A stretch of 64,000 nt of DNA from Ophiura sarsii (taxonomy: Eukaryota; Echinodermata; Ophiuroidea; Amphilepidida; Ophiuridae), in contig CM069441.1 in NCBI GenBank assembly GCA_035610835.1, forward strand, positions 107,755,144-107,819,143, written 5' to 3'. The notes beneath the pieces are model-generated. The model did not search any database, was not told the origin of the DNA, and worked only from the letters and a program-made list of their open reading frames with translations. This document shows, piece after piece, positions 1 to 64,000 of the stretch. Each line of letters begins with the position of its first letter. Positions within the stretch are counted from its first letter, which is position 1. The translations under genes were made by a program, and so were the position numbers.

Positions 1-339
1 AAGGCGTTGACTAAATCCTCACGGAGTTCTTTGTTGGTGGATTGAATCACTGAGAGATCTAAAGTAAGGTTCCCAATTGCAAAATCTTCACGATGTTTCA
101 CATTTATTTCATCAGTCAATATCTCGTTGTGAAACAGGGCGTCGTCTAAGTCGTCATGCATCGTTGCATTTGCTGCTGTAATCGCTGAAATAACTTGAAC
201 ACCAGATAAAGCCGTATATCCACTTTGGACATTGTGAAATCTTGTCTGAATCACACCAATCCAAATCGTCGTTAGTATTATCAATGAAATCGTCACTGAA
301 AACATTACTCGCAGAATTTTCAACTGATTGCGTATGTAC
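1..339 (-). CDS. Type II membrane protein with helical stalk, coding exon 2 (partial)
   Basis: This exon runs off the left window edge. Its acceptor (TTTTTACAG) lies just above 339, and the first exon base completes a codon begun in the exon at 1409-1503. The frame stays open for 112 further codons, giving residues 33-144 of the protein. It starts with a basic stretch (R35, K39, R42), then a membrane helix at about residues 43-62 (FSVTISLIILTTIWIGVI). After that comes a polar helical segment with sequons N89-A-T and N122-L-T and heptad-like leucines. Positive-inside charge and the downstream sequons predict a cytoplasmic N-terminus. The C-terminal functional domain lies outside the window, so function is unknown; collagen-like, fibrinogen-like or sensor-type proteins are all possible. 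A weak donor-like GTGAGG at 17-22 could end the exon slightly earlier. Confidence 0.75.
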
Positions 340-1408
340 CTGTAAAAATAAAATATCATTGTAAAAAAGTGCAATGCAAATAAAAAATTCAAACATTTAA
401 ATCATAATGTCTAATAGTTTTAAGCTAAGATAAATCGAATGTTATGTCTATCAATCAAACAATTTAATAAGGAATATATAATATAAACAATGTTATGAGA
501 TGAGATTATCAATAATCTCTAGCAAATGTCATGATTTGTCGCTTAAAACATGTACAATTATGATACAGGGTGAGTCATGAAGTTGAACTTTGAAACTTTT
601 TAAACGTTGCAAGAATGATGTATTAAGCCAATCGCATTTTGTATTTATCTTTGATAAACTTTTCACTGCACATAAACCCAATTTATATGTTGTCCACGAA
701 ACAGTGATTTTCAATTGACACTGCACACATAGCATTTCAACATTTGAATATCCCGCCAACAAACCATGGAATAATTTCATATCATTATTCAAATTTAGAA
801 CATCATAAGCAATTCAGAGCATGGGTAAGGTATGTTAGTTATGTTACTTCCATTTAAACAAGAAAGGATGTATGAAATTCCAAATACGTCACAAATTTAC
901 TCAACTTGTCTAACATGGGCCCGGAGGCCCCCCCCCCCCCCCCCCCCCCATTCTACCTTTAACTATCATTCGGGGGAATTGCCCCCTTTCGGGGAATTAT
1001 AGGGTTTTACTGCATTTCTATCCAATTTCAAGGCGTCTCTCGGGGAAATCGAAACAAAATTAGTATAAAATAACTACGCGCGCATATATGTCCACGAATA
1101 ATCTTTAAGAAGCCCATTTAAAACCAATTTCGCGCGCTACTCTACACGCGTATGGGGTTTCCCTAGGGAAATAGGGAAATTCTGTACACGCCACAGGGAC
1201 AAACATGTGAAATAGGTGCATCATTAAATAACGTCACCAAGGCAAACGAAAAATGTTAATAACAACTATGTTATTCTTATAATAAATGTTTAACGTTTTT
1301 TCAAAATCTTCAACTTGGTTTTGAAAAAAATATGGCTTCTTTCCACTCACTATCGCAGATTTGTTGACTCACCCTGTATGCTATTTGACTTATGTGTAAA
1401 TATCTTAC
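340..1408 (-). other. Intron of the stalk-protein gene
   Basis: This phase-2 GT-AG intron separates the first two coding exons of the stalk-protein gene. It contains a run of 22 C residues at 928-949 beside a short CpG-rich stretch (about 1070-1200). An 87-codon open frame at 529-792 shows no protein-like features. I see nothing else in it. Confidence 0.6.
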
Positions 1409-1503
1409 TTGTATTCCTTAATTGAAATACCCCCGCCTGTATATTCCTCGTCCTCCATCTTGAATTGCTCATACATTATTGATTGATGTAAATCACTGCT
1501 CAT
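1409..1503 (-). CDS. Type II membrane protein with helical stalk, coding exon 1 (start)
   Basis: The ATG at 1503 opens 31 codons (MSSDLHQSIMYEQFK, then an acidic and Gly-rich stretch) plus two bases, followed by a good donor (AA|GTAAGATATT). The leftover AA joins G at 339 to make a Lys codon, and the frame continues into the membrane helix of the next exon. An in-frame TGA lies 7 codons upstream, so this ATG is the first usable start. The exon probably extends to 1530, where a TGTTCAG acceptor implies an upstream noncoding exon. A short out-of-frame upstream ATG begins within 1504-1530 and terminates just inside the coding region. The N-terminus is polar and acidic with no signal peptide, as expected for a signal-anchored type II protein. 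Confidence 0.75.
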
Positions 1504-1530
1504 CGCTGCAAGGTTTAATCCTCATCGATC

Positions 1531-2218
1531 CTGAACACAGAACATCAAATTGAAACGCACCGAGTTTATTACATTAGTGACTTTAAAATTACGGGGACGG
1601 CTAAGCCTGTATTTTCTGTTGAAGCAACTTGTGTCTCGGATTAAAATCGATCACAAGGAAGCATCATAAAAGGCCACGTAGCCTCTAGTGTACATAATGT
1701 ATACACACTGCTTAAATATATATAATTAAATACTGAAAACATAATCATAAAGGTTGCTCAAACCATTTTGTTGTTTATGTCCTAAGCTCTAATTTGATAG
1801 GTCCCAAGCCAATATTAACGTTATGGTTATCTTCAAATAAACTCTCAACTATTGGTTCTTAGTTATGCAAATTTATCAAATAGATGAAGAAATACAAAGA
1901 AAAGTTTTATTTCGCTCATTCAACAAAAATATTAGAATTAGGGATGTGCACAACATATCTGAATTCCAGGTTTCTAGAGTACACACACATCTCTAGATAT
2001 AAATTAAAATATGTTTTGAACTTAATGCTAATTAACTATGTAAATAATACGCAAATGATGTTATTTTATAAAATTGTTCTTGTAAATATTTACGCACCAA
2101 ACTTGACTTTATTTGGAGGAAAAGTGGTGTTCTTTTTATTGTAATTTAAGTGAATTTGGAAAAACGGGCATGTATGGTAAGTTGCACTGTAGTACACTGA
2201 AAACCTAAACAGGGCGCC
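1531..2218. other. Noncoding stretch
   Basis: This is probably 5'-UTR intron or upstream sequence of the minus-strand stalk-protein gene. About 1640-1700 resembles 5340-5390 (both contain a CATCATAAA-GGCC motif), which suggests an old dispersed repeat. No coding signal is visible. Confidence 0.4.
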
Positions 2219-2431
2219 TGACTAACTTAAAGCTATTCCAGATAGTGTCCATTTTGACTAGCTTTAGCCTAGTCCAGCACTGCTGGACTAGCTTTAAGCT
2301 CTACTAGCTTGATGTTAGTCCGTCCTAAGCTGGACTAGTTTAGGCTAGTCGTTCGACTAGCTTTAAGTTAATAATAATAATAATAAGTTAGTCCAGATAG
2401 TGTCCATTCTGACTAACGTAAGGTTAGTCAA
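2219..2431. repeat. Palindrome-tiled repeat (GACTAGCTTTAAGCTAGTC family)
   Basis: The block is built almost wholly of GACTAG, CTAGTC, CTTTAAG and TTAGTC words in both orientations, so many overlapping hairpins can form. The phrase CCAGATAGTGTCCATT occurs near both ends (about 2238 and 2393) in direct orientation. A short (AAT)n run sits at about 2370-2385. Confidence 0.6.
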
Positions 2432-3480
2432 GCTCAAACCATATAAAGTGCTCAACAAAAGAAAGTCGTACACTTTGTTTAGGTAATTTAAAGTAACTTT
2501 CGATTATGTTTTTGCCAAACAGGCTAGATAAACATTTGGATGACTCTTTTAGGCACATTTTGATACCAAACATAACACATAGCAACAAAGATAAACCATG
2601 ATTAGCGCCATTTAAAGAAAATTGGTCACTTTTCAAAAGTCACATTTTCAATACACTACGCGGGAGGAAAATGGGTGTGTGTGAGATTAACTCCGTGTGT
2701 GCCACTGTTATAACCAGGATTGACCGGCGGGCAATCGATCACACAGTGCAGCCGTTTCTCCATTCCATAAAAATCCCTTTACATTCATATCCCTAGTTTA
2801 AGTTTTCAGTGTAGGCCCTACCCGTATTGAATACCAGGCTTTTCAAACCGGCGAGTCATACAGGTGCAAGCGAAGATTTATTAAATACCAATACCATGTT
2901 AAAGATGCAAAAAACTTACTAGGCCTATGTAGACACCGGTCACTTTATTCATGTTATTCGATACTCATTAAAAGAACAAAAAACGATATTGATACATTCG
3001 AGGCTCACTCAGGCATCACGGATGTGTAAGTTGATATTATTCAACCCGGTTTGAGGGGAAGTAGTTGAAACTAATGGTCCCGCGGTAGTTGGTAGATTTG
3101 GATTACTTCCCGACTCGCCGTGGAGGGAGGTTGTCACCAAGGGACAATTATTTCTCGAAATGAACTATGTTGCATTTGCTTTTTTACACGTCATACCAGT
3201 CAGCACGCAGGTATCGCTTTAAATGAGTGACCTTGCCGATTTCTAACCCAAGCAAAGATCGATTTCAGGATGTCAACCTTGCGCTAAAACCTTATGAGAA
3301 GTTTGTTTTCCCTGAATTAATTGAGGTAGGGTTAGCTGGCAGCCATGATGAGGAAGTAGGTGGATTGTTCGTAATTTTCTCTATAATATGATGCCAAATC
3401 TGACATAATTGGTCCACAAACAGTGATTTTATCGCTAATTTTAGAATTTAACAACTTTCGTGACTTTGCTTCTTGTATCT
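2432..3480. other. Noncoding stretch
   Basis: No gene is supported. A segment at about 2837-2900 (TCAAAC followed by ATACAGGTGC) recurs in diverged form at about 6766-6845 and 8010-8085, so part of this stretch belongs to an old dispersed repeat. Confidence 0.35.
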
Positions 3481-4210
3481 ATTCACTTGACCGGACTAAG
3501 ATTCGTACGATATTTTAAGAGCAATTTCCGTACTAACGGAATCTTAAGCTTTAATTTCATATCAAAAACATTGATGCCCGACTTCTTTTTTGATAAGAAA
3601 AACCGAGTTTGATTGTCACCGATTTTCGGTCAGAAAACGAAACTTACGATCCCCCGTTAGGCCTCGCCAACTTGATTTTTAGTTTCCCGTAACACGCCCG
3701 CGCTTCATTTTCATGCCCGCGTTTGAATTCATTATTGAAATTTTTGAAAAAAATACCGTTTTTCCAATGAAAACGTCCGAATTCATGCATTTTGTGTGAT
3801 GAAATTGTGAAATGTTTATTCATTTTGACCAGAATAGCCTTTCTGTAAAAAAAATATCATATGACATTGTGTAGCGCAGAAGGATCGATTTCGAACCCCG
3901 GACCTCTCGCTCCTAAAGCGAGCCCTCTACCATCTGAGCTATCAAGCAAATCTGAATATAATCGTGAGATTTTTACACTTGATCAACAACCCGTCGACGC
4001 TACGAAATGAATTTAGATCGAGACAAGATTCGAGGAGCTATTTTATAAGCATTCACTTGACCGGACTAAATAATTTTATAAAATTGTAAGCATGTTTCTA
4101 GTTACAAAAGACTATGAATATTATGATACGATGGATAAAATTGATGCCTGATTCTTCAGAAGCGACTTTTTTACCGTGAATTTGGCTTTAGTTTCGTCAA
4201 GTTTTTCTTG
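3481..4210 (+). repeat. Direct-repeat pair flanking a tRNA-like sequence
   Basis: The phrase ATTCACTTGACCGGACTAA occurs at about 3481 and again at about 4053. Both copies continue with a diverged stretch containing ATTGATGCC(C/T)GA. The two copies are about 570 bp apart and bracket the tRNA-like sequence at 3873-3947. Confidence 0.5.
3873..3947 (-). pseudogene. tRNA pseudogene or tRNA-derived element
   Basis: The minus strand shows a good A-box region (TAGCTCAGATGGTAGAG), a perfect 5-bp anticodon stem CTCGC/GCGAG around loop TTTAGGA, and a B-box core GGTTCGAAATC. The T stem does not close and the acceptor ends do not pair. A functional tRNA is therefore unlikely; the loop would give anticodon UAG. 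It may be a dead tRNA gene or a SINE head. Confidence 0.5.
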
Positions 4211-5471
4211 AATTCGGGTTTGTCGGATTGCAATAATTTGCACCGAAAATACAACATGTCATGAAGTTCACAGATAATATTAGATAATATTATTTGCATA
4301 ATATGCCTTTTTACTATACAATTTCATGGCAAATGTGTTTGAAATGTGTGATTATAATCATGAAAAGAGCTCATTTACATCGTGCTATTACGAGGTCAAC
4401 TATGACTGCGAAGTGGTATCGCTACGGATGAGTACTTCCGGTTCGCTTTGCTGGGTTAGAAAAGGAACGACTTTTCGCGTGGTTGCATACTGACTGATAC
4501 ATATTTCATTTTAACTTAAAGCTATTTATTGACAAATTAAAACAGTTTACGGAGTTCCGTGTAGTAGCGAGGGAGAAGTGGACTCAAGTCCTACATTGGG
4601 AGAACAATATCATCGAAAACCATATCTTTTCTTCACGGATTTTTATCACAAAAAATCCCAATTCTCCGTTTGTTATAGTTGCCGGCAGACGACGCCAATT
4701 TTGTCGCCAATATTTGCCAAGTTCGCTGTTCCAATTTTCAACCTCGTTGTTGGAGTCGCCGTTCGATATTTACGTAATATTTATAGTCTCTAGACGGTTT
4801 AGGGGAACTGTATTGATTTGAGGTAGGTATCCAAAATCTCCAGACCTTCGGTAGTAAAATAAACACCACAAACAAGCATTCGACAGATTTTTATTTCCCC
4901 AATTTTTAAAAAAAACCAAACACCAACAAAAAAAGAGAAAACGTATGAGGCGTAATAACTTCAAATCATACCAATCACACCGTCGTTTTCGCCGACGAGG
5001 ACAACACACTAATTCGGGATGAAGAAGTTGATGCTTACAAGATGAACGACTAGACGACGTATTGTTCTATACGTGATCGGGAATATCATTCAGTAAAATT
5101 GAAACACCATGTCATTGTAAGAAGTAAAATTATCTCAACCTCAAACCATTGGATTTGGCAATTCAATTCCAGTGTAGATACAGTTTTTATTTCTTTAGTG
5201 ATAGACTGTATTTTTGTATTTTTCGAACGAATTGTACAGTATCAGCCTCGCACGCAGGATTGTCACACTGAAATACACTATATCTGGCCACCGGCGAGGT
5301 TTCAATTAACAGCAGAGTGATACGGTGTTTTGTATTAATATCGATCATCAGAAGCCATCATAAAGGGCCGCGTGGTAGATGGCTCATGATGTTATGAAAT
5401 AACCTCTCAAACAGTAGTAAATAACGCGTCACTCTCAATCCCAGAAACTAGTATCGATCTGAAACGATGTA
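4211..5471. other. Noncoding stretch
   Basis: Several 70-80 codon open frames exist on both strands. None shows protein-like composition, splice context or domain motifs. About 5340-5390 is a diverged copy of about 1640-1700. Confidence 0.35.
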
Positions 5472-6537
5472 TATGGCCATGTGTTTTGAACTCACCACCC
5501 AAAAAGGGTGGTGGCGTTGCATTTTTGGTGACGAATCATCCATCTCTCTCTATTAACTCAACAACTAAATGTGGTAGAGCTATGGTTGAGGTGTCATGTG
5601 AAAGCCTATTTATCTAGCTACATCGTGTTAATAAATCAGGTATTTCTATAAATGTTTGGCTGAGATATGATTGATTATGTTGTGAAAGTCAGGGGTGGCG
5701 GCGGTGGCGGCGGCGGCGGTGGCGGCGGCGCTGTGTGCAATCTCTATGGGGAATATAGAAAATGTTCCCAATTCTACGTTCAATTTACTATAACTCCTCA
5801 TTCCTGTATGGTACAAACATGATTTTGCTCTCATTTTGTAGATTATTTTATATTCTATAAGATTCTGTTTCAACAAATGTGACAACTATTGTGCAACAAT
5901 TGTAATCATGAATCGATTGCGTTGTCCTTGGCTTTTTCCTATTCGCTACACAGTGAACTTGCCCTAATTCATCGGTTTTACATATATGACTATAACAAAA
6001 GAAATATTTAACCGATGATAGCAAAATTATACATTTTTGGAAAGCTCTCAAATAGGGGAATTCAAAAATGCCGTTTAAATCAGGATAGGGTGCATACCAA
6101 AAAAAATATACTTGTAAACTCTAATAATTATGAAATTTAAACGTTTGTGCTCATTTACTTCTCGATATAGTATATTTCAACACGTTTACCATTAACAACT
6201 ATTATGTTCTGATGGGTAATTGCATGAGGAACTTAAATATGCACAGTAAAATTATGATTGGGATAGGTATCAAATTATAATCGAGTTTAAATCAAAATAT
6301 GAAAAAAAATCGATATTTTTTGAACATTCTTAATCACAACATGTTACCATTAGGTCTTATCTAAATTCCAATAGCATATTTGGATTTCTTGTGAGATTAC
6401 CGTTAAGAAAATATATACTTAATATGGGGTAGAACAAATAGTTATTGCGATATGCTAATTCGAATCTCAGATGGTGTAAAATGTAAAAATCTGGACATGC
6501 AACGGTAAGGGTGGCGAGTTCAAAACACACGGCCATA
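5472..6537. mobile_element. Inverted-repeat DNA element, TA target duplication
   Basis: Termini TATGGCCATGTGTTTTGAAC and the near-identical inverted copy at 6505-6537 form a TIR of about 30 bp. TA flanks both ends (5470-5471 and 6538-6539), as in Tc1/mariner-type insertions. The 1,066-bp interior has a short GGCGGT-rich patch at about 5697-5732 and no transposase, so it is non-autonomous. Confidence 0.65.
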
Positions 6538-8111
6538 TACTGTCCCGAGTCTATGTGGGTTCGAGTTAATCACTGAGTGAAACAGTTGTTTAAAATACTT
6601 TTAGATATTGGTAGGTAAATCGCGTCGGTGTATTCATGCAATAGATCAAGCTGTTCAAAACATTTGAAGGATTTGACTTTCCACCGACGCTTTTTTAAAA
6701 GATATTTAAATAAAGTTGTTGTCGCATCAGGCTATCATAATATCCCTATTTAGAACTGGGATTGTCAAACATACAAGCCGTACAGGTGCGAGCGAGACAG
6801 ACATAGTAACAGTTTACTACAACATTTCAATACAGACGATCATCCCAGTTTTTCATTAACTCTGTTGCAATGCAATCATGCAAACAATTTGAACAGTTTT
6901 CAACTTTTTCTTCAATCTCCAGCTTACGTGAGCTATCCTCTAACCACTCGACCACGAGGCGCAAGCCCGGGGGGGGGGGGCACTCAACTTTCTTCTGGTA
7001 GGGGTGTGCCGCACGGGGTCTTAAAAGGGGGGCTACAGAACTGAACTGAGTCGATTTTATGAAGAAAAATAGGGTCTTAGGAACTGATTTCTTCAAAAAA
7101 GTAGGTCTTGAGAACTGGACTAAATTTCAATTTTGATAAAAAAGAACGCACATTTTGGTGTTAGAACGCAAAATATTCGAAGAATTGGGGCTTTGGAATG
7201 CACAATTTCGCGATTTTTGAATTTACAATAAAATTGGGTGTCTTAAGAACTGATGCAGGCTCAAAAGGGGGGGTCATAAGAGCTAGCAGCAGAGGGTGAA
7301 AAAGGGGGTCTTCAGCGCGGCACATACCTATACCCTTTTCCAATGTCAGTGCCCCCCCCCCCCCCGGGGGCGCAAGTCCAATTTTCAAAGCGTGCATGAG
7401 CCTTCTGTAAAACACGCGCTAAGTACGCTGTTGTAATTTGAAATGTGGATTAGTATAAACCGCACCCAGTCACCATCATCTGTCTGCTCGTCTGTCTAAA
7501 AACGTCAACATCATTGCCGCGGCCGTCGTCGTCGTCCATCTGTTCAATGATGAATTTCTAGTACAGGGATATTATATGTGCGCGCCAAGTCGTTTGAAGC
7601 TATATGTGTTTCGGACCAAGATAAAGACCTTGTAGTATTTAGCCCTGTCTGTCATGAAACAACTTAACACCAAGTCATCAATAAATATTCACTCTCGTTC
7701 CCTGAACGATTGCATCTATTGTATCGATCTGAACATTATGCACTCATTATTCATGTGCGCGTGGGTTCGAGTTTAATTCTGTTAAAACGCTGTTTTGCTG
7801 CTGTTCAATTATCACAAATATAGTTACGTCAATCGGACACGGTGAATGTATGTCATAATTTAATATGTTGAAATTGTTATATATAGAAGATTTACACTTT
7901 CACCCGGCGTCATCTCTTTTTTAACGATAGATTTGTTTCACAACAGCCACTATAAGGGCCATTCTGTTGTCGCAAGAGACTACCAATGCCCATACTAATC
8001 ACTGCGCTTTTCAAACATACAGGTGCTATGAAACACACATAGTATCAGTTCTAAAAGACATTTCAATAGAGATTATCATCCCTGCACTAGAAAATCTTTG
8101 ATCTGTTCATG
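6538..8111. repeat. Old dispersed repeats including a poly-G/poly-C bounded unit
   Basis: A unit at about 6968-7370 begins with a G run next to GCACTCAAC and ends in a C run next to GTCAGTG. Its inner part (about 7220-7330, TCATAAGAGCTAGCAGCAG) recurs inverted at about 54130-54250. About 6766-6845 and 8010-8085 are diverged copies of one segment (ACATACAGGTGC and AACATTTCAATA words). No gene is supported. Confidence 0.5.
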
Positions 8112-8330
8112 GTGTGTCTAACATGTGGTCCAGTGGAATGAGCACCGCCTCATAATCAGGAGGTTGTGAGTTCGACAACCAATGCGGCAAATATGTTGTG
8201 TTCTTGGGTGAGATACTACCAGACTTGTCTCTCGCCGCACAGCCTTTATAATGGGGAGCTGGTTGGGGATAAAACCTAAGTATCTATTTAACATCTATTT
8301 GGAAAAGCGCCATATAAAATAACATCTTAC
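8112..8330 (+). mobile_element. tRNA-derived SINE
   Basis: The 5' part has a tRNA-like A box (GTGGTCCAGTGGAATGAGCA), an anticodon-arm-like CCTCATAATCAGGAGG resembling elongator tRNA-Met, and a B box (GGTTGTGAGTTCGACAACC). An unrelated body of about 130 bp follows, ending near GCGCCATATAAAATAACATC. These RNA polymerase III promoter elements plus a non-tRNA tail are the hallmark of SINEs. Confidence 0.7.
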
Positions 8331-8644
8331 CTTCTTATACCGCAAAACAGTGTGTGCAGGGGTTTAGCACTAGTGATATGATTTATGTCCAGTTGACTAC
8401 CGTATTTGATATGTTTGGGCAGATACACCGTCACCAGCTTTTATTGAAGTTACACCGGAAGATTGAAGCATAATATGATATGTATTGCTATAGGTACTTC
8501 CGAATATTGTGACCTACATGTTGGAACGGATATTTGGGTTGTAGGCCCTATTGTTGGTTTTACAGAGAACATCATACGCCTTTATATTTCCTCTGCTAGA
8601 CCATGGCTAGACTGACATCATTGATGACAACAGGAACTCGTCCG

Positions 8645-8716
8645 TAATTAAGCGCTGTGGTACCATTTTATAATGTGCATGAGAGCGCTATATAAATGCT
8701 CATTATTATTATTACG
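8645..8716 (+). repeat. SINE-like 3' end with ATT tail
   Basis: The sequence AGAGCGCTATATAAATGCTC followed by (ATT)n resembles the 3' ends of invertebrate SINEs. A similar end (GCACTTTATGAATGCTG, then (ATA)n) occurs at about 48170-48225. No 5' tRNA-like head is visible here. Confidence 0.4.
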
Positions 8717-9196
8717 TTATTGTTTTATTGTCAGAGCTACTATCTGGGCTTTTGTACTTTGCAAAAAGATATCATTACCTCACATGCACTGGCTATTTGC
8801 CAACAAACCGCGATGTACCAATAGACAGCCCAAACATGGGTGGGAGGAAAATTGCGGTCAGCAACTGTTGAATTCTTTGTAACGGCAATGTTGGAAAGAT
8901 GAATGTGTAGGAGTTCAGGATATGCTTTCGATTCAAAATACCAAGAATAAAATTGTTCTGAGCTTTCAAGAAGACACGAATATGACATGCAAATTTGGTT
9001 TCAAATACTATGATACAGAGGCCTACTGACCTTTTCACCCCACTGGTAACAACTTTGGTGGTTTTATGGGGATTTTTGAGAAATATTATATGTCATGTTT
9101 GTCAGAATTACAAAAGAAGATACCGGGAGCTTCTCAGAAACCATTATGGCCGGTCGCATTACCAAGTTTATTCAAACTTTAGAACAAGTATAGTTT

Positions 9197-9456
9197 AGGT
9201 CCCAGATACTGGATTATACTAGTAATACTAGTCTAGTATCGTCCGATACTATATAGAACATCCAGTATCGTTCGATACTGGTACAAAGTCAGTGTTCCAG
9301 TATCGGGCGATACAATAATAATGTACACAATAATGTACACAATAATGTACACAATAATGTACCAGTATCGTTCGATACTGGGACAAATCGCTACTGGCAA
9401 ATTTCATGTGCCAGTATCGTACGACAGGCTTAATTGTATACCAGTATCTGGGACCT
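9197..9456. mobile_element. Palindrome-tiled inverted-repeat element
   Basis: The ends AGGTCCCAGATACTGG and its exact inverse (9441-9456) define a 260-bp element. Its interior is tiled with the self-complementary CCAGTATCGTTCGATACTGG and variants. A small (ACAATAATGT)n array lies at about 9310-9360. The right flank is TTAA and the left is TTT, close to the TTAA target of the AGGT-ended MITEs elsewhere in the window. Confidence 0.7.
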
Positions 9457-10746
9457 TTAAAGTACTTTTTATCCTAAACTTTCCTTCCCATTATTTCTGT
9501 ACATGGTTCCCCTTCGTGGTTCAGAAGTTGGTAAACCTGAATCGTTAGTAAGACAAAACATACCAAGTTCTGGTTCTGCTCTATTCATTGTCCGTACAAA
9601 GCCAATCTTTTCACTTGTAGAACGCCCTCTATATTATTGAATATTCAATATATTCCTATCCTTTTGTCATAGGAAAAGAACTGTGGGTATTGATAGAATT
9701 AATGTACGGAATATCCTAGTCCGATCCTGTGTACAGTTGTAAAGATCGATATAATGTACAATTACTTTGTTATTCATTTTAAAGCTATTTCTGAGGGAAA
9801 CGGGTATCAGGGTAGAAACAGTTAATTTTGGTAGGCACCTCCCGAAATGCTAATACGATGAAACAGGTTCATTTTATGTTCCCCTACCTTAACATTTTTG
9901 TGTTACAGATCAAACAACCTGAAGCCATAAAGCGTCTGATTTGCTGATTTTAGTTATGGACCACGGCAGCCTCGATGATCTTCCTGCATCGCATAGTATT
10001 TCGGCCTGTAACCATTTTAAGTCATGAAACTATCGTACAACTTGCAATGTTTCACGTTCAATTCTCAAAGCCCTAGCGTACGTAATACTGAAGCGGTTAG
10101 CGATTGAACAGCACCCACAAGAAGCTTATAAATATCCTAATGAACAATTCCCATTGTTTAAAATGCTAATCGCTTGGTTATTTGAATTTTTAAGACATAT
10201 GGGGATCAGCAACGCGTATAAGAAATGTGATCTAATCTAGTGTAGTGGGCGCTGTCACACCTAGCCGATTTGGCCTGCCAAATTTTGAGGATCGGTACTA
10301 GTCCTGTAGCGCAACAGTATCCATCGCTAAGAACGGAGTTAGGTGCGGTATTGTAACTTTTGTGTATTCACCTGACACATGATGCATTGAGTGTGTTAGT
10401 TTTTTAAAGAACGACGCATAACAATCCCGCACCTTACAATCCCGCACCTTACAATCCCGCACCTTAATGTAAGAACGGTAGTACATCGTCTGGACATCGT
10501 CAGAACAACGGCCGGCGACTGTAGAAACTTTTGAACATATGTTCAAAAATGTCTGCCGTTGCGCTGTCGGAGCGAGCAATGGACTACAACGGCAGTACAT
10601 GTCGGTAGAGCAACGATAGCGCCCCGTAATAGATAGGCAGCTATCCGGTGGCCTCATATTGGTACCGATGCGCCTTAGCATAGTGGCCCAGCTTTAGGGC
10701 TCCCACGCACGCAGGAATCCCGGTTAGATTCCTCAACCACGTGTGG
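9457..10746. other. Noncoding stretch with a short tandem repeat
   Basis: Three direct copies of ACAATCCCGCACCTT lie at 10421-10465. A 127-codon minus-strand open frame at 10298-10681 spans them and has no recognisable domain. I see nothing else. Confidence 0.4.
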
Positions 10747-10870
10747 GATTTACATCAAAACATTGCTTTAGGGAATGACCACTGGCCTACTTAATCTGTA
10801 AATAAGAGAATGTATGACCGGCCAATCGGCGGCCAATAGCTTAACTGCCGGTATAAAAGTGATAAGGCAG
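10747..10870 (+). repeat. Repeated leader block with TATA-like motif, copy 1
   Basis: This segment of about 120 bp recurs at 12929-13036 with few differences. Both copies contain CCGGTATAAAAGTGATAAGG, a TATA-box-like sequence. In this copy the homology ends exactly where the Penelope-like frame begins, so it may be the 5' control region of that retroelement. Confidence 0.55.
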
Positions 10871-11123
10871 TTCATCCCTACGCCTAAACAACCACATCGA
10901 ACTCAACTCCTCAAAGACTTTAACGATCTAGCAAGGAAAATGAGAATCAAATATATCATGCGAAATAAGCATTCTAAGTACAACATTTTCAAGTGTTCGT
11001 ATCGACATATACGCCTCATACCCGTAATGTTGATTTGGAAACAAAATATATTATCAAAACATTGGCACAAAATCGTAAACTCTGGAATATTAAAACAATT
11101 ATTCCCACAACCACCACTCTTGG
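10862..11123 (+). pseudogene. Penelope-like retroelement remnant, 5' part
   Basis: The frame from 10814 reads FIPTPKQPHRTQLLKDFNDL and then ARKMRIKYIM. This resembles the N-terminal signature of Penelope-like reverse transcriptases, a FIPTP motif followed by a DF..L.RK.R.K segment. The catalytic domain is missing: the frame soon passes to a C-terminal-like segment (NILSKHWHKI, QLFPQPPLL), implying an internal deletion. A Mutator-like insertion then interrupts the frame at 11124, and it resumes in frame at about 12131. The assignment rests on motif memory without a search; another retroelement using the same C-terminal motif is the alternative. Confidence 0.5.
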
Positions 11124-12121
11124 GGGTCAGGCCATTTGGTGACCCCAGTTTTCTGAACCCAGTTTTCTGAACCCACCTGAACCCACTTTTTTATTTGTTG
11201 AATATGTAGTAAATAATAATAAAGAACATACTTTGAATTATGGTTTAAATCTGTATCATTTATGTAGGAGAAAAACAGTTTTTCTTAATAAATTAAAAAC
11301 ATGATATCGAGCCACGTGCGTATAGTCTCTAATTTGGTCGTTGTATAGAAAACAGCCTTGACTCAACCACCAAATATTATACCGAAGTTTAAACCTGTTT
11401 CTACTTGTCAATATATTTTTTCAAGGATATGGTCAAGGATTCTGATCTTCACTCTCTTTCGCAACGTCCCAATATCGGATACACACGGGGTGGGCTACAC
11501 TGTGCATGCATATAAAACACTTTTAAATCTCGCCGGGGGTTGGTTTGGCTTTTAATAGCTGATCACACAGCCATGCACAGCCCCAGCTATCATTTGTTTG
11601 GTTTAATTACATGAATTAACAATTCAATTCACTTAATGAAATGTTTCATTCTTGTTAATAAAGTTATTTATTTTATTTATTTGTTTATTTATTTATAAGT
11701 ATATTTAACTATTCATTTACTGAATAATTTAGTTATTTATGTATTCATTCATTTATTTATCCATTTATAATGAGTGTGTCTTCATCCTATATCAATCACC
11801 CTCTGCAAAATCACCCACAAAGTAATGCGTTCATGCATGTGGTTCATATGGTATCGTTGCTCGTGTCCGATTACATGTGAGTGTGTTGCGTATATGGGAG
11901 GCCCTTTTTTCCTGAGCTACACTGACATTATTTCACACAATGCACGAACGAGGCTGGGCATAAAATGCAATAAAAATAGGGTTTTACTTGTTATTTCGCC
12001 GAAATATTCAGGTATATTAGTTGTACTTGTTACCCCATACCATAACTCAAATAAAAAAGTGGGTTCAGGTGGGGTCAGAAAAGTGGGTTCAGAAAAGTGG
12101 GGTCACCAAACGGCTTGACCC
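11124..12121. mobile_element. Mutator-like element, 998 bp, non-autonomous
   Basis: TIRs of about 75 bp start GGGTCAGGCCATTTGGTGAC on the left and GGGTCAAGCCGTTTGGTGAC on the right inverse. Both ends carry repeated TTTTCTGAACCCA words. The 9-bp direct repeat CACTCTTGG flanks the element exactly (11115-11123 and 12122-12130). A 9-bp duplication with long TIRs starting in G is typical of the Mutator superfamily. The interior is AT-rich, with a TTTATT-rich patch at about 11660-11760 and no transposase. Confidence 0.8.
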
Positions 12122-12226
12122 CACTCTTGGCGTTCAAACGTGCAGAAAACATATCTGACCAAATCGTGAGATCAAAGCTTCCGCCATCTGTACCCCGCGG
12201 GGACATCCAAGATGCCGAATCTTAGA
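12122..12226 (+). pseudogene. Penelope-like retroelement remnant, 3' part
   Basis: Once the Mutator-like element and one target copy are discounted, the frame passes from PQPPLL into AFKRAENISDQIVRSKLPP and ends at TAG at about 12224-12226. The pattern P..L.FKR..N..D..VRSKL is common near the C-termini of such retroelement proteins. The segment is a broken remnant with no catalytic region. Confidence 0.5.
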
Positions 12227-12928
12227 AACAATGCATGACCCGCCAACGCCCATACCCGGTATACATGAACCGGTTTATCCGAGTGCCGATTTCAGTGCTT
12301 TTGATCTTGAAGTACTTCAATGCCTACTTGATTTAGCGTGGGAATGAATTTATTAACTATCCCAACATGGGAACTCAATAATATTTTCGATATCATTTAA
12401 TTTTAATACCTATTTAATTTGATTCTTGAACTTCATTAACCATTATATCCATAAAATATCTCTATTAATAATATCATAGAAAATTATATACTCGACCTGA
12501 GAATTAGTTTCGTAGCTAATATCATATAGCCACACAAACTATATCACACAGGCTTATACCAACGGAATAAAGATATCTTATTGTATTTTATTATGAAGTA
12601 CTATTATTATTACACCAATGAATCATATTAAAACATACGCCGATCTCCCTCCCTGTTTTGCCATAAACGGCGTAGCTGATGAGAATCTCCTTATATCTAA
12701 CTGAGATTCGAAACTGCGGTACTACACTAGCCCCCTCTGTTTAATAAAGCATATCATCATTATGTGCACTATGATCAACATATCAACCCTTTATTGCATA
12801 TCCACATAATTTTACTCTGATAATGTGCATTATCCACAGCTTATCGGTTTTTCATGCTGTTTGGGCGAACCCCACTAGATGCTAACGAGTCACCATTACT
12901 CAATAGTCCTAGTGATACTATACTTTAC
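12227..12928. other. AT-rich noncoding stretch
   Basis: The sequence is very AT-rich. No open frame, repeat or RNA gene can be supported. Confidence 0.4.
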
Positions 12929-13036
12929 ATCAAAACATTGCTTTAGGGCATGACCACTGGCCTACTTAATCTATAAATAAGAGAATGTATGACCGGCCAA
13001 TAGCTTAACCGCCGGTATAAAAGTGATAAGGCAGTG
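12929..13036 (+). repeat. Repeated leader block with TATA-like motif, copy 2
   Basis: This is a second copy of the block at 10747-10870. It lacks a short CGGCGGCCAAT-region segment and ends at GATAAGGCAG, exactly where copy 1 enters the retroelement frame. It looks like a solo leader or a truncated insertion. Confidence 0.55.
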
Positions 13037-14166
13037 GCACATAATGCTTAATTATATGCTTTAAGCATTAATGCTTAAATATATATACATCTTCAAAATA
13101 TAAGAAAGAACAGATCGGAGATGAAGAATATGTAACAACAATTAACTCAAGCCTTTATTGTAGTGCAAGACTTGCTGAAACTACCCTCTTCTCTTAGATG
13201 CTACACCGAAGGTCATCTTCATTTTAAGAGCACTAGAAACTTATTTAGAAGCTTTATAATCAATTATATGATTATTTTGTATTGTTAAAATAAATATTTA
13301 TGGACATTTCATGTTTTAAAACATTCCCAGATAGCTGGTTTTTTCTTGTTTTGCCAAGTTCTGTAATTAGCTTTATTCAAGTCAATCTTATCGATGGCAG
13401 CAGATCATAAATAGGGGGTGCGTGATAATAGGGGGTCAAAACAAAATTTGAGTTAATAAACTGAAACTTGTCGCGCGCTTCGCGCGCATTTTATTCTACA
13501 TGTTTTAATGTTGAAAAACACAAATAGGGCTCGTCCACCCTAATTTCTTTTCTTCCCCATCAACTATCATTTGTATTATAAATACAAATGGGTGTGTGGG
13601 GTGTATGTGTTGGGGCCATAAAAAGAATCAACTTCTGAATAGGGAGCTTAAAACTAATCGCTTTCGTTTAGTGGGGTCAACAAAATGATGACGACAAATT
13701 ACATTTGGGACACCGCCCCCAACCCCCTTCGAACCAATTGACCGCCCCCTAAATAGTTATGATCAGTATAGAATTTATTAAAGCGGCATCAAGCCCCTGA
13801 AATAATTTCCTTTCAGACTATTGTCTATTAAATACGAAGGTAAAGTTTAAAGTTATTGTTACTTATAAGTAGCTACATAAAGTGAAAACACTCAAAAGAA
13901 GCTCGTCAGCTGGGTATGGCCTCGAGTGTGGTTTGTTTACGGATTGGAAATCGTGACATGGTTGGCAAATGTGCAGTGTACAGGGTACAAATAAAGCTTG
14001 CCCTATATACAGTGTTGTTCCCTGCGATTTCAAACGTCCGGCTTTGGTTGTACATAAGTATTATGACTGGTTTAGTACGGAGACTACTTGAATTGCACAT
14101 AGAGACAAATCTTCTATTCTAGTACAAATCATCATTATTTTTTTCAGATCAAATGCAACAATTTAA

Positions 14167-14522
14167 AGGTAGATGACCCGATCACATTCCGATTTTCAAC
14201 TTGAAGTTTTCTATTCTACATGAAAGGTCATCCTTAAAAAAGTCGTGTTCCAAAGTTTGAGTTGCATAGCTCTAATGGTTCTTATTTTAGACGCACAAGA
14301 TGCTGTGAACTGTACCCATTGAGTAGTACACAAACTATATCGGTGGTTACCACCATTCGCGGTAATTCGACGTTATTTCATCGATTTCTCCGTAATTATA
14401 CAGATTTAGGCCGTCAAATATCAGTATGATGATGAGAAAAATACGAGCTTTCATATGATATGAAAATCTCCGTATGTTTGAAATAATTCTGTGTTACGAA
14501 AATGTGATCGGGTCATCTACCT
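14167..14522. mobile_element. piggyBac-like MITE, family B, copy 1
   Basis: The ends AGGTAGATGACCCGATCACA and its inverse are flanked by TTAA (14163-14166 and 14523-14526). The matching place in unit 2 (20638-20641) is an intact single TTAA with the same flanks, ATGCAACAAT and ATCAAACAG. That paralogous empty site demonstrates insertion with TTAA duplication. No transposase is present. Confidence 0.85.
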
Positions 14523-15559
14523 TTAAATCAAACAGACATAATTAAAGGTATCTTGCAACTGTCCAAAATCATGCAAAAATAATCAATGTTACCTCGAAAC
14601 CTGGTCTTACTTAAAATTATCCTCTGTTGTCAATAACGTCAATATTTGCCTATTTATATCTGTTGTTATTTTAGCGATAGTGCCATATATCTACATCACC
14701 TGCATCTTGAACGTGCTGAAGTCGTGCTTATGTTAAACGATAAGTGCTGTGCGCGGGAAAAACACTTTAATAAATGCTTCGTCAGTTGGGTTTACCCTCA
14801 AGCTTATGGGTAGTGGATTGGAAATCGTGACACAGGTAATAGACTGGCAGTATGCAGGGCGAATCACAACAATCGTGCTCAAATTTGTATATATGGTTAC
14901 TGATATTTCTGGTAAGGGAAAACAATCTTTACAAAAAGGTCACGAAAAAAACCCAAATTGGAAATTTGTGAATAGTTTTGATTTTTCTTTTTTTCTTTTT
15001 TTGAATTGTTCATAGCTCATCATTAGAGCAATCAACATGATCAAACTACACTAACAGAAAGTCATCTCCGACAAATTAACGAAGCATACAGCGTAGACTA
15101 TATAAGTGTTATTAATCAAATTACTTTACACTAAAACAGGTCCTACCCTACACTGCTAGAATGTTGAGCAAAATACGTTGCTTAATTGCGTTTAATCATC
15201 GGTTGGGTAAATGGTTGATTCAATTTTATTCAACATAATATGTAGAAATCTAGGTGTTGTATAAAAATAAAAACTACCCAACGTTGAGCCAAACAATTTA
15301 GTAACAAGTTGGGGACCCCCCCCCCCCAGTCAAAACTCATTTTGTTGCTAAAATATTGCGTTAATTGTTTCAATTGGGCAACTGTTGAGTATTTGTCTCA
15401 GGCAATCACGCAACTTTTGTTAAGATTTACTCATGTGGTTTTTATTGATCAAATGTTGCTTAAATCATCGATTCTAATGGCGTTCGTGATGGATCTTCTC
15501 AGAATTTGGGGAATGGTTGTATACGGCATAATATCTTATCCCGTTCGCAACTTTCCTTG

Positions 15560-16310
15560 TCACTTGAACTATGATAAAAACTTGTCGAGTTTAAGGTTCT
15601 GAATCTGCTATTAATCTCATCTCACGAAAGTGAAATTAAGCAAATGGCCGGCTATCTATAAAATGTCAACGACCCTTTTCAAGGATTATAAAAGTGTCAA
15701 GCAGTAGTCTGTGGACATGTTGAACGGACACACTCTTTGTTATAAAGATGTTCCTATATCAGCACCCAAGTGACATTTGGAAATTGGGTTTTTAAAATCA
15801 GGAATATCCTCAAATTAAAGAACAACTAAAAGGAGGAAGCTACTAGGATGCCATAAGCTTACTCTTTCCTAAAAACGATGGGGGATGGCAGTGTATCGGA
15901 TGTCCTTTAAAGCTAGCTGCATGACGTCCCAGCACTCATATGAAAGAAAATGTAGGGGTGCCTCCTTGCAGTACACCAGTCCTTATCTGGAAAACTTACA
16001 CTACGACCAGGGGCAGATTATTGTCACTCCTTGTCACTTGCACTATATAGTAACTTGTATTAAGTTATTAGGTTCTGAATCTGCTTTAACTCTCATCTCA
16101 CAAAAGTGAAATGAAGCATATCGCCGGGTATCTATAAATGTCAACGACCCTTTTTAAGGATAAAGTGTCAAGCATTGGTCTGTGGAGGTGTTAAACGAAT
16201 ACACTATTTTCTACAATGTTAAGCATATATCAACACTTAAGTGTCATTTCGAAATTGGGTATTTAAACTGAGGACTATGCTCAAAGTAAAGAACAACAAA
16301 TAGAAGAAAA
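15560..16310 (+). repeat. Two diverged tandem units inside duplication unit 1
   Basis: Two copies of about 450 bp share GGTTCTGAATCTGCT, TCTCATCTCAC, TGTCAACGACCCTTTT and AAAGAACAAC in the same order. The corresponding pair in unit 2 is at about 23025-23345 and 23870-24160, so this tandem doubling preceded the larger duplication. Confidence 0.65.
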
Positions 16311-16651
16311 ACGACATACGTTGAGCTGCTCATGAAAAATATTATTCACCAGTATACATGTAAGCATGGTAAGTGACTTAAAGGTCCTCTTTTAGCACTT
16401 TCCACGCGGTTATTAGTTTTACCATATTATACAAAACTTATTTTTCAGAAACCTCTCCTAACTTTCAAGTCTATCTCAAGAATTACTGAACCAATACTAG
16501 GTATGTTTGTTCTTATTGTAATACGTTTCTCATGGCGATTCCACATAATGTTGATGACATTCAATAGTTTTGACATTTTTTGAAACATTTTGGAACTGTT
16601 ATCTGCAGACCCCTGCTGCGTGGAAAGCGTTAATATATACATGTGAAAGTG

Positions 16652-18800
16652 TCGAACAGAAATGTGTCTTTTGTCTCGTCTAAGGCACGTCAGGGTGGTG
16701 TCGTCACCTAATGATTTTTTTATTTTAAAGTAGGCATAACATGCGCGAATCACTAATGAGCATCAATTCGGCGTCAAACGGTAGGAGATATTCGACTTGT
16801 ATTTGGGTTGAAAGGGGCAAAAAAGGTCACTTTTAACAAGAATGTATTGCGATGGCTAGACATAGTACTAGACCTAAATTCATAACTTTTGAATATGTGC
16901 GTACCATCGCGCTTCCACTCAAATTGATCGTTATATTGAAACGCGAACGCACAACGCGGGTTATTGATATATTGCCAAGACCTCTAAAATTCACTTGTAC
17001 GCGCATCAATGACCTGGGGGCGGGGCGTTTTGAGTGACGTCGTATGGTAACAAGAGGCAGATGTTTGCTTGAGTGGGCCCTGAACATGGATACACATGAC
17101 ACGACTACTCGCGGCGGTACTTTCAACAATAAATACTAGGCCTACATGAAAACACACCAAAACACCATTTTTATATCGTTGTAAAATCTCAATGATGAAC
17201 GTCAAATTTGGTCTGCATGGTTTTGAATAACGGGCGTTTGTTTGTACCGCCATCGCCGAGCGGCTAGCCTGCCCTACAGATACTGGTAACTGGACGTCCC
17301 TCAGCAGACTCGGTGAAATGTTGTAAGCTTCACCATGTTCTCTCTTCATGGACCTATGACACCACAAGTGACGACGACGACAATGTATGTCATGTGTCAA
17401 GCGATTGTAAGCTAAACACCGCTCATAACGTTGTGTGTCTGTCACCGGCAAACACGGCCGTATCAATAATCAAGCATCGGTGAAATTGAAATCTGATTAC
17501 AGATACAGGGCTAACAAACTAGAATAAGAATTTGACTGACACGCAAAAAACCCTGGGCAGGGATATGTCTCATCAGACAAAGGTGACTTTATAATAGTGT
17601 TTCAATTCAAGAAACGTATTCAAAATCGAAATCAGGCATCATCCATTTTTGTTGTAAAACCGAAACTGACATTGACAAGATTAACAAAATGTTAGGCTAC
17701 ATTAATTATAGGCCTACGACGTACGAGCCTACTCCTAGCTAGGCCTATAATAGCCATCCCGTCTACGACACATGACAATCCATTTAATTTTTGTCAAAAC
17801 TTGACAAACACTAACGCTGCAACTAATACTAGGGCAAGACAACATACTTTTGTTTGTCAAAAAGACTCGCATGATTGAGTCATATATCAATGTAGGTCTA
17901 GGCGGCCATCAATCATTTCATGATTTACTCACCGAACATGCCGAATAACGTCGTCTCTACAATACAAAGAATGGAATCGTACAACACGATTTAGCTGCGA
18001 TTTTGATATTTCCCCATCAATTGACCATAAACATAAGAAGGTTGTTGCAATTGACCATAAACATAAGAAGGTTGTTGAAGTGATCCGACTTTGATCCATG
18101 GATCCATGATTATGAGACATCATTTGCGTTGACTTTTTCAATGATGAAATAAGCTTACAAAAAATAGCTTCATAAACTTATTCGTACGGTAGATCTGAGA
18201 CGAAATATTCGTCCAGGGTATGAAGTCATATTTCATATAATATTATATCCAATCGGCAAAATTGATGTTTCCTGCTTCTGAATTCTTTACAGGATCGGGA
18301 ATGAACTTGAAACTTCTGTTGTTTGTTTATTTATTTTCTGTGATTGTAATTTGTGGCCCCCGAACATGCATATAATAGTTGCAGTCTGCAGAGCTGTGAT
18401 TGGTCTATCTCGTAATCGTTCTTTATCATGTTTATAAAAGCTTCTCTGCTATTGGTCAATAAGTGGGGAACCCCCTAGATTGATCCATTATTCAATGGGG
18501 TTATTCAATGGGGGTGGTGTTTATTTACCTCAAGAGGAAATGACACAAAAATACGAACTCCAAAGTCAAAATATAAACCTTTAGAATAACTTATTATTTA
18601 CAATTTGGATGCTAATCAGCATTAAATGACAGTTATGAATAAGATTGGTGACTTTGTACGGACTATTCTAAGGTTCTTGTTTGAAATCGCTGACTTTGTT
18701 TTGGTACCAAGGGATTGCCCCGAGGGGGCTTAGAATAGTCCGTACGCAGTCACCAACCTTAAATAATTAACAACGAAACAATTATGTATTACGCCTAGAC
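16652..18800. other. Stretch present only in duplication unit 1
   Basis: In unit 2 the flanking homologies are adjacent (near 26605-26615), so about 2.1 kb is extra here or lost there. It holds a CpG-richer patch at about 16840-17470 with GGGGCGGGG-like and TGACGTC words. A 130-bp inverted-repeat element (about 18640-18768) has arms GTACGGACTATTCTAAG and its inverse. Open frames of 60-160 codons here show no protein character. A promoter in the CpG patch is possible but unproven. Confidence 0.4.
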
Positions 18801-19388
18801 CCACTGGAATTGGGCATAGCTGCAAATATCTTCAAGTAGTGAATAATATCACATACATACGATCAATCGTTTTCTAGCAATTACTTGTTGTGCAGTCCAG
18901 CATGCTTAGCACCACTACAGTGCCAACAGGGCATTTCCCAAAAACAAACAGTGCAAAACAAGCGTTAAAGTAATTAGCAGCTGGAGTTTATCTGACTCCC
19001 ATCCAATACGAGTAATACACGGTACGGATAGGCATAACTTACCAAGTTGAATTCCAACTAAAACTTCCATTAGTATGTGTTATTCAAAATATAAAGGATC
19101 TTTAAGAAAAACAAGATAGGACTGAATTGAAATTACATCTATTGTACTACTTGCAGCAATATTTTTTAAAGACACTGGTTTAACAACATTATGGCTTTCC
19201 TTGCAATGTAATGCCAATGAGAACCAGTAGAAACTGGTGACGACAGAAACCAGTGGTCATGTGATGATGCAAGCGATGCGCTCTGCTGCGTAAGAAGTCT
19301 TTGGTGCAACTGCATAATATGTTTACATCTTAGTCCAAAGGTACAGAGTGTCTAAAATAATCTCTAACGACAACATGTCTTTTTACAG

Positions 19389-19451
19389 ACAGCAGCTGCT
19401 TTGCTAGGAGAGCTAATCAAAAAGGGGAATGGAAGCTTACTGGCACTCTAA
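19389..19451 (+). CDS. Possible terminal coding exon (low confidence)
   Basis: After a good polypyrimidine tract and acceptor (CTTTTTACAG) the phase-0 frame reads TAAALLGELIKKGNGSLLAL and stops at TAA (19449-19451). The composition looks protein-like and amphipathic. No upstream exon that joins it could be identified with confidence, and the equivalent place in unit 2 (about 27430) does not preserve it. It could equally be chance. Confidence 0.2.
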   Translation, partial: TAAALLGELIKKGNGSLLAL

Positions 19452-20781
19452 ATCAGAGAGAGAAACAGAAAACGTCGTTGTGATGGTTTTTACAACATCA
19501 AGGAATCGACTTGAAGTGCAGCGATTGGAACAGCCCAGGTTTCAAACAAAATAACCAATTACATTTTGAAATTAGCTCAAGGGTATTAGTTGACCGTTGA
19601 ACAGCTAGCCTATATATCCAGGTTGAGTTTGGTTGGGGGGATTTTATTTTAGCCGCCGCCGTTAGGGGGGAGTTTATTTTTTTAATGTTTTCATTCATAT
19701 TGAGTTAGGTTGGGTAAAGGTGGTTTTTTTGGTTTTTTTACTCATCAGAGGGGGATTTTTTTTGTTGCCTAGTACATGGAGGGGGATTTTTTTTCCAAAC
19801 TTACTACCCCCACCCCCTGAATATCTAATGGTGCGTCCCTTATGACCAGGCTTGTGATCAAGAACATGAGTTTTCAAATTTAAGGCTATTATGAAATTTT
19901 TTAAAAAAGGCAGGGTAAAAAGTTTGTGTTATTTTCACTTTAGTTTCTCAATGGTGGCTCTAAAAAGAGATTTTGGATCTTGAAATTATCTTCATTTTTC
20001 ATGTTTGGAATTTTCTAACGAAAATTTGATCATGTTCTTCTGTATTCCTGGTGAAATTAATCCATGTAAGAAAGAACAGATTGAACATGAAAAATGTGGA
20101 ATAACAGTTTACTCCAATGCTTTATTACACCGAAGGTCATCTTCATTTTAAGAGCTTCATAATCAATTCTATGATTATTTTGTATTTTTAAAATAAGTAT
20201 CTATGGAGTTTACATGTATTCAAATACTTAACTTCCAGGTGTCTGGTCTTTTCTCGTTTCGCCCAGTTCTGTGATTAGCTTTATTCAAATTAATGTTATC
20301 GATGGCAGCAGATGGTAGAGTAGCTACATTAGTGTCAAAAATATAGCTCGTCAGCTGGGTATGGCCTCGAGTGTGGTTTGTTTACGGATTGGAAATCGTG
20401 ACATGGTTGGCAAATGGGTACAGATCACGTTTGCCCTATTGTGCAGTGTTCCCGGACAGTGTTGTTCCCTGTGAGTTCACTATACACATTTGTCTACAAT
20501 TTTAAACGTCCGGCTTTGGTTGAACATCAGTCAGTATGTATATGACTGGTTTAGTACAACAACTAATTTAATTGCACATTAAGACAAATATTCTAGTAAA
20601 AATAATCTTTCTTTTTTTTCAGATCAAATGCAACAATTTAAATCAAACAGACAGTATTAACGTATCTTGCAACTGTCCCAGACCATGCAGAAATTGTAAA
20701 TGTTACCTCGAAACCTGGTCTTACTTAAAATCATCTTATGTTGTCAATAATGTTATTTACCTATATCTGTTGTTATTTAAG

Positions 20782-21011
20782 CGAAAGTGCCTTACATCAC
20801 CTGCATCTTGAACGTGCTGAAGTCGTACTTATGTTAAACGATAAGTGCTGTGCGCGGGAAAAACACTTTAATAAAAGCTTGTCAGTTGGGTTTACCCTCA
20901 AGGTTATGCTTAGTGGATTGGAAATCGTGACACAGGTGATAGACTGGCAGTATGCAGGGCGAATCACAAGAATTGTGCTCAAATTTGTATATATGGTCAC
21001 TGATATTTCTG
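20782..21011 (+). pseudogene. Putative membrane-helix exon, degenerate
   Basis: A stretch between an acceptor (TTATTTAAG) and a donor (G|GTAAGGG) stays open for 76 codons. It includes SLSVGFTLKVMLSGLEIVTQ and ends RIVLKFVYMVTDIS, moderately hydrophobic. The unit 1 equivalent (about 14690-14915) is frameshifted and stops early. A related upstream segment at about 13905-13970 and 20345-20415 shares the GLEIVT word and a VSWV(W/Y)P word in another frame. This suggests decayed exons of a multi-pass membrane protein I cannot name. Confidence 0.3.
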
Positions 21012-21133
21012 GTAAGGGAAACAAATCTTTACAAAAAAGACCACGAAAAAACCCAAAATTGGAATATATTTTGAATTTTGATTTTTCTTTTTTATGTTTT
21101 TGAATTATTTTCAGTTGTTTTAAACATTTCGAT

Positions 21134-21334
<201 letters not shown>

Positions 21335-22229
21335 AAAATTCACAACACAAAACAAAACAAAAAAATAGCCTGACCGATCGACCCTACTTGAGAGGTCCGT
21401 TTGCCCGTAGAACAGTCTTTGTTCGTGGCCTAAGTGTGGTTACTACAATTCAACGGACGATCTTGAAACGTTCTTAGCTCATCATTAGAGCAATCAAACT
21501 ACATTAACAGAAAGTCATCTCCGACAAATTAACGAAACATTACAGTGTAGGCTATTTATAAGTGTTATTAATAAACTTTCTTTACACTCAACCTGGTCTT
21601 ACCCTAGGTATCTACAGATATTTTTATTTTGAGATTTATTTCCGAGAAAAAACACCCCCAGAAATCTACAACAAAAATCTGAACCAGATGTTGTTGAAAA
21701 AACTCACATTTTTAGCTCCTTGAAAAATTGCATATAGTCTGCCGTTATAGCATATAGCAATAAAGCCGGGGAAGAGTAAGAATCTACCCAACATCAACGC
21801 TGTATGTGAATATATTTATAAACAATTACTAAAAATATGTCTCTAATCAATTAACGCACACAACAAAGTTAATAAGAAATAGAAATCGTTGTAGATTTGC
21901 GATTATATACTTGGTGCTGACGTATGCTATTTCCTAAGCGACCTAGAAAATCCACAACAGTCGAGGTAAGTGATTGCGAGTGAAACACCTTGATTAAGTG
22001 TGTCACCTGAAGTTGAAAACCGCAAAAGGGCAAATGATATAGTGTTCCGACACAGTCTCGCCAATTTGCAGTTAGCTCTCTTCAGAATGTTCATATGTAG
22101 AAAGGGGTAAGAGATCAAAGACACGCGGTGGAGGGTACATTTTCTTTTGACCAGGCCCTGCTTTTGACGGCTCATCGGCAACACCCCGTCAATCAAGCTT
22201 ATAGCGGTATTCATAGTCTCATAGATACT

Positions 22230-22779
22230 CAGGGGCGTAACAGAGGTTGGTTGTCAGGGGGGGGGGGGCACAGCCAAAAATATCCTGGTTAGAATAATTC
22301 CGTCCCGGAATTTTGCGTAAAAGGTTGCCCCAATTTGTTTCCCTGTCAGTCACTTCGTGAATTTCACGTAAGTGGGGGAGGGGGGGGGGGGGGGGGGGGG
22401 GGCTAGGGTCAAAAAATGTCGCACGGTCACAAACATTTCGCACGATCACAACATTTCGCACGGTCACAACATTTCGCACGGTCACAAAATTTGTTGATTT
22501 GTTTGTCAACAATTTGTTGACTGTCGTGCTATTTTTTACTGCGATTTTTTTTCTTTCTTTTCCTTTCTTCTTTTCTTTCTTTCCCCTTTTTTTCTCCATT
22601 TCCTTTTTCTTTTTCCTCCCTTTTTCCTTTCTCTCTCTCTTTTCTTTCCCTTTTCCCCTTCATTTCCTCTTTTCCCTTCCCCCCCATTTTTCCTGGTGGG
22701 TAGGTTTGAATTTCCTGCTGAGCACCTTCAGGGGGGCACTGTGCCCCCCCCCCCCCTGCCCCCGGCTGTTACGCCACTG
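22230..22779. mobile_element. hAT-like non-autonomous element, 550 bp
   Basis: The ends CAGGGGCGTAACAG and, inverted, CAGTGGCGTAACAG are flanked by a perfect 8-bp direct repeat TAGATACT (22222-22229 and 22780-22787). An 8-bp duplication with CAG-type ends is diagnostic of hAT elements. Inside are G and C homopolymer runs, four copies of a TTTCGCACGGTCACAA-like word (about 22415-22490) and a pyrimidine-rich tract at about 22545-22690. No transposase is present. Confidence 0.85.
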
Positions 22780-23024
22780 TAGATACTGCAACTACATTAT
22801 CTTTCACGGCAGCTTTTGGCGATTGGTTTTAAAAGCGCAATGTCTTCCACAAGAATTCTGACGCATGTCCGTCAAAGCAAGCCGCATGACATATAATAGT
22901 GAAGCACTTAAATAACAAAGGAAGGGATATGTGTATTCCTTGCAGTATACACTATACCTAATCTGGAAGGCTTACACTATGACCAGACATGTCAAATTCA
23001 GATCAAGATTCTCAGCTTTACTTT

Positions 23025-24160
23025 CCTTGTCATTGAACTATGATAACTTTGTGTCGAGTTTAAGGTTCTGAATCTGCTATTAATCTCATCTCACGAGAGT
23101 GAAATGAAGCAAATGACCGGGTATCTATCAATGTCAACGACCCTTTTTAAGGATTATAAAAGTGCCAAGCAGTAGTCTGTGGACGTGTTGACCGGACACA
23201 CTCTTTGCTATCAAGGTATTCATATATCAACACTCAAGTGACATTTTGAAATTGGGGTTTTAAAATTATGATTATCCTCAAATTAAAGAAAAACAAAAAG
23301 GAGGAAGCCACTAGGATTCCATCAGCTTACTCTTGCGGGTAGTGTATCGGATGTCCTTTAAAGGTATATTATGTGATCTTTCCAGAGAACGCCCTCAACA
23401 TCGAAAAAGAAATTGAAAGCAGATTTTCTTGCAGATTTACATTTCTGATCAAAAATCGTACATACATTCCAAGTTACAGGGCGATACGATTCTTAATTAC
23501 TTCAAAATCATGGTTTTAGAGTGAAAATAAACTGTCGTGTTTAAAACACGACAGTTTATATTTTCACTCTAAATTCACTCTAAAACCATGACTTTGAGGT
23601 AATTAGGAATCGTATCACTCTGTAACTTGGAATGTATGTACGATTTATGATCAGAAATGTAAACCTGCAAGAAAATCTACTTTCTAAAAAAAATCATGAA
23701 TAGAGGGCGCTCTCTGGAAAAGATCACATAATATGCATTTAAAGCTAGACGCATGACGTACCCAGCACTCATATGAAAGGAAGTGTAATAAGTGAAGGTG
23801 CCTCTTTTCAGTACCCCAGTCCTAATCTGGAAAACTTACACTACGACCAGGGTAGATTATTGTCACTCCTTGTCACTTGCACTATAGTAACTTGTATTAA
23901 GTTATTAGGTTCTGAATCTGCTATTACTCTCATCTCACAAAAGTGAAATAAAGCAAATGGCCGGGTATCTATATAGACATGTCAACGACCCTTTTTAAGG
24001 ATTAAGGGTCAAGCATTAGTCTGTGGAGGTGTTGAACGGATACACTATTTTCTACAATGTTAAGCTTATTATCAACTATCAAGTGTAATTTGGAAATTGG
24101 GTATTTTAAACTGAGGAATATGTTCAAATTAAAGAACAACAAAAAGAGGCTACGTTGAGC
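23025..24160 (+). repeat. Two diverged tandem units inside duplication unit 2
   Basis: These are the counterparts of the pair at 15560-16310. They are separated by the MITE at 23362-23738 and share GGTTCTGAATCTGCTATTA, TGTCAACGACCC and related words. Confidence 0.65.
23362..23738. mobile_element. piggyBac-like MITE, family A, copy 1
   Basis: Arms of about 170 bp start AGGTATATTATGTGATCTTT and are inverted around a central stem-loop (CGTGTTTAAAACACG). TTAA flanks both ends (23358-23361 and 23739-23742). The paralogous empty site in unit 1 is a single TTAA at 15907-15910 with the same flanks, GGATGTCCT and AGCTAG. Nearly the whole element can fold into one hairpin. Confidence 0.85.
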
Positions 24161-24264
24161 TCGTGTAAAATATTATTCGTCAGTATATGTGAATAAGTCC
24201 TCTTTTAACACTTTCCACGCGGTTATTAGTTTTACCATATTATACACAACAGATTTCTTAGAAA

Positions 24265-26413
24265 TGTAGCCCGGCTTGTCTAAGCTTTGATTTAAGCAAA
24301 TGGCACTCAATTTAAATTTTGTTATCAGATCATGATCATTATTTTTATATATTACTTTCTACACTAATACAATCATAATACAGATTTCATAAGACAGAAA
24401 CTAAGTCTACAAATACAATCAAAATGAACACGACATACATCAAATTTCTAAACACAACTGATCAGTACACATACAATAATCGTTGGCGCGCAAAATCCAA
24501 ATTCAAAAGGGCACTCTCCAACAAGGGACTATAAAACAAACAGGATTTTAACCTGGTATATCCAATGTTAATGGAAAGGGATCAAATGTCATGTGGTTTG
24601 CAGGTCGCTGTATGTAGCAGTTGGTAATCCATAATGTCGGTGATCTCTAAGTAGGGTCATCAAGATTTACGTCCATATCCATCTCATTAATAGTTCATCT
24701 AAGATCCATCTGAGATCCTGAGAGAAGTAGGAAAAGACAAAACTACACAATAATACTACATTCTACTTAACTAGTCTTCGAGTGACAATTCAATCCTGCA
24801 GTCCCGAAAGTCAGAAATATAAATTTGCAAAACTATGAATGTATGCTTATGGTGATTGGCCGTTTCACCAACTGCACAATTCATGTAATCGGAAGTTCAT
24901 CAAGTTTTATCATGAAGTAAGAAACTGCAGAATCAATTAAGCTACAAACATTTATCTATTTAAACGTAAAGATCTGCCAGTCTCTATACTGGAGAAATAA
25001 TACTAATAAGGCCTATCAATCACGTGTCCAATCTTAATCCTCGGGTTCATTCAGATTCTAATTAAGTTAAATACATTAGAACATTATTTATTTATTTATT
25101 ATTAAGCAGTGCTATCAATTAATCTTAAACTCATCATTTAATCAGGATACAATGATTATTTATGAAACAGTGTCATTACAATAAACATTATTTCAAACTA
25201 AGAAACCCATTTATTTATTCATGGTATAAATACTGCGCTTTACCTCCTCATTTGGAAGTAAATAGTACAGAACATTCCTATTAAAATCCCTTATGTGGTT
25301 GCTAAGATACAACCTATATTCTGGCAGGCTCATATGGACAACAAATTAAACTCTTGGCCTAGCAATGGTAAAGTATTGAACTTGACCCTTATTGAATTAC
25401 AACAAGTTTGCATTAACACACAAACTGGTATACTTGCATCATAAGTATACAAATTACTTTTACAGAATCACATAATTTAGTATCATCAGATATTGAAACA
25501 TTAATTAAACATTTTAATAAGTTAACGAGTGACGTCCAGCATTAAACAAGTTCAAGATACAACATTCATGATAAGGCACTTATATACAGGATCGGTTTCA
25601 GTTTTGTTAACGAAAGTACAAAACAATCTAGAATAATCTTAGTTCATGGGACACGCCCTAAATCCATGTAGAAGAAAGTCACATTAATCTACATTAATCA
25701 TAATCAGTTTCTAGAGAATCAAACAGTAATACAGAACCAAAGTATAGGGGTTACTCAAATCAATTAAAATAAGAGATACATTTTACTCCTCTTCCTTGGG
25801 GAGGAAGAAGTTCTATACCGAGACTAACTCGCGCGCCAAGCCATGTCTCGAGGCTCACATTACATAATCAAAGCTCCGGCTTTATCGTCATAAAGCAAAT
25901 CAAGTTCAGGCTTTATCGTAATAAAGCAATCAAGGTTCCAGCTTTATTGAAATAAAGCAAATCAAAATCAAATCAAAGATTCATCAGATGCATGTACGAA
26001 ATTATGCATCGCTAGGTTCATCGTGTTTCTTACAAATATAACATTACTTAATGGAAAGATAAATACATTATAATATAATTAAACTCAATTCACCTGAGAG
26101 CCAGGTTCAACATTCCATTAAATAAATGAATTGTTCTGCAGAACAGTATATATCAAAACTATCAGTAAACACATTATGTGTGATTGTGTTGTTCTACGGT
26201 GCTAGTCATATGTTATTCAGGTTTTGTGTTATGCATCTCATGGTTAAAGCTTGTGAGTGTGTCCTGATCGCCAGGTAGATCCAGAGTGAGTGCTCCAGAA
26301 ATCGGGAGGGCCTTAGTGATGACTCAGCGACCCAAGACAAGTTTGGGAGAGAGATCACTAAGTTCATCCTAAATCAACAGAGGGCACTGTTGCCTAAATT
26401 TAACAGGGTTACA
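24265..26413. mobile_element. Possible solo LTR or other 2.1-kb insertion
   Basis: The homology between units 1 and 2 is interrupted here. The inserted block begins TGTAGCCC and ends GGGTTACA, imperfect inverted ends of the TG...CA type. GAAA flanks both sides (24261-24264 and 26414-26417). This fits an LTR left by recombination. The interior is AT-rich and noncoding, with three related CTTTATCG/ATAAAGCAA words at about 25868-25965. No second LTR or gag/pol is seen, so the class is tentative. Confidence 0.4.
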
Positions 26414-27576
26414 GAAATCTTTCCCAACTTTCAAGAATTACTGAACCAAAACTAGGCATGTTTGTTCTTATTGTAATGCATTTCCCATGGAGATTCCAAA
26501 TGCGATGATAAAACTAAATAATGTTGACATTTTTGAAATATTTTGTGACATTTTGGAACTGTCGTCTGTAGACGCCTGCCACGTGGAAAGCATTCATACA
26601 TGTAAAAAATGTCCCACTGGAATTGGTTATCACTGCATATCTTCACGTAATAAATAATATCGCATACATACGATCAACCGTTTTCTAGCAAGTATTTACT
26701 TGCAATGTTGTTTTAAGACCAATACCTTCAGGGTATAAATAGGTTTATTATTTTATTCGTTTCATATGCCAGATATTGTTATGATTGTCAAGTTCTTCGC
26801 AGGTTTTTAATGCACTGGACGTGTTCATATGCCACCTGACAGCTTCAGACTTCAATGCGACAAATGTCGAAGTTTCTTTACAACGTTGTCTGTTTTTATC
26901 ACGTCCATAGGAGGCTTTTGCCAGCCTGTACCAGCCTGTATCAGCCTGTGTAACGGCAAAGAAGATTTGTTGTGCAGTCTAGCATGCTTAGCACCACCAC
27001 AGTGCCAACAAGGCGTTTCCCAAAAAACAAACAGTGCAAAACATGTGTTAAAGTAATTAGCAAATGCAAGACATCTGACGCCCGTCCTATACGAGTAATA
27101 TTTGGTACAAATAGGCATAACTTACGAAGTTGAATCTCAACTAAGCATCCCATCATACATTGTATTTTCAATAGATAAAGGATCTTGAAGAAAAACAAAG
27201 AGAGAACTGAATTGAAATCACATCAATTGTACTACTTGCACCAGTATTTTCTGTTTAGCAACACTTATATGTCTTTTGTTGCGATATAATGCCAATTGAA
27301 ACCAGAGGTAACCAGTGGTCATGTGATGAAAACGATGCATCTTCTTTGGTGCACGGCATAATATGTTAACAAATTAAGTCTTAACATGCTCAAAGTACAG
27401 GGTGTTTAAAACAGTCAGTTGACGACAACATTTCTTTTCATAAATTTTACCAATTTTGACTTAAAAATACATGGTGCATGAATATTTATCAACTATTTTT
27501 AAGGTCAGACTGTTTTTATCATGTCAGTATACATGTATTCAAGTTTACCGATACTATATTCCGGAACATCCTCTTA

Positions 27577-27843
27577 ACAGGTATTGCGGACATTGATATT
27601 CGACGTGAGGTGCTAGGCACTGATGCCATACTCGGACGCGCGGTAAACGACGTCATTGCCATTGTCGAGAGCAAAGAAATGGCCAGGAATGCCTTGCCCA
27701 CAACCGCGGCTGGAATATCCTCCTTCCGCCGAGAAAAAGCCACCCCAACAGGCACGCAGCCGACCCCGACCGTAACCGAACTGCCATGTACCCTGACTGC
27801 AAACAGACATTGTCCCTGTTCTCCGAGGGTGCTCGAGGCTTGA
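27577..27843 (+). pseudogene. Ty3/gypsy-like element: gag-end remnant
   Basis: The frame reads GIADIDIRREVLG, then NDVIAIVESKEMARNALP. This resembles the end of the capsid region in marine-invertebrate gypsy-like elements. A following zinc-knuckle-like segment (DCKQTLSLFSEGARG) sits in another frame at about 27786 and lacks several expected Cys/His residues. The 5' end of the element, including any LTR, cannot be found. Confidence 0.6.
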
Positions 27844-28163
27844 ACACTAGACCCATGGTCAGTGCATCAAGTGCTACAGGGCGCAGCGGAGTAGCCGCGG
27901 GGGAGCTACCCGACGCAGCGAGGCATCTCAGCGCAACGACAATTCTACACGCAATAACACCCAAGTTTCCTCTGCATCCGAAACTGGGGTGATATTCGCA
28001 CAAGTGTCGGCATTGCACGAAACGGGATCAAACCACCAACAGCCACCCTTACGCACTAATAACCGCCACCGTCGCCATCGACGACGCCCCCGCCGCAAGC
28101 AAACGCAGTCGGTACCACGTTCTACCCAAGTTCACGAAGGGTGCATGGCGCAGGGCCCGCTTC

Positions 28164-28737
28164 TTGAACCATCCGGAAGTACAGCTACACATGTCAGTGA
28201 ATCATTTGGACTATCAAGCTTTCGGACGACGCTGTCCTACCACCACACCTACAACCATCACAGCGATGGCCGACACTGGAGCCCAATCTTGCCTCTGGTC
28301 AATGGACGGTTTTTTGGCTGCTGGATTCCTTGCATGTCCACGTAGACCTAATCGCAGCCAACAAGTCTCCTATCACCATAGACGGCGCTATCATTGTGCG
28401 TCTACAAGGAGTGCCCCTGAGCGATGACAAGAAATCGTGCGCCACCATGGTATATGTAAGCAAGGCAGCTCATGGATTTTACCTGTTTTGGGAAGCCATG
28501 ATGGATCTTGGAATAGTATCGCACGACTTCCCCTCAGTTGGAGCAGCTGAACTTCAGCCCAACGTCCACTCAACATGCTCAAGGAGGATCACCCTGCAAT
28601 CAACGCCGGTTGCTCCGCACCATCTTCAAATGAGACGGGCCCGTGTTCTTGTCCACCACGTACAGTGGTTCCCGATCGGCCCATTACGGCCGGTGGAGGT
28701 ACACCAGAGCGCCCCAAGGCTTCCTATCATCCGGTGA
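28164..28737 (+). pseudogene. Ty3/gypsy-like element: protease region, frameshifted
   Basis: The active-site motif of a retropepsin (MADTGAQSCLW) is read from about 28264 in one frame. The continuation (ANKSPITIDGAIIVRLQG and onward) is in another frame from about 28330. At least one frameshift therefore separates the catalytic Asp from the flap-side sequence, and the region cannot make an intact protease. Confidence 0.65.
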
Positions 28738-29467
28738 CAGATACAACCGCCGTTTTGACGCTATCCTCTCTGATTTCGACGACAAGGAGCGTTGCGTCGA
28801 TGACACCATCCACTACGACACTAGCCTCGAAGCACATTGGTGGAGAACCATTGACTTCCTAATTCGTGTTGGCCAGTCAGGAATAGTTCTCAATCCAGAC
28901 AAATTCCGTTTCGCACGCAGAGAGGTTGATTTTGCAGGCTTTCGGATCTCGTTCTTAGTTAACCAGGTCGCCAACTATGCACAACTACGCGACACCATGG
29001 CGCCCTTCAAACCATTCCTCAGCCCAAAGGTCCGCTTCGAATGGACTCCTGCGCTTGATGAAGCCTTCAATACGTCTAAGGGTGCCATCGTTGACGCCAT
29101 CCACCGCAGCGTAGAGATATTTGACCCTACGAAGAGAACCTGCCTACGCCCAGATTGGTCATGCAAGGGCATCGGATACTTCCTATCACAGAAGCACTGT
29201 GCCTGCGAGTCCCGCATCCCTGACTGCTGCGATGATGGATGGATGGACTCGAACAGTCGAAATACTTTACTCAGGGATGCAATGACCTTCTCGTTGTCAC
29301 TGATCACAAGCCCCTGGTCAAGATCATGGGAGACCGTACTCTCGATGAGATTCCCAACTCCAGACTCTTCCGCCTCAAGCAGCGTACACTACCATGGGCT
29401 TTTGAGATCGCACATCTCCCCGGCAAGACGAATACTGCCGTTGACGCCACGTCCCGACACCCCGTAA
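28643..29467 (+). pseudogene. Ty3/gypsy-like element: truncated reverse transcriptase
   Basis: The frame begins in the palm (YTRAPQGFLSSGDRYNRRFD) and contains CVDD where Y-x-DD is usual. It continues with the thumb/connection-like NPDKFRFARREVDFAGFRIS and the start of RNase H. The N-terminal fingers are missing, so the domain is incomplete. RNase H sequence then shifts to the overlapping frame that ends at 29688. Confidence 0.75.
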
Positions 29468-29688
29468 GCAACTTTGCAGAGCTATCTAGCCTCACACTAC
29501 ACTCAGCACAAGATGATGCCGAATGCGCCATGACTGCTGCCATCCGTCACGAGACGCAGAACATAACAGCATTGACATGGGAACGCATTGCCTCTGAGAC
29601 CGCAACCTATGATGATTATCCTGTCACGCGCCAGCTTATGGATGCACCGGCTTCGGGGATGCACACCGTACCGCGAATGACGGGCTAG
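29239..29688 (+). pseudogene. Ty3/gypsy-like element: RNase H end and linker
   Basis: This frame contains TDHKPLVKIMGDRTLDEIPN and FEIAHLPGKTNTAVDATSRH. These are the conserved TDHKPL and PG..N..AD..SR-type signatures of gypsy-like RNase H. It stops at 29686-29688, about 36 bases before the integrase ATG, so the polyprotein is broken between RNase H and integrase. Confidence 0.8.
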
Positions 29689-29723
29689 CCGCATTCTGGC
29701 AATACCGAGAGTCGCTCCATGTA

Positions 29724-30770
29724 TTGGATGGTGTCATCTTGTTCAGTGACCGTGTCGTTATCCCATCATCCCTTCGTGGCGAAGTTCTCCAGACACTCCA
29801 CTCCGCCCACCAAGGCGTCACGTCCATGGAATCGCGTGCTCGCGCTATCGTGTTTTGGCCGGGAATGACAAAGGACATTCAGTCAGCCCGCGAAAGATGC
29901 ACAGCATGCAACCGGAACGCCCCATCACAAGCTGCATTGCCCCCTACACTATCGTCAGTCCCCGCAACACCATTTGAATCGATCTACGCTGACTTCTTTG
30001 ACTTCGGTGGATGCCACTACCTAGTCGCCGGCGATCGTCTATCTGGATGGGTCGAAATCTTCAGAGCACCGCATGGTACCACCCAGGCTGGAGCGCAGGG
30101 CCTGATCGCTGCTCTCCGAACATTATTTGCCACGTTTGGCGTTCCTGAGGATATCTCGAGTGATGGAGGACCAGAATTATCTGCTTCCGCAACTGCCGGC
30201 TTCCTTACACGATGGGGAGTCCGTCACCGTGTGTCATCTGCCTACATCGCTCAATCGAATGGCCGCGCCGAAGTAGCAGTCAAGAAGGCGAAGCGCACCC
30301 TGATGGACAATGTTGGGCCCACTGGTTCCCTTGATAATGACGGTCTCTTACGGGCACTACTCCAATTGCGCAACACTCCGGATCCTGACTGCAACATCTC
30401 ACCGGCGGAAATAGTCTTCGCCAGACCTATACGCGATGCCTTCTCATTTGTCAGCCGACAGAACAAGTTCACCAACCCATCCATTCGCACTACCTGGCGC
30501 GAAGCATGGGCACTTAAAGAAGATGCAATGAAAGCCCGGATGCCACGCTCACTTGAAGCCCTCAACGCTCACGCAAGGCCCCTTGCACCACTATCGCTGG
30601 GCAACCGCGTGTTCCTGCAGAACCAATACGGTCCGCATCCTACAAAGTGGGACAAATCCGGCACAGTCGTCGAGCTAAGGGACCATGACCAATATTGGGT
30701 GAAGGTTGATGGATCTGGACGCTTATCGCTAAGAAACAGGCGCTTTTTACTCAAGTTTACTGTATTTTGA
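29724..30770 (+). CDS. Ty3/gypsy-like integrase, open for 348 codons
   Basis: A long uninterrupted frame carries an HH-CC zinc domain (TLHSAHQG then CTACN, residues about 27-74). The catalytic core has its first Asp in YADFFDFGG (about residue 90), its second in SSDGGPE (about 140) and the Glu in SNGRAEVA (about 180). A C-terminal DNA-binding-like region ends in RRFLLKFTVF. In a live element this would cut and join retrotransposon cDNA into the host genome. Here it is cut off from an intact gag-pol frame. The retained length could mean recent death or, less likely, separate use. Its codons are visibly more GC-rich than the surroundings. Confidence 0.85.
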   Translation: MDGVILFSDRVVIPSSLRGEVLQTLHSAHQGVTSMESRARAIVFWPGMTKDIQSARERCTACNRNAPSQAALPPTLSSVPATPFESIYADFFDFGGCHYLVAGDRLSGWVEIFRAPHGTTQAGAQGLIAALRTLFATFGVPEDISSDGGPELSASATAGFLTRWGVRHRVSSAYIAQSNGRAEVAVKKAKRTLMDNVGPTGSLDNDGLLRALLQLRNTPDPDCNISPAEIVFARPIRDAFSFVSRQNKFTNPSIRTTWREAWALKEDAMKARMPRSLEALNAHARPLAPLSLGNRVFLQNQYGPHPTKWDKSGTVVELRDHDQYWVKVDGSGRLSLRNRRFLLKFTVF

Positions 30771-33041
30771 TCACAATTCTAAGCAAGAATAATGAAGCTT
30801 CCTATCGGCAAGCGGCGGAGTTTTGTCCCTGGTACAATGGGTTTTCCATTTTAGCTGCTACTGTTGTCTGGTCACTGAAAGTGGCCATATGCTTTGTTTT
30901 CACTTTCTACTTACTGATGAGGAAATCACAGATTCCAGAAATCACATTTGGCGTATTCTGTACAACTACAAGACTACAAAAGCAAATGCATCTTTAAATT
31001 GTATTTTGATCAACAATTCTAACGAGAATAAGTTAACCGGTGATTTTACTTCTTTCTGTAAGCAAGGATAATACATAGTATTTCCCATAGTGATCTATTT
31101 TACCTCAAGAAAACACAAGATGACGATTGTGTGTGATGCAAGGGAACGTGAAGTGCTGAACTACCTAAAGGGCTTAAATACAACTCGATATAAATGAATC
31201 TGCTTGGTTTTAGAGCAATCGTTATAAACTGATGTGCTGTTTTACAGAGAGAACTAAATAAATATGTTTCCCGTAGAGCCTAATTTGGAGTTTATTTGGA
31301 AAAGTTTACTTTTCTTCTTTCGATTCAATATTTTAAGCAACTCGTACTCAAATCAAATAGCTTCTTCTTTGGAAATCTTAAATAGAATTCAAAATGTTTA
31401 AAAATGAATGATTGCTTTTTGCTATATCTATTGTCCATTGCTGATTGTTATAATTACCTGCTAAATATTTTGGGCTGAAATGTATTGCTAAGATATTCCT
31501 CTACATGAATTATGGCCTCTATGATACACCGTACTTCAAACTTCCCCTAAGCCTGACTAACTATCTGCAAGAGTATGCGTCAGAGAATCACATCGAAAAC
31601 AGTGGTATGCACCTAAAAGCCGTCAAATTTGGCTCAAATATGTCACTAGCATTGCACGATATTTGTGCGTTGCGCGTAATGCTGTGGTAACGCGTCGCGT
31701 GCACTATACGCACACACGGGCGGGCAAATAATAGAGTAAATAATGTTGTGTCTTATCTTACAATAAATCTGGAAGGGTGTGTGGGGGTGTGTTTGTTATC
31801 CTTATTTCTCCGTTAGTTGGGATCAAAGTGGCGCCTAATTCGCATGAAAGATAGAGGAAATAACGGGACTAAGTGTGTTAAAATATATTTCAGTGAAATT
31901 GGTTAACAATTGGCTCCAAAAACAGCAAAAAACTCTCGAATTTGGCTCACAAATGCCACTTGAATTGCACGATATTGTGCGTTGCGCGTACTACCACGTA
32001 ATCATACCGTGGTAACACGTCGCGTGCATGTTTGCGCAAGGGCTCATTGCCGCGGTACTATACGCACTCCCATAGATAAGCGGGGCTTACCCGTAAGCTG
32101 TAGGATTTCTGTGCGCACTCCTACACAAGACGCATTTTATAAGCCACACGGGAAATGGTTATAGGCCTGTTAGAGGTATGTGGTGGTGACATGTCTTGTG
32201 GGTGTAAAACCACGAGAAATAGTTTAGGATCGGCCTAATAGTGATGTGGCACAAGTAGCGTTTTGTGGTGGTTAATAAAGCAACCTGATTTCCGAGGGTT
32301 AATGAAATAATGCGGTTTTCTGACCTGGTTTGTGTGTGGGGGAAGGGTTGTAGGGGATTTATGTGGTTTCAGAGGTACCGAGGGTTAATGAAGTAATGCG
32401 GTTTGAGAGGTAAGGTTAATAAAGGAACCACGGTAAATGGTTTAGGAAGGTGGGTTATGATTATAAATCAACCTGGTTTGTGGGTTGTGTGGGGGTGTGG
32501 GGGTGCAGGGGGTTATGTGGTTTCAGAGGTAGGTAATGTGGTATAACCATCTAGCGGGGACCCGAGCGTATCGAGGGTACGCTAGTAAATAATTATAAGC
32601 CACGGGAGATAGAGTAGGCCTGTGGGGGTTTATAGTGAAGTGAGGGTGGTATCGGGAGGCTCATGAAGTAATGCGGTTTGAGATAGGTAGGTGGTTAATA
32701 AAGTAATGCGGTTTGAGATAGGTAGGTGGTTAATAAAGTAATTTGGTATTACACATGGGAGGGCCATGCGGTAATGAAATAATATGGTTTATTTTAAGAA
32801 TAACCCATGGGATATAGCCTTGATTTAAGGCGCAATTGCTGGATATCACTTTATATATAGCCTATACAAATAATACTAGTACCAGAAAAGACCCAACCAC
32901 ACATAACTCTCTATCAGCCCCTGATCCACCTGTTAAACTTGTCGATGCTTATAATTTTCCCGGGCCGGTCGGTTCTCGGGGCGAGTTCGGTTTTCGGATG
33001 TAGCAATTTCATAATATGACAGCCCATATGTGCGAGTTCAG
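30771..33041. repeat. Noncoding stretch with short repeats
   Basis: The short phrase TGTATTTTGATCA-CAATTCTAA occurs at about 30761 and 31001. A segment rich in GCACGATATTGTGCGTTGCGCG occurs at about 31630-31700 and 31945-32035. About 32270-32760 holds diverged repeats built on GTTAATAAAG-TAATGCGGTTT, including two adjacent identical 35-bp units at about 32666-32735. No gene is supported. Confidence 0.45.
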
Positions 33042-33044
33042 TTA

Positions 33045-33558
33045 GGGAAGACGTCAAAACTCGACCGCCCGTTGACCGCCGGTTACGGGCGGTTCCGCCC
33101 GGTTCTTTCAGGTCAAATGTTTTACTGGTATATGAATATTCGCGCATGCAACACTGAACAGCTGCCGGTTGAATTAATGCTGTAACCGGACCAATTTACA
33201 CTATCAATCTGTTACTTTGCGGTTATAATAGCTCTCTCTATAATCGTTCTATAAAAAAACCCATTCATAGACTTTCGGTATTGATTTTAAAAAGTTAATT
33301 GAGCTATAAACAGATTGAAAAAGCCAACCCCAGCGAAAATCAATAGCTGCATTGTACTGGTTGTCAACTGAGCCCATTACTTCAAGATTGTATTACTCAC
33401 GCGTGTGACGAGGCACTATCAACCTGTCGTGTTCACCAGAGTGTAACTATTTGACCTCATTATGTGTGTATATTATAACAGACGACACGTTTTGTGAGAA
33501 CCGGGCGGAACCGGCCGTAACCGGCGGTTGCCTGGCGGTCGAGTTTTGACGTGATCCC
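33045..33558. mobile_element. PIF/Harbinger-like MITE, 514 bp
   Basis: The TIR (GGGAAGACGTCAAAACTCGA and the inverse of GGGATCACGTCAAAACTCGA) continues for about 60 bp of GC-rich CCGGTT and GGCGGT words. TTA flanks both ends (33042-33044 and 33559-33561), the 3-bp TWA duplication typical of PIF/Harbinger. There is no transposase. Confidence 0.75.
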
Positions 33559-33771
33559 TTACGCAGTGATTGTAGTGTCAAAAATCAGTCTTTCTTTGAG
33601 GGAGAGTAGAGGTCTAATATTGGGAGATTATCTGTATGTAAGAGTATCTTTGCTGCCCAAAGACTTGCAGCAAGTCTAATGGGATATAGCTTGGGTATGT
33701 TGTTAATGAAGTAATATATGGTATAAGCCACGGAAGGGCTGATAACGGGAGATGGCTTTGGTAAGTAATTA

Positions 33772-34287
33772 GAGAATAAAGGTATTGTTTTTAGACCGTA
33801 CCCGTGTTATATTGTCTGACATAAATGCGGAAGATATTATTATTTTGCAAAAAATAATACTGCCGAACGCATTTATGTCAGACAATATAACACGGGCACG
33901 GTCTAAAATCAATACCTTTATTCTCATTCTTAAACAATCATACTGAAGCCATTTATCCGGGCATTTATCAAAGAAATAAGTGCAATTTATTGTCCACATT
34001 TGACAACTTTTACCCCTTCTAGGATCGAATAACCCACAAACATACCATCCAATCCCATGCGATGAGTACACCATGCGTAATCGTCGCGTCGCCGGCATAA
34101 ACGCAGGAAAGGCGGCAAAGACGCACTGCAGAAGTGCGCGTTATGGAGCAAACCACGCATTGTTCGGACGCACTGTTAAAACGTAAGCCCCACCTCCCCG
34201 TGTTAAGTTGTCTCATCTAAATGTCGCCGATTTCTCTGAGAACCAATGAGATTGCTTACACTTTCTTAGCTGTTTAAGAATGTGGTT
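33772..34287. repeat. Hairpin-headed repeat, copy 1
   Basis: A palindrome at 33772-33926 (arms GAGAATAAAGGTATTG through GCATTTATGTCAGAC) is followed by about 360 bp ending TGTTTAAGAATG. That end is the inverse of CATTCTTAAACA beside the hairpin. A second copy lies at 40846-41335. The shared body contains GCGATGAGTA, CGCCGGCATAAACGCAGGAA and GAGAACCAATGAGATTGCTT. Confidence 0.7.
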
Positions 34288-34899
34288 TAAGCAATGGGGG
34301 TGAACGCATGTACATTTTTATAAGTATTAGCCACAGGATGTGGATTGGGGTACGGGGTGTAAAGTAATACGGCTTCTTATATAAAGTAGGGTCCCATACC
34401 ACAGGAAATTCTTTCCGTTCCTAGCCTTAGCAGGAATAGAGCATTAAATATCTGCGTTTTGAGAATGGAGTATGAGATGCTTTATCATCGACTAGTATTA
34501 TACAGGACTAGCGGTATGCTCATGCGCTACGAGGCTACCGCGCCGCCAAAAGGTCAGAATGTTGAATGTAAAATAAATTAAAAATAAATTTCATTGGTTC
34601 GCACCGCTATTCGCAGTAACGCGGACAGGGGGAGTCTGAGGGGGAATGTGTCCCCTTGGAATTTTTGTTTTTGTTTTGAATTTTCGCACCCATTTGGTGC
34701 GATTTGGTGTGTAATTTTGACCAATATTTTATTGAAAAGCCTTCATTTCCAATCAATATTGGCTTATTATCAATATCATTAAAAATTGGATTTTTTTTTT
34801 TGTCTCCATTTAATTTTGAAAAAATCAAACAACACGGCGTAAGGTTTTGAAATTGCGATTAAATTAAAAAGGATTTGCGCGTAGCGCGAAAATATTGGC
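34288..34899. other. Noncoding stretch
   Basis: A CpG-richer patch (about 34510-34560) is followed by AT-rich sequence that grades into the tandem array. No gene is supported. Confidence 0.35.
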
Positions 34900-37260
34900 T
34901 ATTGTAAAAAGAATGGTTTAACAAACCGTTCCTGAAGCCATGTTGGTAAGCTTGACTGATAATTATATACCAAAAATGTCTATTTTAACACTAAAAAGTT
35001 CCAGAAAACGTTTCAGAAGCCATCTTGTTCCAATTGAATAACAAAGTAGTATAAAAATAATAGGCGCGGAGCGCGCAAAAATTTGCTATTGTAAAAATAA
35101 AGGTTTAGAAAAACGTTCTTGAAGCCATCTTGTTAAGCTTGAATAATAAATAAACAGTGAAACTAATGCGCGCATAGCGCACAAACAATGTATATTTTAA
35201 CACTAAAAAGGTTCAGAAAACGTTTATGAAGCCATCTTGTTAAAAGAAAGGCTAAAAAAACCGTTCCTGCTGAAACCATTTTGTTAAGCTTGAATAATAA
35301 AACATTCCAACTGATTCGCGGGTAGCGCGCAAAAATGTGTTATTTTTACACTGAAATGGTCCTGAAAACGTTCCTGAAGCAATCTTGTTAAGCTTGAATA
35401 ATAAAACATTAAAAATAATTTGTTCAAAAGCTGGTTATTTTAACACTAAAATGGTTCTGAAAAACGTCCATGAAGCCATTTTGTTTCAGCTTGAATAAAA
35501 AAAAAATGAAACAAATTCGTTCGAAACGTGCAAAAATGTCTAGTTTACTAACTAAAATGGTCCAGAAAACGTTCCTGAAACATGTTGTTATAAAGCTTGA
35601 ATAAACATTGAAACCAACTCGCGCGCAGCGCGCAAAAAAATGGCTATTTTAACACTCATTTTATTTTAAAGCTCTAAAAAAACCGTTCCTGAGCGTACAA
35701 ACTGTCAGTATTTTAACTAAAATGGTCCAGAAAAACGTTCCTTAAGCCCTCTTTTTATAACTTGAATAAAGAAACATTGAATCTAACTCGCGCGAAGTTT
35801 TGTCACTAAAATGGTCTAGAAAACGTTCCTGAAACCATGTTGTTAAGCTTGAATAGTTAAACATTGAAACTATACGCGCAAAAAAATGGCTTCTTTTGAG
35901 GGGGTGGGGGTGGGGGAGGGGTGGGGGGGGGGCATCGTCGCCACCCAATGGCGTATCCAGGACTGTTTTGATGGGGGGGGGGGCAACAAAACCTGAAGCC
36001 ATCTTGTTGATCTTAAATATTGAAAAGTTGAATCTTATACGCGCGAAGCTCGCAAAAATTGTGATTTTAACACTAAAAAGGTACAGTATGACTTTTTGAC
36101 GCTCCCCACATAATATTTAGTATAGAGAAATTGGTGTGGTTTGAGGGCCATTATAATATAAAAACCTCTAGAAAATATGCGCGTAGATCGAAAAAAAACA
36201 CTAAAAGGGTCATGAAAAACTGTCCTGAAGCCATCTTGTTAAAGTTAAATAATGAAATATTTAAACCAATACGCGCGCGTAGCACGCAAAAAAATGCATT
36301 TCTAACACTAATAGTCCAGTATGATAATAACGTCCCCCACATAATACTTTCAATTTCTGGTGTGGAGGGTCATAATAATGTAAAAAAACTCTTAAGTTTT
36401 AACTAAAATGGTCATGGAAAACTGTCCTGAAAGCCATCTTGTTAAGCTTAAATAATAAAATATTAAAATTAATACGCGCGCGAAGCGCGGAAAAAAATTG
36501 CATTTCTAACACTGATGGTCCAGTATGATAAGAACTAAAATTGGTCTTGGAAAACTGTCCTGAAGCCACCTTGTTAAGCTTAAATAATAAAATATTGAAA
36601 TTAATACGCGCAAAGCGCGCAAAAATTGGCATTTCTAACACTTAAAGGTAGATGACCCGATCACATTTTCGTAACACAGAATTATTTCAAACATACGGAG
36701 ATTTTCATATCATATGAAAGCTCGTATTTTTCTCATCATCATACTGAAATTTGATGGCCTAAATCGGTATAATTACGGAGAAATCGATGAAATAACGTCG
36801 AATTACCGCGAATGGTGGTATACCACCGATATAGTTTGTGTACAACTCAATGGGTACAGTTCACAGCATCTTGTGCGTCTAAAATAAGAACCATTAGAGC
36901 TATGCAACTCAAACTTTGGAACACGACATTTTTAAGGATGACCTTTCATGTAGAATAGAAAACTTCAAGTTGAAAATTGGAAATGTGATCGGGTCATCTA
37001 CCTTTAAATAGTCCAGTATGACGTTTTTAACGGCCAAACATAATATTTAGAATATTTGGTGTGTTTTGAGACCCATTATAATGTTGAAACCTGTTGAAAA
37101 AGTGAGCGCAAATCGAGCAAAAAACCACCAGTTTTTGTACTAAAATGGTCCAGAAAAAACGTTCCCGAAGCCCTCTTGTTAAACTTGAATATTGAAACAT
37201 TGGAACTAATACGTGCAAAGCGCGCAAAAATTGGCATTTTTAACACTAAAAAAGTCTAGT
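34900..37260 (+). repeat. Degenerate tandem array of about 100-130-bp units
   Basis: About seventeen units carry, in order, GAAGCCATCTTGTTAAGCTT, GAATAATAAAACATTGAAAC, ACGCGCGAAGCGCGCAAAAA, TTTTAACACTAAAATGGTCC and AGAAAACGTTCCT. Each includes a short CpG-rich palindrome in AT-rich surroundings. Units vary in length, and one is interrupted by the MITE at 36646-37003. A hAT-like half end with a G run (about 35920-35985) also lies within the array. Confidence 0.75.
36646..37003. mobile_element. piggyBac-like MITE, family B, copy 2
   Basis: It has the same AGGTAGATGACCCGATCACA ends as the copy at 14167-14522 and high similarity throughout. TTAA flanks both sides (36642-36645 and 37004-37007). 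It sits inside a tandem-array unit whose uninterrupted form (TAACACTAATAGTCCAGTATG) is visible at about 36303. Confidence 0.85.
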
Positions 37261-38102
37261 TTAACGTCCCTCACATTAAAACACACACCGTGACAATGAT
37301 GGGGGGGGGGGGGCACTCCCCGCTTGCATTGTCTATGCTCGTTACCCTTCCTCCTTATCTTCCTTTTTATTTTTTACTCTTTTGCCAATGGGGGTTACGC
37401 CACTGGTGATTCAGAGGGCCAAGCTGTTGGGTTTTAACTTGCATGGATGACCTAAAACTCTCCTTGCTATCAATATTTACTTTCCTTATAAAACACTCAC
37501 ATGGTTCAGAGACGTAGAGTTAAAGTGAGAGACACTAATAAAAGCTCCCGGCCTCTCCTCCCCCACCACTCCTCCGCCTCTCCTTCTCCCCCTCCCTTCC
37601 TCCTCTCCCTTCCCCTCCCCTTCTTCTCTCCTCTCCTCTCCTCCCCTCTTTTTTTTACCCTCTGGGGACCCGGGGGCTTGAGCCCCCAAAGCCCCCCCCC
37701 CCCCCCCCTGGGCACGCGCCTGTAAACCTTTTCAACACTCATGTGTTGTTTCATTTTGTAGGTGTTCTGGTAGGCCCTACTTACTAGCGGCAGTCCGTGC
37801 GAAGCACAGGCATCCCGCTAGTATCCTTGAATTTCCTACGTGACATTTGACTTTCTGGTAAATTATTCTTTCATGAACATCAAAGAAGGTTGAGGTAAGA
37901 AAATACTTGTTGTGTAACATAGTGTTTTGGGTCGTCTGACACATGTATGTACTAAATATTGTATAATGAAAGGTCTAATTTCAGCCATGTGATTGTGTTT
38001 ATTATATCTTGATAGGTCTGATTTCAACCATATGTGATAGATTTTACTATCATTATGGCTGTAAAAGAATGATGTGATGATATAAAACAAATATTGAATG
38101 CT
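37261..38102. repeat. Homopolymer and pyrimidine-rich repeats
   Basis: A G run at about 37298-37312 and a GTTACGCCACTG end at about 37393 look like parts of a hAT-like element related to 22230-22779. A C/T-rich tract fills about 37548-37660, and a C run lies at about 37692-37708. No gene is supported. Confidence 0.5.
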
Positions 38103-39070
38103 TTTTGCTTGTGCAATAGTAAAACTATATCACTCGGTTCAATTTAAATTATTCGATTACGCTCGGCTTCGCCTCGTGCAATGGAGAAAAAAAAAATCCA
38201 AATTTGATCTTGGGATATAGTTTGTACTATGACAGGCGAGGGCATTCAATATTTGTATACTATCACATTATTAGTTATCCCCTGCATGTTCACACAATAC
38301 GGAAAAATACCTATGGTTTGGCATGGCACAAACCATAGGTATTTTTCCGTATTGTGTGAACATGCAGGGGATCACGAATTTATCGTTTAGTCTCATTAAA
38401 AAAAAAAATTAAATACTCGCGGAAACTAAACGTCAAACAATACTAGTATCTAGTTAGAGCAAGGCGCTGAATTCTCTTCCCTTCCTTACCTCCGTAAAAT
38501 TCAACCCTTTAACAGGCTCTGCGCCATCGCCTCTGTCCATAACATCATCGCGAAAAACATGTCTGGTTAGGTTATATGCAGATCATTTATTTTTTGGCGT
38601 GGGTTAGACCTTTTTGCGGTATATTTCGGCCTCAGAATGTAACAGAAATCGACTCGGTTGCATTTAAATAAATCATCCGCCATCTTATTTGTTTATCGTA
38701 TTTTAAGCAACTCTTCCACAGACGCAAAGCAATCGCTTTACACGTAATATCATTTCGCGCCATCTGGTAACGCGGTTAATCGACGATATGAAATATATCG
38801 TGTGGTTTGAGTTGTTGTTTACACGATATGGATCAGATTTCATACGTGTTAACCAATGAGATTGAAGTATGTACACTTACTAAACGATAAGGCTTGAAAT
38901 GATGTATGTGAAATAATTATATAAAGCAATATGAAACAGATATTATATGCCTTTTTATTTATTCAATAATAAAACTATATCAATCGGTACAATTTGGATT
39001 GTTCCATCACACTCGGTTTCGCCTCGTGTAATGGCAAATTCGACATTGTAATATAGTTTTTACTCTCACA
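38103..39070. repeat. Two diverged copies of a CTCGGCTTCGCCTCG-containing repeat
   Basis: About 38103-38230 and 38945-39065 share AAAACTATATCA-TCGGT-CAATTT, CTCGG(C/T)TTCGCCTCGTG and a trailing ATATAGTTTT or ATATAGTTTG, in the same orientation. Between them is the perfect hairpin at 38277-38372. Confidence 0.55.
38277..38372. repeat. Perfect 44-bp inverted repeat with 8-nt loop
   Basis: The left arm (38277-38320, starting ATCCCCTGCATGTTCACACA) and right arm (38329-38372) are exactly complementary over 44 bp around GCATGGCA. Pairing breaks at the next base on each side. It could be a very young foldback element, a hairpin RNA locus or an assembly artefact. Confidence 0.95.
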
Positions 39071-40018
39071 TTCTATACATGCAATAGTTGTATTCCATAT
39101 CACATCGTAACTCAGCACTATAATCCATAGAATGAAGACACCCATAGAAATAATCCAATACAGTGAAACCTTACAAAGGGTTGATTAACGTATAGGTGTT
39201 GCTACAGTACAGAAAAGCTATTATTTCAAGATACTTATAAATATTGTTATTACGTTACTGTTGCCGGTTATTTGAAAGTCACAGCTAATACTCAAAAAGA
39301 AGTTTGAAGCGTTGTATATAGGTATTAATAGATATATCTTATAATAATATACGTTATTCGTAATTGGCGATTTCATGTCAAAGAGGGAGACATACTCGAT
39401 GTCACGCCAAAAACATACAATCTCGTACTTTTACTGCAATATAATAAACTGTGAACTTCTACATTTTCCTAGATAGTGTCGGTTTCCAGCAAACATTTCA
39501 TTTCAAACTAGTGAAATAAATAGTTTATATACGTTCAAGTTTATTTCACGAATGTAATAAGGTCAAATATGAACAGCTCAGAAGTATGAAGATTCTTTAT
39601 GATTAGTGCAAAGTTCACCACATTGAAAAACTACATCACTCTAGTCTCGGCTCCATAACTAGACTCGTTTTCGGAGCACTAATTGCTCTGAGCATGCCGC
39701 AGTTGGATAGCACGGCCTCTTTTGACGTAAGTGCGCCAATTACGAATAACGTCTATACAAACGCCAGTACTTAAAATGATACTATCATTCAACACTACGA
39801 CGATAGAATTATTGTGAATAATATACAAAACTGAACGGTAATGTGTCAAGTAGTGCATCTAGTACCAATTTACTGATATATATTATCATAAAACAAGTAA
39901 TACTCATTAAATCTAAATTAAGCATGAAGAGGTACATGTAAGTGTCACTATTTAAAACATTTTAAAACTATGCTGTAGGCCTATAAAAGTTACTCAAGTT
40001 AATTAAGCACCTGAGTAC
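39071..40018. other. Noncoding stretch downstream of the solute-binding gene
   Basis: No gene is supported. On the minus strand a canonical AATAAA lies at 39540-39545, about 1 kb beyond the solute-binding stop codon. It could serve as that gene's polyadenylation signal, though nothing ties it to the transcript. Confidence 0.3.
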
Positions 40019-40509
40019 TTGAATTCTCAATTTACCAAATTGTCCAACACTCACAGATACAATACCAGGGGCAGTGCAACAAATTTTCTGGTTCCCAAAG
40101 CTAAAGGTCAGCAGTGCAATACATTTTTCTTTACTGGTATTCGGGAATGGAACTTACTACCAACTCAGGTTAAAACATCCAAAACCCATGGGCAGTTCAA
40201 AAAGACAGTAAAGAGTCACTTTCTATCTTGATTTTTCATCCATTTTTATATGCAGTTGTTTCATAAAAAGTGCAATATTAATTTGTGTGCAAATATATAT
40301 GTTTTTATAATGTGCTGTTTTAATAAGGACCCCAATGGAAATAAGCCCTTTTTTGGGCTATCCTTGGCATTATATACATGTATATGTTTTCTTGTATTAA
40401 TATGTTGTGTTAATTTTTGTAAGTTTTTAAAATTTGTATATTTGATCTGATGTATTGTATCTCTGTGTCTTGATATGCCAAATAAAACTAAACTAAACTA
40501 AACTAAACT
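40019..40509 (+). pseudogene. LINE 3' fragment (5'-truncated)
   Basis: The frame reads HRYNTRGSATNFLVPKAKGQ, then REWNLLPTQVK and FKKTVKSHFLS. This matches the usual C-terminal end of Jockey/CR1-like LINE proteins (a YNTR...F..P and WN.LP pattern). A 3' UTR follows and ends in AATAAA and an (AACTA)n tail at about 40486-40509. Only the end was copied, as in 5'-truncated LINE insertions. It lies antisense to, and just beyond, the last exon of the solute-binding gene. Confidence 0.75.
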
Positions 40510-40574
40510 CTCTACTCTTCACGAATATCCGCGCGAATAAGCCAAATAATCGCCTCGAACCCCTGCGATATCCG

Positions 40575-40621
40575 CTAGTATTTAACGCAGTAGTTTTCTG
40601 GTTGTGGTCCCGGTAGATGAC
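40575..40621 (-). CDS. Solute-binding protein, coding exon 8 (C-terminus)
   Basis: An acceptor (CCTTCATTTCAG) is followed by two bases that complete Gly308, then HLPGPQPENYCVKY and TAG at 40575-40577. It supplies the eighth extracellular cysteine (C319). The segment follows the last domain helix (DLLDEHG in exon 7), where binding proteins normally end, so it is a short tail. Phase and acceptor both fit exon 7 exactly. Confidence 0.8.
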
Positions 40622-43600
40622 CTGAAATGAAGGCCAATAGATGTATACATAATTATTATGTTGTTATGAATCCAATTTCATTTTGTTTAAAAACTTTAAA
40701 CGTACTGTAGACTTATTGTGGGTTTTTTAATCGACATTAAAGAATTAGCCAATATTTTCAGTTAGAAAATATAATACTCAGAGAACCAAATACGCAAATG
40801 CTAAAACAATATCCTCTTAGCAATAGGCCTACATAGGGGGAAATAATTAGAGAATAAAGGTATTGTTTTTAGACCGTACCCGTGTTATATTGTCTGACAT
40901 AAATGCGGACGATAGTATTATTTTTATAAGTAGAACAACGACGCCGCAGGCGGAGTTGTTCTACGCAAAAAAATAATACTCCTTTATTCTCATTCTTAAA
41001 CAATCATACTTTAGACATTTATCAAAGAAATAAGTACATTTTATTGTCCACATTTGACAACTTTTACCCCTGCTAGGATCAAATAGCCCACAAACATTCC
41101 ATCCAATCACATGCGATGAGTAAACCATGCGTAAGCGTCGCAGCGCCGGCATAAACGCAGGAAAAGCGCTAAAGACGCACTGCAGAAGTGCGCGTTATGG
41201 AGCAAACCACGCATTGTGAAGGTCGGGCGCGCTGTTAAAACGCCCCACCTCCCCGTGTTCTATTGTCTCATAGAGATGTCGCCGATTTCTCTGAGAACCA
41301 ATGAGATTGCTTAAACTTTCTTAGCTGTTTAAGAATGGATGACATACAATGGCACTAGTAATTTCTTCAGGAATAATATACTTTTCACTCAAATGTTGCA
41401 CAAATAAACAAGAATATGCATGCATATTTCCTCATTGCAGGAATGTTCAAGCAGTCTCTGAACTCTGAATGGGCCCACATATGATATTGTCACGTATTAT
41501 GAACACATTGCATTTCTAGTTTGAGTTCTAGTACACTGTACATACCATGCTCATCCAGTAAATCGTTGCAGATTGCCCGCCATTCTGAGGTTGCCGTAAG
41601 CTTGTCAAAAGCGTCATTCCACCATTCTACCAAGCCGCTGTCTTTACGGACCATGACGGAATCACCTGCCTGCAGACACGATGTAATATCATCTGACGCT
41701 ACTTCTGTACGTTCATCAAGAGCTGGAAAACCTTCCTTGTAGTCAAATAAGGCATCAATCTGGAGACAAAAAATGGGAAATGTTAGGTATTTTCAGTAGG
41801 AGATAGAGTTCATCCTTCGTTATTAATATGTTACAATTATATTAAGAGTCTCTTTTTGACTTTTTGAAGAAAAAATTGTCAGCAATGAAAATTTGTCAAT
41901 GAAATAATAATATGTTAATAATCCCATGAAGTGATTTAAGTTTGACATTTATGAGTATATCCTTGGACTTTCGGTTTTGGAAGAAAACTGACATGGCGAC
42001 GAAGGTGTTTAGATCAAGTATTTTCGATGAAGTTTTCATAAGAAAAATGTGATTTATTTCTTGAGTCCATAGCATTGATCTCATCATTCAATTACTAAGG
42101 CCACTAGCATGACATTATGACTCTATAAAGCCAGCTCAGTTTCACGATAACGTTACAAGCTATCTATGATTAACATACCGGATGACAATATGTTGCAAAA
42201 AAATGCAATATGAGTTAAACAGCCATACACAACCAGATTTGTGATCTCACAGACGACCCACTATGGGCGGCCATCACTGTCAAAAAGGTCAAAAAACAAA
42301 CAAAGGTCTCAGAAAACAGGTCTCAAAAAACAAGCAAAGGTCTCAAAAAACCAGATAAATGTCTCAAAAAACAGACAAAGGTCTCAAAAAACAAGCAAAG
42401 GTCTCAAAAACAGGCAAAGGTCTCAAAAAACAGACAAAGGTCTCAAAAAACAGACAAAGGTCTCAAAAAACAAGCAAAGTCTAAAAAACTCGTAAAGGTC
42501 TCAAAATCTGGAAAGGTCAAAACTTACAGAGACGTCTCAAATCGCAATAAGGTCTTATTGTGATTTTTGACCGTAGGCCTATTCCGTTTTTTGACCGTAC
42601 TGTGATTTTTGACTGTATTGCGTTTTTTGACCTTATTGCGATTTGAGACCGTATTGTGATTTTTGACCTTATTGCGATTGAGACGTCTCTGTAAGTTTTG
42701 ACCTTTCCAGATTTTGAGACCTTTACGAGTTTTTGAGACTTTGCTTGTTTTTTGAGACCGTTGTCTGTTTTTGAGACCTTTGCTGGTTTTTTGAGACCTT
42801 TGTCTGTTTTTTGAGACCTTTGTCTGTTTTTTTGAGACATTTATCTGTTTTTTGAGACCTTTGCTTGTTTTTTGAGACCTTTGTCTGTTTTTTGAGACAT
42901 TTATCTGGTTTTTTTAGACCTTTGCTTCTTTTTTGAGACCTTTGTCTGTTTTTTGAGACCTTTGCTTGTTTTTTGAGACCTTTTGTTTTTGAGACCTTTG
43001 CTGGTTTTTTGAGACCTTTGTCTGTTTTTTGAGACATTTATCTGGTTTTTTGAGACCTTTGCTTGTTTTTTGAGACCTTTGTCTGTTTTTTGAGACCTTT
43101 GTTTGTTTTTTGACCTTTTTGACAGTGATGGCCGCCCATACCCCACGCACAACCATCTCGTATGGATCAATAAGCTGCGTTTATCGTATTCATCGATCAA
43201 AATTAGGCTATTATCTGAAATATTGAGTTCAGTAAACACTTGAACAAATACTTATCACAAGATATGCAAATATCGATTATTAGCTTTGACAAGAGTTAAA
43301 TCCAACGGCTGGTTTAATTGACCGACATTTTTAGCATTCTATTCACACACACAGCACAATATCAAAAAGATTATATTTTGCATCGCGTGCAACATCCGGT
43401 ATGAATACCTCTCCGAGAACTATAGTTCAATCAGTTCCAAATTGGCGAAACAAATTTGGTATTATCTCTCCGCGCGCAATTCAAGCGTATGCGTGAGATT
43501 ATAATCACACGCACGCGATTAGGGTCGCACGAACGCGGGGAACGCATATGATGCACAGTGCTGTATTTCTTCGCTGCTGTAAAGAGGTTTCGCCAATTTG

Positions 43601-46600
43601 AAGCTGATCAAACTATACGCTACTAGCACGGTACAGATGGAACCATTGAAAGCGAGGCGCTCCCTTCACCACGCACTATCACGCCCATCCCGTCACGCGG
43701 GTGTGTGCATCGCGACGTGGTTTGGCGCGTGCGTAATGATGGGAGAGCCTCGCTTTCATTCTAAAATGGCGATTGCGTGCAAGTAGCGTATAGAATCGGT
43801 TTAGCTTAATAAACAATGAGCGGCAGTCAACTTGGCACTTAAATATTGTGGTAGAGACACCCCTTCTAATTCCTTACCTCATCATTCAAGAGTCCAGCTA
43901 AGAGTTGATCACGTCCGGCATAATGTACGATCTGGTCAACAGAAAGGTCCGCGCCCTGTTTAAAATCAAAATATCATCGACAATGTGTAAATTGATATGG
44001 AGCAAGACATTGTTCGGACATTGTTCGGACATTTTGCTCGAAACGATTAGGAATATACATTTCTAGGGTAAAAATGTTATTTTTGTTGATAAGCAAGGAT
44101 TGACCCCATATTATTTAAAGAGTCACAGTAGTTATTCTGGTTTAAAATTGTGAAATAGGGCCTATCCTTGAAGAATAACAATTGACCGGTCAAGATTACA
44201 GACCACATTAAATCAATATCGAAAAAGTTCGTGAAGAGCGGTATCATCAAATTGGAGCCCATTGGTATTTGAATTCAGCTGTATGACCATGAAAGTAGTG
44301 TTGGGAACCAGCAAGTAGTGATAACCCTGTTTTCCCCGCTTCGGAAAACGTCAATAATTTGAACTGTCTCCGTGAATAAATATGTAAACATGGCGAATGT
44401 CATATTTAACCTTCATGTTTACTTTCGTTATGACAATCGTCATTCGTGATAACTACATGTAAGATGTGTCAAACATAGCGCAGGCCTATATTTCATGTTC
44501 ACATACCGTTATCCTATCCGACTCCCTTGCCACACATAGAGACGAGTATGCCCATCCATCTATGAATCCTATCTTACTATCAGTCAGATCCGTCCAAACA
44601 AAACCGGTTTTGCCTTTCTTTACCACAAAGACGACGATGATATCTTGGCTATATGGCTGGGTAAATTTAAAGGTACGTGGTCTGTCATACGTCTTCAGCC
44701 ACCCTGTATTTAGGGGCAAATTGAAGATTATAAGAACAACAATAACATTAATGGTTAGTGGAGACCAGGAAAATCAGCAAAACGTCAACTAACTTCTTAT
44801 CGGATCGCTTTGAATACCACAATGAAGAAACTTAGACGTGTCACTTCAGATTTGTATGAAGTAACTTGCTCATCCGCCACAGGCATATAGCTGTCAGCTT
44901 AGTGGAGACATGAACCAGAATGGACAGTATTTCGGCATATTCATAGATCTCTATCTGTATGCCATCTCACAGACGAGGTCAAGTAAACGCATTCTTTGAA
45001 AAATAAAGATTTTATTTATTTAGTGCTTCCTCTTGCTTTATGTGATCGAGACCTTATATCTCTCCAAAACCATGCCAAAACACACGAAATAGATTGCCGA
45101 TTGCCAGTGGCATGCATCAAGGAATTTCATTTCATTTCATTTCATTTCATTTCATATTTATTTAGCCAAATCAACATTGCACATCTAAACACATAAATAG
45201 ATGGAACATACAATAATCAAATATAATAAATATAAAAGACAATAGTAAAAAACACAGACAGAAAGCATGTTGATAAGGGAGCAGTTCCATTTGTACGCGA
45301 TAAAAATTGCGAGAATGTTCCGGGCCCCGATGAGTTTTTTATCAGGCCCCGATGAGATTTTTAGCGCGTACAGTTGCGAGTAGCAAAGGATTATTTATCA
45401 TGTAGCGTATTACCGCTTGTTTAAATATAACGAAAGATAAGTGGTCGGTATGTAAATAGAGCTTCGGGTTATTTATTCTAGTTGTAAGGTACAAATTCAG
45501 CATTTCATGTTTTTAGAGATAATGTTATTGATTATGGATGTTTAACGTAAATTGTATTATCCTCGTGTATTTGCTAAACAATGTCCCGCTCTATTTGCTA
45601 AACATAACCCAGGGTATGGCAGAGGCCTCGTATCGGGCCCCCATGTCTATTTTATCGGGGCCTGATGACTATTTTATCGCGTATCAACTTGAAAAACATC
45701 GGGTTCGTCCAAAACATATCAGGCCCCGATATAGTCGCGATAAATTTATCGCGTACAAATGGAACTGTTCCCTAAGACCAACGATAGGCCAAAAAGCCAC
45801 AAGAGCTTATTTCCATTGGGGTCCTTTCAAGATAACAGCACAAACAAGAGAGCAACAACTAACAAGTCAAGGCATGGTACCCCCCTCCCTCTCTCAATCT
45901 GGCTTTCATTGCAAGATGAGATTTTACTTCTTTTTTGAAGTAGGCATAGTATTTCTCGATTTAATATCGCCTGGAAGAGAGTTCCATGCCCCAACCGCAG
46001 TACATTGGAAGGTGTTGCTGCCAAGTTGCCCCCGGACCCTTGGAATGACAAATTTTAGGTGGCTATCTCTGGTATTATAGCAATGGATTTCTGATACTTT
46101 CATAAAAAGTTCACTAAAATAACCTGGTGAGATGTTATTAAAATTTTTGAAGGCATGGTTCAACTTCATTTGCTTAACTCTATCATCAACATTGAAAAAA
46201 CCCAATCTGTCAAGTTCAGCCTGGCCAACATGTGTTCTTGAGTCAAAACCAAGAACAAATCTAACAACCTTATTTTGAGTGACCTGAAGTCTATTTTGGA
46301 GTTTTTTAGAAAGACCGGAAAACCAAGATAAACAAGAATAGTCAAAATAGCACTGAATCAAAGCTGTAACTAAAGTTTTACGAGTTATTTGATCAAGAAA
46401 ATGAGCTTGTCTGTATAAAAACCTAAGTCTGGCAACAGCTTTTTTAATAACATTATTAGCAACAGTCTCGCCTGAAAGGCAATTATCCAATGTGATCCCC
46501 AAATACTTGACAGATTGGGTAGATTTGATAGGTACATTATTGCACATAACATTAAAATCATTGTGTTTCTTTAAATTCCTCTTTGAGCCAAAAAGAATGG

Positions 46601-49600
46601 CCTCGGTCTTACCCAAGTGAAGAGACAACTTGTTGTCGATGAGCCACTTTTGACATGACTCTAACTCCTTGCTAAGCTTAGCAGCAATTACATCAGGATC
46701 TTTGTCATCAACAAGCAATGCACTATCGTCTGCATAAAGTTCTAGCTTACAGTCCACACTGATAGGCATGTCGTTGATGTAGCAAAGAAATAAAAGCGGC
46801 CCCAATACACTGCCCTGAGGCACGCCGCAAGTAATTGACATAGGATTTGAGCTAGTTTTATTAACACAGACAACCTGTTATCTATCACTTAGGTAAGACC
46901 TGAACCAATCTATTGACTCAACACCCATAACATGAAGTTTATTGCACAAGATATCATGATTGACCGTGTCAAACGCTTTTTGTAGATCTATTAACACCAT
47001 ACCCGTATAATTTCCCTCAGAAACCTGTGTACGCACGTGATCGGTGAGGTGAATGAGACACGTATCGGTAGAGTAAGTCCCTCTAAAACCAGATTGGTGA
47101 GAGTAGAGAAGTTGATGATCGGTTAAATATTGGTTAAGTTGGTTGTTGGGAATTGGCACCTCATTGTAATCGTGCAAATAAAATGGCGTATATTTTTAAT
47201 TTTACTCACCCACGCATGCGTCGTAGTATCCTCCAAACAAGCCATCACCGCCCTGTGCACGGCCGCCCGGCTGTGAAGTCCAGCATCGCTGAGGAGAATC
47301 GTACACCAGTTCACAGTTTTTGCCGGCAATTTGACATACTGTAGATAAACAAAATCGTCATTATGTTAACTAAACAATCACTGACTTAACCCTATTTTGT
47401 CTCTTTATTTTGAAAATTACCGATTTATTTTACATAAAACCGTAGTTTTCTACAACCGTAGTACATAGATCGTTTTAGTGGTATGTTATAAGGGTGTCCC
47501 ATAATGATTTATACCGGGAATGATGCATTTATTTTTATAGATATGAATTGTCATTGGTCAATGTGCTTATGATTCAAACACATTATATTAAGCCTTCTTA
47601 GGAATTGAATTTTAAAAATCGATAGTTTGCCCATGGCGATGACCTGTCCTGTCTGTCTTCTCGGACCTTCTAAGCATTTGGAGTTTTAAATTCATCCTTT
47701 TTAATTGTAAAAAAGTACGCCTGTCATCCCATTAAATTTGTCCCGGATTATGCTAATCAAGTTTACAGCGCAACAAGAACAGCTAATCAACATTCCCGCT
47801 ATTATCTTCACGCTGAATCAGAGATCAATAGGAGTCACTGCAACAATTGAAATGGGCACTTTTCATCTGTAAGCACATACCGCGACAACATACTCGATCG
47901 ATTTTAACAAACAAGGTGTCAAAATCACCGTAATTAAACTTTCCGTCTCCCGGTATTTTCATTTTTAGAATATGAGTAACAACTTTAAAATTATAGGTGC
48001 TTTTACAACAGCCGAGTTACTTTTTTTGCTGTCTTTATATCATTGTATTTTTACTTATTGCCTTTTTTTTTTAATTCCAATTTTTCTATTGATGGGCTAA
48101 TATTCTGTATAGGCCTATCACTTTTAATCATGTGTGTATTTTATCTCGGTACAGCGCTTTGGTCTTTTTTCGAAAAGGCACTTTATGAATGCTGTTTAAT
48201 AATGATAATAATAATAATAATTAGTAAAAATAATAATGTCACGCCATTTGGATATTTTTATCCCATTATTTCGCAAGCATTAGACTTGGACTGCAATTTT
48301 TGAAACACGGTATAAATCATTCTGGGACACCCTATTTAGGTAAGTGTGACTGTAGTTGTATTGTGAGAATCAATTTCAATTCTGATTAAGAAGAGCTCAA
48401 AAGTTCTATGGGTAGCTTGATCCAAACATTTCTTTCGCTTGCTTTGCATTAAATCCGATAATTCAAAATAAAATCATTCCAAGAACGTCTGCATTACCAT
48501 CACAACAAAAGCAGAACCTCGTTTTTTGAAAAATGGTTAAGCGTAAACAACATTGAAGTTGTAATGCATTTAAAAAACCCATCAAAACAGTCCTGTGGCG
48601 ATCTTAAATATATTTCCATCCAATTTACTTACATTTGATCAATAATGAAGCAGAACAACTGCAGATGTCACATAGGCTCGTAGATTACAGATTTTGCGGA
48701 AGAAAACACAAAACGCATTTCGCCGATATCTACATAAAAGGCGCTTCCGGTAATCTTTTTAGCTCTGTTATATTGCACACATTCATAATTTATAACTACG
48801 GAAATAGCATTACAAAAATGACAATTATTCATAGAAAATCCATCCATCATTCTCATAAATTCAAATAAATATGTCACTAAAACCTTATCAATGTTTGAGA
48901 TCTCAAAAAAATAATAAGACTATTCTAAATGAAGGCGAAAAATAGTCATCGGCTTGATGCCGGACAAATGTTAATAACACTATAGACTTTCAAATAATCT
49001 AACATTAAAGGTATATTATGTGATCTTTCCAGGGAACGCCCTCAACATCGAAAAAAAAAATGAAAGAAGATTTTCTTGCAGATTTACATTTCTGATCATA
49101 AATCGTACATACATTCCAAGTTACAGGGCGATACGATTCTTAATTACTTCAAAATCATGATTTAAGAGTGAAAATAAACTGTCGGATAACTCCGACAGTT
49201 TATATTTTTACTCTAAATTCACTCTAAAACCATGATTTTGAGGTAATTAGGAATCGTATCGCTCTGTAACTTGGAATGTATGTATGATTTATGATCAGAA
49301 ATGTAAATCTGCAAGAAAATCTACTTTCTAAAAAAAAAATGAATAGAGGGCGCTATCTTGAAAAGATCACATAATATGCCTTTAACTCGTCCATGGATGT
49401 TAACAGAGTTACGATGCTCCCAAGATGACGAGTTTTATCAGAGGTGTAGAAAGGTGTTGGGTATAAAATAACAACAACAAATCATTGATTATTTAGGCGG
49501 GTTTTAAGTTATTGGATTTTGTAGGGGCACCAAAATCTCACAATAAAATCTATTCATTTATTTTTACTCGAACTTTAGAGAAGGGACGCCGGAATCCACC

Positions 49601-52600
49601 CTTGCTCCGGGCGCCATCGATTCTCGCTTACGCCATTGAGAATTAAAGACTGCGATGGTTGGTGTATTTACCCTTATTTGTTAGGTCAACAGTGAGTCCT
49701 CTGAGTTCACCACTGGCGTCATCGCTAAATCAGCAACATGATTATAGACACACAAAAATGAAGGATTAGCAATGAAAACTTTGATTACTATTACCAATTA
49801 TAATTTACCTGAAAAGGGTGGAATATTGCATTGGTAACATGGTTGAAATGTATATTTTGTACAACGAAAGATACATGTGGAGGAAATAACCTACAAATGC
49901 AAAATTATGAAACATTTAGGTACATTTACAGCATTTATTACCTTTTCTGGGATGTTAGATTTAGACTTATGGTGGGTCAATCTTAATTTCAAACACTGCC
50001 GTGTAATATCAGAATGCAAAATATGATTTGGTGGTGTGTACTGTTAAGGCAGAACTGCAAAACTAGTACCGAGTGACTTATATACGTAAGACTTTTACGA
50101 TAGGCACCAAATTAATATTTTGCATCACCGTATACGTACGAGGGGCGGTCAGTAAATAATGAAAGTGATCATGGTATGGGATGCATGAGTGATTCTATTG
50201 AGGGGATAATGTGATCAATACAAAGTATGAACCTTTGTCTTTCAAACAATACAGTTTTGGATTTTTAAGTGTGAACTATGACGTCATAGCATTGTCTCAA
50301 AGTAAGTACACTTGGGACACTGCTAAATCAGTTATTTGGCGGGAAATTTGAATTGTTTTTATGAAACACGTGGTAAGAAGATTGCATAACATGACATCAG
50401 AAGCAGGTAAATCCCGATTTTTTTTTCTCGCATAAATATGATACAAAAGACAATAACTTTAATCCCTGTGTAATTTGGAATGTGTAATATAAGAGGAAAA
50501 AGTAAGGAGAAGCAATTGAATAAAAGGTATACAAATATCAGTATTTCAAATAGCTAATTTTCATTAAAAATGCCCAGTCAGTGAATCACTAATATTGCGG
50601 AAAATCAAACAATTTAGGAAAAATTCAAGCAATTAACCAGTTTGGAAGATTCCATATGATAGTTAACTAATTATCCGAACTTATTCGCATGAAACCTGCA
50701 GAAAAAATGCGCAGATAATTTTGAAACGGGCCCGAAATGGCTAAAATCATGAAATTTACCAGATAAAAGCTTACTGTGCCTTCAAATTCTAATCAGAAAT
50801 AATGAAAAATGCTTAAATCAATGTGTTAACATATTGTGATAGTCAAAATGAAGATATACAGGAATGTATCAATCAAAGATGGCTGCCACAACCTCTCTTA
50901 TTACTGTTATCTTTAGAGCTAATAGATATGTATTGTGTAGGTAATCGTCATGTAATTTCAATGGTTTGAGGAAATTTTATGAACAGCTCCTTTTGAAATC
51001 CCCACTATTATTGCTTTACATCCCACAACAATTTATTAAATTATAATCCCTCCATTGTTCTTTATCCTTTGTTGTTTTCTAAGGTATATTATTGCGGATT
51101 TTGCTAAATAAAAGCGTATTTGAGATGGTCCCTTCTTGTTCGTATTAAGGCATTTAGATCTAAAAAAGAGTGTCAAACAGAGATAAGTGTGTATTCTAAC
51201 CATGTGCCAAGTGTTATCTGTTTTTATGCTTGCATTGCCGAGATATACGCAAATGTATCAATCAACCCATATTCAACATATTACATATCCAGCCAAATAA
51301 TTGACAGATTTCAGTCAGTGTCTGAAACCTATTGTGTTTATGTTAATGACGTTACATAACCAAAGGTATCTAACAATCCAAAAGTGTATTGTTTGAAAGA
51401 CAAAGGTTCATACTTTGTATTGATCACATTATCGCCTCAATAGAATCACTCATGCATCCCATACCATGATTCCTTTCATTATTTACTGACCGCCCCTCGT
51501 ACAAGCACCAAAAGAAATTAAATTGGGACAAATGCATATAATATGATGAGTCTTACGTACTAGTTGTACAGCACGGCCTAACAAAGAGGGAGAATATCAA
51601 ATTATTTTCGAAATCATGTTAACGCTTTGATGAGTTGAAAGATATGACATTCATAATAAAAGTATTGATTCAAGGTCAATAGTAATCCGACTTTGACAGG
51701 TAAAGACATGATTGCTTTCATTTGAAATGTAATTACTCTCAAGGCGAAATCATTGATCATCAGTCCAACATTTATTGCTTTAAAGGGATACGCAGTATTT
51801 ATTGTTGAAGAATTATTATTTATTTAATATACATGTACTTCAGAATTCAAGATGAACATTATCACGAAAGCAGCCTTAGGCCAAAACAAATATATGTTTG
51901 ATTGTCCTCGTCCGCCCGACCCTCTTAATCATTCCGACTCAAAACCCATTTTTTTCTTCTTTTTTCTTCTTTTTTTTGAATTTTTTTATTTATTTGTTTA
52001 AAAATTTCAATTTTTTTATTTTAAAAAGTCATTTTTTTGCAAATATTAGTCGAAAATCAAAATTTTCACTTTTTCATTTTTTTTTTTAAGTGTTGAGAAA
52101 ATAAAAAAACTCATCAAAATATTAAAGATTTTGTTGCCCGTTTTTGTTCCCACAACAAGTACATCTCATTTTCCTTTTGGTACCTGAAAAAGGGCAAGTG
52201 AGAAAGAATAAAAAAAACCTTTTCCCGACCGACCTACCCAACTTTTAAAAGTGACCTATGGACAATCAAACATTTATTTTTTTTGCCTTATGTCCAGCAT
52301 CTTTATATTGTGACTATTTATAGAGCTTTATAGCAGGGGAGCACACATGGTTTTGAAACACATTGAAACACATTTGCCCTTCTACCCTAAATAAAGGTCA
52401 AAGGTCAATTAACCACACGTTGGCAAGGATGTCCACATAGGTTTTCATTCTACCGACTTCAAAGAACATTTTGGTATATAACTCCCTAGAGCTGTGTCAG
52501 CTTAGACCGGAACCGGAAACCTATATGCTCCTTACTATACTGGTGTGAAATTCTTGTCTAAGCCGTAAATCAGAATATTTGAATGGACGTTTTGTTGTAC

Positions 52601-55600
52601 AAAGAGGGTTGGTTTTCCTGAATCCTTACAAATTACAAGTGTAAGTTCATTCTTGTAATACAATTGTTAAAATGTACAAATCCCAGTTTGTATCATCAAA
52701 ATTGCGGGCGCAGCCTCCAAGACTCTGATGAATAAACGGGGTCCACCCGCTAGTCATAAGGGTCGCTAGTCATAAGGTTCATAAGTCATAAGGGTCGCTA
52801 GTCATAACGTGTATTTTCCTATACCACGAGTGCGCTAGTCATAAACGTATATGAGGGTTCACTAGTCATAAAAATGAAGGTCAGTAGTCATAAGGCCCGC
52901 TAGTCATAAATATGATATAGGTCCGCTTATCATAATATGAAAAAGGGTTCGCTAGTCATAATATACCAAAAGGTTCATTAGTCATAATCACAATAGGGGG
53001 TCGCTAGTCATAAAATACCTAAAGGTTCGCTAGTCATAATAAAATAAGGTTCGCTAGTCATAATGTTTTAATTATGACTAGCGACCCTTTTTGAAGAAAA
53101 AAGGTCCGCTAGTCATAAATTTTCACACGGTCCCCTAGTCATAATTTTACAAAAGGTCCGCTAGTCATAATATATATAAAGTTCGTTAGTCATAAGGGTC
53201 GTTAGTCATAAAATACCTAAAGGTTCGCTAGTCATAATAAAAAAGGTTCGCTAGTCATATTTTTTTAATTATGACTAGCGAACCTTTTGAATAAAAAACG
53301 GTCATTAGTCATACATTTTCACACGGTCCGCTAGTCATAATTTTTCATACGGTCCGCTAGTAGTCATAATTTTTTTTTTTTTAAAGTGCGCTATATATTT
53401 GGGCCTACACAAAATAGCCCGCGCGCTATAGTTATGAATTAAAAAACTTAGATAAAGGCCTAAACAAAAAATAACTAAATTATAATACCTGATAATTAAT
53501 TTGCTGATTTAAACCACAAAATGTAGCCCATTCCTTATCTTAACATGTCTAAATGGGGGAAATGTATACGCTTAAGTTTATTTGTCCAAAGATATGAAAG
53601 GGACACGGAAAGATTGATGATGAAAATGAGATTTGAAGAAAAAAAAGAGTTTCAATAGATATGGTTTAATAGAACCCTGAAACGTAATATTTCATGGGAA
53701 AACGCTTGAAGTGATGGCGCTAGATAGACATTCTGGTGAACTATAGTATGTGCTGGATTTAACATCGAAATTGCCAAATTGTGGAATATTACATGATATA
53801 CTGCGAATTAAGGTAAACTGTTTCAGATGGTAGTTCGTATTCCTTTAAAGTATTACTTTGGTGCAAAAAAACCCAATGTTCAGGAAAATTGAGCTGGGTA
53901 CGCCACTACCCTCATGTCCTTCCAATTTCAAGACTCTAGTTACGCGACTGGTTACTAATGCTTGCCGAATACTTTAGGCGTTGACTTGTCATTTTGATAT
54001 TATTATTGGTTTTGAATATTTCTAATATTACTTAGAAAGAACGGGGAGAGGGGGGAGGGTAGAGGAGAGAGGGGAGAGGGGGAGAGGGGAGAGGGGAGGG
54101 AGGAGGGAGGAGGGGAGGAGGGGCACATTGGAAAAGGGTATAGATATAATAATGTATGTGCCGCACTGAAGACCCCCTTTTTCACCCTCTGCTGCTAGCT
54201 CTTATGACCCCCCTTTTGAGCCTGTATCAGTTCTTAAGACCCCACATTTGATTGAATGTTTTGTTATTGGAGGCAGCTCAGTGCTGCCGAATCAACCAAC
54301 TAAGCTGGAGACCCAATACCAGGACCCAATGCATGTTCATAATGCAATAACACAGTTGTGTACTAGTACAGAATGATAATACAATGTCTTGAATAAACCA
54401 TTTCTTAGGCTGATAGGGTGTATAATAATACATTTACACCCTTCCCCTCCTGCTCCTCCCCCAAAGTGTAACTCTACCAAAATCGACAACATTATAAGGT
54501 TTAGTTGTAGTTTTGATCACGCTAGCCATATTCAATGCCATGAATACCACTCGAGATATTGTGTAGACTACAAACAACAACTCCAACTGGGTTATAATAT
54601 TCTCAAGGTATACTTAACACTGTATGGCATACTAAAAGAAGAAGAAAAAAATCAGTTATATTATTGCATTGAATATTGTTGTCGTTAAACTTGCAGCCTA
54701 ACCCAAACAGGTGACATTGGAGGGTATTGAGCATATCTATGCAACCGTAACGCAAGTAATTTGGTATCAATAGCATGTTTGGTTATCATGGAAGATTGGT
54801 ATTGGTATTATTCTATCCGTATAGCTGTCTCATATTAAATACCGATAAAAATAGACTACAATTTCAATAGAAATGAATGACTTCTATTGTTTCTGAATTT
54901 CTGAATTTCTTCAGTTGAGTTTCGACATACCGATGGTATCATACACCTTTCGATATAGATTGTAAGTTGAAAAGATACGCCTACAATCCATGTGAATAAT
55001 AAAATAATATGTACAATCTCAGTAAATGGTATTATCCAATTTATATGAGTGAGTGGTATGATCGTTTTACTGCACTGTGTTTAATGAATTACACTATAAC
55101 TTAGTGTGATGTGAAAAGTATTACAAATTATTAAATACTTTTAATGTCAAAATACTCGACACGTCATTGGTTTTTTTAATCACTCAGAACATAGACCAAA
55201 TATAATTACAAATTATTCTTTATGATTCTTTAAAAACAAGTGACCGATTATTACCAAATGATGCTAGTGTTAGGAAAACTGGCATATTAATCTACATCTT
55301 GTTTCTTTCGACTAGTTATAGTTTTTCCCTCTTTTTTTTTAGCTGACTGTCTATGCACAGTTAAAAAGGGTGGTAATTTCCTATGATTTACTGCTTCGGA
55401 ACGTCGGAAGAGATTACTTCTTTCTTCTTCTTTTTTTTGAAGGGGGGTGGTGTTTTTATCTTCTTCACTGGTTTTTTTCTAAATTCAACCTGTTCAGCTT
55501 GATAATAATAGAATTAGAACCACTAACGTTAAAACTGCGTTTTGACATGACAAGGTCTTCAACTCATTCCAATAACTGACTTAGTCTTGGAATAATTACT

Positions 55601-57784
55601 CGTCCATAAAGTAGTGAAATTCTGGTGGGTTATCTTTGTCATCCAGGAAACTTACATGTATCCATATGGGCCACCGGTGTGCTCAAATGACAGCTGCCAT
55701 ACTCTGTCACCTTCACTGGAACCTCCTGAAAAGGGGGATTACAAATGTCTTTATTAGTACGATATTTAACTCACTGTTAAATACGTTAGTCGTGTTCCTC
55801 CTAATTGGTCCTATAACTTAAGCCATCAATATTGACTAATGTTAAGTCAAAACGATGTCTTATACGACAAATAAGATGGAATTTACTAATTGTTTAACTG
55901 TAAAACGTGTACAGGTGCAGTGTCAGACTTGGTTACATTCGACTTAAAAAATCAAATATACCTTTAATCCGTCTTAATTTAGTAATAGAAGTAGAAATAG
56001 AAGTTGAAGTAGAAATAGTGGTAAAAGTAGAGGTAGAAGTAGAGTAGAAGTAGTTAAGAAGAAGTAGTAGTAGAGATAGAGGTAGAAGTAACAGTACAGG
56101 TAGAAGTAGAAGTAGAGGTAGAGGTAGAGGTAGAGGTAGAGGCAGATGTACAAGTAGAGAAAAACGTAGAGACAGAGGTAAAGATAGAAGTAGAAGTAGA
56201 AGTAGAGGTAGAAGTAGAGATTGAGACAGAAGTAGATAGAGGCAACGGTAGACGTAGATGTAGATAACGAAGTATATGTAGAGGTAGAGGCAGATGTAGA
56301 TGTAGAAGTAGAAGTTGATATAGATATAGAAGGTAGAGGTAGAGGTAGAGGTAGAGGTAGAGGTAGAGGTAGAGGTAGAGGTAGAGGTAGAGGTAGAGGT
56401 AGAGGTAGAGGTAGATATGAAAGTAGAGGTAGAAGTAGAGATTGAGGCAGAAGTAGAGGTAGAGGTAGATATAGAAGTAGATGTGGAGGTAGAGGTAGAG
56501 GTAGAGGTAGAGTAGAGGTAGAGGTAGAGGTAGAGGTATAGGTAGAGGTAGAGGTAGGAGGTAGGAGGTAAAAGTAGAGGTAGAGGTAGAGGCAGAGGTA
56601 AAGGTAGAGATAGAGGTAGAGGTAAAGGTAGAAGTCGAGGTAGAGGTAGAAGAAGAGATAGAGGCAGTAGTAGGAGCGGTAGAGGCAGTAGTAGGAGCGG
56701 TAGAGTTAAAAAATAGAGGCAGAAGTAGAGGTCGAGGTCGGAGTAGAGGTATGTCGAGGTAGAGGTAGAAGTCGAGGTAGAGGCAGAGGTAGAGGTCGAG
56801 GTCGAGGTCGAGAAAGAGGTAGAAATAGAGGTCGAGGTAGAGGTAGATCTAGAGGTAGAGGTATATAGAACGTAGACGTAGAAGTAGAGGTTGAGGCAGA
56901 AGTAGAATTAGAGGTAGATGTAGAAGAAGTAGATGTAGAAATAGAGGTTGAGGCAGAAGTAGAGGTAGATGTAGATGTAGAAGTAGAGGTAGAGGTGGAG
57001 GTAGAAGTAGAAGTAGACGTAGAGGTTGAGGCAGAAGTAGAGGTAGAGGTAGAGGTAGAGGTAGAGGTAGGGGTAGGGTAGAGGTAAAGTTAGAAGTAGA
57101 GAGAAATTGAGGCAGAACTGAAGTAGAGGTAGAGGTAGAGATAGAGGCAGAAGTAGGAGAGTACGTAGAGTTAGAAGTAAATATATAGGCAGAAGTAGAG
57201 GTAGAGGTAGAAGTCGAGGTAGAGGTAGAAGTAGAAGTCGAGGTCGAAGTAGAAGTCGAGGTCGAAGTAAAGGTAGAGATAGAGGTACAGGTCGAGGTAG
57301 AGGTAGAAGTCGAGGTAGAGGCAGAGGTAGAGGTTGAGGTCGAGGTCGAGGAAGAGGTAGAAATAGAGGTCGAGGTAGAGGTCGAAGTAGATGTAGAGGT
57401 AGAGGCAACTTAGAGGCAGAGGTAGAGGTAAAGGTAGAGGTAGAAGTAGTGGTAGAAGTAGAAAGTGGATGTAGAAGTAGAAGTAGAAAGTGGAAGTGGA
57501 AATAGCTTCAAGGAGAAGTGGAAGTACGGAATGTAATTAAGAACCAGTGTGAATTGAAGTGTGTTATCATTTACCAATATTTTCTTTGTCAATTATCTAT
57601 TACCTGAATTTTGTGAATAAGTTCCAGACGACCCGCCGTTATCCTGTGATGAGCCACCGTTGTTGCTATTATTACTAATGCTGACAATGCTTATAATAAG
57701 TGCTACAGCGCCTAACACAAGAGCTATTACTACTACCGCTATAAGAACTGTGTTATTTCCGTTCTCATCTTTTGAGGTTGCCAT
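40575..57784 (-). CDS. Membrane-anchored family 3 solute-binding protein, whole gene (8 coding exons)
   Basis: The exons join to 969 coding bases (322 codons plus stop) with intron phases 1, 2, 1, 1, 0, 0, 1, and every intron is GT-AG. Residues 1-12 are cytoplasmic, 13-36 a membrane helix, about 37-70 a Ser/Gly/Asn linker, and about 70-307 a family 3 (amino-acid type) extracellular solute-binding domain. Family hallmarks seen in order are GELRGLTVDL, GLFGGYYDACVGW, R152 followed six residues later by F158 and PY (the ligand-carboxylate Arg spacing of bacterial binding proteins and glutamate receptors), WTDLTDSKIGFIDGWAY, IDALFDYKEG and WWNDAFDKL. The eight cysteines after the helix are all extracellular and even in number. 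No pore helices separate the lobes, so it is not a glutamate receptor channel. The likely role is binding an amino acid or related ligand outside the cell; partner and ligand are unknown. Origin by ancient transfer from bacteria is possible. Confidence 0.9.
40622..41545 (-). other. Intron 7 of the solute-binding gene
   Basis: A phase-1 intron with donor GTATGT and acceptor TTTCAG. It contains the hairpin-headed repeat at 40846-41335 and otherwise AT-rich sequence. Confidence 0.8.
40846..41335. repeat. Hairpin-headed repeat, copy 2
   Basis: Second copy of 33772-34287. The left arm matches copy 1, but its middle carries a different stem-loop (GTAGAACAACGACGCCGCAG...GTTGTTCTAC). Most of the returning arm is missing, so the long palindrome of copy 1 is lost here. 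The body after CATTCTTAAACAATCATACT is well conserved. Confidence 0.7.
41546..41759 (-). CDS. Solute-binding protein, coding exon 7
   Basis: A phase-0 acceptor (TTTGTCTCCAG) and donor (CATG|GTATGT) bound 214 bases encoding residues 237-307 and the first base of 308. It starts IDALFDYKEGFPALDE, the lobe-2 strand that in binding proteins carries the acidic residue contacting the ligand amino group (D242 is the candidate here). AGDSVMVRKD follows, then the terminal helices EWWNDAFDKLTATSEWRAIC. Cysteines C264 and C299 lie here. Confidence 0.9.
42262..43140. mobile_element. Large palindrome of 20-bp minisatellite units
   Basis: The left arm repeats GTCTCAAAAAACAGACAAAG and variants; the right arm repeats the same unit inverted. 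The outer ends (TATGGGCGGCCATCACTGTC) and inner ends (AAACTTACAGAGACGTCTCA) match in inverse around a centre at about 42556-42663. CCCAC lies beside both outer ends (42257-42261 and 43142-43146), a possible 5-bp duplication. Open frames rich in SQKTDKG are repeat artefacts. A transcript through this intron could fold into a long double-stranded stem. Confidence 0.85.
43616..43790. mobile_element. Small MITE with TA flanks, 175 bp
   Basis: TIR TACGCTACTAGCACG and the inverse of TACGCTACTTGCACG are followed on both sides by GAAAGCGAGGC. TA flanks the ends (43614-43615 and 43791-43792), fitting a Tc1/mariner-type insertion. The centre is CpG-rich. Confidence 0.65.
43878..43955 (-). CDS. Solute-binding protein, coding exon 6
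   Basis: Phase-0 boundaries (TTTAAACAG acceptor, GAG|GTAAGG donor) frame exactly 26 codons, residues 211-236: GADLSVDQIVHYAGRDQLLA and then GLLNDE. This corresponds to the lobe-2 helix preceding the D-A strand (start of exon 7) in family 3 binding proteins. The fit in both phase and domain order supports it despite its small size. Confidence 0.88.
43956..44506 (-). other. Intron 5 of the solute-binding gene
   Basis: A phase-0 intron, donor GTATGT and acceptor TTTAAACAG, about 550 bp. I see no element inside. Confidence 0.75.
44507..44703 (-). CDS. Solute-binding protein, coding exon 5 (hinge and ligand Arg)
   Basis: The exon runs from acceptor CTAAATACAG to donor ACG|GTATGT and encodes residues 146-210. 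WLKTYDRPRTFKFTQPYSQD aligns with the family pattern of a ligand-binding Arg, six residues to Phe, then PY. R152 is in the position of GluA2 Arg485 and of the Arg in bacterial amino-acid-binding proteins. The hinge strand IIVVFVVKKG and lobe-2 entry FVWTDLTDSKIGFIDGWAYS follow. C201 lies near the end. This is the most diagnostic exon of the gene. Confidence 0.92.
45124..47177 (-). mobile_element. 5'-truncated LINE (Jockey/CR1-like) with reverse transcriptase
   Basis: Minus-strand coding runs from 47177 to 45924 in one frame, broken by a single TAA at 46876-46878. The upstream part has HQSGFRGTYSTDTCLIHL and VLIDLQKAFDTVNHDILCNK. The downstream part has CGVPQGSVLGPLLFLCYIND, the catalytic ELYADDSALL, and the C-terminal YNTRDSHL...WNSLPGDIK pattern. 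The 3' end has AATAAATATGAAATG and a (TGAAA)n tail (45124-45155 on the plus strand). The endonuclease and the N-terminal half of the RT are missing. The 5' junction lies only about 32 bp past the exon 4 splice donor. The stop and the nested MITE make it a dead copy. Confidence 0.9.
45277..45772. mobile_element. PIF/Harbinger-like MITE nested in the LINE, 496 bp
   Basis: TIR GGGAGCAGTTCCATTTGTAC and the inverse of GGGAACAGTTCCATTTGTAC extend through GCGATAAA. TAA flanks both ends (45274-45276 and 45773-45775), as in PIF/Harbinger. The interior is tiled by ATCGGGGCCTGAT in both orientations. It separates the LINE stop region from the LINE tail, so it is younger than the LINE. Confidence 0.85.
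47210..47338 (-). CDS. Solute-binding protein, coding exon 4
   Basis: The acceptor TTTATCTACAG is followed by TA, which completes Val102. Then residues 103-144 follow, CQIAGKNCELVYDSPQRCW through GGDGLFGGYYDACV, and the first base of Gly145 precedes donor G|GTGAGT. GLFGGYYDACVG is the family G-L..G.YDA..G signature that closes lobe 1 before the ligand Arg. Four cysteines (103, 110, 120, 143) lie here. A longer-looking open frame on the same strand is out of phase with the neighbouring exons. Confidence 0.9.
47491..48333. mobile_element. Inverted-repeat element with AGGGTGTCCCA ends
   Basis: The ends AGGGTGTCCCATAATGATTT (to ATACCG) and the inverse of AGGGTGTCCCAGAATGATTT form a TIR of about 26 bp across 843 bp. 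The terminal sequence is like that of mariner-type elements, although a clean TA duplication is not visible. A SINE-like 3' end with (ATA)n lies inside at about 48150-48225. No transposase is seen. Confidence 0.65.
49009..49381. mobile_element. piggyBac-like MITE, family A, copy 2
   Basis: Near-identical arms to 23362-23738 (AGGTATATTATGTGATCTTT and its inverse), with TTAA on both sides (49005-49008 and 49382-49385). The central stem-loop differs: CGGATAACTCCG here against CGTGTTTAAAACACG in copy 1. Confidence 0.85.
49672..49724 (-). CDS. Solute-binding protein, coding exon 3
   Basis: A 53-base exon between acceptor GCTGATTTAG and donor AGG|GTAAAT. Its first base completes Ile84, followed by DDASGELRGLTVDLTNK (residues 85-101) and one base of Val102. 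This is the D-x-G-x-L-x-G-x-x-V-D-L motif of family 3 binding proteins, where lobe 1 presents its first ligand-pocket loop. Small size hides it from ORF finding, but phase on both sides and motif order make it convincing. Confidence 0.88.
50139..51499. mobile_element. mariner-like element with long TIRs, 1,361 bp
   Basis: TIRs of about 120 bp begin CGAGGGGCGGTCAGTAAATA and include TGAACCTTTGTCTTTCAAAC. TA flanks both ends (50137-50138 and 51500-51501). The interior contains a 79-codon open frame that is not transposase-like. It is non-autonomous, with unusually long and well matched TIRs. Confidence 0.8.
51879..52287. mobile_element. PIF/Harbinger-like MITE, 409 bp
   Basis: TIR GGCCAAAACAAATATATGTT and the inverse of GGCAAAAAAAATAAATGTT both continue into TGATTGTCC. 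TTA flanks both ends (51876-51878 and 52288-52290). The interior is T-rich. Confidence 0.7.
52745..53372. repeat. GCTAGTCATAA interspersed array
   Basis: About two dozen copies of GGTTCGCTAGTCATAA or GGTCCGCTAGTCATAA are separated by variable spacers of about 5-20 bp. At least two units are inverted (about 53070-53090 and 53265-53290), so local hairpins can form. Spacing is irregular and repeats are variable. It lies in intron 2 of the solute-binding gene. Confidence 0.85.
54035..54250. repeat. Homopurine tract plus copy of the 7.2-kb repeat
   Basis: A tract of G and A only on the plus strand (with one T) spans about 54037-54122. Immediately after it, about 54130-54250 is the inverse of about 7220-7330, including CTGCTGCTAGCTCTTATGA. 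Confidence 0.7.
55656..55725 (-). CDS. Solute-binding protein, coding exon 2
   Basis: Acceptor CCCCTTTTCAG is followed by GA, which completes Gly61. Residues 62-83 follow (GSSEGDRVWQLSFEHTGGPY and GY), plus two bases of Ile84, before donor AT|GTAAGT. It covers the end of the flexible linker and the first strand of lobe 1 (WQLSFEHTGGPYGY, equivalent to the family's first strand plus the aromatic pocket loop). Phases fit exons 1 and 3 exactly. Confidence 0.85.
55983..57530 (+). repeat. (GTAGAG)n-type hexanucleotide array, about 1.5 kb
   Basis: About 1.5 kb of degenerate AGGTAG, AAGTAG and AGGTCG units sits in intron 1 of the solute-binding gene, with a purer block at about 56330-56415. Open frames on the minus strand (Ser-Thr or Pro-Leu repeats) are artefacts. 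The plus strand is nearly all G, A and T. Confidence 0.9.
57604..57784 (-). CDS. Solute-binding protein, coding exon 1 (start, membrane anchor)
   Basis: ATG at 57784 in a strong context (AAGATGG), with an in-frame TGA 7 codons upstream. It encodes MATSKDENGNN, then a hydrophobic helix (VLIAVVVIALVLGAVALIIS, residues 13-32, extending to about 36), then NNSNNGGSSQDNGGSSG. The last base starts Gly61 before donor G|GTAATA. The charged N-terminus and lack of a cleavage-type signal suggest a signal anchor (type II) with the C-terminus outside. The exon probably extends to 57815, where TTTAATTTTCAG is an acceptor, implying an upstream noncoding exon. Confidence 0.88.
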
Positions 57785-57815
57785 CTTAGGATCACTGTGA
57801 TGTCACTTTGACCGA

Positions 57816-59257
57816 CTGAAAATTAAAGAAAGCGCATTTTAGAGAAACAAATAATTGACTTTTAATGTGATGATGAAAGGTGCAAGATTATTTAGGTTTA
57901 TATCATGAAATATACGAACAATTAGCGATTGAAATAAATTCTGAAACTTCTTTTTGAGCAATTAATATGAATGTTTAGTGCCATGCGTGTCTTCCACTGT
58001 AATTTTGAATGTTAGAGATTGTGGTGAGGTGAGATGATATGCCATTATAAATCAGTCAGGTCCGCAAATGGAAATATTGTTTTGCTATTTTGTTTAATGA
58101 AAATTTGCCATGTATGGCACCATTGAATTAAGTCACTGGAGCAGAATATTGGAATGCCAAAAGGCCAGGCAGTTTATCTAAAAGTGAAAGTGAAAACAGC
58201 ATATTTAATAACATTGATTTATAGCACTATCTCCCAATTTTATCTAGTTGCATGTAATCATATAATTTTAGTAACTTTGTGTATGTTGTGTGTCTTATGG
58301 TTTTTTATGTGGACCCATGATTCCTTTCTGGGAACGCCGTTCCCGCGTTCCCGTAGAATCGTAGCCCTGTCTCTACACATTGAACAAACGACAGGGTCGT
58401 TCTTTTGAGCGCGAAATAGTAGTGAATTTGGAACATTTTGAATGAGACTGCTCCCAGTCTCAAAGCTTCTCATGTAAGTGGCTAAGCACCTGAAACAAGT
58501 GATTGATACGAATGACTGAGGTATCGTTGGAAAGAACACATCCGCTTTCCAATGATATGAAATACAATATGAATAGATATCACGAGAGAAAAAAATCGAA
58601 AATTGGCGATTTGAACAATTCCATAACTTTTTTTAGCTACAGTCCTGAATTCCGTTCATCATGGATCCTGTATTCTCGCAGAAAATATTAAACTTAACAA
58701 ATTAGTTCCCAGAAAAAAACAATATTTTTTCATTGCTCTGCTCCAAGCTTTTGGAGTATTAAGCCAGCCCCAGTGGCGTGTCCAAGGCCTCCTCCCACCT
58801 GATCATTCGGTTGAATTGCACGTATTTGGTTAAATTCAGGGGATATTTAAGTGGTTTTACTCCATTTCTATCCAATTTAAAGACGTCATTCTGGGGAATC
58901 AGAACCAAAAAATAGTTTAACAATATAGCCTAAATGTTCACGCGCGTATAGCGCGCATAAGTCCAAGACTATAGCATTTTTCCCGTCCGTTTAAAACCCC
59001 GATGTACCGTACCTCAATTATGTAGGCTCAACTATTCATGTTAGCACTAAAAAAATCACGCGCTACGCGTACTTGTTGTCAACGAACAGATAATCGGGCA
59101 AAATAGTCTAAAGTTATTCGGGTGAATAGAGGTTCCCTATAACTATGCTGACAGCATCTAGGTACGTGAGTATTATGTTATTGTCTCCAAGTTTAATATT
59201 CACGGCTGAGTTAATCTGTTTTAAACCAATGAAATAAGTTCACCTATTAAGGTTTAA
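57816..59257. other. Upstream region of the solute-binding gene
   Basis: This probably contains a 5'-UTR intron of the solute-binding gene. An AGTGGCGTGTCCA word at about 58771 resembles a hAT end. No promoter or first exon can be fixed, and no other gene is supported. Confidence 0.35.
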
Positions 59258-59605
59258 AGGTAGGTGGTCCGATTGTTAGCCGGCCCGATTTTCAACTTAT
59301 GTTTTCTATTCTACGTGAAGCCTGGTCATCCTTAAAATAGTCGTAGGCCTATTCCGAAGGTTGAGTTGCATAACAACAATGGTTCTTATTTTCTAAAAGC
59401 ACAAGGTGACATCAAATTTGCCCATTGAGTAGTCATAGCCGGGTGGTTAACCACCTTTGGCAGTAATTCACTGCATTTTGGCCTATAACGTCCTAAATGG
59501 AACACATCTTGCACTAAACATTTTACAGAAATAATGAGAAAAATATTGGAGTTTCTTCTGATAGGCCTATCAAAGTAAAAGCTGAAGTGATCGGAACATC
59601 CACCT
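59258..59605. mobile_element. piggyBac-like MITE, family B, copy 3 (diverged)
   Basis: The ends AGGTAGGTGGTCCGAT and the inverse of AGGTGGATGTTCCGATCA are flanked by TTAA (59254-59257 and 59606-59609). Interior words such as TTTTCTATTCTAC and TGGTTCTTATTTT match the other family B copies. Confidence 0.75.
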
Positions 59606-59864
59606 TTAATAGTGGACATCATTAGGTTCTCTAAAATGCATAGTGTATTATCAAAATACGGGAAATATGATGGAAGTGCTGGTAAATTTCCGTTACCAAA
59701 TCAAAATGTTGATCTACATGTATTTTACGCCCGCAAGCAACATTTGTTTTACCTTTCGGAGGGGGGGGGGAGTTGGGCCTGATTCTATATACTGCTAAAC
59801 GTTTGGTTTGTGTCAACCACTTCAAAATCCGGTCTATATACATGTATATAATCGCAAATGCGCG

Positions 59865-60200
59865 TATCGTCGGTGGTATTACATAGTGGCGTATAGGATG
59901 TACGTCACTATGTTAAAACAAAACATTTATTAGCTGTTTTACACACCAAATCAATTTGTTACTAATTACCAATTCTATTAAAGAAAATTGGCTTTCGGGC
60001 TTAGTACTAAAAATAATGAGAAAACGATATTTCATAATAATGGGTTATACATCACAGAATCTGCCAAAGTTGACCGTGCATCGCTATGTAATACCACCCG
60101 ATGATACGCCACTATGTAATACCATCGACGACATGACATATGTTAGCTTATACCACCCGACGATACGCCACTATGTAATACCACCGACGACATGACATAT
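59865..60200. repeat. Tandem and inverted repeat of a TACGCCACTATGTAATACCA unit
   Basis: Two tandem units of about 64 bp (about 60080-60200) repeat TACCACCCGA(T/C)GATACGCCACT and CGACGACATGACATATGT. An inverted copy of the core lies at about 59865-59915, so a hairpin of more than 40 bp can form across the interval. Confidence 0.7.
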
Positions 60201-61352
60201 GTGATCATTAAAATGATCTTTATAATATTTGTTAGTAGTTATTTTAGTAGTACCTATAGTATCTACATAAATACAAGTTTGGAGTGGAAAAACGTTTGGT
60301 TGGTAACTTTAAACTCAACGTGAATGGTGTCAATGCTGTCATCGTTGATTGAATACACAAATATTAAGTTAACACAGAGAGAAATCAAAGTGGGGAAAAG
60401 GAAAGTCAGTCATGACAGGCGGTTTGTTGTACAATCTAAGCAGAGAGATGTTATTACTAACCTATTACACCTCCCTGATCTAAGCATAAAAAGACAAAGC
60501 ATATTAATCAAGTTAATCTGAATATGATTCCAATGTAATATTAATGGAAAAACAATATTAGTTTAATCTTACCTTATTTTTTCAAATGTTCAGACACCTG
60601 CAACCACCACACACTGATTTAGACTGTTGTTATCGCAATGAACTTCGTAATTGAAAAGGCCTATTATTTGAATTTCTAAATAAATAAATACAATACCTTA
60701 TTGTGTAAGTCAGGTTTTGACCTGCATTGTGCTTGTGCATCAAACATATCAGATACGAGATATTATGCAGCGAATCTTTACAACTAGAGCAAAACAAGGT
60801 GTGGGTCAGTATGTCAAAATATATATAGTATAAAGAAAACAATCTAGTAAAATGGTAATACCCTCCCAAATATATAACGCTAGAATAGTCCAAAATCGAA
60901 AATGAAAGCTGGTGGTGTGGTATGGAAATGTGTTATCCGAAGATAGAATGGCTAATTTTGCCAAACTTTGTAACTAAGAATTCGTTTCAGTCAGTTGGTC
61001 TACTTCGTACCCCTAAAGTTGTTTAGTTTGCAAATGTAATTGATCTTATCCTGACTTTACCTATTTTCTCTCGAGGAGGAACCTGGACATAGCCGACGCC
61101 CCCTCCCGACATGCAGGGTAGCCCTCTCACTGGTTAATAATTCGACATTGCAAATCAACTGGTACTCATTGTTACTACTTTTTAGAGGGAGCGGGGGAAC
61201 AACCAATACTGTGGGTGGTTTACAATTTCTTGAATCAATGTGATCAAAAGAATTACCTTGATCTCCTACATGTATGCGGCGGTCATTTTGGATTTTAAGC
61301 CCCACCGATTCAGCCCTTCAAACAGGTCACCCACGTTAAATGTGTTGATTAA
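60201..61352. other. Noncoding stretch
   Basis: No gene is supported. A minus-strand segment at about 61060-61140 ends in a good donor-like site (AAATAG|GTAAAG) and could be an untranslated first exon of the solute-binding gene, but nothing links it. Confidence 0.3.
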
Positions 61353-61734
61353 AGGTGTATGTTCCGATCACTTTTTCGGGCTATGATTTTTTTTCACATC
61401 AAGATATTTTGATATCAGAAGAATCCCCATATTTTTCTCATTATATCTGTAAAATATAAGGGACCAGAACTGTTCCGTTAGAAATTAGAGGCTAAAACGT
61501 GGTGAATTACTGCCTTAGGTGGTTAACCACCAATCAGTTTGTGTACAACTCAATGGCAAATTTATTGTGACCTTGTGCTTCTAAAATAAAAACCATGTGA
61601 GTTATGCAACTCAAACTTTGGAATGCAACAATTTTAAGGATGACCTTTCATGTAATATAGAAAACATAAAGTTGAAAATCGGTCCAGTAATCAGAACTGA
61701 GACGAATAGTCGTCTCAGATCAGAACATCTACTT
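61353..61734. mobile_element. piggyBac-like MITE, family B, copy 4 (diverged)
   Basis: The ends AGGTGTATGTTCCGATCAC and the inverse of AAGTAGATGTTCTGATC are flanked by TTAA (61349-61352 and 61735-61738). It carries a small extra inverted repeat (GAGACGAATAGTCGTCTC) at about 61698-61716. Confidence 0.75.
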
Positions 61735-61883
61735 TTAACCCTCCTGTAGAATGGCAAGTAAACTGAGAAACGAATCTTTGCACTCAACCACCATTTCAAG
61801 ACACGAATTTCCTCCGAAGCCAAAATTCACCATAAAAGTAGGGGTTTTCGTTTAAAATATTTACGGGAGTCACTCATAGAGTA

Positions 61884-62467
61884 AAGCGTGTCCCAAAAAA
61901 CTGGTAGATATTGTCACAGCTTCTAAAACATTTGACATACAAATTATACTTTTTCTTTCTCCAAATAGAAATTTGACAATAAATATGATAAAGATATTTA
62001 TAGATGAACAATAAATTAAAATCACTTTCTTCTGATGTTTCTTCAGAAGTAATAATGTGAATATAGAGGCCCTAATCGATCTTTTTGAAATAACCGTATT
62101 TTTGTAAAGGTATTCTCAATCTGAAAGGGTTAAATTGCAGGTATTTTAGATCAATATTCAGCATTAAATAGAAATACTTATTGCAGAAGTTAACTTAGTT
62201 TGACCAAACATGAAGCTATTTCAGAGAATAAACTCCATGCACACAACGCATAGGTGGTTTATTGCTAAAAATCGGTCAAAACCGGGCTCTGACCAGGCTC
62301 TATTCAAAAAAAAATCTATTTCAATAAGATAAAGCTAGATTGGTCTCAAAATTTCACCACTAATGTCAGATATATTTACTTTTATCCGAAATATGAAATA
62401 GCTACGTTTCCTACATTTTCCGTTATAAACTTTCCAGTTTCTGGACCCGGTTTTTTGGCACACGCTG
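61884..62467. mobile_element. Tc1/mariner-like non-autonomous element, 584 bp
   Basis: TIR AAGCGTGTCCCAAAAAACTGG and the inverse of CAGCGTGTGCCAAAAAACCGG are flanked by TA (61882-61883 and 62468-62469). The interior is AT-rich without transposase. Confidence 0.75.
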
Positions 62468-64000
62468 TAGGCCTACATCAGTGAACGCCGCATCTTGAAA
62501 AATCACAATTATACTTATAAGCTGAGTCGCGAATTTATTTACAGTAAACAACATTTAGATTGAAACTGATATACATTCGATGACACCGTGATTCGAACCA
62601 GTAACCTTTCCTCCTGCCATAGCGCCCGGTAATGCTGACAAATAAACAACCGAACGCTGATATTTAGTCCAAACCAGCGCCCGTTGACGATCAGGAAGCT
62701 TGCCCAAGACATTGAATTTCGATTTGACAATGCTGCCACGCTGGATTTAATAAAAAGTTAGCTCCCGGTAGACTGAAAGTAGCTCCTGGGTCTCAGTAAT
62801 TCTGTTATACCCTTCACAGAGGTATTCATAGTGCATGATTTTTAAGAACCGATGGAGGTGTGTAGGGTATATCATATCGTTGATCAAAGGATTTTGACCT
62901 ATGACCTTTTGAAATGGAGTCTAAATAAATGTGAGTAAAACTATGGAATTGTTAAAACATAAATGATCATGGCATTCATACATTTACACTTGCATACATC
63001 CTATTCACAAAACCAGAAAAACGACAAAGAGCGACTAAATATTATTACTCATTCTTTTTTTATTATTGTCAAATAACATGACATTCAATGCATAACAGCA
63101 TTATACTGTATTGTTATCTTCAACATATCTCTATCACTTATTTCAGAGGATATTAGTTGTATGTTGAGACATTGTTATTATTCTTATAGGTGACGTGTAA
63201 AGTAGTATGGATTTGAACAAGAAAGATGTGATACAAGGACACTGCTATGTGCCCTATACATATTATGATGACTATTTATGAGACGATACAAGAAAATTTC
63301 TGTTGTGTATTGTACGGCTATGTAATAATTATACATATCAAACATGAGTGAGATAGTATTAATGGGATAGTTGACAAATACATGTTACATTTGTTAGCTT
63401 ATCAGATATCAATTAATCAACAATTTGAATATTGACTTGTTGTATAATAAGTACAGTATATGGTAACAGAAGCATACTTTCCAAATGCCATATCATTTTG
63501 TGCTTAATGTTTTATTCATAAGGGATTGCACTATTCAAAAACCTCTGCGAACATTATGCCACACAAAAAACTGTTATAGAAGAAAGAAGAAAATAAAATC
63601 GATTGAAGCCATTGACATGTAATACAATTAACAAAATTCTAAAATTATTCATGTGAAAATTGTTAATTTGGTGCATCAATTTTCACAATCAGGTACATGT
63701 ACATTTAACCTATTTCATGTCTAAAAATGTTTCTGAATATACATCTCTTTCCAAATACTATTTACTGTTAAGTATGTTTCTTAAAAGAGAAGCTTTGCAC
63801 TTTTTATCCTTATGTTGCAAGTTGGTGAATGATACCCATAACATTAACCCATGGCAAAAGTGTCAATCTTTATTTTATCAACCATATATTGTTATCTATC
63901 TTCAATGTATGTTTGCTATGGATTTTGATACCACTATAAATTACATTACATTGCATTCAAAACCTCATGAATATATGCGACATGTGCGACCCAATAAAAT
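62468..64000. other. AT-rich noncoding stretch
   Basis: A short B-box-like sequence (minus strand, GGTTACTGGTTCGAATCACGG at about 62582-62602) hints at a SINE fragment. Otherwise I see no gene, RNA or clear repeat up to the window end. Confidence 0.35.

Follow-up and report, generated by a model that had tools for sequence, protein, structure and literature searches.

The window analysed here, a 64,000-nucleotide stretch of the brittle star Ophiura sarsii genome (contig CM069441.1), contains an eight-exon gene for a protein that joins a single N-terminal helix to a bacterial-type solute-binding domain, and the genome holds at least about 90 genes of this kind, the present one included. Judging from their sequences, the encoded proteins most probably serve at the surface as receptors, or to capture ligands, the ligands being small carboxylates or resembling amino acids. 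If true, a bacterial-type nutrient-binding domain displayed on animal cell surfaces without a channel would be a further way to detect or collect small molecules, and the repertoire would be a testable candidate for brittle-star chemical sensing or for the use of dissolved organic matter.

Gene structure

Rebuilt from the sequence, the gene runs along the minus strand from 57784 to 40575, and everything that the original prediction had claimed of its structure was recovered: eight exons, GT-AG borders at all seven introns, agreeing phases (1,2,1,1,0,0,1), a start codon in good context (AAG-ATG-G) with in-frame stops upstream, and a spliced length of 969 nt that leaves a remainder of 0 and yields 322 amino acids followed by TAG. 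The landmarks of family 3 solute-binding proteins likewise stand in the exons expected of them (GELRGLTVDL, GLFGGYYDACVG and WTDL, with R-x5-F..PY in exon 5). The features are as follows.

57604..57784, minus strand: exon 1, with the ATG, a short N-terminal tail, the transmembrane helix and the start of the linker; donor phase 1
55656..55725, minus strand: exon 2, last part of the linker followed by the flytrap domain's first strand; phase 2
49672..49724, minus strand: exon 3, DDASGELRGLTVDL, start of lobe 1; phase 1
47210..47338, minus strand: exon 4, VCQIAGKNC cysteine pair, Trp121 and GLFGGYYDACVG; phase 1
45924..47161, minus strand: non-LTR reverse-transcriptase remnant in intron 4 that does not belong to the gene
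44507..44703, minus strand: exon 5, GWLKTYDRPRTF (Arg152), WTDL, IGFIDGW and Cys201; phase 0
43878..43955, minus strand: exon 6, GADLSVDQIV...; phase 0
41546..41759, minus strand: exon 7, IDALFD, Cys264, RKD, EWWNDAF and Cys300; phase 1
40575..40621, minus strand: exon 8, HLPGPQPENYCVKY with Cys319, then TAG

An AG lying 31 bases before the ATG, read by eye, suggests a possible 5' untranslated intron. No second copy of the gene was found by tblastn within the window.

The spliced model agrees with its relatives. An alignment of five proteins is gapless at six of the seven exon junctions, junction 1 being less certain than the other six since it falls in a low-complexity linker, and a paralog in the same genome (C19:52660000-52676999) has a counterpart block for each of the eight exons, arranged in the order seen in the window, its exon 1 matching exon 1 of the window gene. 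A protein 63% identical to that of the window (P0002) is whole at 355 amino acids and comes from a contig of 1282 bases, which is too short for a gene split by multi-kilobase introns and is therefore presumably a spliced transcript.

The locus is a real animal gene, far beyond chance. That it might be a pseudogene or an assembly contaminant is scarcely credible: the retrotransposon remnant in intron 4 is the only point in favour, to be set against 322 intact codons with intact splice sites, relatives conserved in other animals, and the purifying selection described below. That reading was accordingly rejected on the intact frame, the splice sites and the selection.

Domain identity

Pfam finds one family in the protein, SBP_bac_3 (PF00497), across residues 77-300 at 47.1 bits against a curated cut-off of 26.4, which bears out the domain assignment first made from the letters of the sequence. 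Sequence searches of the PDB returned mainly bacterial amino-acid-binding proteins, the best being STM4351, and the predicted fold of a relative has the two lobes of the periplasmic-binding fold. The only hydrophobic segment of the window protein (approximately residues 11-37, KD mean 3.43) lies N-terminal to the flytrap, as it also does in the model of the related protein P0001; the membrane-anchored protein without a channel that had been predicted is thus what the single N-terminal helix and the lack of a PF00060 match describe.

That the gene might be a degenerate ionotropic glutamate receptor (iGluR) that lost its channel, the refuting case named in the original prediction, we consider very improbable. 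Neither PF10613 nor PF00060 matches the window protein or any of four relatives tested at E<=1, while the positive control, four iGluR exons of 39 to 93 amino acids from the same genome, gives PF10613 scores of 56.0 to 97.2 bits in every case. The family profile matched 49 PDB sequences at E<=1, none of them named as an iGluR, and the broken receptor was rejected on these results. In the iGluR layout a pore loop with two helices interrupts the flytrap, which is not so here, and the cysteine pair common to bacterial relatives is kept. No animal iGluR appears among the 50 matches listed in a search for fold relatives, a listing that rules nothing out. Run over the genome itself, the PF00497 profile found four places (L005, L006, L007 and L008), all of them iGluR ligand-core exons that match both PF00497 and PF10613, and it found no member of the present family, whose exons are too short or too diverged for such a search.

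Several known systems resemble the protein in part. With the bacterial binding proteins LAO, HisJ and ArtJ (family 3, PF00497) it has in common the domain family, the predicted fold, the first cysteine pair and the Trp and Arg of the cleft, but it differs from them in its eight exons, its N-terminal membrane helix, its six further conserved cysteines and in having no amine-binding Asp at the aligned place. Animal iGluRs and insect-type ionotropic receptors (IRs), the latter also a chemosensory repertoire, have a flytrap fold too, yet the window protein has a single helix, no channel and no PF10613 match. Invertebrate Venus kinase receptors, so far as the available parts of their descriptions go, are likewise single-pass proteins with an extracellular flytrap; here, by contrast, Pfam finds no kinase and the flytrap is of the SBP_bac_3 kind.

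Relatives and descent

When the spliced protein was searched against approximately 5.8 billion proteins at E<=0.001, four matches were returned, the weakest at E = 3.2e-67: two Amphiura filiformis proteins and P0002 (57, 58 and 63% identity over 98, 89 and 81% of the length) and a protein of the sea cucumber Apostichopus japonicus (41% identity). The window protein itself is not among the matches in that database, and this copy therefore looks unannotated there. A profile search with an alignment of the first matches found 19 proteins. The 15 that are named belong to brittle stars, sea cucumbers and sea urchins, which are three echinoderm classes, and to one priapulid, Priapulus caudatus. In each of the two profile searches only about 8000 candidates were scored, and this list of presences consequently says nothing on absence elsewhere. 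A third search brought in a second subfamily with seven more proteins from Amphiura filiformis; the PF00497 label is attached to six of the seven. This subfamily (P0019-P0026) comprises eight diverged predicted proteins on one 60-Mb contig, some of whose gene models look truncated.

The A. japonicus relative is entered as 'putative ABC transporter arginine-binding protein 2' and one from Lytechinus variegatus (44% identical) as 'arginine-binding periplasmic protein-like', other family members being named 'uncharacterized protein'. These 'ABC transporter' and 'periplasmic' names are probably automatic, and animal cells are not, to our knowledge, endowed with the periplasm or the ABC importer that they imply; the present result would correct these misleading labels where they occur in the gene sets of sea cucumbers and sea urchins. 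The domain itself is old and already described. No description of the family was found in the literature among the matches listed, which is not proof of absence, and the main text of a brittle star genome paper does not contain 'solute-binding', 'ABC transporter', 'amino acid-binding' or 'chemosens' (PMC11310086).

A tree of 24 animal and four bacterial sequences, from which the truncated P0024-P0026 were left out, separates animal from bacterial sequences at 100/100 and places the window protein with P0001-P0003 at 99/100. It also recovers an echinoid group (96/97), a holothuroid group (99/99) and a second ophiuroid group (100/100), as would be expected under long vertical descent in echinoderms. 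A second tree built on exon 5 has too few columns to resolve much; in it, 41 rows from the genome itself form a separate group (support 89), which suggests expansion within brittle stars, and ten other copies group with rows from echinoids and holothuroids (support 90), a sign that several lineages may be old.

The original prediction had raised an ancient bacterial transfer. No donor clade was found among the plasmid-borne relatives of P0001 or in the tree with its four bacterial sequences. The search of P0001 against a plasmid collection matched 37 records, the best 15 of which are 23-28% identical, and scans with animal motifs gave 38 pattern matches in genome_contigs and two in viral_contigs, none confirmed. 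Recent bacterial transfer was rejected on these two results. Because the patterns are animal motifs the scans say little about distant bacteria, and an alignment of bacterial plus animal sequences was insufficiently conserved for scanning. From the sequences, ancient bacterial transfer and old eukaryotic inheritance are both possible origins.

A family of about 90 copies

The genome (1.57 Gb in 748 contigs) is rich in relatives of the window gene, a fact beyond anything in the earlier reading of this DNA. P0001 as query gives 124 exon-sized matches, the best of its exons being 82% identical. Exon 5 of the window gene, which served as the query for counting the family, finds at least 91 places at E<=0.01 from 94 candidates, 88 of them without a stop, a count that rests on E-values and a splice-site check. 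These places lie on 16 contigs (26 on C19, 14 on C15, 12 on C6 and 10 on C17); counting neighbours no more than 200 kb apart as clustered, 69 of them fall into 21 clusters and the other 22, which include the window gene, are solitary.

The splice-site check covered 82 of the 91 copies (80 fetched, L009 and the window copy), the nine left out including all three with stops. An acceptor and a donor in the family frame are present in all 82 when some tolerance is allowed; no tolerance was needed for 81 acceptors and 43 donors, the remaining donors being 3 to 9 bases off, where exon length varies. All but one of the checked copies are free of stops (L078 has one), and together they encode 76 distinct proteins; near-identical pairs may be unmerged alleles. 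For exon 7, 36 places picked by eye among the P0001 matches all have both splice sites (within 12 bases of tolerance) and no stop.

Selection and diversity

Close paralogs are mostly under purifying selection. In the 146 pairs of exon-5 copies that differ by at most 25%, pairs that are not independent of one another, 136 have a dN lower than dS and the other 10 do not; the median ratio is 0.38. Over 232 codons the window gene and the C19:52.67-Mb paralog are 62.5% identical, with differences of 0.31, 0.24 and 0.58 at the three codon positions, a dN of 0.33 and a dS of 1.78 by LWL85 (not estimable by NG86).

Across the 76 distinct exon-5 copies Gly190 and Cys201 are invariant, and positions 147 (3.48 bits), 148, 153, 166-168, 171, 196, 197, 200 and others vary widely, 166 and 167 even more than 147. 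Mapped by alignment alone, 147/148 and 196/197 fall near S72 and T121/Q122 of LAO, give or take one residue (aligned by hand); the other variable positions are probably on the protein surface. Variation around an anchor that stays the same speaks somewhat for a set of different specificities.

Predicted binding site

In an alignment of nine rows that includes four plasmid-encoded bacterial proteins, the first cysteine pair, Trp121 and Arg152 are kept in every row. The exon 4 cysteine pair is the one common to bacterial relatives, and Trp121 aligns with an aromatic of the bacterial cleft, which is F52 in LAO. Arg152 stands six residues before the F of F-(S/T), as in the LAO/HisJ type, where its equivalent in LAO is R77, the residue that holds the ligand carboxylate; among the 76 distinct exon-5 copies the position is Arg in 74 and Lys in two. 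A carboxylate ligand is thus likely for the window protein.

The ligand amine in LAO is held by D161, and this residue aligns with the variable residue 243. An Asp one place earlier, at 242, was considered as its counterpart and dropped, the alignment putting D161 at 243; it occurs in 23 of 36 exon-7 copies but in none of P0004-P0019, which leaves amino-acid binding uncertain. The animal loop that matches LAO S69-S72 is one residue shorter, and crystal structures of LAO mutants among the matches listed concern D11, Y14, D30, S70, S72, Q122 and D161. For the predicted amino-acid binding the signs are mixed: the carboxylate Arg and the stacking Trp are kept, the amine-binding Asp is not at its aligned position, and an amino acid is a possible ligand.

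Proposed function

The window protein would be a type II, single-pass protein of the cell surface with its short N-terminal tail inside the cell, a topology for which the net charge near the helix gives no clear answer. The helix would anchor it and be followed by a flexible Ser/Gly-rich linker, beyond which a two-lobed flytrap of the LAO/HisJ solute-binding kind, stiffened by disulfides, would face outside. This flytrap may close on a small ligand that bears a carboxylate and is most probably an amino acid or something closely similar, with Arg152 gripping the carboxylate and Trp121 packing against the ligand. Since the protein has neither a channel nor a signalling domain in the cytoplasm, its closed form would have to act through another membrane protein or as a dimer, and the conserved small-residue face of the helix could help in either contact. 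The approximately 90 copies, which keep the fold, the cysteines and the Arg and vary at other positions, would then be surface sensors or capture proteins with different ligands. We give this account as a whole somewhat better than even chances.

What such proteins might do can be read in several ways. Tuned receptors on subsets of tube-foot and arm sensory cells, coupled to a shared signalling partner, are a tentative candidate: the family is large and largely clustered, and its frame is constant around variable positions, some of them near the predicted cleft. The available part of a starfish chemosensory paper names iGluR-related IRs and GPCRs and contains none of 'solute', 'periplasmic' or 'ABC transporter' (PMC6267866). 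The protein lacks a signalling domain, however, and many large non-sensory families are also clustered. Nutrient scavenging, in which the anchored flytraps would gather amino acids from solution at the epidermis and pass them to SLC transporters without signalling, seems a little less probable still. The absence of a signalling domain suits it, as do the type II-like layout, the fold of bacterial capture proteins and a helix face fit for a membrane partner; type II SLC3 heavy chains, which pair with amino-acid transporters, offer a likeness. Approximately 90 copies, many of them clustered and diversified, are nevertheless more than bulk uptake seems to need.

A role in the recognition of microbes or self, with flytraps on coelomocytes or beneath the cuticle binding small molecules of microbial origin, is rather unlikely. 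Brittle stars do host bacteria below the cuticle, the subcuticular bacteria of echinoderms are the subject of published papers (as far as the available parts of these go), and a big, diversified surface family would fit such a role, but Pfam finds no immune domain and exon 5 is mostly under purifying selection. Returning to the tethered surface flytrap, its boldest form would make some 90 receptors with a constant carboxylate core, tuned specificities and a shared membrane partner into an undescribed class of animal receptor, distinct from GPCRs and iGluR-derived IRs; this we regard as conceivable and on balance doubtful.

Repeats and retroelements around the gene

The remnant in intron 4 matches RVT_1 (profile positions 111-205) within 45924-46874 and has five stops in 46880-47161 in the frame tried. 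A second remnant, of LTR type, occupies a GC-rich stretch of the plus strand at 28634-30770 of the window, where the integrase zinc-binding family PF17921 matches at 52.3 bits and pieces of rve, RT and RNase H lie below their cut-offs in separate frames. At 21134-21334 a (TTG)67 array runs without a single interruption; several of its frames are open and would read as poly-Gln, poly-Asn or poly-Val. Most of intron 1 is filled by approximately 250 copies of a degenerate hexamer, TAGAGG (55986-57487), and the 56-60 kb region of the window has a strong skew of G over C. Intron 6 holds two arrays of 20-base units in opposite orientation around 42.6 kb (42289-43113), possibly a large hairpin or palindromic element, and intron 2 holds arrays of a short unit around TTATGACTAGCGAACC (52930-53361).
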